Virus record (IMG/VR): IMGVR_UViG_3300042892_002090
Span: 1-45,773 of that record
Strand: one strand, 5' to 3'
DNA length: 45,773 nucleotides
From: a virus
Shown here one piece after another: positions 1-45,773 of this stretch. The first letter of the stretch is position 1; each line of letters begins with the position of its first letter. The position numbers and the translations under genes were made by a program. The notes beneath the pieces are model-generated. The model was not told the DNA's origin and ran no database searches. It worked only from the letters and a program-made list of their open reading frames with translations.

Positions 1-591
1 TTTTGGGTGGTCATGAACCCATTCTGTGTCATCAACATCTTCTTCACTATTATCACCATCAACATATTCCTTTTGTCCGAAATAATGTCTTTTCCTTCTA
101 CCTCTTAACATATTTTCAAAATCGTCACCACCTTCTTCCTCTTCTTCCATATAACCACTACCACACTCATCACATTCTTCTTCCTCATCTACATGGTATT
201 TTTTACCATCAACTTCAAATTCTTTATCACCTTTTAATTTAGCAGCGGCTAAAGCCCCACTAAATGCGTTCCCTTCCTCTGGTTGCATTTCTGTATTTTC
301 CATATTTTCTGTTTCTTCTAATTGATCGTTCATCTCATCAAGTTTATCCATCATATCATCATGACTTTCATAAACTCCTTTTTCGATGATTAGTTCACCA
401 CCCTTATGTTTAGCTTTATAATCAGGTAATGCATCGTTTGCTTCTTCTTCAGATTCAAATGTTGCTAAAGGTATACCTTCACATTTTATATGATAAACTT
501 CTTTCTTACCATTATTCTCTTCCATAATTGTATTTCTAATTTCGTTAGAAACGATGTTTTCAATAATTGTGGTTAATTCGCTTACTTTCAT
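1..591 (-). CDS. Acidic protein of unknown function, C-terminus cut by window edge
   Basis: An open frame runs from an ATG at 589-591 to the window edge without a stop (197 codons seen). The first 25 residues (MKVSELTTIIENIVSNEI) look like a short amphipathic helix. The remainder is very acidic, with many Glu/Asp runs, a single CxxC (DECDECGSG) near residue 140, and a basic patch (GRRKR) after it. Codon use matches the neighbours. It starts 2 bases after the stop of the ParB-like gene, and the ATATTTAT motif lies just upstream. I do not recognise the family. Similar acidic phage proteins often belong to the head or core, but this is only a guess from composition. Confidence 0.75.
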   Translation of the reverse strand, partial: MKVSELTTIIENIVSNEIRNTIMEENNGKKEVYHIKCEGIPLATFESEEEANDALPDYKAKHKGGELIIEKGVYESHDDMMDKLDEMNDQLEETENMENTEMQPEEGNAFSGALAAAKLKGDKEFEVDGKKYHVDEEEECDECGSGYMEEEEEGGDDFENMLRGRRKRHYFGQKEYVDGDNSEEDVDDTEWVHDHPK

Positions 592-593
592 AA

Positions 594-1439
594 TTAAATA
601 AATATCTTGTTAATCTCATTTAATACGATATTTTCCACATCATTATGTGGAATTCCGTATTTTTTTGATATTTCCTTAATAGATTCTTGTAATTCATCGT
701 CTTCGTGTATAAATTCAATCGCACCAGTATCACCTTGGTTACAATAAGGGAATTTCTTACACTTCTCTTTAACTTTTACAAAAACACTATCAGGACCTCC
801 CCATTTAGGGAAATTCTTATCTGTAACCGCTCTACCTTTGTAGATACTTTTAGGTCCGTCTATTTTTAATGGATTTTTACGTCCTCCTTTAGTTGTTTTA
901 CCAAATGCCGGTACATCAAATTGTCCCGCATCACCTGAGGTCACTTCTTTAATCTCTTCCTCTTCACTAAGGTTTAGGTTAGGAATACTTGAAATTGGTC
1001 TTTTAACTACCTCAGATTTACCAAACACAGGTCCACTGAATGATCCTGAAGAATCAGCACCAGTCTCTTTAACTTCTTCCTTTTTCTTTTTTGTCATATC
1101 CACAACCCACAATTTTGGGTTAATCCCTTTCCCAATTAAACCTGCTAACCTTGTATTACCACCTAAAAGATGATAGTCATTGTCCCCGAATTTAACTACC
1201 ATTGGTATTTCTACCTCACCTTTCTTAAACGCTTTATTAAATCTTTTCTTTTTTTCATCCTCCAACGTATCAAAATCTAAATCAACATTCTTTAATACAT
1301 CTTTAATCTTATTGTAATTGGTAATGTTGTAATTATTTGATGCAATATCTTTCCAACCATCCTTACCAATTTTTTCAAATTCACGGTAACGAAGAGCTTC
1401 CATCCACTCATGGTCAATATTTGGTTTGATATACTTCAT
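594..1439 (-). CDS. ParB/sulfiredoxin-fold-like protein with duplicated FGK motif
   Basis: The protein has 281 residues if started at the ATG at 1439, which overlaps the previous stop as TAATG. An ATG 48 bases upstream is in frame but would overlap the previous gene. Residues about 75-115 contain VVKFGDNDYHLLGGNTRLAG followed by GINPKLWVVDM. This resembles the ParB/Srx nucleotide-binding loop pattern (GGxxRLA, then a Gly turn and a hydrophobic strand). The middle holds two copies of a short motif, SGSFSGPVFGK and AGQFDVPAFGK. The C-terminal 75 residues contain KFPYCNQGD and a helical tail (KKYGIPHNDVENIVLNEI). The function in phage is unknown; a structural or DNA-linked role is possible. Confidence 0.6.
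   Translation of the reverse strand: MKYIKPNIDHEWMEALRYREFEKIGKDGWKDIASNNYNITNYNKIKDVLKNVDLDFDTLEDEKKKRFNKAFKKGEVEIPMVVKFGDNDYHLLGGNTRLAGLIGKGINPKLWVVDMTKKKKEEVKETGADSSGSFSGPVFGKSEVVKRPISSIPNLNLSEEEEIKEVTSGDAGQFDVPAFGKTTKGGRKNPLKIDGPKSIYKGRAVTDKNFPKWGGPDSVFVKVKEKCKKFPYCNQGDTGAIEFIHEDDELQESIKEISKKYGIPHNDVENIVLNEINKIFI
596..605 (-). promoter_or_regulatory. ATATTTAT motif upstream of gene starting at 591
   Basis: The minus strand reads ATATTTATTT, 4 bases before the ATG and inside the last codons of the ParB-like gene. The position inside coding sequence makes this the weakest of the eight sites. Confidence 0.25.
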
Positions 1440-1678
1440 TATCTTACACTTTTTAACGCACTTTCCCAAAATCCCTTTCTCTGCCATAGGGTCTTGAAAA
1501 GTTCAACAACCACCTTAGTTGAAAGGTCTACAATTTTATCGTCAATTTTTTTAGTTCCCAACTCATCTTGAATCATTTTAACAACAATTCTTGTGGCTTG
1601 AGTTGAATCCATAAAATCTTTAATCTCCTTTTTGGTGATTCTTTCTATTTCTTTTTTATCTTGATCTGTTAATGCCAT
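1439..1678 (-). CDS. Small helical phage protein, unknown function
   Basis: This 79-residue protein is charged and almost entirely predicted helix, starting MALTDQDKKEIERITKKEI. Both ends are coupled to neighbours by TAATG overlaps: its ATG at 1678 overlaps the upstream stop, and its own stop overlaps the ATG at 1439. That supports a real gene translated with its neighbours. It resembles small conserved hypothetical proteins of large myoviruses. No catalytic residues are visible and no function is assigned. Confidence 0.7.
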   Translation of the reverse strand: MALTDQDKKEIERITKKEIKDFMDSTQATRIVVKMIQDELGTKKIDDKIVDLSTKVVVELFKTLWQRKGFWESALKSVR

Positions 1679-2205
1679 TATATATTATTATCTCTTTGAT
1701 TTATTAATGGTTCAATTGAAGTTTTGAATGTTTCATCGAATTTTGCTAATTTTTCTAATGCCGTTGCAACGTTTTGTTCAAGTTTCAACATATCCGCGTT
1801 AATATAGACGCCACTTTCAGTTCCAGCAATAAAAACAAAATTAATATCTTCATCTGGTAAATAACCATCCAATCTGATTTGATCTTGGTTAATGGTCATC
1901 CCTGGGTCAAACTCCGCAATTTGTGAAACTTGTTGTTTGAAATTATCAATCAAACCTGAAATTGTGGTTTTTTGTGTTTCACTCAATGTCATGTCAGATT
2001 GATCTGTTGATAATAATTTAACATCAACATTGTTAATTACGGTAACATCATTTTTTTGTTCTTGACTTGCGTCATCAGATAATGTAGATTCAAACTCAGC
2101 TACCTCATTAATTGATTGTTTTGATAATTTAGATTCTGTTATAGTCCTAATGGTCTTTAACATATTCTTGGTTACATCATAATCTGTTTTCATTTTCATT
2201 TGCAT
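1678..2205 (-). CDS. Hypothetical protein, 175 residues
   Basis: The start region has three in-frame ATG codons (2205, 2199, 2193), all inside the end of the amidase-like gene, so overlap of 17-29 bases is unavoidable. The N-terminus (about residues 8-45) is helical and basic. The rest is acidic with the pattern LDGYLPDEDINFVFIAGTESGVYINADMLKL, which looks like a small beta-rich domain, followed by helices. There is no signal peptide, membrane segment or known motif. It lies in a run of small genes of unknown role downstream of the amidase-like gene. Confidence 0.65.
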   Translation of the reverse strand: MQMKMKTDYDVTKNMLKTIRTITESKLSKQSINEVAEFESTLSDDASQEQKNDVTVINNVDVKLLSTDQSDMTLSETQKTTISGLIDNFKQQVSQIAEFDPGMTINQDQIRLDGYLPDEDINFVFIAGTESGVYINADMLKLEQNVATALEKLAKFDETFKTSIEPLINQRDNNI

Positions 2206-2800
2206 AATTAAAAAAGACCCCGAAATTAAAAGAAGGGTTTATATCTGTATAAATACTTGAAAAGTTGGATTTACATACAATTCCCTTGAAATTAGATATG
2301 TTTTCTAAATATCCTTGGGATGGTACGGTTTGTTTTGGTATTTCATGTTTATCACATAGGATATTACACAGTTCAGATAGTGAGTTCATTTGAGTCTCAG
2401 TATACTTATCCCAAAAATAGTAGTTTCTCCAATTACGTATATGTGGTTCTGACCTATATGGGTCCCCAATCCAATTATTAAGGACACCAGTAATGGTATT
2501 CTTGTTCAACCACCCCAAGTTCTCAACTGCAATTTTAATCATCCTCTTATCGTTCTGTGAATCATTAAACGTATTAGAACTATAGTTGGTATCAAACAAT
2601 TGATATACACTACCTAATTTTGTAACTATAAAATGTGGGATGTCGTCAAACTTACCATTATTACGATGTCCAATTTTATTAACAAAGTCATCAAATCTTC
2701 TTTGTGTATCGTATAGGAATATTTGAGTTTTTTTAGATTTTCGTTTATTAATAATTAAATTATTATAATCTATCGTTTCTATATCGTGTATTACTAACAT
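2177..2800 (-). CDS. Amidase_2 / peptidoglycan-recognition fold protein, possibly inactive
   Basis: The 207-residue protein follows the N-acetylmuramoyl-L-alanine amidase (Amidase_2) plan. It has IPHFIVTKLGSVYQLFD (residues 54-70, first zinc His56), an AVENLGW strand (91-97), TETQMNSLSELCNIL (134-148, the helix before the second zinc site), and GIVCKSNF then TDINPSF (173-191). Active members usually read GIVGHS at the second site; here Lys177 stands where the zinc-binding His is expected. Asp186 fits the third ligand. It may therefore be a degenerate amidase that binds cell wall, or use another ligand. There is no signal peptide. Its start lies inside the -1 frame extension of the upstream membrane protein (38 bases overlap). 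Confidence 0.6.
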   Translation of the reverse strand: MLVIHDIETIDYNNLIINKRKSKKTQIFLYDTQRRFDDFVNKIGHRNNGKFDDIPHFIVTKLGSVYQLFDTNYSSNTFNDSQNDKRMIKIAVENLGWLNKNTITGVLNNWIGDPYRSEPHIRNWRNYYFWDKYTETQMNSLSELCNILCDKHEIPKQTVPSQGYLENISNFKGIVCKSNFSSIYTDINPSFNFGVFFNYANENENRL

Positions 2801-3015
2801 TTTTTGTAATGAATTTAGGACCTAAATCAGTTAGTGGTGCGTTAAGAGTTATATCCTCATCCGGTATTATAACCTTATTATTTTCCAAATCATATAGTAT
2901 TTGGTTTGGGTTTACGTCGTCTTTTTCCCAATATAAATTATCAGAATCTCGAGATTCTAACGTTAGGGGTTTTTCTTCTGTTGTTGGTGTTTGAAGTTCT
3001 ACTAATTTTTTTTTT
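2763..3015 (-). other. Probable -1 frame extension of the upstream membrane protein
   Basis: The 4429-3002 gene ends in ten A residues (plus strand T run 3006-3015) directly before TAG TAG. If the reading frame slips by -1 on this run, translation continues for 81 codons without a stop to a TAA at 2763-2765. The extension reads KLVELQTPTTEEKPLTL and later NQILYDLENNKVIIPDED, so it is acidic and hydrophilic like the domain before it. It has no ATG of its own. This is either programmed slippage, a natural frameshift, or a homopolymer error in the assembled sequence. The combined protein would have about 555 residues. Confidence 0.6.
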
Positions 3016-4429
3016 CATCATTTTTCTCTAATGATGTATCTTCTTCATTGTCGTAATGTAACCCTTCATTTCCATTCTGACCTATAATGTTCATTCTTTC
3101 CTCATCTTCAGGAATTTGATTAACTTTATAACCGTTCTTTTTGTGTTGTTCGATTGTTACGGATTTTTTATTACTTACAGTAATCGGTTCTTGATTAACT
3201 ATTGATTCAAGATTCGGTATACTAATTTCATCATTTTGGAAAATATTCTCCGTTTCGGGTTCTATAGTGGAAAAATTTCTTTGAATTTCTTCTTCGGTTG
3301 GTTCTTCTTGTAAAATTTTCTCTACTTCTTCATCAGTAAAGAAAGGTTCTTCGTCTTCTAAACCATCCATCAATGTGACATCCCAATCTGAGGTTTCTTC
3401 TTTAATCATTGGACTATCAAATGGTTCGTCATATAAACCTAATTCTTGGTCGTTCTTCATCATCTCCGCTAATAGTTCGCCACGTTTTTCACGTTCAATA
3501 TCTGTCTTCATTTTATAATATTCAGCGGCAGATTTTAAAGTGTCATTTGGTTTTGGTGGATTTAATAAAGTTTCTTCTAACTTTTTTAAATCATTTTCAG
3601 TTAAATGTAATCTTGCAGTTTCATCAACAAAATTTTTTAAATCTTCAGGATTAGATGGTGGTGTCTCTTCGTCTTCTTTTTTAGTCATTACTAATTGGTT
3701 AAATGCAATTACTAATGCGATTGCTAATGGATCAAATACTATTACAATTAAAAATATAAAAAACTTAACAACGTTATTTAAACTCATACCAAATGCCTCG
3801 GCAACAAATCTAAATCCACCAACTTCCCTTTCTAATTCAATGTTATTGTTTTTAATTACGTTAATTGAATCTAATGCAATATTATTTTGTCTTGTTAGTT
3901 CATCAATTCGTTTAGAAATAGAAGTGATTTCTTTATCCGCAGTACGAATCATTTGTGTGACTCTTGCTGTTGATTTATCTTTATCAATTTGTTTGGATAA
4001 ATTTGATTCTTGTGAATTACGAATATTTTGTTGATTACTTAATTGTGTCGTGTAACGAGATATTTCTCCATCATTTTTTGTAATTTGATTTTGAAAAACC
4101 GATATATCTCTTTCAACTTTTTGTAAACCAATGTTTTGTTGTTGGAAAGCGTTTGATAAAAAACCAAAAATACCTGCGGAAGTTATTAACATTAATATAA
4201 TAACTGATATAGTTAAATACCATTTATTAAAACCTTTAATTGTGTCCCACTTTTGTTTTAGATATGTTGCCGTAACTAATTTTGCATATTCTAATGAACC
4301 CGCCATTATCATCACAGATATTGATGCACCTGCAAATAATATACCTAAACCAGTAATTGAAAAATAAGCAGCACAACCCGCAATGATAATTGCCGATATG
4401 CCTACCAAATATTTTAACCATTTATCCAT
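3002..4429 (-). CDS. Multi-span membrane protein with coiled coil and acidic tail
   Basis: The 475-residue protein begins with hydrophobic segments at about 7-25, 27-48 and 73-93. A long polar coiled coil follows (about 100-205, with QNQITKNDGEISRY and repeated Gln/Asn/Ser heptads), then a fourth membrane segment at about 220-248. A long acidic cytoplasmic-type tail completes it. The N-terminal pattern GLGILFAGASISVMIMAGSLEYAKL-like is familiar from membrane proteins of marine myoviruses; their role is unknown to me. The gene starts 3 bases after the sigma factor stop. The frame ends at a double stop immediately after a ten-A run, and the sequence beyond remains coding in the -1 frame (see separate entry). 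Confidence 0.75.
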   Translation of the reverse strand: MDKWLKYLVGISAIIIAGCAAYFSITGLGILFAGASISVMIMAGSLEYAKLVTATYLKQKWDTIKGFNKWYLTISVIILMLITSAGIFGFLSNAFQQQNIGLQKVERDISVFQNQITKNDGEISRYTTQLSNQQNIRNSQESNLSKQIDKDKSTARVTQMIRTADKEITSISKRIDELTRQNNIALDSINVIKNNNIELEREVGGFRFVAEAFGMSLNNVVKFFIFLIVIVFDPLAIALVIAFNQLVMTKKEDEETPPSNPEDLKNFVDETARLHLTENDLKKLEETLLNPPKPNDTLKSAAEYYKMKTDIEREKRGELLAEMMKNDQELGLYDEPFDSPMIKEETSDWDVTLMDGLEDEEPFFTDEEVEKILQEEPTEEEIQRNFSTIEPETENIFQNDEISIPNLESIVNQEPITVSNKKSVTIEQHKKNGYKVNQIPEDEERMNIIGQNGNEGLHYDNEEDTSLEKNDEKKN

Positions 4430-4432
4430 GTC

Positions 4433-5248
4433 CTATAAATAGTTTAATAGACCAAAACTCTCATTTCTTAGTTTCTTAATAGCCTTATCACGTAATTGTC
4501 TTATACGTTCTTTAGTACAACCAAACTCTTCTCCTAAATCTTCTAAGTTCGATTCTACACCTGTTAACCCATAATATCTTTCAATAATTATCTTTTCTCT
4601 ATCATCCAACACACTTAACATTGCAGAAACTTTTTTCTTAATTTCTTCCGGTGAATTAAGAATGGCGTCAGGACTTTCAGCCTCTCTGTTAGGTATGACA
4701 TCAATTAATTGGTCACCGTCCTCGTTAATTTCTTTATATAGACCAATACAGTATGGAAGATTAACCCCAATTGGTGTTTCATCTTCAACATTGTTTATAA
4801 AGAAATTATCTTCTTCACTAATTTCAACTTTCTTTTGTTTTTGAGCATCTTGCACTAAATTTGAAGGTATACGAATTGTTCTACAGTTTTCATTTAGAGA
4901 CGCCATTATTGATTGTCTAACCCACCACACCGCGTATGAAATAAATTTCAAACCAGTCGTTGGGTCAAATCTTTCTGCCGCCTTTATCAAACCAATATTA
5001 CCTTCTGAAATAATATCCAATAAATCCATTCCTTGATTTTGAAACATTTTAGCCACAGATATTACAAATCTTAAATTACCAACAACCAATTCATTATAAA
5101 GTTTTCCTCTGGTTTCTTTATCTGTTTTTTTATTGTTTAATAATTCAAAAATTTCTTCTTGTCTTTGGTGAGATATAACGGGAATTTTTCGTAAATCTTT
5201 GATGTACAATTGAATCTCGTCTGGATTAACTAAAATGGATTTCTTCAT
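4433..5248 (-). CDS. Sigma-70 family RNA polymerase sigma factor
   Basis: I place the start at the ATG at 5248, giving 271 residues, because the 23 codons upstream are non-conserved. Region 1.2-like sequence comes first (DEIQLYIKDLRKIPVIS). Region 2 follows (about residues 54-115): NLRFVISVAKMFQNQG, LLDIISEGNIGLIKAAERFD, then FISYAVWWVRQSI. Region 4 is near the C-terminus: LSVLDDREKIIIERYYGL and a helix-turn-helix with CTKERIRQLRDKAIKKLR. The region 2 wording is close to RpoD of Bacteroidota. Region 3 is reduced. It would recruit host RNA polymerase to phage promoters, functionally like T4 gp55 though of a different sequence type. Confidence 0.93.
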   Translation of the reverse strand: MKKSILVNPDEIQLYIKDLRKIPVISHQRQEEIFELLNNKKTDKETRGKLYNELVVGNLRFVISVAKMFQNQGMDLLDIISEGNIGLIKAAERFDPTTGLKFISYAVWWVRQSIMASLNENCRTIRIPSNLVQDAQKQKKVEISEEDNFFINNVEDETPIGVNLPYCIGLYKEINEDGDQLIDVIPNREAESPDAILNSPEEIKKKVSAMLSVLDDREKIIIERYYGLTGVESNLEDLGEEFGCTKERIRQLRDKAIKKLRNESFGLLNYL

Positions 5249-5297
5249 GTGGTGTAAGTTTAAAATGGATGGATAGTAGTAAGATACGAAATATATC

Positions 5298-5744
5298 TTA
5301 ATTTTCAAAATTGTCAAGGAAGTTTTTTTCTTCTATTGTAAGACTCTCAATTCCAGATTCTTCTATTTTTTCAAGTAATCTGTCTAAATCTAAAGTTTCC
5401 CTTTTTCTGTTTTTCTCATAATCTACCCTAATTATCGTATTATCGATAGTCGGAGTAAAAATTAAATCTTTAATTTGTTGGGGTAGGTGAGCCGTGACCA
5501 TATTTTCTCTTTCAAATATGAAATAAAATTTAATATGTTCATCGATTAATATTGTATATAATTCTCGGTCGACCTCTGTTGGTTTCATTTCGGAATCAAA
5601 TATCACTATGATATTTTCTGAATTTTCAATAATGAATCTAATTGACGTAATAACCTTACTTTCACCAATAACATCGGTACAGAAATACTCAACATCTTCG
5701 TGGTCATCAAACATACCGAAAATAAATAATACGTATGTATTCAT
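5298..5744 (-). CDS. Hypothetical protein, 148 residues
   Basis: A compact alpha/beta protein begins MNTYVLFIFGMFDDHEDVEYF, with alternating strands (IIVIFDSEM, KFYFIFE) and a charged C-terminal helix hairpin (LDLDRLLEKIEESGIESLTIEEKNFLDNF). The helix hairpin is a wording often found at the ends of Bacteroidota proteins. There is no catalytic motif that I can name. It lies between the anchored repeat protein and the sigma factor with a gap of 49 bases to the chosen sigma start. Confidence 0.7.
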   Translation of the reverse strand: MNTYVLFIFGMFDDHEDVEYFCTDVIGESKVITSIRFIIENSENIIVIFDSEMKPTEVDRELYTILIDEHIKFYFIFERENMVTAHLPQQIKDLIFTPTIDNTIIRVDYEKNRKRETLDLDRLLEKIEESGIESLTIEEKNFLDNFEN

Positions 5745-5751
5745 TTATAAA

Positions 5752-6399
5752 TTATTTTTTAAGTTTAACCTTCCAATAAGCTCCTCCACCGATAAATGGA
5801 ACCAATTTACCATTTGTTCCTTGGTCATCAACTCTATTTGTTACTCCAACACCTAATCTGTACATATGTCTATCGTCTTTGTTTTTAAATAAAACACTAA
5901 GACCGACTATATTAATAACATTTGGTTTATCGAATTTAGCGTCTAAACCCACATAAAATTCATTCTGTCTTGGAATTGGAGTGTACATTGTATCTCTAAC
6001 TATTTTCTGTTTGACATCACTTTTAAATGAACGACCTATGATTCTATTATTTGATATTGTATCAAATAGAGTTACCGTTCCAATATTACTTGGTAACTTA
6101 AGAATGTCTTTCTTGAATATTTTCTGTCCTAATGCGTTTAAAATTGCATTAGTGTCTATTGGATTGGTAATTGTCACCGTATCATGAACCGCATATGGAA
6201 CCTGTACTTCTACGGGTACTTCAACTTCTACAAGTACTTCGACTTCCGCAGTGTCGTGAACTGGAATTTCAAATCCAACTGTATCGTGTATTGTAACCGT
6301 TCTATTTGGTACAATACCATTAGGGTTAAGAAATATTAAAATAGAAAGTAATAATAAAATCAATATTATTACGTGTCTGATGTCAAAAATTTTCTTCAT
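5752..6399 (-). CDS. Membrane-anchored protein with Val/Glu/Pro repeat stalk
   Basis: The 215-residue protein has one N-terminal membrane segment (about residues 8-27, IILILLLLSILIFL) with a positive inner side, so the body is probably periplasmic. A stalk of VEV/VPVEVQVP repeats (about 40-75) follows. The C-terminal 80 residues (FYVGLDAKFDKPNVINIVG, then FIGGGAYWKVKL) have alternating strands ending in an aromatic residue, like one sheet of an outer-membrane-type barrel. It is the third gene of a membrane-protein group after ClpP (7089, 6836, 6399). A role at the cell envelope, possibly lysis, is an inference from this placement. Confidence 0.65.
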   Translation of the reverse strand: MKKIFDIRHVIILILLLLSILIFLNPNGIVPNRTVTIHDTVGFEIPVHDTAEVEVLVEVEVPVEVQVPYAVHDTVTITNPIDTNAILNALGQKIFKKDILKLPSNIGTVTLFDTISNNRIIGRSFKSDVKQKIVRDTMYTPIPRQNEFYVGLDAKFDKPNVINIVGLSVLFKNKDDRHMYRLGVGVTNRVDDQGTNGKLVPFIGGGAYWKVKLKK

Positions 6400-6401
6400 G
6401 T

Positions 6402-6836
6402 TTACTTAAGAAGAAATAAAGATGTCATTATTATTCCCGCAAAAGAACCAACCTTATAGAAAAAAGTTTTTCTTCTTTGTCCTTTTAATTCTTTAAGTAG
6501 GCTTTCGGATTTTTGTCTTTCTAATCCAAATTGTTCGTCTTTCTTGGTGATGATTAATTCAAGGTTACCAATTTTCTGGTCTTTTAAAACGTCTTTTTGT
6601 TTAAATAAATCAATTTGATTATCTTTAAAAAGAATTATTGAATCTTTTTGTTTATCTATTAATTTTAAACCATCATAACGAAGTAAATCTTGATAAACCA
6701 ATCTAGCCACTCTTGTTGGTATGGTAACTTTAGCTGTATCTAATACTGTAATTTTAGTTGTATCTGTTTGTGAATAACTGCTCAAGCTCAACATTACCAA
6801 TAGTGGTAATAGAATTAACTTTTTCATCTGTTTCAT
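6402..6836 (-). CDS. Secreted coiled-coil protein with C-terminal membrane segment
   Basis: The protein has 144 residues (141 if the second ATG at 6827 is used). Residues 1-23 form a signal peptide ending LSSYSQ, a cleavage context typical of Bacteroidota; there is no lipobox Cys. The middle (about 55-115) is a charged coiled coil (KQKDSIILFKDNQIDLFKQ). The last 20 residues are hydrophobic (VGSFAGIIMTSLFLL). Its first 83 bases overlap the end of the upstream membrane gene in another frame, an arrangement seen in spanin pairs. It could be the outer partner, but the lack of a lipidation Cys argues against a classic Rz1. Confidence 0.65.
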   Translation of the reverse strand: MKQMKKLILLPLLVMLSLSSYSQTDTTKITVLDTAKVTIPTRVARLVYQDLLRYDGLKLIDKQKDSIILFKDNQIDLFKQKDVLKDQKIGNLELIITKKDEQFGLERQKSESLLKELKGQRRKTFFYKVGSFAGIIMTSLFLLK

Positions 6837-7089
6837 TTTTAATTAAGGTTATGTTCTTTGTTACGTTACTGATATTATGTCCAACTACGTCGATATCTTT
6901 ATCAATTGTAACGATTTGTTCGGAAATCTTATTATTTTCAATCTGAACTGAATCTATCTCTTTTTGAATAGATTCGATTTTTGCGTTATATCCAGCAACA
7001 TCTGTTTTAATACCTTGACTTTGAAATATGGTATACCCCGCTAAACACGCGATTAAAACTAAAAGGATATTTGTTTTATTTATCTTCAT
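6754..7089 (-). CDS. Small inner-membrane protein with periplasmic coiled coil (i-spanin-like)
   Basis: The protein has 111 residues: one N-terminal membrane segment (about 8-25, ILLVLIACLAGYTIF) after a short basic start, then a polar coiled coil to the end (YNAKIESIQKEIDSVQIEN and onward). This is the topology of an Rz-type inner-membrane spanin. It starts downstream of the ClpP terminator hairpin and has an ATATTTAT motif upstream. It overlaps the following signal-peptide gene by 83 bases. The spanin assignment rests on topology and overlap only. Confidence 0.6.
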   Translation of the reverse strand: MKINKTNILLVLIACLAGYTIFQSQGIKTDVAGYNAKIESIQKEIDSVQIENNKISEQIVTIDKDIDVVGHNISNVTKNITLIKNETDEKVNSITTIGNVELEQLFTNRYN

Positions 7090-7100
7090 ATCTATGTTTT

Positions 7101-7111
7101 ATTATAAATAT
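7101..7111 (-). promoter_or_regulatory. ATATTTAT motif upstream of gene starting at 7089
   Basis: The minus strand reads ATATTTATAAT, 11 bases before the ATG and just after the clpP terminator hairpin. It is one of eight such sites in the window; the role as promoter is inferred. Confidence 0.35.
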
Positions 7112-7115
7112 GAAG

Positions 7116-7137
7116 AAAGGGGGTTTTATCCCCCTTT
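7116..7137 (-). terminator. Terminator-like hairpin after clpP
   Basis: An 8-bp perfect stem (AAAGGGGG and CCCCCTTT, loop of 6) lies 2 bases after the clpP stop. In the minus-strand direction it is followed by CTTCATATTT rather than a pure T run, so termination may be partial. Confidence 0.6.
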
Positions 7138-7139
7138 AC

Positions 7140-7817
7140 TTATTTTTTCTTCTTTTTAACAATTTCATCAATAATTCCGTAGGATAGTGCATCTTCCGCA
7201 TTTAACCATAAATCCCTTGTGGCATCATTTTTAACCTGTTCTGCGGTTTTTCCACAATATTCACCTAATAATGTAAATAGAATTTCATTTACCTTCCTCC
7301 ACTCTTTCATACTGATTTCAGCATCTTGGATATTTCCAACTGCTCCACCTGATGATTGATGTAACATGGTTTGAGAAAACCTTAAAGACCCTCTTTTACC
7401 TTTGGTACCTGCACCCAATAGAACTGAACCCATTGAAGCCGCCATACCTGTATTGATGGTTCTAATGTCTGATGAGATATAATCCATAACATCAACAATT
7501 GACAATCCTGACTTCACACTTCCACCTGGACTATCAATGTGCATCGTAATATCATTATGATCCAAACTGTCCAAAAACATTAATTGTGCTTGACAAATAG
7601 TCGACATATGGTCATCTACACCACCAGCAACCCAAATGATACGTTCCATCATCAATCTTGAGAACACGTCCATTATCGTAACATTCATTTGTCTCTCCTC
7701 CAAAATATATGGGGTTAAACTGTCTTCAATTTTTTGATTGTGATAATGTAAATCTAAGGAGCTAATCCCTTTGTCTTTAGCGTAAAGTCCAAATTGTTGG
7801 TAATCTTTTGGTGTCAT
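7140..7817 (-). CDS. clpP: ATP-dependent Clp protease proteolytic subunit-like serine protease (S14)
   Basis: The 225-residue protein is a full-length ClpP. The catalytic triad is complete: Ser128 in NTGMAASMGS, His153 in TMLHQSSGG, and Asp202 in TRDLWLNAEDA. The N-terminal part (GISSLDLH, then LTPYILEERQMNVTIMDVFSRLMMERII) is the wording found in ClpP of Bacteroidota, so it probably came from a host. The protein degrades proteins together with a Clp ATPase, which would be the host's since none is in this window. A use in capsid maturation is also known for S14 relatives, but this sequence looks like the cellular enzyme. A candidate promoter lies upstream and a hairpin downstream, so it may be its own unit. 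Confidence 0.93.
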   Translation of the reverse strand: MTPKDYQQFGLYAKDKGISSLDLHYHNQKIEDSLTPYILEERQMNVTIMDVFSRLMMERIIWVAGGVDDHMSTICQAQLMFLDSLDHNDITMHIDSPGGSVKSGLSIVDVMDYISSDIRTINTGMAASMGSVLLGAGTKGKRGSLRFSQTMLHQSSGGAVGNIQDAEISMKEWRKVNEILFTLLGEYCGKTAEQVKNDATRDLWLNAEDALSYGIIDEIVKKKKK

Positions 7818-7840
7818 AAAAGTAAATTTAGTTTATAGGA

Positions 7841-7869
7841 CAAATATAATTAAGATATTTGAAACTAAG
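7841..7869 (-). promoter_or_regulatory. Candidate Bacteroidota-type promoter for clpP
   Basis: The minus strand has TATATTTG (7841-7848), matching the Bacteroidota -7 box TAnnTTTG, 23 bases before the clpP ATG. A TTA lies 17 bases upstream in place of the usual TTG. The context is the 47-base gap after gp46. Confidence 0.4.
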
Positions 7870-10201
7870 AAATTTTTGTTGTGATAAAATCAATCGACGA
7901 AACATTCTCCTCTTTCTTAATCATAACGATATTATCAGACCAATTACGTATTAAAGAATTATGTGATATGACAAGGATATGGTCAAAATAGTTTTTAATC
8001 TTTTTAAAGAACTCACCTACCATTTCCAAGTTCTCATCGGCAATTTTACCGAACACTTCATCCATAACTACGATGTTAGGTTTAGGTAATGAAGATATCT
8101 TGGTTAATACACTACGAAGTGCTAATGAGGATATTGTTCTTTCGTAACCAGACCCCGCATTAAGAGGTTTAACGATTCGGGTCTCAGTATCTATCATTAT
8201 AAATTCAACCTCATTCTTATCGTTTATATTCATCTCTAAAATGAAATGACAACTATCCACTAACAAACGATATAACTCTTGATTGATTAATGGAATCATA
8301 TTTTTAAGAATGATTTTAGAAATACCATTCTTACCATAAACAGTTAAATAAATCTTAAACACCGCAGCCAATTCTTCCTCTGATGTTATCTTTTTAATTA
8401 ACTCTTCGTTAATACTAACCTTACCATTCATATTTGTAATGTTATTAGTATGTTTTTCGATGTTAGTGTTCGTTTGTCTAATATCTCCGTTTGCTGTTTC
8501 TATTTTAGTTTTAAGTGCAATTACTTCAGCATCAATCTTTTGGTTGTCCTCAAGTTTCTTTTTATTACTTTCGTAATTGTCTAATATTTTTTGTTTACTA
8601 TCAATCTCCAATTGTTTTTGTTCAATCTCTAACTCATATCTTTCTTTACGAAGTTTGTTTCTTTCGTAAGCTTCAAATTCAGTTTTTAATTTATCAAACC
8701 CTTCCGATTGTTCTTTTAATAAATCAAACTGTATTTGATTTAATTCCATTTCCTTTATGATGTCTTCAATTTCTTTTTTAATCTTTTCAATCTCGTCAGT
8801 GTGATCTACTTCATCTAACGCACGATTACAAGTAGGACAAACTGTTCCTTCTTCAAATTGTTTGATTAATTTTTCTCTTTGAGTTTTTTCATATTTGGAT
8901 GCGACATCAATTCCTTGAAGATTAGCCATTTCACCTTTTAACTCTTTGTGTTGGTCTTCATCATAGAATTGTGATGGTTCAACAACATTAACTCCGTCCG
9001 CGTTTGTTTGACTTACATTTTTTTGAGTTAATAAAAAAGTAACTTCTCTTTGTAATAAGGTTGGATTTGTATTCAGTAATTCTTTATCTACATCATTATT
9101 TCTTTTTAAGAACACATCATCTCTTTTCTTTTCTAACTTTTCTAAATCCTTTTCAAACTTACCTAATTCTTTAGTAAGTTTAACAATCTCACTTTCAGAA
9201 TTACTAATACTTTCTTTGTACGTTTCGTTATCAGATTCTAAACTAACTTTGTTATATGTGTTGGATACTAATTTCTTACCCCAATCATTATAAATTTCTT
9301 TTGCAAGTTCTTCTTTTATTTTTAAATTTTCTAAACCCATAAACTTTGTTAAGATTTGTCCACGAGCGGTTGGTTTGGATTCAATCAGTTCTTCTAAATT
9401 ATAACCAGTTGTTAAAATGGTTGATAAAAAATCTTCTTCGGTTCCAATTGCTGAAGATATAAACGCTTCAGTTTCTCTTCTTTGTTCACCAGATAAATTT
9501 ACAATTTCACCATCTTCAGTTTTTTTATAAAATTCCAATTCATTCTTAACAGTATAATCACCTGATTTTCCCATTTTACGAGATGTCTTTCTTTCAATTA
9601 CATAATCATCACCATCAATAGTAATTTCACCACGAACACTCACATCGTTCTTATCAGTGAATCTATTAAAGATTTCACCGTTAGTTTTTGTCTTTGTTGT
9701 TGTATTAAAAAACAAGAACATTAAAAGATCTACTGACGATGTAGATTTACCACCGAAGTTCTTTGGTGTAGATTCAATTACCGTAATACCGTCCAACCCA
9801 GTAAAATCAATAACGTTATTATCTCCGAATGATAGAAAATTAGAAAACTCCACTTTTCTAATATACCATTTATTATATCTAACTTTGTTTTCATTTAACT
9901 TATCAATTTGAGTGTTAACTTTATTATCTAACCTATCAACCAACTCCCATTTAATATCAATTTCGTTATCCTTAATAAAATCCTTCATTAATTTCTTTTG
10001 ATACTGATGGTCTAAAATATTATCAGACGCTTCTAAAGATTCTAATCGTGTTTGATTAACACTGGTTAATGTTTTAGTAATTACTTGAACTGTCTTGGCA
10101 TTATATTTTTTCTCAAAATAAGATTTCACCCTTCTGATTTTCTCAGGGGTGAAATTTTCGGGAACATCTTCCCACGTTACTTTTATAAACGGATTACTCA
10201 T
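7865..10201 (-). CDS. SbcC/Rad50-type recombination endonuclease subunit (T4 gp46-like)
   Basis: The 778-residue SMC-like ATPase has Walker A at 145-155 (STPKNFGGKST), coiled-coil arms at about 300-450 and 465-620, and a zinc hook CPTC at 455-458. Its signature region is at 682-697 (NAGSGYERTISSLALR) and Walker B at 712-717 (VVMDEV). About 110 residues precede the usual start of the family (KWYIRKVEFSNFLSFG), an N-terminal extension of charged helices. With the SbcD-like gp47 it resects DNA ends for recombination-dependent replication. Its ATG overlaps the stop of the endonuclease VII-like gene as ATGA, which suggests coupled translation. Confidence 0.92.
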   Translation of the reverse strand: MSNPFIKVTWEDVPENFTPEKIRRVKSYFEKKYNAKTVQVITKTLTSVNQTRLESLEASDNILDHQYQKKLMKDFIKDNEIDIKWELVDRLDNKVNTQIDKLNENKVRYNKWYIRKVEFSNFLSFGDNNVIDFTGLDGITVIESTPKNFGGKSTSSVDLLMFLFFNTTTKTKTNGEIFNRFTDKNDVSVRGEITIDGDDYVIERKTSRKMGKSGDYTVKNELEFYKKTEDGEIVNLSGEQRRETEAFISSAIGTEEDFLSTILTTGYNLEELIESKPTARGQILTKFMGLENLKIKEELAKEIYNDWGKKLVSNTYNKVSLESDNETYKESISNSESEIVKLTKELGKFEKDLEKLEKKRDDVFLKRNNDVDKELLNTNPTLLQREVTFLLTQKNVSQTNADGVNVVEPSQFYDEDQHKELKGEMANLQGIDVASKYEKTQREKLIKQFEEGTVCPTCNRALDEVDHTDEIEKIKKEIEDIIKEMELNQIQFDLLKEQSEGFDKLKTEFEAYERNKLRKERYELEIEQKQLEIDSKQKILDNYESNKKKLEDNQKIDAEVIALKTKIETANGDIRQTNTNIEKHTNNITNMNGKVSINEELIKKITSEEELAAVFKIYLTVYGKNGISKIILKNMIPLINQELYRLLVDSCHFILEMNINDKNEVEFIMIDTETRIVKPLNAGSGYERTISSLALRSVLTKISSLPKPNIVVMDEVFGKIADENLEMVGEFFKKIKNYFDHILVISHNSLIRNWSDNIVMIKKEENVSSIDFITTKIS

Positions 10202-10686
10202 TTACTTTTATTTCTTTGGTCGTGTTTACTAGTGTTACACAATGTACATTCCCAACCTACAAAATCATTTTCGACATGGTGTCTATGCCATCTACCAGTC
10301 CACGGTCTTTCACAATTTGTACAAATATCACCTTTTTTTGGTTCAGTTGGTATTTCAGATTCAGAAAATACTTTTTTTCTATGTTTATTATCTTTTTTAA
10401 GACATGTAGGACATAAAGCATGTTGTCTCCATAAAAATCCATATTGGTCTACTCTTGCCATATAATACGGAAAAACATCCGCATTAAAAAAATTATGACA
10501 TTCCCTACATTGACATTGTTCGTTAGGTATTCCCTTTGTAATGATTAGTTTATAATTATTTAAATTATCAATATCATTTAGAATTAATTTATTACACGAT
10601 GCGTTAGTGAATAAATCTCTTTTTGATAATTCTTTAATTAAATCTACAGTAGAAAAATCTGATATGTTATTATTTAAATCAGACAT
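10198..10686 (-). CDS. Zinc-binding HNH-type nuclease, endonuclease VII-like (T4 gp49-like)
   Basis: The 162-residue protein has four Cys pairs. C60/C63 and C92/C95 could form one zinc site. C122/C125 (ICTNCERPW) and C147/C150 (WECTLCN) form a second that frames His136-His137 (GRWHRHHVEN). In endonuclease VII the zinc pairs flank a DH dyad and an Asn directly follows the last Cys; here HH and Asn151 occupy those places. The enzyme family cuts branched DNA such as Holliday junctions. The position just before gp46 fits a recombination role. A general HNH nuclease is the alternative. Confidence 0.7.
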   Translation of the reverse strand: MSDLNNNISDFSTVDLIKELSKRDLFTNASCNKLILNDIDNLNNYKLIITKGIPNEQCQCRECHNFFNADVFPYYMARVDQYGFLWRQHALCPTCLKKDNKHRKKVFSESEIPTEPKKGDICTNCERPWTGRWHRHHVENDFVGWECTLCNTSKHDQRNKSK

Positions 10687-10688
10687 TA

Positions 10689-11003
10689 TTATTTAATTCT
10701 ATTTTCCTCAAAGAATTCTACAATTCCATTTAACATCCATACCGCACCTGCGGAAAAGATTCCATCGGTAAACAAACAGATGTACCAAGGAACATTAAAA
10801 TAATGGTTTGTTAAACCACCTAATAAAACTGATAGGAAAAACCCAACCCAAGTCGATGTACACAATACACAACTTATTAAATCACCAAAAAATTTAGAGT
10901 GTTTTTTTATCCAAGTTCTTTGATTTTCAAAAATGGAACCCCAAACTAAAATATTGGTCATTCCATACGCAGCTAAAATCCAAAATATTAATATCATAAT
11001 CAT
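10689..11003 (-). CDS. DUF1360-like small membrane protein
   Basis: The 104-residue protein has hydrophobic segments at about 2-22, 49-65 and 75-93. The motif LISCVLCTSTWVGFF (about 43-57) with the CxxC is the hallmark of DUF1360 membrane proteins found in phages and bacteria. The role is unknown. Its ATG overlaps the preceding stop (TAATG at 11003) and it ends 2 bases before the endonuclease VII-like gene, so it is co-translated within the recombination module. Confidence 0.75.
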   Translation of the reverse strand: MIMILIFWILAAYGMTNILVWGSIFENQRTWIKKHSKFFGDLISCVLCTSTWVGFFLSVLLGGLTNHYFNVPWYICLFTDGIFSAGAVWMLNGIVEFFEENRIK

Positions 11004-11548
11004 TAATTTACATTTGTTATTTCAAAAATTTCTTCCAATACCCATTCACCATTAATTAAATTGTAAGTAAGAACATCTTCTCTTTTAAATGACATCCAAT
11101 TCTCTTTACCATAATTTGAAAAAAATTCAGTATATATTTTTTTAGTAGTATCAATAATGGTATCTGGCTTAATTAATATGAATTGAGTAAAATCAATATT
11201 AGTCCTAACAAACTCGTTTATTTTGTATGAGTTACTATTGTCAACCATTTTTCTATAATGTGTGTACGATTCCTTCCAATGTTTTTCTTTTCTTATTGGA
11301 ATATTGACTGTTGGGAATTCTAAATTAGATTTGTTACAATATTTTAAACTATTCCAAAAATCTCCACTCCATTGTCCGTGTTCAACTTCGACTCTAAAAT
11401 TTGAATCGTCGACACCTATTAAATCAATTAGGTTTTTTTTTGGTGGGGTTGGTTCTAAATTAATATTAAAAAATTCTTTATATAATTTTATAACAAATTC
11501 CCTAACCAATGTGTCGTCGGTATCTTTATGTTTTTCTTTATAATCCAT
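11003..11548 (-). CDS. Conserved phage protein of unknown function, possible nuclease-like fold
   Basis: The 181-residue protein has a conserved-looking core: NLIDLIGVDD (39-48), FRVEVEHGQWSGDFW (51-65), and PTVNIPIRKEKHW (79-91). The Asp42, Glu54-x-Glu56 and Arg86/Lys87 layout could belong to a PD-(D/E)XK-like fold, but the Lys normally next to the acidic pair is not evident. A later block, NEFVRTNIDFTQFILIKPDT, is also motif-like. I have seen this wording in hypothetical proteins of large phages. It lies between the EVPxE-repeat protein and DUF1360 in the recombination module. Confidence 0.7.
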   Translation of the reverse strand: MDYKEKHKDTDDTLVREFVIKLYKEFFNINLEPTPPKKNLIDLIGVDDSNFRVEVEHGQWSGDFWNSLKYCNKSNLEFPTVNIPIRKEKHWKESYTHYRKMVDNSNSYKINEFVRTNIDFTQFILIKPDTIIDTTKKIYTEFFSNYGKENWMSFKREDVLTYNLINGEWVLEEIFEITNVN

Positions 11549-11583
11549 TTATCATTTATATTATTTAAAATATAGATAAAAGA

Positions 11584-11616
11584 TTTCGTAAAAAAAAGTA
11601 AGTTGCCGGAAATTAT
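11584..11616 (-). promoter_or_regulatory. 3' element GGCAACTTA after gene 12152-11613, with T run
   Basis: On the minus strand the stop codon is followed by TTTCCGGCAACTTAC and then eight T. A near copy follows the RuvC-like gene stop at 14892. No long hairpin is visible; the T run may help termination. Confidence 0.3.
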
Positions 11617-12152
11617 TCGTCGTATAATGAACTCATGTCACTATTTTTCATTAATCTACCCTTACCTAATTTAGATAGTGAATTTGTAATATTATCTAAT
11701 TCTGTCTTAAGTTTTTCGTTCTCTTTCATTAATCTATCAATCTCATCGTTATTGGTAACTTCTCTAATAACCTCGACAATTTTCTCAACAGGAACCTCTT
11801 TAAACACTTCTTTAGTTACGGTCTTACTCTTACCTTTCTTTTCGACGATAACCTCTTTAATAACCTCTACCGGTACCTCTATTTTTATTTCTTTAATGAC
11901 TTCCTTTACGACTTCAATAGGAACTTCAACAATACGATCAACTATCTTTTCGATAATAACTTCTTTGATTGTTTCTTTGGGTACTTCAATAATTTCTCTA
12001 ATTTTATTACCATTTGGTATCTCGCCGTATTTTAACAAAGAAAACCCTCTATTGAAGGTTTCTTCTGCCTGTTTTCCAATGTCTGTTATGTTATTTAATT
12101 CACAAAATTGTGTGAACTCTTTATCCAAGATTAACGTGTGTTTCTTTTCCAT
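11613..12152 (-). CDS. Coiled-coil protein with EVPxE repeats
   Basis: I use the ATG at 12152 (179 residues), since the longer frame begins with TTG. The N-terminal 45 residues (HTLILDKEFTQFCELNNI, GFSLLKYGEIP) look like a small folded domain. About residues 50-135 repeat the pattern EVPxEx(I/V)KEV (IEVPVEVIKEV, EVPVEKIVEVIREV). A helical coiled coil follows (IDRLMKENEKLKTELDN). It starts 32 bases inside the end of the gp47 gene. A structural linker or partner of the gp46/gp47 complex is possible from position only. Confidence 0.7.
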   Translation of the reverse strand: MEKKHTLILDKEFTQFCELNNITDIGKQAEETFNRGFSLLKYGEIPNGNKIREIIEVPKETIKEVIIEKIVDRIVEVPIEVVKEVIKEIKIEVPVEVIKEVIVEKKGKSKTVTKEVFKEVPVEKIVEVIREVTNNDEIDRLMKENEKLKTELDNITNSLSKLGKGRLMKNSDMSSLYDE

Positions 12153-12939
12153 CTTCAATGTCTTTTATATCGTTTATTGAGAAATGAAGAAACGGTTGTT
12201 CGTTATCCAAATCATGAAATGTATAATTATTTGTTTCCACATCATAAATACCATATCCGTGATGTTTAACTGTTTCACCAAAGTTTTGTTGTATAAGACT
12301 ACCAACCATAATTGCATGACCTCCGTTTGGTAATGTGAATTGTTGTCTCTTGTGAATATCTCCACATAACAATAAATCCAAGTCAACAAAGTTTAATTGG
12401 TCATAAGCATCTTCAAATTCGTAACCAAGGTCTGTTGACAATCCCATAATTGGTCCGTGAAATAACCCAACGGTCAATTTAGTTTCGTCTTTGGTAAACT
12501 CAGGTCGTGCGTTGTGTTGATATAATGAATATACAACCCACTGAATATTTTCATCAATGTAGTCACCGCTGTCTTTATAATAAACAATTGTTGGGTCGTC
12601 TAATAGTTGCACCACTGGTGTGATGCTATCCATACGTTGAGTATTATTCTCTAAGAAATCGTGGTTTCCAGGTATAATAACAACTTTACCATATTTTGAT
12701 AATTCTTTTAAAAACCAACTTGTTAATAATAGTTGTTCATTAGATATGTTTATCTTTTGATGTGCAATGTCTCCCGCAACAACGATACGAATTTCTTCAT
12801 ACTGAATACCTTCTTGATGCCATAAAATATTATGTTCGCGAATTTCATCGATTAATGTTTCAAATTGTTCCCTATACAAATCGTGCATTTGAATTGTACG
12901 AATGTGTAAGTCAGCAATATGTATTATCTTTTTGACCAT
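12121..12939 (-). CDS. SbcD/Mre11-type nuclease subunit (T4 gp47-like)
   Basis: The 272-residue metallophosphoesterase has all metal-binding motifs in order: D10-x-H12 (IADLHI), D57 (VAGDIAH), N92-H93 (IPGNHDF), H161 (LFHGPIMG), and D194-x-H196 (CGDIHKR). It is shorter than cellular SbcD and lacks a long C-terminal capping region. It forms the nuclease of a complex with the gp46-like ATPase encoded about 2 kb downstream. The start overlaps the RecB-like gene by 16 bases, and its end overlaps the EVPxE-repeat gene. Confidence 0.92.
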   Translation of the reverse strand: MVKKIIHIADLHIRTIQMHDLYREQFETLIDEIREHNILWHQEGIQYEEIRIVVAGDIAHQKINISNEQLLLTSWFLKELSKYGKVVIIPGNHDFLENNTQRMDSITPVVQLLDDPTIVYYKDSGDYIDENIQWVVYSLYQHNARPEFTKDETKLTVGLFHGPIMGLSTDLGYEFEDAYDQLNFVDLDLLLCGDIHKRQQFTLPNGGHAIMVGSLIQQNFGETVKHHGYGIYDVETNNYTFHDLDNEQPFLHFSINDIKDIEDGKETHVNLG

Positions 12940-13793
12940 CTTGAAATATATTTTGATAAATCCATTTGTAGGATTGCGTTATTAATTTGTGACGGGACTT
13001 TATATTCCACAAATGTTGCATCATCTTTTAATAAGACAACGACATTACCCAATAATTTAGTATCGTTGTATTTTGTTCCTTCCAACATCTTACGCAACAA
13101 TCGACCATATAATGGTAATTGTAAATAATAATGACCTAAGGCATTATCGTGATAGTTGTTGAATGGTGGATACAGTCTACCTGTGTAATGATGAACTTCA
13201 AAGTTCTTAGGTTGGTTTGTTTTCCAATCTGTAATAACAAAACCAAATCCGTCCTTCTCTTTGTTTTGCATCAACCATACTTTATCTGGTTGTCCTGTAT
13301 ATTGTTCTGTTGGGTCTCCTAATACAATCTCTGTATCTAATAGGACTCCTCCACGCTCTAACATTAAATCGAGAAATTCTTTTCCTGCTTTAATCATGTT
13401 ATCACTCTTACGTTGTTGTTCCTCATTAATTTCAAATATTGGTTGTCTAACTTCTTTGTAGTTATCAAAACGACCAATCAATTCAGATTCTAATTCAAAG
13501 TGAACACGACTACCCATATTAGTTGATAGGTCACCAGCTTGTTTCCATTCGGCAAGTAATTGTGATTGACCTTCAGGGTCTCCTTTTGACATTTTTAATG
13601 CCATACCTTCCGCATCAAATGGTTTATGAAATTTCTTAACAATTTTAGATACAGATGGAAAGTTCTTTTTGACTTCACCATCAACATCTTTCATATAATA
13701 AATGTGTTCTTCTTCTATGAATGTTAATTCTAATTCTTGTCTTCTTTTTTCCAATAAATCATTTATCTCTAATGAGATGTCTTTTAAATTCAT
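12924..13793 (-). CDS. PD-(D/E)XK nuclease, RecB/Cas4-like exonuclease
   Basis: The 289-residue protein shows the RecB nuclease motif order: GSRVHFELE with His98, Glu155 (LLDTEIVLGD), Asp170 (YTGQPDKVWLM), D189-W-K191 (FVITDWKTN), and the final QxxxY-type motif (HYYLQLPLYGRLL, 221-233). It likely degrades or processes DNA ends. It sits between the primase and gp47 genes with a 16-base overlap to gp47 and a 1-base gap to the primase, so the three are probably made together. Confidence 0.85.
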   Translation of the reverse strand: MNLKDISLEINDLLEKRRQELELTFIEEEHIYYMKDVDGEVKKNFPSVSKIVKKFHKPFDAEGMALKMSKGDPEGQSQLLAEWKQAGDLSTNMGSRVHFELESELIGRFDNYKEVRQPIFEINEEQQRKSDNMIKAGKEFLDLMLERGGVLLDTEIVLGDPTEQYTGQPDKVWLMQNKEKDGFGFVITDWKTNQPKNFEVHHYTGRLYPPFNNYHDNALGHYYLQLPLYGRLLRKMLEGTKYNDTKLLGNVVVLLKDDATFVEYKVPSQINNAILQMDLSKYISRWSKR

Positions 13794-13794
13794 G

Positions 13795-14736
13795 TTATTC
13801 TATTTGTTTCATTTTATATTCACTTAAGTTTCCTTGTAAATCGGCAATATCTTTTTCTCCTTCTAATTTAATACTCCATACTTTCCCCATTAGTTTTCCA
13901 CAATTCAATCTATGATACAATCTCTCTTGGTCATTCCACGCATCGGGGTCAAGTACTATAATTATTTTTTTTGCATTATCATATAGTTTTTTAAATAAAT
14001 GTTCACTCATAAACTTCCCCAACATTGGGATTGCATTTGGGATAAAAATACTATCGAACGCACCCTCAACTATGTAAACAGGTTCATCCCAATTAATTAA
14101 ACTTTCATTGAAAATAATAATTTCCTTTTGTACCACGGGATTCATATATTTTCTTTTCGTTTTATTTAAATAAGAACGAGCAATAAAGTAATTTAATCTT
14201 CTATTTTCATCATATGAAGGAATGATAATTCTATTTTCATAAAGACCTGTGGCACAAAATCCAATATTATAAAGTTGTAACATCAAATCTGTTATATTTC
14301 TACTTTTAATGTAATTGTACGCCTGCTTATATCCTGGTGTTAATTTCATTCCAAAACTTGCATCTTTAAATGGAATAAATTCTTTTGGTAATTTAACTGG
14401 TCTATATTCTTTTTTATTACCGTCCTCATCTTCTTCAGGTTTTAAAAGAATATATTTTTTAAGTTGTTTAGGATTACCGAACTTCTTAATTAACTTATAT
14501 ATTGATCCGTGTGTTTCGTGAGATTCGGCACATACCCAACACTTATAAACACCATATTTGTAATTAATTTCCAAATTGCCCTTACCGTCACCTTTTTCTA
14601 ATCCTTTGATTTCATGAGAACACACGGGACAGTCAAAAGAGACTTGGTATCTATAATCATTATGATTCTTATAGTCACCAAATATATCTTCCAAAATTTC
14701 AAATACTGCGGAATAATCTACTTCTTGGGTGTTCAT
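13795..14736 (-). CDS. DnaG-type DNA primase (T4 gp61-like role)
   Basis: The 313-residue protein has an N-terminal zinc ribbon, CPVC at 36-39 and CWVC at 66-69. A linker precedes a TOPRIM domain, with YIVEGAFDSIF (Glu about 222) and KIIIVLDPDAW (DxD about 259-261). It is compact compared with cellular DnaG and lacks an obvious helicase-binding C-domain. It would make RNA primers with the DnaB-like helicase encoded at 45630. A terminator-like hairpin and a TATAAT-containing stretch lie upstream, so it may begin its own transcription unit. Confidence 0.88.
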   Translation of the reverse strand: MNTQEVDYSAVFEILEDIFGDYKNHNDYRYQVSFDCPVCSHEIKGLEKGDGKGNLEINYKYGVYKCWVCAESHETHGSIYKLIKKFGNPKQLKKYILLKPEEDEDGNKKEYRPVKLPKEFIPFKDASFGMKLTPGYKQAYNYIKSRNITDLMLQLYNIGFCATGLYENRIIIPSYDENRRLNYFIARSYLNKTKRKYMNPVVQKEIIIFNESLINWDEPVYIVEGAFDSIFIPNAIPMLGKFMSEHLFKKLYDNAKKIIIVLDPDAWNDQERLYHRLNCGKLMGKVWSIKLEGEKDIADLQGNLSEYKMKQIE

Positions 14737-14763
14737 GTTGTATATTATAACAAAAAAATCTTA

Positions 14764-14800
14764 TAAAAAAAAATGGAGGCCAGACACCACGCTGACCTCC
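14764..14800 (-). terminator. Rho-independent terminator after the RuvC-like gene
   Basis: On the minus strand the stem GGAGGTCAG / CTGGCCTCC (9 bp with one T-G wobble, loop of 8) is followed by ATTTTTTTTTATAAG. It lies between the RuvC-like gene and the primase gene. Confidence 0.85.
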
Positions 14801-14810
14801 TACCAACCAA

Positions 14811-14830
14811 ACAAGGCTTTTAACCCTTGT
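14811..14830 (-). other. Small inverted repeat upstream of the terminator
   Basis: ACAAGG and CCTTGT form a 6-bp stem with a loop of 8, ten bases before the strong terminator. It may be a second, weak RNA hairpin. The remaining gap 14831-14891 holds the GGCAACTTA element and no ATG-started gene of note. Confidence 0.35.
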
Positions 14831-14877
14831 CCCGTTCTATTATTAAATATATCATCGATAAATCCTAATATAAAATA

Positions 14878-14895
14878 TAAGTTGCCGAATATTAT
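14878..14895 (-). promoter_or_regulatory. 3' element GGCAACTTA after the RuvC-like gene
   Basis: The minus strand reads TAATATTCGGCAACTTA from the stop codon on, closely matching the sequence after the stop at 11613. The role is unknown. Confidence 0.3.
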
Positions 14896-15503
14896 TTATC
14901 CAATTGTTTTATCATATTGAAATGACCGATAACTGCGGTTGCCGCGTCACTCATATCAAAATTTTCTTTTTTTAATTTACCGTTCTTATCATACAACCAT
15001 TGAACATCAGGACACACGTCATTAACGTGATCCCAAATAACTTGTTTCTTATCGATGTCTTTTGGGTATCCACCAAATAATACATTACGTCCTTTTTCAT
15101 TTGGACCCACTAAATCAGGAAATGCATATTTTCTTGCATTATATGTTGAAATGAATGTTGGAACAATCTCAAAAATATCATAAATCAGTTTACATATCAT
15201 TGTATTGTATCTCAATAAAGTTCCAACTGTATATACGTTATTGGAATTTAATAATGGTTCCTCAATGATAACACGAGTGATTCCCATATCTTTATATCCT
15301 TCCAAATGTCTTTTAAATGTATTGGCCTTCATCATAAGTTCTTCCAACTTATCTTCAGGTTGTGGTTTAATTTTAGGGGAAAAATGTGTTAGTTCTAATA
15401 GTTTAGAACCTGAAATATCAAACAATGCAAACCCTATGGTTTTTGTACTAATATCAAGTCCCAATATTTTTGGTTTATTCTTAAATTTTACATCTATACT
15501 CAT
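14892..15503 (-). CDS. RuvC-like Holliday junction nuclease (RNase H fold)
   Basis: The 203-residue protein begins with the RNase H-fold strand KILGLDISTKTIGFALFD (Asp17). It continues with VIIEEPLLNSNN (Glu81/Glu82) and ends with FDMSDAATAVIGHF (Asp183, Asp186), the arrangement of the RuvC catalytic acids. It would cut branched recombination intermediates. The window also encodes an endonuclease VII-like protein, so two resolvase-type enzymes may coexist. It is the first gene of the recombination module, following the structural block, and is closed by a strong terminator. Confidence 0.82.
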   Translation of the reverse strand: MSIDVKFKNKPKILGLDISTKTIGFALFDISGSKLLELTHFSPKIKPQPEDKLEELMMKANTFKRHLEGYKDMGITRVIIEEPLLNSNNVYTVGTLLRYNTMICKLIYDIFEIVPTFISTYNARKYAFPDLVGPNEKGRNVLFGGYPKDIDKKQVIWDHVNDVCPDVQWLYDKNGKLKKENFDMSDAATAVIGHFNMIKQLDK

Positions 15504-15541
15504 AATTCTAATATAATATAAATTAAAATAAATGTAAATCG

Positions 15542-17068
15542 TTAGAAATCCAATTTAACCGATACAATTTGATCACCTATTCTTTGTATTGGAGACGCTA
15601 ATTTACCCATAACTAATGTTTCTTTATTACTATTCAATAATGCAACTTCAGTCATATAGGGATATCCTGATGTATATGTTGGATTTTGTGACGCATTTAA
15701 TGACGCACCACCAAAGGTACCATTGGGTAAATTTAAATTGAATATCATTTCTTCAATATCACTTGCTCTTACCAATTCAACCGTACCTGTTATTGTTCCA
15801 CCAGATAACGGTCTATCAGTTCCGAAGGAAGATAAACTTGATGTGTACGTTGTTACGTCTGCGAATTTAGTTTGATTAATTGTAAATGTAAATCCGGTTT
15901 TTAAATCATTTATGGATCCTAAGTCATTTGTGTAATTTCTAATTTTCCATGCATTTGATGTTGGTTGGTCTCCGTTATTCGTTAATTGATGTAGTATATG
16001 AAATTCTGTTGCTGTATATCCACTATTTAGATGTTTAAATCCACCACTATTAAATTTAACTGTAACATTTTCATTATTAGTTGAACCTGTTACTTTCATA
16101 AAATAATTACAAGGTAAATCATCTGATACAGTACCACCACTAAATTTATACGTAACCCAAAGTGTTTTTCCTGTTGTTAGTGTGGTTATATAATCATTAT
16201 TGGTTACAATAACATCAACCTTTGGTGCCGTTAATGTATAATTTCTAGTTGACCCTGTATCTAACGCCGCCACAATTTCCTCGTCATCAAAAACCACAAT
16301 TTTTTGATTATGAAATATTTTACCAACTCTATTAGACTGTGAGTCTACTAAATCCCTATATGGTAATTCATATCTTGAATTGTAATTAGATACCATTTTT
16401 TTATCAACGGTTCCCATTGTAAATGTTGCTCCCGATGTTGCACCAGTTAATCTGTGATACATAATTGAGGTCAATGTCACATTAAATGATGTTTGTCCCG
16501 TTATGTTATCGATACAGATATAATCATCGTATTTAAAAAATCTATGAGGATCTTCAGTTGTTCCACTTTGTGTATAATGTAATATTGCAATTGCCTTTTG
16601 TTCTTCGGGTGAAATGGTCACTCCAGTTCCAAAGGTGTCGTATATTGTTGTACCTGTATTATATGTTTGTCCTGAAGATGATGAATAACCTAATAAATTT
16701 TTAACTCCTATGTATGGATTAGTTGTATATGAATTTGTTAAACCAATCGGATTTTTGTCCCAAACTGTACTTAACGTCCATCCACTATTTGCAGTAACAA
16801 AATTCTTACATACTGTTGTGATTGATCCGTCCACCGGTACACCAAAAAATGTACTACCACTTGTATACCAAAATGGATATTTTACATGACTATCTTTGTC
16901 AAATGGTGCTAATATGTTTTGACTCGTTGTTCCTGTGTTGTAGTTGTATTCAGAATCACCTATGGCAAAATAACTAACATTAAAATTACCTTTCGCAATA
17001 GAGTTTCTACCCTTTTGTGTTAATCTTGCTGCAACTGTTGCTGAATATCCTGTATTTAAAAAGCTCAT
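15542..17068 (-). CDS. Virion protein with tail-fibre-like N-terminus
   Basis: The 508-residue protein starts MSFLNTGYSATVAARLTQKG, followed by NFNVSYFAIGDSEYNY. This resembles the N-terminal attachment domain of tail-collar fibres (DUF3751 type: LTxxGR, then a GD-containing strand). The remainder is Thr/Ser/Gly/Asn-rich with many aromatic beta strands, and no membrane segment or catalytic motif. It is the last gene of the structural block. A fibre or baseplate accessory is likely; the exact role is unknown. Confidence 0.65.
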   Translation of the reverse strand: MSFLNTGYSATVAARLTQKGRNSIAKGNFNVSYFAIGDSEYNYNTGTTSQNILAPFDKDSHVKYPFWYTSGSTFFGVPVDGSITTVCKNFVTANSGWTLSTVWDKNPIGLTNSYTTNPYIGVKNLLGYSSSSGQTYNTGTTIYDTFGTGVTISPEEQKAIAILHYTQSGTTEDPHRFFKYDDYICIDNITGQTSFNVTLTSIMYHRLTGATSGATFTMGTVDKKMVSNYNSRYELPYRDLVDSQSNRVGKIFHNQKIVVFDDEEIVAALDTGSTRNYTLTAPKVDVIVTNNDYITTLTTGKTLWVTYKFSGGTVSDDLPCNYFMKVTGSTNNENVTVKFNSGGFKHLNSGYTATEFHILHQLTNNGDQPTSNAWKIRNYTNDLGSINDLKTGFTFTINQTKFADVTTYTSSLSSFGTDRPLSGGTITGTVELVRASDIEEMIFNLNLPNGTFGGASLNASQNPTYTSGYPYMTEVALLNSNKETLVMGKLASPIQRIGDQIVSVKLDF

Positions 17069-17094
17069 ATATTATAATTATTATTTTTTAATTT

Positions 17095-20000
17095 TTATGG
17101 TTCTAATAATGTTATTGATCCTCCTGGAGTTGTTGAATAACCTAATCTTAGAGTTGCAGTACTGTAAGTATCATTTTTTTGTAGGCTCCATGCATATGAA
17201 GTATTGTCTGAAGGTAGTGTTTCATAGGCTGTAGAAAGGAAAGTTTGACCGAAAGCAGTAATAGGTCCTCCAGGTATATCTAAAGCTACTCCACCGGCAA
17301 CTATTCCAGTATCACCATTTATAGTACCACTACTTTGTCCTCCACTATTGAATACAGAATAAACGTATATAGTAGCTCCACTGTTATTTGTAATAGTACC
17401 ACTTGCACTACCATTTCCAGCAGATATTGGATAATTAAATTGACTAGGATTATTAACTGTGAAGGATACCGTTCCTACCGGTACAGAAGTAGTCGGTGTA
17501 GGTGTAACCGTATTAGTAGGTGTATTAGTAGGTGTAGGTGTAGGTGTTGATGTAACTCCAATTGATGATGTTGGTGTGTTAGTCGGTGTGACCGTATTTG
17601 TTGGTGTGTTGGTTGGTGTAACCGTTTTGGTTGGTGTATTAGTTGGTGTATTGGTAGGTGTTGGTGTATTAGTTGGTGTATTGGTAGGTGTTGGTGTATT
17701 AGTTGGTGTAACAGTATTAGTTGGGGTTGGGGTTGGGGTCGGTACGATAGGGTTAGAACAGTTATATTGATCATTGTTATAATCAAAACCAATTGGATAT
17801 GTAAAACCATGTCTTAGTTTTTGATATGTATGTTTACATCTATTGAATATTGTGTTAGATATTAAATTTCCACCTGTCCACAATGTTGTTGCAGGAACAA
17901 ATTGTTCAATCACCTTTACCCAATATGGGCTCATTTTGTTTATATATTCATTCACCGAGATAAAATCATATGGTGTAAATCCTGTGTTACTATTAGTGAC
18001 GTAACTATTAAATACTTCTGTTAAACCAAAATATGATTTATCATACTTTGACGTATTTGAATTTGTTACTAATGTGTTTAATATGTTTTCAAAATATTCA
18101 TTAAATGTTACACCGGTTTGTGGTGTTAAATTACCAAAAGATAATTCTAAATTTCTTGATTGTCTATAAACGTCATGTTCAATTCCTTGTGATGGTGATA
18201 AATGAACACTAATATTTTTTCTATTTAGTGTAAGTTGTTCCTCGTTTAGATTAACTTTTGTGTTATCAATTTTTGACGTTAAACCAAATCCATAATCTAA
18301 TCCAGGTAAAGTTCTAAATGTATCAAAATAATCTTCACCATATGTATATGGTTTTGACATTGTTTTAATTGTTTTAGTCCTACCTGTTAATTGGAACACA
18401 CCGTTAACAAAAGAACCGCTAGATAAATTTGTATCAATTATATCTGACGATCTATGGTCAAGTGTTGTGTCATACCAACCAGCCCCTTTTCCAAAAAATA
18501 TATCACTTTGAATATTTGTTGTTTTTCTTGGTAATCCATTTTCATCAATAGGATATTCATCTCTACTTAATGTTGATGAACTCGTAACCGAACCAGTTGC
18601 AAATGTATATCCCGTTTCGGTTCCTCCACCAATTTTATTGTAGGTAACCACAGTTGATGTGAATCCTGTTACTAAAGTATCGACTTTTGTTCCTTGAATT
18701 ACATCATATAAATCGGTTTCTAAATTAGGATTGTTTGGTAATTTTGTTACATTATAAACAAACTCATTAATTTTAATTATTGGTTCGGGAGCGCCGATAA
18801 ACTTTAAGAAAAATTCTAAAGATGCTCGTGTTCCTTTTGATTTATATATGTAAGCAAGATTAACTAATAATCTTCTGTAAAATTCATATTCTGCTTCCAC
18901 TAAAGTTTTACCCAATGATACACCATTAAACACAGTATCTTGTCTTAAGTATAAAGTATCCTCTAATGATTTTTCATCAAATAAATTAATGGTTGATAAT
19001 CCTAATGTTTGTGAAAGATTTTTTAATAAGATATCGGGAATATTATTTATTCCGTCATAACTTACATTACGCATGTGAGCAATATTGTCTATATATTTTT
19101 TTACTCTATCAAATGACTGACCGTATAATTGAAATATTGATTGTGCTTTTTGGTCATCCGTATCAAATTCAAATAATTGTGGTGCGGTTAAAAATCTTAC
19201 AATTAAATTAGATTTATAATCGTCAATTTCATCTCCTAAACTACTTAATTGACTAATGTAATCCGCGTAATCAATACCAACTATTTGTAAATTCCAACCA
19301 TCTTTTGTTGTTGGCCAATTAACATATACATTAACAATTTCAGTTTTAGTTTCATCAAAACTATCTTTCGGTACTTTAAAACTTGCCTGATATTTTGGGT
19401 TAGTTTCTCTACTCAATAAAAGAGTTTCTAATTCATCTAACCCACTAAAAAACTCTTCGGTAATTCCATTATTTGGTCTTATTAAAACATTTTCATTTAT
19501 AGTATTTCCAGTACCTACATTGAATGGTGGTTTTCCTTTGACTTTTAATTTAATTAAATTTGATGTGTCAGGTTCGGTGTACGAAACAATATCATATGTT
19601 ATATCATTATATACTAAAACATATTTTGTGTATGATGAATAAAAATTTCTAATCGTATTATCAACAATAGGTAATGTATTACTTAATGGTTTAATAAGTG
19701 TAATATCGAACGGATTAAATAAAATTGATTTCTGAATATAAAATTCTGTTGTGTTTGTACTTCCACTATAAGCAATTCCTGATAATGTGACATCAACACT
19801 TTTAATGGGACTATCTTTATCAACTAATATAGCGGCAGGAAAGTTTGTTATAATATTTGATACCGATACTTCTAATCTTTGTTTTAATGAACCATATAAA
19901 GATTTACCAGCGTCATTAATTCCACCTTTAAATTTAATTTTTTCTTTTTTCTTTACCCTACCATTTTGTGTTGTTAATGCACTTAATTCTTCCTTTAAAT

Positions 20001-20202
20001 CTTCTAATGTTAAGAAATCAGAAAAGGGTTGTGATTTAAAGTTCTTACTATCTTTTTCAGGAATGACTCTGTTAATATCAAAGTTCGTATTAGTGAGTTG
20101 ACTAGTACCGTCAGTAATCTGTGTACCAACTAATTTATCACTAAATGTTTCTCCGCCACTAGCGGCTTCACTTGGAACTTTATATCTTACTACGGTTGCC
20201 AT
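17095..20202 (-). CDS. Tail protein, P2 gpI-like core with TPTNT linker and beta domain
   Basis: The 1035-residue protein has a central region (about 340-480) with a gpI-like pattern. It reads [19 protein letters not shown], then [13 protein letters not shown], then [20 protein letters not shown] with [11 protein letters not shown]. This matches the baseplate-to-fibre connector family. Residues about 819-907 are a TPTPTPTNT low-complexity linker. The last 125 residues form a Gly/Ser/Thr-rich beta domain. The C-terminal extension may display an added domain from the baseplate. Its ATG overlaps the upstream stop (TAATG). Confidence 0.65.
17470..17745 (-). repeat. TPTNT-coding low-complexity repeat
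   Basis: About 275 bases of near-tandem 6- to 18-base units encode (T/V)PTNTPTNT in the gene at 17095-20202. It is closely related in sequence to the repeat in the gene at 22433-27976. Confidence 0.9.
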
Positions 20203-21110
20203 TATCCTGTTATATTATCTAAATTTAAGGTTTCATCAATACTTGTTCTTTCTTCACGAACTTCATATAATGTCTCATTAAATTGATCTTTAATTTCAAA
20301 AAGATTATATTGTTTATAGATATTTTTATCCTTATCGTAGATTGTGTAAATACCTGGTGCAATCGCCTTAGTTTGGTCACCATAAAGTGCGTGTGCTAAT
20401 GTTGATGCGTCATGTTCAACCATTTCAATTTCAACCGTTGTTGGGTTGAAGAATGTATTTGTTAAAATAATAGTTTGACCCGGTTCACCGATAAATGGAA
20501 CCACATTTGGTCTACTTGATGGTGATGAACTTGGAGTTACTGTTAAAAATATAAAGTTAGATTGAGTATCGGTATATTGATATCTAATGGCTTTATCTGT
20601 TGAGTTTGATAAATTTGCAGTAGTCGGTACACAATAAAAAGATGATGTTACTAATCTATAAAAGTTTGGAACTTTTTGATTATTTGTTTTATTGATGTAT
20701 TCAATTCTATATCCAACTAATCCTTGTGGTGTGAATTTTCCTTGGTCGTCAACCGGTACATTACCAACATCAATAACTAAACCTCTAACTGATGGAAGTG
20801 ATGCTAAAACTCCACAATCCATAATACTTGTTCTAACTTGTTTAGGTCGTAAATGTAATGTGTAAATTCCTAATTCAGAGAATTGACCCGCTTGTAATTT
20901 TAAATTATATAAACCACCTAAAATTTCTCTATTCGCAACACCACCTGTTGTTTCATTATGAAACACCGGTGTTAATATTGCTGTCGAGTCTAATTTTGTT
21001 AATGTTGGGGTGACGTTCGCAGTCCTACCCGAAACGTAATGATATAATATCTCTACGTCTGCTGGTGATACATCTGCGGGTCTTACAATACCATATGATC
21101 CTACTGCCAT
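20202..21110 (-). CDS. Virion structural protein, unknown role
   Basis: The 302-residue protein begins [20 protein letters not shown]. It has a repeated beta-strand layout with [20 protein letters not shown] and [14 protein letters not shown] in the middle, and a charged C-terminal tail ([18 protein letters not shown]). No known fold is recognisable. It lies in a close-packed block with the gpI-like protein and the 186-residue protein, so a baseplate or tail-tip role is likely. An ATATTTAT motif lies upstream. Confidence 0.7.
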
Positions 21111-21119
21111 TTTCTTTTA

Positions 21120-21130
21120 TTAATAAATAT
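21120..21130 (-). promoter_or_regulatory. ATATTTAT motif upstream of gene starting at 21110
   Basis: The minus strand reads ATATTTATTAA, 9 bases before the ATG, in a 25-base gap. Confidence 0.35.
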
Positions 21131-21135
21131 AAATC

Positions 21136-21696
21136 TTATTGTTTTCTAACTTTAAAATACCCATTTCCATATATACTCAATTCACCCATACTATCAATTT
21201 CACTTAACCTGAAATTTCTTTCCATGACCCCCAATTTACCTCGTTCCACAAAAACGTCCGAATAAACGGTTGGTTGTTCTACAAACCCCAAGAAATGCTC
21301 GTTTCTTGTTAACGCTTGTTCAAAAACTTCTTCCTTGGTAAATCCAGTTGTATTTCCAGCAATTTCAGTGTATCCATCTGACCTATCGTAATATTGTAAT
21401 ATTGTGGTGGTATTTGTCTTTCCTGAATATGTGAAAGTGTATCCAGTAAAATCGATAGTTAAATCATTTTCGGTTTTTGAACTATAAAGTAAATTTTGTG
21501 TATACCCTGTTGTTCCGTATTTTTTTAATTCGGATAATCTACTTGTTCCAATACCAATATATGAAAATGACGTATATCCCGTTGTTGGGGTGTATTCATA
21601 ATCGTTTAAATAGTTTTGTGTAATACCAGATTGGACTTCTCCGTCTTTTGGGTAAGACGGAACATAAAAAGACATACTTCCAAATAAATCTGACAT
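21136..21696 (-). CDS. Virion structural protein, unknown role
   Basis: The 186-residue protein has three TGYT elements in its first half and a conserved-looking C-terminal half (EEVFEQALTRNEHFLGFVE, then GVMERNFRLSEIDSMGEL). The C-terminal YGNGYFKVRKQ is basic. It is probably a baseplate component by position. No enzyme motif is seen. Confidence 0.7.
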   Translation of the reverse strand: MSDLFGSMSFYVPSYPKDGEVQSGITQNYLNDYEYTPTTGYTSFSYIGIGTSRLSELKKYGTTGYTQNLLYSSKTENDLTIDFTGYTFTYSGKTNTTTILQYYDRSDGYTEIAGNTTGFTKEEVFEQALTRNEHFLGFVEQPTVYSDVFVERGKLGVMERNFRLSEIDSMGELSIYGNGYFKVRKQ

Positions 21697-21711
21697 ATAA
21701 ATTATTTACAC

Positions 21712-21721
21712 CTATAAATAT
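21712..21721 (-). promoter_or_regulatory. ATATTTAT motif upstream of gene starting at 21696
   Basis: The minus strand reads ATATTTATAG, 15 bases before the ATG, in a 79-base gap that holds no gene. Confidence 0.35.
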
Positions 21722-21775
21722 CTTTATTAGGTTTTAGGTAATATAAAGATTAATTTAATGTAAATAAAGAGTAGG

Positions 21776-22384
21776 TTATACACCAACAACCCAATAATAA
21801 TTAAAATCTCTTGATAGTCCTGATGGGGTATATGTTAATCTATACGTTGAGGTATTAACTGATGGATCTGAAAGGTAAGACGTTTTTGACATTCCAGACA
21901 ATTCTAAATTTGTAGTACTTTTACTAATCGCTAAAGAACCGGCTAAAAAAGGTCCTGTACTGGTACCACCTACCGTTGATACGTGTGTGAGTGCAAAATC
22001 TGCTTCGTTCATAAAAGGATAAACAAATGCATTTCCAATTATAATTTCGATACTAATTCCCGCACCATCACGACCACCACTTTCATCAAAAGAATCAGGT
22101 TCTGCGAAAGATGTGGTACCTTCCACTGGACTTGGTCTATATGATTGTAAGGCTAATGTTGATACGTCGACAGACGCAAAACTAGTACATGTTCCGGTAC
22201 TTGTTGCTCTAACTGTAACATCACCCGGATTTACAGTTACATTATATCCTGAAATTAATTCTGTTCTTGTTACATTTGTAGCGTACTGAGTGGTTCCGCC
22301 CGTATAATCAATAATTGCTATTGTAAAATTATTTGGTGCTGTTGCAGAACCTAATCCTGTTCCTGTTATTGTTACTACTGGCAT
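21776..22384 (-). CDS. Virion protein, beta-rich, unknown role
   Basis: The 202-residue protein is rich in Thr, Ser and Gly with alternating strands (VTITGTGLGSATAPNNFTI; SGYNVTVNPGDVTVRATST) and no membrane segment. The C-terminus ends in aromatic strands (FNYYWVVGV), common in trimeric fibre or decoration proteins. It lies directly after the 1847-residue protein and may be its partner. Confidence 0.65.
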   Translation of the reverse strand: MPVVTITGTGLGSATAPNNFTIAIIDYTGGTTQYATNVTRTELISGYNVTVNPGDVTVRATSTGTCTSFASVDVSTLALQSYRPSPVEGTTSFAEPDSFDESGGRDGAGISIEIIIGNAFVYPFMNEADFALTHVSTVGGTSTGPFLAGSLAISKSTTNLELSGMSKTSYLSDPSVNTSTYRLTYTPSGLSRDFNYYWVVGV

Positions 22385-22405
22385 TTTTAAATTTTAATTT
22401 CTTTT

Positions 22406-22416
22406 ATTATAAATAT
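22406..22416 (-). promoter_or_regulatory. ATATTTAT motif upstream of gene starting at 22384
   Basis: The minus strand reads ATATTTATAAT, 21 bases before the ATG, in a 48-base gap. Confidence 0.35.
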
Positions 22417-22432
22417 GTTTATTTTAAATATA

Positions 22433-25400
22433 TTATACACACTCCGTACAACCTCCATTTGTAGTACAAGTTGCCCCTGCTCCACAATCTATTATTGTCA
22501 ATAATCCTGATGGGTCGTAAACATCACCACCCGGAGATACACATACTGACCTAACACCACCTCTTGGAGCCGTTATTGACGCTACCGTACCATCTGAACA
22601 TCTATTATATGTAAATGTTATAATATCGTTAGTTTCATTATAAACAGAATAACAAGTACAAGATGTTCCAGCACATAAAATTTCTACATGAGATGAATAT
22701 GTCGTACATCCATTCGCATCCACAACGCTTAAATAATAATTTCCACAACCTAAAGAAGTAAATCCATTAGTTGGTGCCGATTCGGTTTTATCGGTAACTG
22801 TAGAGATTAACGTATCATTCGCATAATCGTAATCAGTGTAAGATGTGGTAGTGATATCTTTATATAATCTATATGTTTTAGGCCAAACTCCACCTGTTGA
22901 GGTTACTTGAAGTGATCCGTTTCCTGCTACTGTTTCATTAACAAACGATGTTATTGTTGCAGTTTGTACTGTTGGTTGTGTTATTGTTTGTGAATATGAT
23001 TGTACACAACCTAAACTATCTTTAACATAAACTGAATGTGCTGCGGCGGTTAATGAATTAAATGTTTTAGGTAAATTAAAATATGTAACATTATCTATTG
23101 AAGTGCTGTATCCTGTTCCTGATCCACCTGACCCACCTGATACTGCTATTGAACCATTTGCACCACCATTACAACTTACATTTGTATTTGTAAATGTTGC
23201 ATTTGGTGCGGTTTTTGCCAAGTTACCAACTGAAACTGAAGCGACAGTTCCAACTCTATTACTATTTCTAACGTAACCAGTATAAGTTCCGCCAGCTAAA
23301 CTACTAAATGACGCACTTGCTTGCCAGTTATCATTATCTCTTGAATACTCATATGATGCACCATTACCACCACTCGCACTTAACGTAAATGATGCATCAC
23401 TAACATTATGACATGATTGTGAAGAACTTGAACTTACCGATACCGTTAATGCCGGTAATGATGGAGTTGGTGTTGGTGTTCCTGTTGGTGTGTTAGTCGG
23501 TGTAACGGTAGGTGTATTGGTGGGAGTATTTGTTGGTGTGTTAGTTGGAGTATTAGTTGGTGTATTAGTTGGGGTATTGGTTGGTGTAGGAGTTAACACA
23601 ACAACAGATAGACCAAATTCACAAACAGTTGATGGTGTAGGTGTATTGGTCGGAGTAACCGTATTTGTTGGTGTATTAGTTGGTGTATTTGTTGGTGTGT
23701 TTGTTGGGGTATTAGTCGGGGTAGATGTGTTAGTAGGTGTGTTAGTTGGTGTGTTTGTTGGGGTATTAGTCGGGGTAGATGTGTTAGTAGGTGTGTTAGT
23801 TGGTGTGTTAGTTGGCGTATTAGTTGGCGTAACCGTATTAGTCGGAGTATTAGTAGGTGTAACAGTAGGTGTGTTAGTTGGTGTTGGTGTGTTAGTTGGT
23901 GTAGGAGTTAACACAACAACAGATAGACCAAATTCACAAACAGTTGATGGTGTAGGTGTATTGGTCGGAGTAACCGTATTTGTTGGTGTATTAGTTGGTG
24001 TAACGGTATTAGTTGGTGTGTTTGTTGGGGTATTAGTCGGAGTATTAGTTGGAGTATTTGTAGGTGTAGGTGTGTTAGTCGGAGTGTTAGTCGGTGTAAC
24101 GGTATTAGTTGGAGTATTTGTAGGTGTTGGTGTTAATACAACTACAGATAATCCAAATTCACAAACAGTTGACGGTGTAGGTGTATTGGTCGGAGTAACA
24201 GTATTAGTAGGTGTATTAGTTGGTGTATTTGTTGGAGTTACCGTATTGGTTGGGGTTGGGGTTGGGGTTACCGGCGTATAACATACCCCCAAATTTAAAA
24301 CAAAAATAACTGCTGCCGGATAGTGTAAATTAGTTTCAAAATCGGCATCAAAAGCACCATAAATTGAACCATATTCAATTATATCTGTTAACTGATATTG
24401 ACCTTCATAAACAAATTCATATTGTGTTGATGACGTTCTACTAATCTCATCATATTTTTGATATTGAATAAATCCATATGAATTTACTTGATAGGTTGTT
24501 CCTGAATAATATACACAAGGTTCTGGTGCGGTACACCCACTAAAACTACCTGTTGTAAATGTGGTTTTTAAATGTGGATTTGGTGACGTAATTGATATTG
24601 TTACGTCTGTTATGTCGCCCGAATTAATATTAGGTAAATCTACATATTTTTCATATTCACTACCTAAAATTGTGACTGTTATTGAAGAATATAAAATACT
24701 CGAACCTGTGTAAATGTTAGAATTGAATTCAACTCCAACATATGATGGTATTAGGTTACCATTACTGTCTAAAATTTGATAATTTATACCGTTAGGTCCA
24801 CCAGTGTTACAAACCTCAACAGGTTTTATAGTTAATGTGTCTTCTCTATCATATACAAAAATTTCACTATCAAATGGAAAAATTTGTCTATAAAATTGTT
24901 GTTCGGCATCTGTCGTTGAGTTATCTATTTCGGTAGAAGTTGTGTTATCACCATATAAAATTAAACTATCTTTCGTTGTGAAATCTTTTATTAAACCTCT
25001 CGTAACATATTCACTATTATAAAAGTTACTCGTGTTCCAATCTATAATAAGATTATTTGTATTATTGTATACATTTAAATCCAAATCTTTAGTTAAATGT
25101 GAATTTAAAAACCATCCACTTGTATAATCTTTGGAATTGGATATGACATTATGTGGTCCACTATTAACCGACGACCCCGTTGTACTAACACTTGTCTCCA
25201 TTGTTATTATATCAACAACATTACCGTTAGTGGTTTTATAAAATGTTCTATATGGTGTTGATCCTGAAATAGCATAATACCCATCTAACACACTCGAATC
25301 TCCATCATATTCATAATATAATGTCGTACCTATTGTTACACCATTATCACTTGAATTATCATAATTTAAAATAAAAATATTTGGGTTATCTTCTATTTTT

Positions 25401-27976
25401 ATTTCGTGTGTAAAATATGTTTGTATTTCAACAACACCAGGTTTTTCTTCAAAAGAATATAAATATTGGTGTGTTAATCCAGTTAAGTCAGATAATATAG
25501 TTTGTGTAATTTCTGTGGTAATGTCATTTGAATCAAATGAGGTTATAAAACCTTCAGGTAATTGATAGTTGATGGCAATTGGATTATTTAAACTACCAAT
25601 AATATCACTTGATTGTGATACTAATGTCGATGTCGTTTCACTTACAAAAAGTGATTGTGCGGTATCAAATTTTTCTGGTTTTCCAGCAATATATGATAAA
25701 AATAATAAATCTAATATTTCGTCATTTATTAATGTATACGATTGTTGTGTATTGTTAATATCTAACACATCCTTTGAATATGTTTTTACTCCACCGATAT
25801 ATTTGTAAGACAATGTTTTTGTTGTAACTGTTGAACCAGGCGACGGTACATTATAGAAATATCCTCCGTCACAAAAATATTTACCGTTATCTATTGTTGT
25901 AGTGTTAGTGTCTTTATATATTGTGGCTCCTGTTTTTATATAAGGATAATTTGTTGTTGTGTATCTTTTTAATAATTGTTTACAATCTTCAATAAAATCT
26001 TTACTAGTTGTTATAAAAAATGATACAACAAGTATAACAACTGCAAGTGCTAAAATATATGGGTTGAAAGTTGCCCCACCTATTTTCAATAAAGTCATAC
26101 CGAGTTGTAACGATAAACCTTCAGCAGCAAATGCAACACCTGAAAGCATAATACCTAACATGAAGCCACCTTCGGCCAAAGCATTAGTATCTAACCCATT
26201 AAAAAATGAATTATTTTTTACTGAGTTTATATATGAACGAACTAACTTTATAGTCATATGTTCATAACCCGTTATTGGTGTATGTGTGGAATTATTAAAA
26301 TCAAATGATGTGAAAAAGTTATTGTTTGAATTATATTCGGTACTTGTTGACCAACCTAAATAGTATGAATAAACGGTTGGTTGGTAGTAATCACCCGACG
26401 ATAACACTTTACCTATTGCACCCGAACCAATAAAGTATGGTTCAATACATGCTAATGTATATGAATCATTTGTAGTTCCACCTGTAAATAATTTAGGTCC
26501 ATTAATAATAGTTGATATTTTTGTGCTGCTAAATATTTTTTTCTTTGCTCTATAATCCGTCTTAACCCCAAAATCTCTTTTTATATCCGTTAAACCTACC
26601 TTATATACTTTATTATTGCCACTATAACCATAATAGTATGGTAATGCTGGTTGTCTAAATAGAATATCATTATATACTTTAACATTACTAGCCCAACCTG
26701 ATATTTCAGTTAAAGAATAAAGATATGTTTTGACACTTGGTGTATTTATTGAATCCCAAGCAGAATAAGGATTTACACCGACTAAATAACTATAAATTGG
26801 TGTACTAAAACAATCTGTAGTAATTCTAGTTGTGACAGTATTATTACTATTATAAGATTTTATTTGTCCTACTAAAGATCTAATTGATATAAGACCCGAT
26901 GGGCTAATTACTCGAATTCTAATACCATTCACACCACTTGGAACTTTAAAAATAGTATCATCATCAACCAATCTAAATGCCTCATCTCCAAATGGAGACC
27001 ATGATATGAAACCAGCAAATTTATCATTTTTACCATTACTTATTGTAAACACAACTGAACTTGCATTACCTGTATATGTAACTTTTATTTCAGTTATTGC
27101 GGAATTTGATGTTAACAAAATTTTGGTATTTTTTAATGACCATTTTAAATTTGATTTTAAGCTTGACCCATCTAAATAAGGTTTACTTAATGTATAATCA
27201 CTTAATAAATGGGTTTGTTCGATATATCCAATATTACAATCAAAAATATTTGAATCACAAGAATCGTAAAATTCAAATTTATGTATAGACGTGTTATATT
27301 TTAATATTATTTTAATATTATTTTGATCAGTAGATTTTAAAATGGCATATGTTCCGTTGTCAACTTCATTTATTAAATCTTGGTCTTTATACCATTTTTT
27401 ATTAGTAATAGCCGTAACATTATCTAAAGTTTCTTCCGCATAATATGTTACAGTACTTGGACAACCTGAGCAATATGATATATTTGGTAACCAACCAACA
27501 CAAAATTCTTGTGAAGTTGTTGGTAATGAATTACATAATGCTTGACAGTTAAAACTACGTGTTCCGCTACCTCCATTAATTACAATATCTATTGTAATAA
27601 ACAAATCATTTCTTGATGTTGAATCTAAAAGAAAGTTGACATATTTGTTAATTGAACTTGATGAGTTAGACGGTACATTAAATTGTAATACTGTTTTTAT
27701 ATCAATTCCAACACCTTGTTTAATATATACGTCAATATTTGAACCATTTAGAGTAAAATTATTAAAAACAAATTTTATTAATTTACTGACTGTTGGTTTA
27801 TTAGTTACATAAACTGGTTTTAAATTTTCTAATAAACTGTATCGTAAGTTGTATGTTGTGACATTACTTGTTAATCCCGTTGTTGTTCCTGATATAGGTT
27901 TAGTAATCCCACATTCGTGAATTGTTGGGTCACCGGCTAAAGGTACTGGACAATTAAAATTAAAAGTACTACTCAT
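22433..27976 (-). CDS. Giant virion protein with membrane-like segment, TPTNT linkers and SprB-like repeats
   Basis: The 1847-residue protein has several parts. A long beta-rich N-terminal region is broken at about 599-662 by hydrophobic stretches ([14 protein letters not shown] and [16 protein letters not shown]) followed by a basic helix. A TPTNT low-complexity region (about 1233-1505) contains three copies of [11 protein letters not shown]. The C-terminal region (about 1507-1847) has Ig-like repeats, including [17 protein letters not shown] and [15 protein letters not shown]. That wording matches the SprB repeat found in flavobacterial surface adhesins. The N-terminal region probably anchors in the tail and the repeats probably face the host. 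It is the largest protein in the window and a candidate receptor-binding or adhesion fibre. Confidence 0.75.
23462..24275 (-). repeat. TPTNT repeat region with three [10 protein letters not shown] modules
   Basis: About 814 bases of short units encode TPTNT linkers. A 55-base module occurs at 23586-23640, 23901-23955 and 24126-24180. The first two copies lie in an identical 108-base block (23580-23687 and 23895-24002). A 54-base direct repeat lies at 23697-23750 and 23751-23804. Confidence 0.92.
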
Positions 27977-27979
27977 TTA

Positions 27980-28270
27980 TTATGTCATTTTTATACCATA
28001 CACATTAGACATAGTCGATGGGGTATGTACTATTGTTGTGTTATCTATTATTGTTGTTAAATTTGGACTCAATGGGTATGTTTTGTTAAAAACCACCACA
28101 TTAGTCCCTTTATTAAATATTGTGATATTCATATCTCTATCCCTATCATTTGTAATAAAAAAATTCATATTAAAGCTTCCATAGGAAGATGAAACTTCAA
28201 ACCAAACAATTTTTTTTATTGTACCAAAATTTGTACTTACACTAACACTTGGTAGACTATTATCACTCAT
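27980..28270 (-). CDS. Small virion protein, unknown role
   Basis: The 96-residue beta-rich protein (IVWFEVSSSYGSFNMNFFI, then NVVVFNKTYPLSPNLTTII) lies 3 bases before the giant adhesin-like gene. Its length and strand pattern fit a single beta-sandwich. No family is recognised. Confidence 0.65.
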   Translation of the reverse strand: MSDNSLPSVSVSTNFGTIKKIVWFEVSSSYGSFNMNFFITNDRDRDMNITIFNKGTNVVVFNKTYPLSPNLTTIIDNTTIVHTPSTMSNVYGIKMT

Positions 28271-28294
28271 TTTTTATATTTTATGTTTTATGTT

Positions 28295-29680
28295 TTATGA
28301 TGGTGGTAAACAACTACATGAACTTCCGTACGATACGGGTAACCCTGTACCACTTCCGTATTTACCACATGTAGTAAAGGTTTCTGCGACTTCCATAAAT
28401 CTAGTTGCTGTGTTTCCATCACAATCTAACCAATATGCTGTTGCACTAAATCCATATTTTGCACGAAAAACTATAATAACATTATCGTTAATGTTTGATG
28501 TGATTCCTGTTGTACTTGAAGTACAAGTGCTTCCAGTTGATGTTATGGTGTATGTCGTTGGGTCTCTTAATACTAATGGTGACGAATATTGTTGTGGTGA
28601 TGTACCTAATACAGGACGATTTCTTAATGACTCTAAAATAATACATTCAGATATTGTGTAACTTCCTGAGTTTATAGTCTTATCAACTTGTAACCCGTCT
28701 TTATTATAATATATTAATACTCCCCCATCTATCGCATTTATTACAACATTTTGTACATATGTTTCAGTTTCTTCTTCGGCTATTGTTTGACAACTTATTG
28801 TACTTGTACAAGTTCCTGTAAAATATAAATCAAATGGTGTAAATGTTGAACCCGTTGTTGTTGAAAAAACCCTTATATCTAATTTTTTATCTCCATTTGT
28901 GCTATAGTAACCAATAGTTTTAGTTATGTTGTTTGTTCCTCCGGTTAACTTATATAATTCACCATAACCAGTTGAATAATTTCCAACAAAAATTTCTGTA
29001 TTATTGTTTGTATTTGCGGAAATTGTAAAATTAAAATTACCATAATCATTATTAAGTTCAATAACATCATTTAATATTGTTGTTCCTGGTCTTGTGATTG
29101 AATAACTATACGATGTTGTACCTGTGGGACAGTTTGTTAAAGTTCTTAAAACTGTTTTAGATGAGGTGCACTGACCAGGTAATATAATTAACTTTGATGA
29201 TGGACTTACTAATGGTGTTCCGTTTTTATCACCAATATAATAATCTGTCTCAGGACAATTTTGTACACAAACATCACTCAAAAAAGTACCAGAATAGGAA
29301 TACGATGTAAACGACTTATTACCATCACCTTCTACTGGACACGATTCTCCACATATAAGATAATAAACATAAAGTTTACCATCAGAACTACTATTCAAAT
29401 CACTTTGTTCAACTTTAATATTGTATTTTACACATTGTTCTTTTGGTCTCCTTCCCTTTACTTTTGAAACTAATTGATTATCTGCTCCACCTTCGAAAGT
29501 TGCTGGTTCAACTTCAACCAACGAAGTTACACTCGTTTTTGAAAGTGCTTTAAAAATATTAGAATCGATAACAATTACTTGATTCTCTTTATAATCAAAG
29601 TATTCATCATCTACAGCTTTTTTTAAATCTTCACGGGTGATTATTTTATTATCCGTTATCCCTGTCCATGATCTTGGCAT
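28295..29680 (-). CDS. Cys-rich virion protein, unknown role
   Basis: The 461-residue protein begins with a helical charged N-terminus (NKIITREDLKKAVDDEYFDY). It continues with beta-rich Thr/Ser segments and about a dozen Cys residues (LICGESCPVE, VCVQNCPETDYY, CSCLPPS at the end). The Cys pattern suggests disulfides in an extracellular particle part. Its ATG lies 32 bases inside the end of the S74 fibre gene, so it probably depends on that gene for translation. It could be a fibre-tip partner. Confidence 0.7.
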   Translation of the reverse strand: MPRSWTGITDNKIITREDLKKAVDDEYFDYKENQVIVIDSNIFKALSKTSVTSLVEVEPATFEGGADNQLVSKVKGRRPKEQCVKYNIKVEQSDLNSSSDGKLYVYYLICGESCPVEGDGNKSFTSYSYSGTFLSDVCVQNCPETDYYIGDKNGTPLVSPSSKLIILPGQCTSSKTVLRTLTNCPTGTTSYSYSITRPGTTILNDVIELNNDYGNFNFTISANTNNNTEIFVGNYSTGYGELYKLTGGTNNITKTIGYYSTNGDKKLDIRVFSTTTGSTFTPFDLYFTGTCTSTISCQTIAEEETETYVQNVVINAIDGGVLIYYNKDGLQVDKTINSGSYTISECIILESLRNRPVLGTSPQQYSSPLVLRDPTTYTITSTGSTCTSSTTGITSNINDNVIIVFRAKYGFSATAYWLDCDGNTATRFMEVAETFTTCGKYGSGTGLPVSYGSSCSCLPPS

Positions 29681-32462
29681 ACAATGACTCTATTTTATTT
29701 TCTAATTGTTTTATTTTATTTTCCAATTGATGTATTTTGAGAGTATGGACGTCATTATAGTTGACACTCATTGGTAAATCACCAACGACTAAGTCAGAAC
29801 AAGCTTCTTTAACACTTTGAGCCGAATAACCATATCTTACTTGATTATCTCCTTTAAGTGTAAATTGAATTACATCTAATGTTGATAAATCTACATTTGG
29901 ATTAACCGATATAATATCTTTATATCTAATATCTGACAATTCAAAAAACGCAGTTGCTGAAACACTTCCAGATACAGTTAACGAACCTGTAATAACGTGT
30001 GAAGAACCTGATACATAAACTGAACCAGTGATTATTTGATTTCCTTTAAATGTATTTGAACCAGTTGTTGCAAAATCTCCATAATTTTTTATTTGTATTG
30101 AACTAGATACAATACCTGATGGAACACCTGTTATACCACCGAATGATATTTGTGATGAACCTGAAACAATACCTGATGGTATTCCATTCAAACCTCCATA
30201 TGTAATCTGTGAACTACCTGAAACTAAAGATGGTTTATCAGTGATTCCGTTAAATGATATTTGACCTGAACCAGAAACTAAAGATGGCTTGTCAGTTATA
30301 CCATTAAATGATATTTGACCCGAACCTGATACTAAACCTGATGGAACACCTGTTATACCACCGAATAATATTTGTGATGAACCTGATACTAATGAAGGTA
30401 CATTTGTTAAATTACTAAAATTAATCGATCCCGTTAATGAACTAGCATTAACTTTTCCTTCAACTAATAACGACCCAGTAAATTGATGTGTATCATCATT
30501 GGTATCACCAAATTTTGTTGATCCTGATGAATATAAAACGGAAGAAGATACTAATGTAACATTATATTCTTCGGCGGTAATCGTTCCTTTAATTTTTACT
30601 GAACCTGTAATTTGAAGATTGTTTGTTGTATAATAAAATCCTGCACCTGATATGAATAATGAATCTCCTGATGTACCAGAAGTACCACTAGTTCCGGAAG
30701 AACCTGATGTACCAGAAGAACCATTACTACCTGAAGAACCACTAGTTCCAGAACTACCATCTGTTCCTGTAGAACCTGATGTACCAGAAGAACCATTTGA
30801 ACCAGAACTTCCTGATGTACCACTAGTTCCTGAAGTACCAGATGAACCTGAAGTTCCTGATGTGCCAGAACTTCCACTAGTTCCTGAAGTACCAGATGAA
30901 CCTGAAGAACCACTAGAACCTGAAGTACCAGATGAACCTGAAGTTCCTGATGTGCCAGAACTTCCGTTAGAACCTGAAGTTCCTGATGTGCCAGAACTTC
31001 CGTTAGAACCTGAAGTTCCTGATGTGCCACCAGAACCACTAGTTCCAGAAGAACCTGAAGTACCATCACTAGGCATAGAAGTAAAAGTAATAGAATATAT
31101 GTCTTCGAAACTTACGCCGATACATGCAGGAGTGTATGAGTCAACAGTAACATCAAACGTGAACAACGATTGAGAAGACCATCCAGATTGTACACCTGTA
31201 ACGGTTAATACAACCGTTTGATCTGTATTATTATCTCCGTATATTCCGCTCGTAGTAACACCCTGAACTGTGATTTTACTTCCTATAGGTAAGGTGGCAA
31301 GATAAGGATATGCGTTATTAGAGGTTAGTGGAGTTCCGTTGATGTCTGATGATGTATAAGACATAGCAAAACCAATTATATTTGGTATAATTCCATCTCC
31401 TCCTTGAACACTCATTCCGCCAGATGCCGCCGCACCATCCCAACTATCATAATATAATAAACGTTGTACACCTCCTGAAGTTCCTGAAGTTCCTGTAGAA
31501 CCACTCGTTCCAGCTGACCCACTTGTACCCGAAGAACCTGAAGTACCTGTAGAACCACTTGTACCTGATGAACCACTAGAACCTGATGTTCCTGCTGTAC
31601 CATCACTACCACTAGAACCTGAAGTTCCACTTGTACCCGCAGTTCCTGATGAACCTGAAGTTCCTGATGTACCAGAAGATCCGTCAGAACCAGATGAACC
31701 TGATATTCCACTTGTGCCTGCGGTTCCTGATGAACCTGAAGTACCTGCCGTTCCTGATGAACCACTTGTTCCTGATGAACCTGATGTCCCTGATGAACCT
31801 GCTGTTCCTGAAGTTCCGCTAGTTCCTGATGTACCTGATGAACCACCAGCAACACCATATAAATTCACATCCCATACACTATATGCACCACTTCCGACTA
31901 TTGTTTCAACGTTAACCCGCATTTGACCATTGCTGAAATATTCCACAACCAAACCAACCATATAATTAGTTAAATTATATGAAATTATAACTTTTTGTGC
32001 CACGCTGTAAGCTAAATTTGGGGCAACTAAAAAGAAACCTGTATCACCTGTTTGAATAGTTAATGATTGATTTGTTATTGTTGTGCTATATAAATCACCC
32101 GAAGAACCTGATGAACCTGACGTTCCTGATGAACCGTCCGTACCGTCTGAACCACTGGAACCTGATGTTCCTGATGTACCACTACCACTAGTTCCTGAAG
32201 TTCCATTTGATCCATTATCTCCCTGTAAACCTCGTGATCCACTTGTTCCACTTGATCCGCTCGACCCATTAGTTCCTATTCCTGATGTTCCAGATGTTCC
32301 AGATGTTCCATTTGCACCAGAAAGTTCACCTATAAAATCTTCTCTTAAAATTTTAAATGTGGTTAATGTTGTACCAGTAATGGCGTCCATTACAATATAT
32401 GAACCTGTTGGTGTTACACCACTATACTGAGGTAATGCACTAATTTTTATTGGTGTAGCCAT
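29649..32462 (-). CDS. Collagen-like tail fibre with S74 self-cleaving chaperone domain
   Basis: The 937-residue fibre begins with an N-terminal attachment region (about 1-45). Three Gly-X-Y blocks rich in Ser/Thr (GTSGTSGSSG, no Pro) follow, separated by globular beta domains. Then come six repeats of about 17 residues (pattern ISFNGITDKPSLVSGSGQ, about 680-795), and finally an S74 intramolecular chaperone. That domain reads LSDIRYKDII with Ser843 and Lys848 at the usual cleavage dyad spacing, followed by VRYGYSAQSVKEA and a C-terminal coiled coil. S74 domains trimerise the fibre and then cut themselves off. Cleavage would occur just before Ser843. It is a receptor-binding fibre by structure. 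Confidence 0.9.
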   Translation of the reverse strand: MATPIKISALPQYSGVTPTGSYIVMDAITGTTLTTFKILREDFIGELSGANGTSGTSGTSGIGTNGSSGSSGTSGSRGLQGDNGSNGTSGTSGSGTSGTSGSSGSDGTDGSSGTSGSSGSSGDLYSTTITNQSLTIQTGDTGFFLVAPNLAYSVAQKVIISYNLTNYMVGLVVEYFSNGQMRVNVETIVGSGAYSVWDVNLYGVAGGSSGTSGTSGTSGTAGSSGTSGSSGTSGSSGTAGTSGSSGTAGTSGISGSSGSDGSSGTSGTSGSSGTAGTSGTSGSSGSDGTAGTSGSSGSSGTSGSTGTSGSSGTSGSAGTSGSTGTSGTSGGVQRLLYYDSWDGAAASGGMSVQGGDGIIPNIIGFAMSYTSSDINGTPLTSNNAYPYLATLPIGSKITVQGVTTSGIYGDNNTDQTVVLTVTGVQSGWSSQSLFTFDVTVDSYTPACIGVSFEDIYSITFTSMPSDGTSGSSGTSGSGGTSGTSGSNGSSGTSGTSGSNGSSGTSGTSGSSGTSGSSGSSGSSGTSGTSGSSGTSGTSGSSGTSGTSGTSGSSGSNGSSGTSGSTGTDGSSGTSGSSGSNGSSGTSGSSGTSGTSGTSGDSLFISGAGFYYTTNNLQITGSVKIKGTITAEEYNVTLVSSSVLYSSGSTKFGDTNDDTHQFTGSLLVEGKVNASSLTGSINFSNLTNVPSLVSGSSQILFGGITGVPSGLVSGSGQISFNGITDKPSLVSGSGQISFNGITDKPSLVSGSSQITYGGLNGIPSGIVSGSSQISFGGITGVPSGIVSSSIQIKNYGDFATTGSNTFKGNQIITGSVYVSGSSHVITGSLTVSGSVSATAFFELSDIRYKDIISVNPNVDLSTLDVIQFTLKGDNQVRYGYSAQSVKEACSDLVVGDLPMSVNYNDVHTLKIHQLENKIKQLENKIESLYAKIMDRDNG
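30095..30430 (-). repeat. Six repeats of about 17 residues in the S74 fibre
   Basis: The units encode GIT/N-x-PS-x-L-VSGS-x-QI variants just before the S74 domain. They probably form a triple-stranded beta shaft. Confidence 0.8.
30655..32315 (-). repeat. Gly-X-Y collagen-like repeat blocks
   Basis: There are three blocks of tandem GTSG/SSG codons (about 32090-32315, 31490-31850 and 30655-31070), separated by non-repeat domains. They are prone to length change by recombination. Confidence 0.85.
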
Positions 32463-32475
32463 ATCTGTTGATTAA

Positions 32476-32486
32476 TTAATAAATAT
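32476..32486 (-). promoter_or_regulatory. ATATTTAT motif upstream of the S74 fibre gene
   Basis: The minus strand reads ATATTTATTAA, 13 bases before the ATG, in a 38-base gap. Confidence 0.35.
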
Positions 32487-32500
32487 CATATATTTTAATC

Positions 32501-33274
32501 CTATTCGATTTTTAACAAATTATCTTGTTCATCATTACTTGTTTGAATTGGTTCCTCTAATTCAGTAGCAACAACATACGTATCGCCACAATTAACTACT
32601 TTAGTAATTTGATTAGTTAAATACGGTGAATCAAAAACAATTGTAACCGTTTTTTCATTTATATTTGAAAAAGTTTTACTCGTGGTTCCATTTATGCCAA
32701 TTAGTGATGTGGTATCGTCTCCCCAATATACAGTAAATGTTATATCTTCAATTGGTGATCCATCTGGATTTGTATTGTTAGCTTGAATAATATTAACCAA
32801 TTGATATGTTGTAGTATTGTCAATTGTAATTGTCATATCATTATCTATACAATCAGAATTGTATGTAAAATTTGTACTAATTTTATTATGTCCAATATTT
32901 TTATCAAAATCAACCATATCCCCCATTTCATCTGCGGTGGCTTCCAAAAATAATGGTAATTGGAAATCGTCAAAAACTTGTTGGTCAATTTCCTTTTTAA
33001 TTTGTTCGGGTGTTGTTCCTGTTATACTTGTAATCAAATTCCACGTATTTGCTGTCGGTGTGTTCCATTTATAATAACCACTTGTTACTGTTCCACCTGT
33101 TACATTAAAAACTAAAAAACCTGTGTCGGGTGTAAATCCGGTTGCTAAAAAGTCGGTTGGACCCGTCCATGATGTTGGTGTATCATTAGAATCATACCAC
33201 GTCTTTCCCGTTAATGAAACTAATTTCACTTCAGGTATTTTTTTTCTTCTAATGGTATGGTTAATTCTTTTCAT
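32501..33274 (-). CDS. Virion protein, unknown role
   Basis: The 257-residue protein begins with a basic stretch (MKRINHTIRRKKIPEVKLVSL). Its central region contains GYYKWNTPTANTWNLI and TPEQIKKEIDQQVFDDF. The C-terminal half looks like an Ig-like beta domain (ITFTVYWGDDTTS, then KTVTIVFDSPYLTN). It is upstream of the fibre gene and overlaps the end of the 272-residue gene by 14 bases. A fibre-connector role is an inference from position. Confidence 0.65.
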   Translation of the reverse strand: MKRINHTIRRKKIPEVKLVSLTGKTWYDSNDTPTSWTGPTDFLATGFTPDTGFLVFNVTGGTVTSGYYKWNTPTANTWNLITSITGTTPEQIKKEIDQQVFDDFQLPLFLEATADEMGDMVDFDKNIGHNKISTNFTYNSDCIDNDMTITIDNTTTYQLVNIIQANNTNPDGSPIEDITFTVYWGDDTTSLIGINGTTSKTFSNINEKTVTIVFDSPYLTNQITKVVNCGDTYVVATELEEPIQTSNDEQDNLLKIE

Positions 33275-34079
33275 AAAACTTTATCGGGGTATTTGTTATT
33301 CCTGATTTTGTCCCTCTACTAATTCCGTTATATTTGTAAACTTGGTATGAATAATCTCTTTTATCAATATCAACTTGGTAGTACATATCATTTTGTTCAG
33401 TAATAGTGTGACTCGTACTATAACTATCATTTGTAAAATCTAAAATTGTACCTTCTTTTGCGTTATAAAACTTTGCTGTCATAAAAAAGGTGTTACTTGT
33501 CGTTGTACCACTTAAATTTGTTTCAGTTAAAACACTCTCATCTTGGAACCAAAAGAAATACATATTTTCTTTGTTACTATAATTTGATCCTCTAAAAACA
33601 GGTAAATGTATATAACCATTAAGTGGATTATAAAACATTTTTTCACCTAACGGTAACGACAAATTTTTTGCAAATATTAATTTTCTATTTTGTCTTGTTG
33701 GTGGTTCACATGTTAATACATTACCTGAGACGGTTCCTGGTGTTTTAAAAAATTCCAATCTAAAAAAACTTTCGGTGGCCTGTTTCAACATACTTTCATT
33801 TTCTTGTGAACTTATACCTTGTGGGGTATAATCTTGAGTATATGTTCCATCACTTAAAAAATAAAAATAAAACCAAATATCGGTTTGCTCTACACCATCA
33901 GATAAATATGGTTTATGGATATATCTAACCGTTTCGTAATTCTCAATTGGATTAATAATATCACTTAACACTTCGGTTTCAAATTCTTTCAAATTTTCTT
34001 CCCAACCGAGATTTGTTTGAAAATCAGTTTCAGTATTTAATAATATATTTAAATCAGTATCTTTTCTTAATATTTTCAT
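33261..34079 (-). CDS. Virion protein, unknown role
   Basis: The 272-residue protein has many aromatic strands (TDIWFYFYFLSDGTY, ENMYFFWFQDES, YYQVDIDKRDYSYQVYKY). It lacks enzyme motifs and membrane segments. It is packed 1 base after the 611-residue gene. Position in the baseplate-to-fibre block suggests a baseplate component. Confidence 0.65.
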   Translation of the reverse strand: MKILRKDTDLNILLNTETDFQTNLGWEENLKEFETEVLSDIINPIENYETVRYIHKPYLSDGVEQTDIWFYFYFLSDGTYTQDYTPQGISSQENESMLKQATESFFRLEFFKTPGTVSGNVLTCEPPTRQNRKLIFAKNLSLPLGEKMFYNPLNGYIHLPVFRGSNYSNKENMYFFWFQDESVLTETNLSGTTTSNTFFMTAKFYNAKEGTILDFTNDSYSTSHTITEQNDMYYQVDIDKRDYSYQVYKYNGISRGTKSGITNTPIKFYEKN

Positions 34080-34080
34080 G

Positions 34081-35916
34081 TTAACAATCTGAATTACTAT
34101 TTTTATTATTTACATCCATAAAACTCATTAATCCATTAGATTTATTTTTGTAATATCTTTCATTTCTTAAATACAAATTAATGTTTGCTTTAACATAATG
34201 ATTACCATTCATAAAAGGAAAATCCGTTCCAAATCCATCAGAATCAACATAACCATGGTCATAGATGTCTCTCCATCTCCAAACTTTATCATATGGGTCA
34301 TACTTTGCATTTTCGGGTAAGTTGAAAATATCATTAGTATTCGCAATTTCGGTATATGGTGATAATTCTCTTAATTTAATTCTATAATGTGGTTGGTATA
34401 TTAACCCTTCTAAATTTGTTGATGACGCATATGTTGAACCTGATGTTTGTCCATAATTAAATATCGTTACAGGATTTGTGATTTTATGAAATGATTCACT
34501 TACAATTCTCTCGGTCATTTCTTTTGGGTTATATTCTACAAATGCACCATTTAATATGGTCCCAATTGGTAATGCCGTTCCACCTGTAAATGTAAATCCA
34601 GTTGTTGCACCGGAAAACGTTGTGGTATATCCTGTCATTCCTTTTTCTAATGATAGATTACCATCAAAATGTTCATCAACCCAACTTATTTTTTCACCTG
34701 TTGGTAGTTCCTCACCGTGAAAATGAAATTTATACCCAACCTTTGGTGGATAATTAAAATATCCATTTCCATTTCTAAAAATTGCAGTAACAAAAACATT
34801 TGTCGGACTAAATCCTAAATTATTTGTAAGTCCACTTAATTTTAATGGTTCCTTGAAATCGTATAAAACAGATTCCATTCTATTTCTTTCAACTATAACA
34901 TCATTCGTACCTACACTATTTTCAAATAGTATTTTTTTCTCATCTTCAAATATTGGACTTTCGAATCCAAGTGAATCCATTATATATCCCTTATCATCGG
35001 TTAATGTTTTATGTTTGTGAACATAATATTTAGAAGTTGAGGGAACGATATTGGTAAAATCTTTACATCTTTTACCTAACATAATTGTGTTGAGTGTTGT
35101 TCCTGTTTTTATTTGTGACTTTAAAATATTAATAACATATTTTTCAGAGTTAAATGTTTCGTTACCAATCGAATTAATATAAAATGTTGAACCAGTTGGG
35201 TTTGATAATCCAGTTAATGTTCCACCTGATAAAACTATATGTTCACCTTCATTCATTCCATGTTCAACTGGTGATGTCAATTCATAGTATGTTGAACCTG
35301 TTTCAATTAAACCGTATGTAACCCTGAATGGTATACCATCTTTTGCAGTAAAGTTAACTTTCGTACTACCTGTTACACCTGTTAACGTATAAACCATATT
35401 AAAATTACTATCACCACTATATACATAACTTAAATATAAATTCCAGTTTTGGTATGGTGCCGATATTGGTGTTACAGTTGTGTGTGCTGTTGAACCTGAT
35501 TTTACTATATTTGGTGTAAAGGTTCCTAATGTATTTCCCGTTACCGGTAAATTAACCTCCCTACGTACATCTTTTCTTAAAAACGCAAATTCATCATATG
35601 GTAAATAACCATCAAAAACAGTACTGTCTGTTACGTTACTACCATCACCTGTTAAATATAATCTTTGTTTTAAATAAGAATAAGGTGTTGATCCAGAATA
35701 TAAATTACGAAAAACCATTTTTAATTTTCCGTATATTTTATAATTTATACTTTCATTACGTTCTCTATAATATTGTTCATCAATGTCCAAAATAATATCT
35801 CTATCACCTATTCTCATAAGTGTATCACTATTGTCAAGATTGAGTTTTAATTCTAATTCTTGGTCATCCGCATTTGCGAATTTTTTACTTGGTAATATGA
35901 TTTGTTTCTTTTCCAT
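34081..35916 (-). CDS. Large baseplate-region virion protein, unknown role
   Basis: The 611-residue protein starts MEKKQIILPSKKFANADDQE. Much of the body is rich in Thr/Ser/Gly with TGxT loops (SGATTGFTFTGGTALP). A possible middle domain holds GYKFHFHGEELPTGEKISW. Its ATG overlaps the upstream stop as TAATG at 35916. It follows the 1170-residue protein and could be a wedge component such as a gp8 or gp10 equivalent, but sequence gives no direct proof. Confidence 0.65.
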   Translation of the reverse strand: MEKKQIILPSKKFANADDQELELKLNLDNSDTLMRIGDRDIILDIDEQYYRERNESINYKIYGKLKMVFRNLYSGSTPYSYLKQRLYLTGDGSNVTDSTVFDGYLPYDEFAFLRKDVRREVNLPVTGNTLGTFTPNIVKSGSTAHTTVTPISAPYQNWNLYLSYVYSGDSNFNMVYTLTGVTGSTKVNFTAKDGIPFRVTYGLIETGSTYYELTSPVEHGMNEGEHIVLSGGTLTGLSNPTGSTFYINSIGNETFNSEKYVINILKSQIKTGTTLNTIMLGKRCKDFTNIVPSTSKYYVHKHKTLTDDKGYIMDSLGFESPIFEDEKKILFENSVGTNDVIVERNRMESVLYDFKEPLKLSGLTNNLGFSPTNVFVTAIFRNGNGYFNYPPKVGYKFHFHGEELPTGEKISWVDEHFDGNLSLEKGMTGYTTTFSGATTGFTFTGGTALPIGTILNGAFVEYNPKEMTERIVSESFHKITNPVTIFNYGQTSGSTYASSTNLEGLIYQPHYRIKLRELSPYTEIANTNDIFNLPENAKYDPYDKVWRWRDIYDHGYVDSDGFGTDFPFMNGNHYVKANINLYLRNERYYKNKSNGLMSFMDVNNKNSNSDC

Positions 35917-38900
35917 TATTCAGCTGGTGGGAACACTCCCTTTGGACCAAATAGGTCAATAAATTTATCCATACCTGTTTTACCCGCATTTAATCCAAAG
36001 TAAAATTGAAATGGGGTTGAAAGTATTTGTTTATTTCCACTATAATAATCTTGTGTTCTTTTAATTGTAAATGTTGTGTTAGTCCAATCGGTAGATTGCC
36101 AAGTACCAGCATCACCATATCTTGTGTACACTGTTCCTAATGTTGGGTTTTCTTCAGTTCCTCCCGTTACATATAAATAAGTAAAACCTGGATATTGACT
36201 ATCAAAATTTGTATGGTCATCAACATCTGACACTACATCAAACTCAATAGTTGTTCCCGATATTTCGACATTTCCTGTTATACTTAATCCACTAAATGTA
36301 TATGTCATTGGTAATAAAAGATATTGGTCTGATGGGTCATTAGGTGATTCTGTATATCTATATCCATATGTCATACCTTGTAAAGGTTGTGATTGTACTC
36401 CACTATAATCCCACGATTGGTTATTCTTATTTGATCCGTAATCACCAAATCCATTTCCTTTTTTATCCCATAAATAAAATGGGACATTTTGTGATGATTC
36501 AGTTAATCTACCAGGCTCATTTAAACAAGATCTAATTCTTTGTCCATCTTCTGATAATTCTAATGTAAGAGGTAATGGTCCGTAAATTGACGTTCCCCCT
36601 TTAAAAACTTGTGGATACAGTTCTGGATCTAAAACATTAAATTGATATCCAAGATATTGTGGATTTTGTAAATCAAATTCTTCAATTCCAGTTTCATTAT
36701 TTATAGATAATAGTTGTAAAATATCTCCATCTAAAACATTTGATATTCCTACTCCATTAGAAAATCCTTTATTATCAAAGAACATATTTAAATTTCCTTT
36801 ATCATTTGCTACGTCCATTCTATAGTTAATCGCTAACCCTAATAATTCACCCAAATCTTGATATGATGTTGCACCGATTGAACGTGATACTGAACAGTTT
36901 GGGTCTAAAGATGGGTCAACACAAATTTCTTTAATAAACTCATCTCTTGGACCTAAGTCAACAAACGTTGTTGGTTTGTTTATGTTGTCACTATAAAAAT
37001 CTGTTCCATAAAGGGTTGGTGCTGATCTATAATATATTCTTTTTTGTCCCACCACCAATCGTGCAATATTTCTACAATATTTACCAATATTCTCAGACCC
37101 TCTATTTATTGCCGTAATTATTCTTTTAGCCTTAAATTGAGTGAAATATAATGAACCGGATAACCAATTATCTAAAAATGCATAATTAACAATTCCACCA
37201 CAAAACATTTTTCCAACTCTTTTTCTTCTATAATATTCATTAATTATTTTTGTTAATCTTCTAGGTGATTGAGTTCCTGGTATTATATAGAAAACACCAT
37301 TATAAAATTCACTTCTTGCACTTTGGGTTCTGAATCCACCCCCATAATTATAACTTTCACAAGCAAAATCTACTATATCTTCGGTGCCACTATATGGGTA
37401 TCTACTTTCGGGAACATTTTGTTCATGTGCACCGTATACTGCTGTTGATAATAATGTGTAGTTTGTCAATCCGACTAATGTTGATACATACCTTCTTCCT
37501 TTATTTTCCGGTAAAAGTGAAGCCGAATAACCGCAACCCTTAAATTCACTTGTATTACCTGTATTTAGGATAAAATAACCAGTTACCAATGATTCGTCAT
37601 AAACTGTATCATATAAACTACATGCACCGTCAAAATAATTAAACGTATATCCAGTTTGGTCTCCACTAATTACTGTGGTGTTTTCATCCGCACATTCAAC
37701 ACATTCAGGGTAATTAATTAAACTTAACGAGGCTTGATTATTTATTCTAAATTCGGTTAATCTTTCCCTAAGAAAACGATATTTCTTACCTCCAACATCT
37801 ATTATGGCCTCAATAACTTTATTCAAAATAAATACCAAAAAATTCAATGTTTGTAATATTATAAATTTAATTACATAATCCAATAATAAGAGAAAATCAG
37901 CAATTAATAATGTAAATGTAAAATTTTTAAATCCAAAATTTGATGGTGGTGTTAATTTATCACCACAATCCTCTTCTTCTGATGGATGTAATTCATTTAT
38001 GTTTGTAAAATTTCCATCAACTTGGTAATTACTATGAAAAGATGACACCGTATAAACTTTATTATAATTAAATCTATAAAAATAATCTTTTGGATAATAT
38101 TTTTCCATTTCACTATATAAAATTCCATAGTTAGAATAGTTAGGGTCATTTAATGTTGCACCCGTAACTGCGATTTTTGGATAACCGTTCCAATCCGTCC
38201 CAAAATAATATGATCTGTCATCAGTAGTTTCGGAGTTAATTGTACCTCCACTATGATACTCTCTAATATTTGGAACCAAGTAGTCAGCATTAGCAGTTGC
38301 CCTACTTAAATCATTATCGTTCATACCGATTCTAAAACGATAACACGCGGAAGTCGGTACACCTTTATTTGGGTCATTAGTGATTTCATTTTCTCCAAAC
38401 TCATTTGTATAGACATAATCCATATTCATTTCAATTGGAAACACAAATCCACCGTCGTCTGGTATGTCTTCGTTTAATTCAACCTCTTCTAATATCGGTG
38501 CCATTATTGTTGTACCTGAAATTAGATTTTTTTTCGGGGTGAATCTAATTGCTTCAATCTTACCAGATTTAGAAACCAAACCACATTTTCTACCCATTTT
38601 CTTTTTAGGTCTACAGTTTTTATTAACCGCACTTTTACCGTTATCACCATATATTCCACCAATAATAAATGCTGTTGGTGTTATATTAATCCCTTTCTCC
38701 GATAAATCAAAATCAGTTCTTGTTAAACCAATTTCACAAAAATCGTCATTACCCCAAAAAGGAAAAACTTCAATTGTTTTATCAAATGAAACAATTTGTG
38801 GTAATGTATTTAAATCTTCTGACGCTTTAAATGTGTATTTGTTTTTAAATTTATCCACCCCATCACCTTGTCTCATAAAATCGTAAGGTCTTAAAGAGAA

Positions 38901-39428
38901 ACAACCAATATCAGATAAGTCTACATCAACGTGAATTGTTTGTTGTCCTAATGGAACTCCCCAAATCATAAAGTCACCAGAACTATTTGTTTTAACTGTA
39001 TATGAATAATAAGTTTCATACACCTCCAAAATTTCTTCTCTTGTTAAAATATCTTCTTGGTCAAAAAATGTGCCGGTTGGTTCATGTCCACCATGTTGTT
39101 TTCTTGCAGGTAATAAATTGTATCTATAGTTGTTACTATTTTTATCCCCGATTTCAGTATAGGGATATAGTGCCGATATTACAGGGTCATTTAAATGTTT
39201 TTCTAATTGTGGAACAAATAACGATACTCTGGCGTTTGGTACACCTAAACCATTGTTAACTGTAATTCTTCCACACACAACACCATAATCAGAACACATT
39301 GATGAATAAACATCCTGTTGTGTAAATTTTAACGATAGAACTTCCAAAAAATCAAAATCTTGTTTTAATTCAAGATTGACTATTTGGTCCTTCCCAATGT
39401 TTGTGGATATTCTGTGCTTCTGTATCAT
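35916..39428 (-). CDS. Large baseplate-region protein with Ig-like domain and internal hydrophobic segment
   Basis: The 1170-residue protein has an N-terminal Ig/CNA-B-like motif at about 45-80 (GRITVNNGLGVPNARVSLF) and later strands of the same type (SGDFMIWGVPLGQQTIHVD). At about 490-540 lies a strongly hydrophobic stretch (FTLLIADFLLLLDYVIKF, then LNFLVFILNKVI) that is unusual in a virion protein. Many Cys residues follow (PECVECADENTT). It follows the gp6-like gene and has the size of T4 gp7, but I see no clear sequence similarity. An ATATTTAT-type motif lies just upstream. Confidence 0.65.
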   Translation of the reverse strand: MIQKHRISTNIGKDQIVNLELKQDFDFLEVLSLKFTQQDVYSSMCSDYGVVCGRITVNNGLGVPNARVSLFVPQLEKHLNDPVISALYPYTEIGDKNSNNYRYNLLPARKQHGGHEPTGTFFDQEDILTREEILEVYETYYSYTVKTNSSGDFMIWGVPLGQQTIHVDVDLSDIGCFSLRPYDFMRQGDGVDKFKNKYTFKASEDLNTLPQIVSFDKTIEVFPFWGNDDFCEIGLTRTDFDLSEKGINITPTAFIIGGIYGDNGKSAVNKNCRPKKKMGRKCGLVSKSGKIEAIRFTPKKNLISGTTIMAPILEEVELNEDIPDDGGFVFPIEMNMDYVYTNEFGENEITNDPNKGVPTSACYRFRIGMNDNDLSRATANADYLVPNIREYHSGGTINSETTDDRSYYFGTDWNGYPKIAVTGATLNDPNYSNYGILYSEMEKYYPKDYFYRFNYNKVYTVSSFHSNYQVDGNFTNINELHPSEEEDCGDKLTPPSNFGFKNFTFTLLIADFLLLLDYVIKFIILQTLNFLVFILNKVIEAIIDVGGKKYRFLRERLTEFRINNQASLSLINYPECVECADENTTVISGDQTGYTFNYFDGACSLYDTVYDESLVTGYFILNTGNTSEFKGCGYSASLLPENKGRRYVSTLVGLTNYTLLSTAVYGAHEQNVPESRYPYSGTEDIVDFACESYNYGGGFRTQSARSEFYNGVFYIIPGTQSPRRLTKIINEYYRRKRVGKMFCGGIVNYAFLDNWLSGSLYFTQFKAKRIITAINRGSENIGKYCRNIARLVVGQKRIYYRSAPTLYGTDFYSDNINKPTTFVDLGPRDEFIKEICVDPSLDPNCSVSRSIGATSYQDLGELLGLAINYRMDVANDKGNLNMFFDNKGFSNGVGISNVLDGDILQLLSINNETGIEEFDLQNPQYLGYQFNVLDPELYPQVFKGGTSIYGPLPLTLELSEDGQRIRSCLNEPGRLTESSQNVPFYLWDKKGNGFGDYGSNKNNQSWDYSGVQSQPLQGMTYGYRYTESPNDPSDQYLLLPMTYTFSGLSITGNVEISGTTIEFDVVSDVDDHTNFDSQYPGFTYLYVTGGTEENPTLGTVYTRYGDAGTWQSTDWTNTTFTIKRTQDYYSGNKQILSTPFQFYFGLNAGKTGMDKFIDLFGPKGVFPPAE

Positions 39429-39432
39429 TCTT

Positions 39433-39443
39433 TTAATAAATAG
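39433..39443 (-). promoter_or_regulatory. ATATTTAT-type motif upstream of gene starting at 39428
   Basis: The minus strand reads CTATTTATTAA, 4 bases before the ATG, in a 54-base gap. That gap also has an AT-rich 7-bp hairpin (TAGAAAA and TTTTCTA). Confidence 0.35.
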
Positions 39444-39482
39444 AAAAAAGGAGATTTTCTACTATAATAAACAAAAAACATT

Positions 39483-41315
39483 TTAATATGTAGTCGTTCC
39501 TAATGTTTTGGTTCTAACTCTAATATCGGTATTAGGAAACCTTATTTGGAATATTTGATTGGACTTCATAAAAATAGTCATATCTGACTGTAAAATTTCC
39601 TTAGTTAAAGTGTCTTTATACGCCATTGCGGTTTCTGATGATGAATATAATCCACCAATCTTATTGTACGCTCTGATATCAATTACATTCACTACACCAG
39701 GTATTTGACCAATATGTCTAATTAAATCTCCAATGAATAATGGGTCACCCATTTTTCTTTTAGAAATGTCGAAGAAATCTGTGGTATCGTTAATTGCCGT
39801 TTTAATGACATCTGTTGGGTTTTCATTTTTATCAATGACAATATCCATTTCTAATGATAAGTCGATAACTTCCCCACTTGCAATGTCAATGTAGTCATTT
39901 ATCATTCTATATTCAGAAAGATATTCTATAATATTACTTTTTAATGTATTTGAAACTGTGTCCGATAAATTACCATTATCGTCATAAGATAAAATTTTAA
40001 TTTTTACCTTATTATCTTCCTCAACGACATTCACTTTTGCTGGTGCTCCGAATGTTGCTGGCATCACCTCAATTATTGATTTATAATCATTTAAAGTAAC
40101 TGCTCTATTTTGTGCTGCAAAATTATAAGAAATCATGTTTCTCAATTCTTCAATCGTTGGTTGGTCTGCACCACCAACTGCCGGTGTTACGTTTGTAACT
40201 CTCATAGATTGAATTACTTGTGTATTTTTAGAAGATTCGGGACCATTAACATCTAATTCCATATTATCAATACTTGTGATAACATTTACACCTAAGTTGG
40301 AATCTTTACCTCCACCAACTCTATATTTTATAAACAAAGTGGTACTTGGTTTTGGTATTGCCCCCAATGACATATTATTAAGATAAGTTGAGAGGTTAAC
40401 TTTCATAGTACCGTTCATATAACTATCTAAATTATCTAATGGGTCAACGTTACCTGAACCGAATGTAACTGAAAAATATCCCTCTGGTGTATATTCAGTT
40501 ACGAATTTATTTGTAACCGTTCTATTTGTTCCCGCTTTAAAATTGTTTTTATCAGATACTGCGGTTGGGTCTAGTACGAAAACTTTATCCTGTACCAAAC
40601 TTTTAACTTCATACCATTTATTTGTTAAATCACTAAATTCATTTGAAGTAGGATTAGCACCAAAATTAGTACCGTCTTTATGTATAATACTACTAACACC
40701 TAATACATCTTGTTCAGGTAAATATAACTTTAAAAATGGCTTTTGGTCTAACGATGTGATTACTCTTCTATATATTCTTGTGACACCATTTACTACGGCC
40801 TCTCTTTTTGTAATTGTATAGGAAACTAATGAGTTATTTGCATTAAAATTTGGTATTTTTAATCTATTTGGTTCTCCCTTACTATTAAATGGATTTGAAA
40901 AATCTACATCCTCTACGGTTTCAAAAATTTGTCCTCCTCCTGATACTTGTGTTCCCGCTCTCATAATACCCAAATATCTATCATCTTCCTTATCCCCTCT
41001 AACTGGAACATTTATTGAGAAATCACATAAAGCAACTGAAGGTCTTTTACATGGTATTTTCATACCATAAGTTTTTGCAATATGAAATAACGATTGTCTT
41101 TGTTGTGCAAAATCTAACATTGTTTCTTGCCAAACTCTATCAATATGAAAGTGTAAGTTATCTGCAACCGCAGCATTTAAATCCAATAATACTGAAAATA
41201 TTGATGCGTCGTTGGTATTTTTAACCAAGTCAGGATAATATTGTGTTGTTAGATTTACTAACTCTTCTCTTAAACCTGCAAAATCTCTTGTTGCGTATGA
41301 TATTTTTTTACTCAT
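39483..41315 (-). CDS. Baseplate wedge protein, gp6/baseplate J-like
   Basis: The 610-residue protein begins SYATRDFAGLREELVNLTTQ followed by YYPDLVKNTNDASIFSVLLD. This N-terminal pattern is characteristic of T4 gp6-like wedge proteins. A baseplate-J type helical domain lies at about 375-445 (TIEELRNMISYNFAAQNRAV, then TLNDYKSII). It forms the wedge ring of the baseplate with gp25. It lies 1 base after the gp25-like gene, matching the T4 gp25-gp6 pairing. Confidence 0.85.
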   Translation of the reverse strand: MSKKISYATRDFAGLREELVNLTTQYYPDLVKNTNDASIFSVLLDLNAAVADNLHFHIDRVWQETMLDFAQQRQSLFHIAKTYGMKIPCKRPSVALCDFSINVPVRGDKEDDRYLGIMRAGTQVSGGGQIFETVEDVDFSNPFNSKGEPNRLKIPNFNANNSLVSYTITKREAVVNGVTRIYRRVITSLDQKPFLKLYLPEQDVLGVSSIIHKDGTNFGANPTSNEFSDLTNKWYEVKSLVQDKVFVLDPTAVSDKNNFKAGTNRTVTNKFVTEYTPEGYFSVTFGSGNVDPLDNLDSYMNGTMKVNLSTYLNNMSLGAIPKPSTTLFIKYRVGGGKDSNLGVNVITSIDNMELDVNGPESSKNTQVIQSMRVTNVTPAVGGADQPTIEELRNMISYNFAAQNRAVTLNDYKSIIEVMPATFGAPAKVNVVEEDNKVKIKILSYDDNGNLSDTVSNTLKSNIIEYLSEYRMINDYIDIASGEVIDLSLEMDIVIDKNENPTDVIKTAINDTTDFFDISKRKMGDPLFIGDLIRHIGQIPGVVNVIDIRAYNKIGGLYSSSETAMAYKDTLTKEILQSDMTIFMKSNQIFQIRFPNTDIRVRTKTLGTTTY

Positions 41316-41316
41316 C

Positions 41317-41769
41317 TTAAATGTTTAGTATTATAAAATCCGAAGACGTGAATGCTCCGTTATTTACTGTGTATTCAATTTTAACTACAGCTGTATGTGG
41401 TTTTTCAGAATGACCTGAAACCCTAAAAAGTCTATTATCTTCATTTTCCTGTGGTGACACGGTTTGGTCTGGATCATCTTCCGCCGATACAACTACTATT
41501 GAGGTTAAATCCAAATTAGGGATATATTTTTTTACAGAATCTCGAATTTCGCTCTCAATTAAACCGAACGTAACCGCATCATTTTGATCAAAGATGTATT
41601 GATATAATCTAGTACCAAAATCGGGTAAAAAATATCTACTACCCTTCTTTGTCAATAGGAGGTGTATTAAATCCGCTCTAATCTCTCTTTCGGGAGTACC
41701 AGTCATCTTTAAAAACTTTCCTTCTAAACTATCCCTAAATGGGAAATCTATTCCGTAGGTTGCTGCCAT
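41317..41769 (-). CDS. Baseplate wedge protein, gp25/GPW family
   Basis: I use the ATG at 41769 (150 residues); the longer frame begins with TTG. The pattern FPFRDSLEGKFLKMTG, REIRADLIHLLLTKKG and SRYFLPDFGTRLYQYIFDQ is typical of the gp25/W family. It forms the inner baseplate wedge and the start of the sheath interface. Directly downstream is the gp6-like gene, a conserved pairing that opens the structural block. Confidence 0.88.
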   Translation of the reverse strand: MAATYGIDFPFRDSLEGKFLKMTGTPEREIRADLIHLLLTKKGSRYFLPDFGTRLYQYIFDQNDAVTFGLIESEIRDSVKKYIPNLDLTSIVVVSAEDDPDQTVSPQENEDNRLFRVSGHSEKPHTAVVKIEYTVNNGAFTSSDFIILNI

Positions 41770-41772
41770 ATT

Positions 41773-41782
41773 CAATAAATAT
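41773..41782 (-). promoter_or_regulatory. ATATTTAT motif upstream of the gp25-like gene
   Basis: The minus strand reads ATATTTATTG, 3 bases before the ATG. Confidence 0.35.
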
Positions 41783-41799
41783 AAACAATACGAAAATGG

Positions 41800-41964
41800 T
41801 TATGTATCTTCTTTTATTTTTGTATTCCCTTTTTGATGTGGAGGTAAGTAAGGACATCCTGAACATCCATTACCACAACAGTACCCTCTCTTTAATAAAA
41901 AAAGAGAAGTCAGAACCATAAGCCCTGACTTCTCATCTATGTAATAATCTACCCCTTCTACCAT
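41800..41964 (-). CDS. Short Cys-rich DUF5522-like protein
   Basis: This 54-residue gene is below usual length cut-offs. Its ATG at 41964 overlaps the reductase stop as TAATG. The sequence carries DYYIDEKSGLMVLTSLFLLK followed by RGYCCGNGCSGCPY, the Cys cluster typical of DUF5522 proteins in Bacteroidota, and a polar tail. Four Cys (29, 30, 34, 37) could bind a metal. Function is unknown. A terminator-like hairpin lies inside its coding sequence. Confidence 0.75.
   Translation of the reverse strand: MVEGVDYYIDEKSGLMVLTSLFLLKRGYCCGNGCSGCPYLPPHQKGNTKIKEDT
41896..41934 (-). terminator. Terminator-like hairpin inside the DUF5522-like gene
   Basis: On the minus strand the 10-bp perfect stem GAGAAGTCAG / CTGACTTCTC with an 11-base loop is followed directly by seven T. 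It fits an intrinsic terminator for the reductase transcript, yet it lies within an open, family-like coding sequence (codons 11-23). The loop also contains an internal in-frame ATG. Confidence 0.75.
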
Positions 41965-44225
41965 TAGATACTAGTAATTTCACAACTTCCACCAGAACAT
42001 GCTTGGGCTGCAAAGTCACTAATATCTTTATATTGAGGTTTGTCTAAAATTTCACCAAAATTAACTTCTTTAAATTGACGAGTGATGGTTTCCCATTTAT
42101 AGAATAAATGAACATCTTTTAAACAATAAACCATTTTCTTTAAATCACCTTTAAAGTAGTTCTTTGCAAATTTCTTTGCTCTTGATAACCAATATTCTTT
42201 TAATAAAACTTGTTCTCTTGTTCCTGTTAAAGTTATACTTCTATCTAATAAAGTATCACAAGCTAACCATAAGTTTTGATTAAAGTAATGTAAACCATCA
42301 ATAATTAAACCTGATGCTAAAATTGAACCTTTACCATATTGTTCAATGATATCTTCCAAATTCAATACCGATGTAAATGGTGCTTGGTTAAAATCCTTAT
42401 CTCCGTAATCTGACATAAAACTTACCGCGGTAAAGAAATCTCTTTCTTCCCAAATGTAATCAACAATCGCATCTTTATCATCTATAATAACGGTACAAGA
42501 TGTATTATGATTAACTCCTTTATAAGCACATAATTCGTGATTAGTTCCAGCATTTACCCAATGTTGTTGAACTAACTTAATTAATTCAAGATGTTTAATT
42601 CCTTTCATATCCTTTTTGAATAAACCAACTTTTGGATTTTCAACAGGAACAAAAACAACATAATCTGATTTAGTTGACGACCATACACTTTCTTCTAATA
42701 AGAATCCCATATTATCAACTAACCATTTTGCGGTGTTACTTTCTTTATTCAATTGCATAATACGGAAATACTTTTCAGAGTGTTCAGGGTGAATACCTGA
42801 CGCAGTTCCTAATACAACGGACGCATTACCTGATGGTTTTACACAAGTTGTTCTTGCTGCTTGGTTAATACCAATTACCGCGGCAACTTCTTTATTTGTG
42901 TCTTTTACCATTTGAGCACCTTCTTCTAATAATTCTGCGTTGAATAATTTTGGATTGTTCATCCAACCTGTAATACTAACACCCAATAAAGCCTCTCTTT
43001 CAAAAATCTTTCTACTTGTTTCACCTAAGTAAGGAAAACTTGTATAACCCGCTTGTAATGTACCTAAGATTGATGCATCTTTACAAGCTTTTAAAAATTT
43101 ATCTTTTGTTGTTGCTTTCTCCGCATTAATTTCAGTTAAATTACAACCTTGAATACCAAATTTTTCTTTATTGTTTTTTACATATTCTTCAACATCTTCA
43201 TATTTGATTTTAGAAAAATCTACAGTATCTAATACAGGGATTTTTAAAATTTCAAAACATGGATTAAACATGTCAAACCAACTATTGGCAAATACAAAAC
43301 CAATATCATTTGCACCATCATTAAGTTGTACTAAGTAATTGAACTGTTCTTTTTTAACTTCACTTCTTAATAATAATACTGAGTTATTACTACGACCTCT
43401 TTGTGGATTTTCCATTCTCCAATTACCAGTCTTAGCGTGAATCATTTCATCATCGTTAGGGTCAACAATCATATTCAACGCCGAACGTCTAACACCACCC
43501 GATAATACAGCATCCGCAGAATGACAAATAATATCAAAAGCTAAAATTGGTCTGATTTTACTTCCTTCATTAGTTAACCACTTTTCAATTAACGCTTCAA
43601 TCTTTTCTAAAGATTGTTTTAACCCTTCAGGACCAGGTGCTTTAAAACCACCACTAATGAATGCTCCTTTTTCTCTGATTTGTGAATAATCAAATTTTAC
43701 TTCATATCCAGCAAATTCAGGAAAAGGTTGTTCATCAACAAAATATGATGACATTATAACACCTAATGAGTTTGCCCATCCTTCAATACTATCCTCAATT
43801 ACATATGTTTTAGTACCTAAAGTTCTTTTTTGAATTTTACTCAAGTTATTAACAAATGGGATTGATAATCCTCCACCAAAACCACAACCAGATAATGCCA
43901 AATAGAAAATCTCTTGGAATACTCTATTACGAGCAATGTGTCCTGATGTGCAGTTAAACATTCTCGTGTTATGTTTCATAATTTGTTCGTGTCTGTATTG
44001 TAAGTTTCTTTGTGAAGCTAATACAGCTTGATCTTTCATGCTCTCAACAGCAGATTGTAAATATGGTTCAATTGCATCTGCATATTCTACATATTTTTTT
44101 CTGTGTCCATCTATAATATTTTCACATGCGTCTTCCCATGTTTCATATCTTCCTTTATCTTCCAACCATTTGAAATAATCCGAGTGTAACTTCAAGTCAC
44201 TCAGAAATTTTTTACCTTTCTGCAT
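41964..44225 (-). CDS. nrdJ: Adenosylcobalamin-dependent (class II) ribonucleotide reductase
   Basis: The 753-residue protein carries the class II reductase features. Cys92 lies in RMFNCTSGH, Cys323 in NPCFEI with Glu325 as the radical site, and Cys361 in GCNLTEIN as the second redox Cys. CVKPSGNASVVLGTASGIHP belongs to the core, and C743/C748 (ACSGGSCEI) form the C-terminal swinging pair. It converts ribonucleotides to deoxyribonucleotides using vitamin B12, without a small subunit; none is encoded here. Its product would feed phage replication. It lies 19 bases downstream of the helicase gene and its stop overlaps the DUF5522-like start. Confidence 0.9.
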   Translation of the reverse strand: MQKGKKFLSDLKLHSDYFKWLEDKGRYETWEDACENIIDGHRKKYVEYADAIEPYLQSAVESMKDQAVLASQRNLQYRHEQIMKHNTRMFNCTSGHIARNRVFQEIFYLALSGCGFGGGLSIPFVNNLSKIQKRTLGTKTYVIEDSIEGWANSLGVIMSSYFVDEQPFPEFAGYEVKFDYSQIREKGAFISGGFKAPGPEGLKQSLEKIEALIEKWLTNEGSKIRPILAFDIICHSADAVLSGGVRRSALNMIVDPNDDEMIHAKTGNWRMENPQRGRSNNSVLLLRSEVKKEQFNYLVQLNDGANDIGFVFANSWFDMFNPCFEILKIPVLDTVDFSKIKYEDVEEYVKNNKEKFGIQGCNLTEINAEKATTKDKFLKACKDASILGTLQAGYTSFPYLGETSRKIFEREALLGVSITGWMNNPKLFNAELLEEGAQMVKDTNKEVAAVIGINQAARTTCVKPSGNASVVLGTASGIHPEHSEKYFRIMQLNKESNTAKWLVDNMGFLLEESVWSSTKSDYVVFVPVENPKVGLFKKDMKGIKHLELIKLVQQHWVNAGTNHELCAYKGVNHNTSCTVIIDDKDAIVDYIWEERDFFTAVSFMSDYGDKDFNQAPFTSVLNLEDIIEQYGKGSILASGLIIDGLHYFNQNLWLACDTLLDRSITLTGTREQVLLKEYWLSRAKKFAKNYFKGDLKKMVYCLKDVHLFYKWETITRQFKEVNFGEILDKPQYKDISDFAAQACSGGSCEITSI

Positions 44226-44244
44226 TTCTAAACTTTGTTTTTTT

Positions 44245-45630
44245 TTATTTACTTATTATTTGTGTCTTCTTCTCTTGTGCCTTTTTGTAAACTTCGGCAA
44301 CTCTATTAGCTCTTTTTTGTACCTCATCTTGTTCATGACCTAATAAGGTATTTTGTGATTCTGTATCAATAACTAAAAATTCATTATTAAATTTACAGTT
44401 TTGAAATACCACACCATCTTTACCGATACGTGATTTCAATAATGTAAGTGTTGCCAAGTTATGTTCTTTTTGTTCTAATGTTTTACCAATAGATAATATA
44501 ACGTGAGCAATTTGAGCTTTCTTAATTGAACCTCCCATTTGATCTCCTGTAACAACTTCACTTGAAATAGATTCACGGTTACCTTGTGTTGCTGTCCATA
44601 TTGCCATATCAAATTCACCTGTCATAGATTCCAAACTTCTCATAACTGAACCTTCTCCTTTCCATTCTTCACCATTTGTTGATTTATCAGATGAAATACA
44701 ATCAACATAATCCAACACTAATAAATCCACCTTAATCCCATCTGAATTCATTTTTCTGATTTTATTTTTAATTTCAGAAACTGTTACATTATCACTTGCC
44801 AATTTCAATAATTTCAAACTACCTTTTGATCTTGTTTGTGCCTCTTCAACTTTTTCCTTAACCATATCTCTAAATTCAGGTTGTTGATCAGGTGCAATTT
44901 CAGACCAAATCGTATAGTGTTTTCTTTTAATATTACCTGGATTATCTTCAAAAAATATTTGAACTACATTAAGACCTAAGTTATATGCCGTATTTGCAAA
45001 TTTAGTAAGTAAAGTAGTTTTACCAGTACCAGTCGGTGCTAATACAACACCTAATTCACCAAGTCCAAGACCTCCTTTAAGTAAGTTGTCAATTCCTACA
45101 ATACCTGTTGGAATTGGTTGTCTAAAGTCCTGTTCTAATGCCGCATCAATATCGTGGAATACGTCAGTTGTTTCATCATTAGAAATACCAACTTGTAATG
45201 CTTTTTGAATAATTTCTTCAATCTTATTATACGCTTCAAATTCACCACTTTCAATAATACTCTGTACACTTTTTAACTCTCTTTTCAAGTTTTGTTGTTT
45301 ACAGAAATTAAGTGCTGTGTCTTTTACATACTCAATTTGTGATTCATTATTTTTAATTGCCTCTAATGTATCTACGTGAACTTTGGAAGAATCTTTGTTA
45401 CCACCTTCAGCCATGATTTTCTGTGCCAGTGTATTGTAATCGGGAATTTTATTATACGCTTTATATAATTCCTTAGTATTTTCCATAATAAATTTGAATG
45501 AACTATTGTCAAAAAATTTACTTTCTAATACATCAATAATGGTCTCACCATATTTCTTATCTTCAATAATTGCCTTTATAAGGGATTGTTGAAACGAAAA
45601 TCCCAAATACCCAAAATTCCTTTCTTCCAT
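44245..45630 (-). CDS. Replicative DNA helicase, DnaB/T4 gp41-like
   Basis: The 461-residue RecA-fold helicase has GIVGIDNLLKGG leading to Walker A at 198-206 (APTGTGKTT), Walker B at 303-310 (LLVLDYVD), and the sensor-like TQGNR at 348-352. The N-terminal 150 residues are helical and poorly conserved, as in gp41. It unwinds DNA at the fork, with the primase encoded at 13795-14736. The start ATG at 45630 follows an AT-rich gap of 25 bases. Confidence 0.9.
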   Translation of the reverse strand: MEERNFGYLGFSFQQSLIKAIIEDKKYGETIIDVLESKFFDNSSFKFIMENTKELYKAYNKIPDYNTLAQKIMAEGGNKDSSKVHVDTLEAIKNNESQIEYVKDTALNFCKQQNLKRELKSVQSIIESGEFEAYNKIEEIIQKALQVGISNDETTDVFHDIDAALEQDFRQPIPTGIVGIDNLLKGGLGLGELGVVLAPTGTGKTTLLTKFANTAYNLGLNVVQIFFEDNPGNIKRKHYTIWSEIAPDQQPEFRDMVKEKVEEAQTRSKGSLKLLKLASDNVTVSEIKNKIRKMNSDGIKVDLLVLDYVDCISSDKSTNGEEWKGEGSVMRSLESMTGEFDMAIWTATQGNRESISSEVVTGDQMGGSIKKAQIAHVILSIGKTLEQKEHNLATLTLLKSRIGKDGVVFQNCKFNNEFLVIDTESQNTLLGHEQDEVQKRANRVAEVYKKAQEKKTQIISK

Positions 45631-45655
45631 GTTTATTTTTTATATATGTTTTAAA

Positions 45656-45773
45656 TTATAATTCGTATTGTAGATATTTCGTCTCTAATTCTTCGGTTGA
45701 TAAAATGTCAGTTAAATCTGACAAAATTGTTTTCAATCTCGGACGAATGTCTAACGTATATCTAAACTTTGGA
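45656..45773 (-). CDS. C-terminal end of an unidentified gene
   Basis: An open frame enters from the window edge and stops at TAA (45656-45658). The last 38 residues end TDILSTEELETKYLQYEL. It is too short to identify. It precedes the helicase gene by 25 bases, so it is probably in the same unit. Confidence 0.6.
   Translation of the reverse strand, partial: PKFRYTLDIRPRLKTILSDLTDILSTEELETKYLQYEL

Follow-up and report, generated by a model that had tools for sequence, protein, structure and literature searches.

What does a phage gene encode when two stop codons directly follow a long adenine run and the -1 frame stays open for some 80 codons past it, one protein or two? The question is raised by a membrane-protein gene on the minus strand of the 45,773-nucleotide stretch of virus DNA analyzed here (the window; IMG/VR record IMGVR_UViG_3300042892_002090, positions 1 to 45,773). 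A sequence-only reading of this DNA had proposed that a programmed slip at a run of ten A (A10) yields products with short and long tails, and had named a homopolymer error as the other possibility. Comparison with homologous genes led us to regard the A10 run as probably a conserved programmed slip site, at which RNA polymerase slips and both a short and a long form would be produced.

The Gene and Its A10 Junction

The 475-aa open reading frame ends, on the minus strand, in AAT GAT GAA AAA AAA AAT TAG TAG, which confirmed that the double stop follows directly on ten A (Table 1). This run is the longest in the window and the only one of at least ten. Past it come 80 open codons in the -1 frame, or 83 if the AAA codons are included, where 81 had been counted before, and a long form carrying this tail would total 555 aa. 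As the sequence-only reading had described, the -1 frame ends inside the next gene, its TAA at 2765-2763 lying 38 nt into the Amidase_2-like ORF that starts at 2800. The reported acidity of the tail held over most of its length, the last ~15 residues being basic, and the statement that it contains no start codon was nearly, but not literally, right, because ATG and GTG are absent but one TTG is found at codon 43, inside a conserved block.

The 240-nt tail stayed open in 5 of 20,000 dinucleotide-preserving shuffles, so its openness exceeds chance. The window genes contain fewer long sense A-runs than expected: two of at least nine A were seen versus 7.6 predicted by synonymous shuffling, and one of at least ten versus 3.5. 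Against this scarcity, the single A10, placed at a stop codon where the -1 frame stays open, stands out. The second long sense run is an A9 at 11433-11441 in a 181-aa gene (11548-11003, minus strand), where either shifted frame meets a stop within 1-3 codons and slippage would truncate the protein at about residue 40. At the 5' side of the membrane gene, the sigma-factor gene ends in TAG with the membrane-gene ATG one codon on in the same frame (4427-4435, minus strand), and readthrough of this TAG would fuse the sigma factor and the membrane protein for 489 codons.

Table 1. Features around the A10 junction (window coordinates)
Feature	Position	Strand	Remarks
Upstream gene, sigma-70-type factor	4433..5317	-	phrog_351, Sigma70_r2/r4
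Frame-0 ORF, 475-aa membrane protein (short form)	3002..4429	-	
Membrane module, residues 1-248	3686..4429	-	AlphaFold2 model; conserved in relatives
TacA-like segment, residues 266-304, NPPKPN motif	3518..3634	-	PF08681 above gathering score
Acidic, mostly disordered linker, residues 305-471	3017..3517	-	Low pLDDT over most
Proposed A10 slip site	3006..3015	-	
Frame-0 stops TAG TAG, directly after the A10 run	2999..3004	-	
-1 frame tail, 80 codons	2766..3005	-	Stop TAA at 2765-2763
Next gene, Amidase_2-like	2177..2800	-	PF01510; first 38 nt overlap the tail

Other genes of the window encode SbcC/SbcD-like proteins, a primase, a DnaB-like helicase, ribonucleotide reductase, a baseplate subunit and a ClpP-type maturation protease, a gene set suggestive of a large phage of myovirus-like type. 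Related genes occur on contigs of up to 335 kb, and Flavobacterium phage immuto is among the annotated matches (31% identity).

Conservation of the Run

Homologous loci from uncultivated phages (L-numbers) were fetched from IMG/VR, 67 in a first search and 80 of the 410 relatives counted in a second. Because one contig is often represented by several loci, counts are given as distinct sequences, which came to 134 genes of two membrane-module families, some of them close relatives of each other. No relative was found in bacterial and archaeal genome contigs.

A run of A9-A11 lies at the junction, after the membrane module, in 97 of the 134 distinct genes. The A9 cut-off was set by hand and is supported by the histogram of the longest runs, which have at most seven A in 34 genes, eight in 3 and nine to eleven in 97; this split with its trough at eight indicated that run length is bimodal. 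Across the fetched loci, sense runs of at least nine A number 53 in 105 kb of family genes versus 9 in 423 kb of neighboring ORFs, that is, 5.04 versus 0.21 per 10 kb, or 24 times denser in the family. All three codon phases are represented among the runs. The tail lies in the -1 frame in 59 of the 97 genes, with the frame-0 stop at a median of 1 codon (maximum 14) after the run, and in frame 0 in 37, where slippage would give the short form; a single gene, L079, has it in +1. The -1 frames are open for 33-152 codons in intact cases, and the stop at the frame-0 position in relatives may be TAA, TAG or TGA. Closest to the window, A10 is also read in L002, whose gene is 100% identical and comes from a second record of this phage, and in the relatives L003-L007, which are 79% identical. 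The comparison with homologues suggested by the sequence-only reading found the run to be kept, with the tail in -1 in some and in frame 0 in others, and neither a run of nine or twelve A nor a homologue lacking the extension, the two findings named there as contrary, occurred in the window's lineage. In addition, the gene of a distant homologue, L072 (the 735-kb phage LR756501), contains A9 twice, and the copy near the 3' end is accompanied by a -1 frame of 47 codons.

Conservation and Frame Exchange of the Tails

The alignment of the window-type tail among relatives centers on LYWEKDDxNPNQVIYDLExNxVIIP; the tail end RNVxNxxRR, although conserved, was not counted toward this conservation, since the start of the amidase gene lies there as well. 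In diverged -1 pairs, dN/dS of the tail was 0.12-0.37 (for example, 0.125 for L025/L050, 0.147 for L101/L148 and 0.146 for L078/L008), and the tails in diverged relatives are, as judged by sequence comparison, conserved proteins under purifying selection. Between the window and its nearest relatives L003/L005, which are too close, dN/dS does not separate the frames; since that comparison is uninformative, the selection argument rests on the more diverged pairs.

A second tail type consists of EF-hand-like DxDGDGxxDG repeats with a WINDQNAVNYW end. It lies in frame 0 in most run-bearing members and is reached only by a -1 change in L047, L101-103 and L148. Similarly, the window-type tail is found in frame 0 in L091 and in L109, the latter sharing the window's own gene neighborhood. 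A membrane-module tree requires about 8 changes to account for the -1 arrangement and 11 to account for every arrangement together. The protein-level conservation of the tail and the relatives with the same kind of tail fused in frame both argue strongly for two products, in support of the proposal that a programmed slip would yield short and long tails.

Protein Architecture and Gene Neighborhood

In the AlphaFold2 model, the membrane module has four predicted transmembrane helices flanking a long coiled-coil hairpin (residues 67-213), with high confidence for the coiled coil and moderate to low confidence for the remainder. The membrane part matched no PHROG and no informative Pfam family; weak spanin, tape measure and coiled-coil matches were taken as composition-driven. 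With the two AlphaFold models as queries, fold searches of the PDB produced no match at E < 0.001, and the long-helix matches among the results were taken as generic. The linker varies in length among relatives.

The match to TacA (DUF1778, PF08681) covers profile positions 39-77 of 80, which is the C-terminal half only. The TacA-like segment is present in 16 of 25 members, its profile matches KacA/TacA chains in the PDB with E of 0.001-0.01, and in one lineage it lies 9-10 residues before the run. An identity as TacA antitoxin was not adopted, as the N-terminus is a membrane module, not a ribbon-helix-helix, and none of the ten window proteins scanned with Pfam gave a GNAT match that would point to a paired toxin gene. 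The segment hints at binding of a GNAT-type toxin, which we treat as a lead only.

Parts of the protein appear in different combinations. NPPxPN-type TacA-like segments are common to genes with two unrelated membrane modules. Amidase-anchored relatives have a membrane module (MKNWFSKNFKT...) unrelated to that of the window, but their linker, run and tail are of the kind found there, and A9-A11 was found in 45 of the 52 distinct genes of this family. From residue 251 onward, L051/L155 share 81% identity with the window, although their membrane module is the other one. The neighborhood also varies: in the lineage with the EF-hand-like tail (L009, L020, L024 and relatives) neither a sigma factor nor an amidase adjoins the gene, and inspection by eye found an Hsp20-like gene upstream and UV-endonuclease-like and thymidylate-synthase-like genes downstream. 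Because this lineage has other neighbors, coupling to the amidase is not the general reason for the run.

Proposed Mechanism and Alternatives

We propose that RNA polymerase copying the A10 run would produce some transcripts that gain one A or lose two. Unslipped mRNA would give the 475-aa short form ending at TAG TAG, and mRNA with a net gain of one A would be read into the -1 frame to give the 555-aa long form with its 80-residue tail, so that both products would come from one gene. The tail of the long form is expected to be cytoplasmic. Both forms would share the membrane anchor, coiled coil, TacA-like segment and acidic linker, so that in a mixed assembly some of the subunits would be tailed; the simplest role, we infer, is to provide two tail lengths in one membrane assembly, presumably at a set ratio. 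In amidase-linked phages, the long form would also bring ribosomes to the amidase start and may couple both genes.

The same two products would result if ribosomes shifted to -1 from A AAA AAA on normal mRNA, and this alternative, though unlikely, deserves the most weight among the rivals. A AAA AAA is present in the right register within every run, the tails are in -1 rather than +1 by 59 to 1, the frame-0 stop comes at once after the run, and the window, L003 and L005 show a modest downstream hairpin signal (z -2.6 to -4.0), though ~40-50 nt past the run. However, poly-A ribosomal slips usually need stimulatory signals, whereas slippage on long homopolymers is more familiar from polymerases (PMC4256274); bacterial transcription slips on nine-A or nine-T runs (PMC5009743). 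Across 46 sites we found no conserved Shine-Dalgarno-like motif, only a few scattered matches, and no conserved downstream stem-loop at short spacing (mean z -0.9). Moreover, seven A's suffice for a ribosomal slip, yet runs of eight are nearly absent and runs of 9-11 dominate, and in genes with a frame-0 tail such a slip would mainly waste product. AAG accounts for 0 of 225 Lys codons inside the runs versus 19.5% elsewhere in these genes, which also speaks against the ribosome but is supportive rather than a test, because the sites are related and the absence follows partly from the definition of the runs as A9+. Given the lack of a Shine-Dalgarno-like motif and of a conserved downstream stem-loop and the run-length gap at eight, we consider RNA-polymerase slippage likely to be the mechanism in preference to ribosomal -1 frameshifting.

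Other explanations dispense with slippage in expression. If replication changed the run length in the DNA, the tail would be switched on or off between phage genomes, and poly-A tracts are known as contingency loci (PMC3711429). The tail frame does differ between lineages, and L079 has A10 where L078 (98.7% identical) and L080 (100% identical) have A11, a difference of one A that is either an assembly error or real run-length variation. Such phase variation is nevertheless improbable: other multi-contig clusters (at least 95% identity) keep the tail frame, as far as assemblies, which are a consensus only, reveal it, and L009/L012 and L024/L115 differ in run length with the frame unchanged. A homopolymer error, or a neutrally decayed gene end with no second product, is more improbable still. 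Homopolymers are error-prone in assemblies, but sequencing error was rejected because the same run and frame relation recurs in dozens of independently assembled, divergent contigs, and the -1 frames, open for so long in the intact cases, are under purifying selection. Least credible of all is that no frame change takes place, the tail being a separate downstream gene or the stop codon being reassigned. The single TTG would suit the former, but it lies mid-way through the conserved block, and ATG and GTG are missing; the latter is suggested by TAG ending only 4 of the 36 window genes, but relatives use all three stops at this position, and TAG read as sense would lengthen frame 0 by only 12 codons.

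Relation to Known Systems and Implications

Polymerase slippage as proposed for the phage gene has counterparts in bacteria. TssM1 of Citrobacter rodentium and TssM3 of Yersinia pseudotuberculosis, both of type VI secretion, are subject to transcriptional frameshifting, with efficiencies of 20-25% for TssM1 and 15-55% in Shigella genes (PMC4256274). Like the phage family, they are inner-membrane proteins with an A11 or A9 run and two length variants, and TssM1 slips to the long form and TssM3 to the short form (PMC4256274), a mirror arrangement that recurs in the phage family. TssM is, however, an unrelated protein, known from two scattered cases versus ~97 distinct phage genes with two membrane modules, and its slippage was measured (PMC4256274), whereas slippage in the phages is proposed from sequence. 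In Thermus thermophilus dnaX (tau/gamma), a poly-A run is likewise present, the long form is in frame 0 and slippage leads to the short form via nearby stops, but this gene encodes a cellular DNA polymerase subunit and has no -1 tail arrangement (PMC5009743). In Shigella spa13/spa32, a C-terminal tail is added by slippage; its end extends into the beginning of the following gene, whose expression is affected (PMC5009743). That system belongs to type III secretion and its coupling was measured, whereas the phages have the overlap only, and only in amidase-linked lineages.

The best-known frame change in phages is that of the tail assembly chaperone, and it is ribosomal. In lambda gpG/gpGT, a ribosomal -1 change occurs in a cytoplasmic tail-assembly protein encoded beside the tape measure gene. 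What it would share with the gene of the window is a -1 change near the 3' end of a phage gene, from which a long minority product arises beside the short one; the window gene, in contrast, encodes a membrane protein and lies between a sigma factor and an amidase. The window protein had no PHROG match to a tail assembly chaperone, and its gene is not next to a tape measure gene. We know of no phage membrane protein described as made in two lengths by poly-A slippage, and no earlier report of such phage slippage was found in searches of the open-access literature.

As a joint reading, which we offer as plausible but still short of probable, the TacA-like segment, the acidic linker, the A9-A11 run and the tail may constitute a modular slippage cassette that has been joined to different membrane modules in a sizable group of uncultivated large phages. 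The run and its two-product output would be under selection, whereas the tail could change between frames 0 and -1; what is conserved would then be the existence of two forms, not a fixed frame. A membrane complex would be assembled from the short and long forms, and it might block GNAT-type toxins or time lysis.

If slippage does occur at these sites, gene callers cut off the tail wherever a phage has the -1 arrangement. The genes would then be a natural experiment on slippage, with ~97 distinct sites, runs of A9-A11, three codon phases and tails in frame 0 or -1, which could show what selection acts on and would make slippage testable beyond a few model bacteria.
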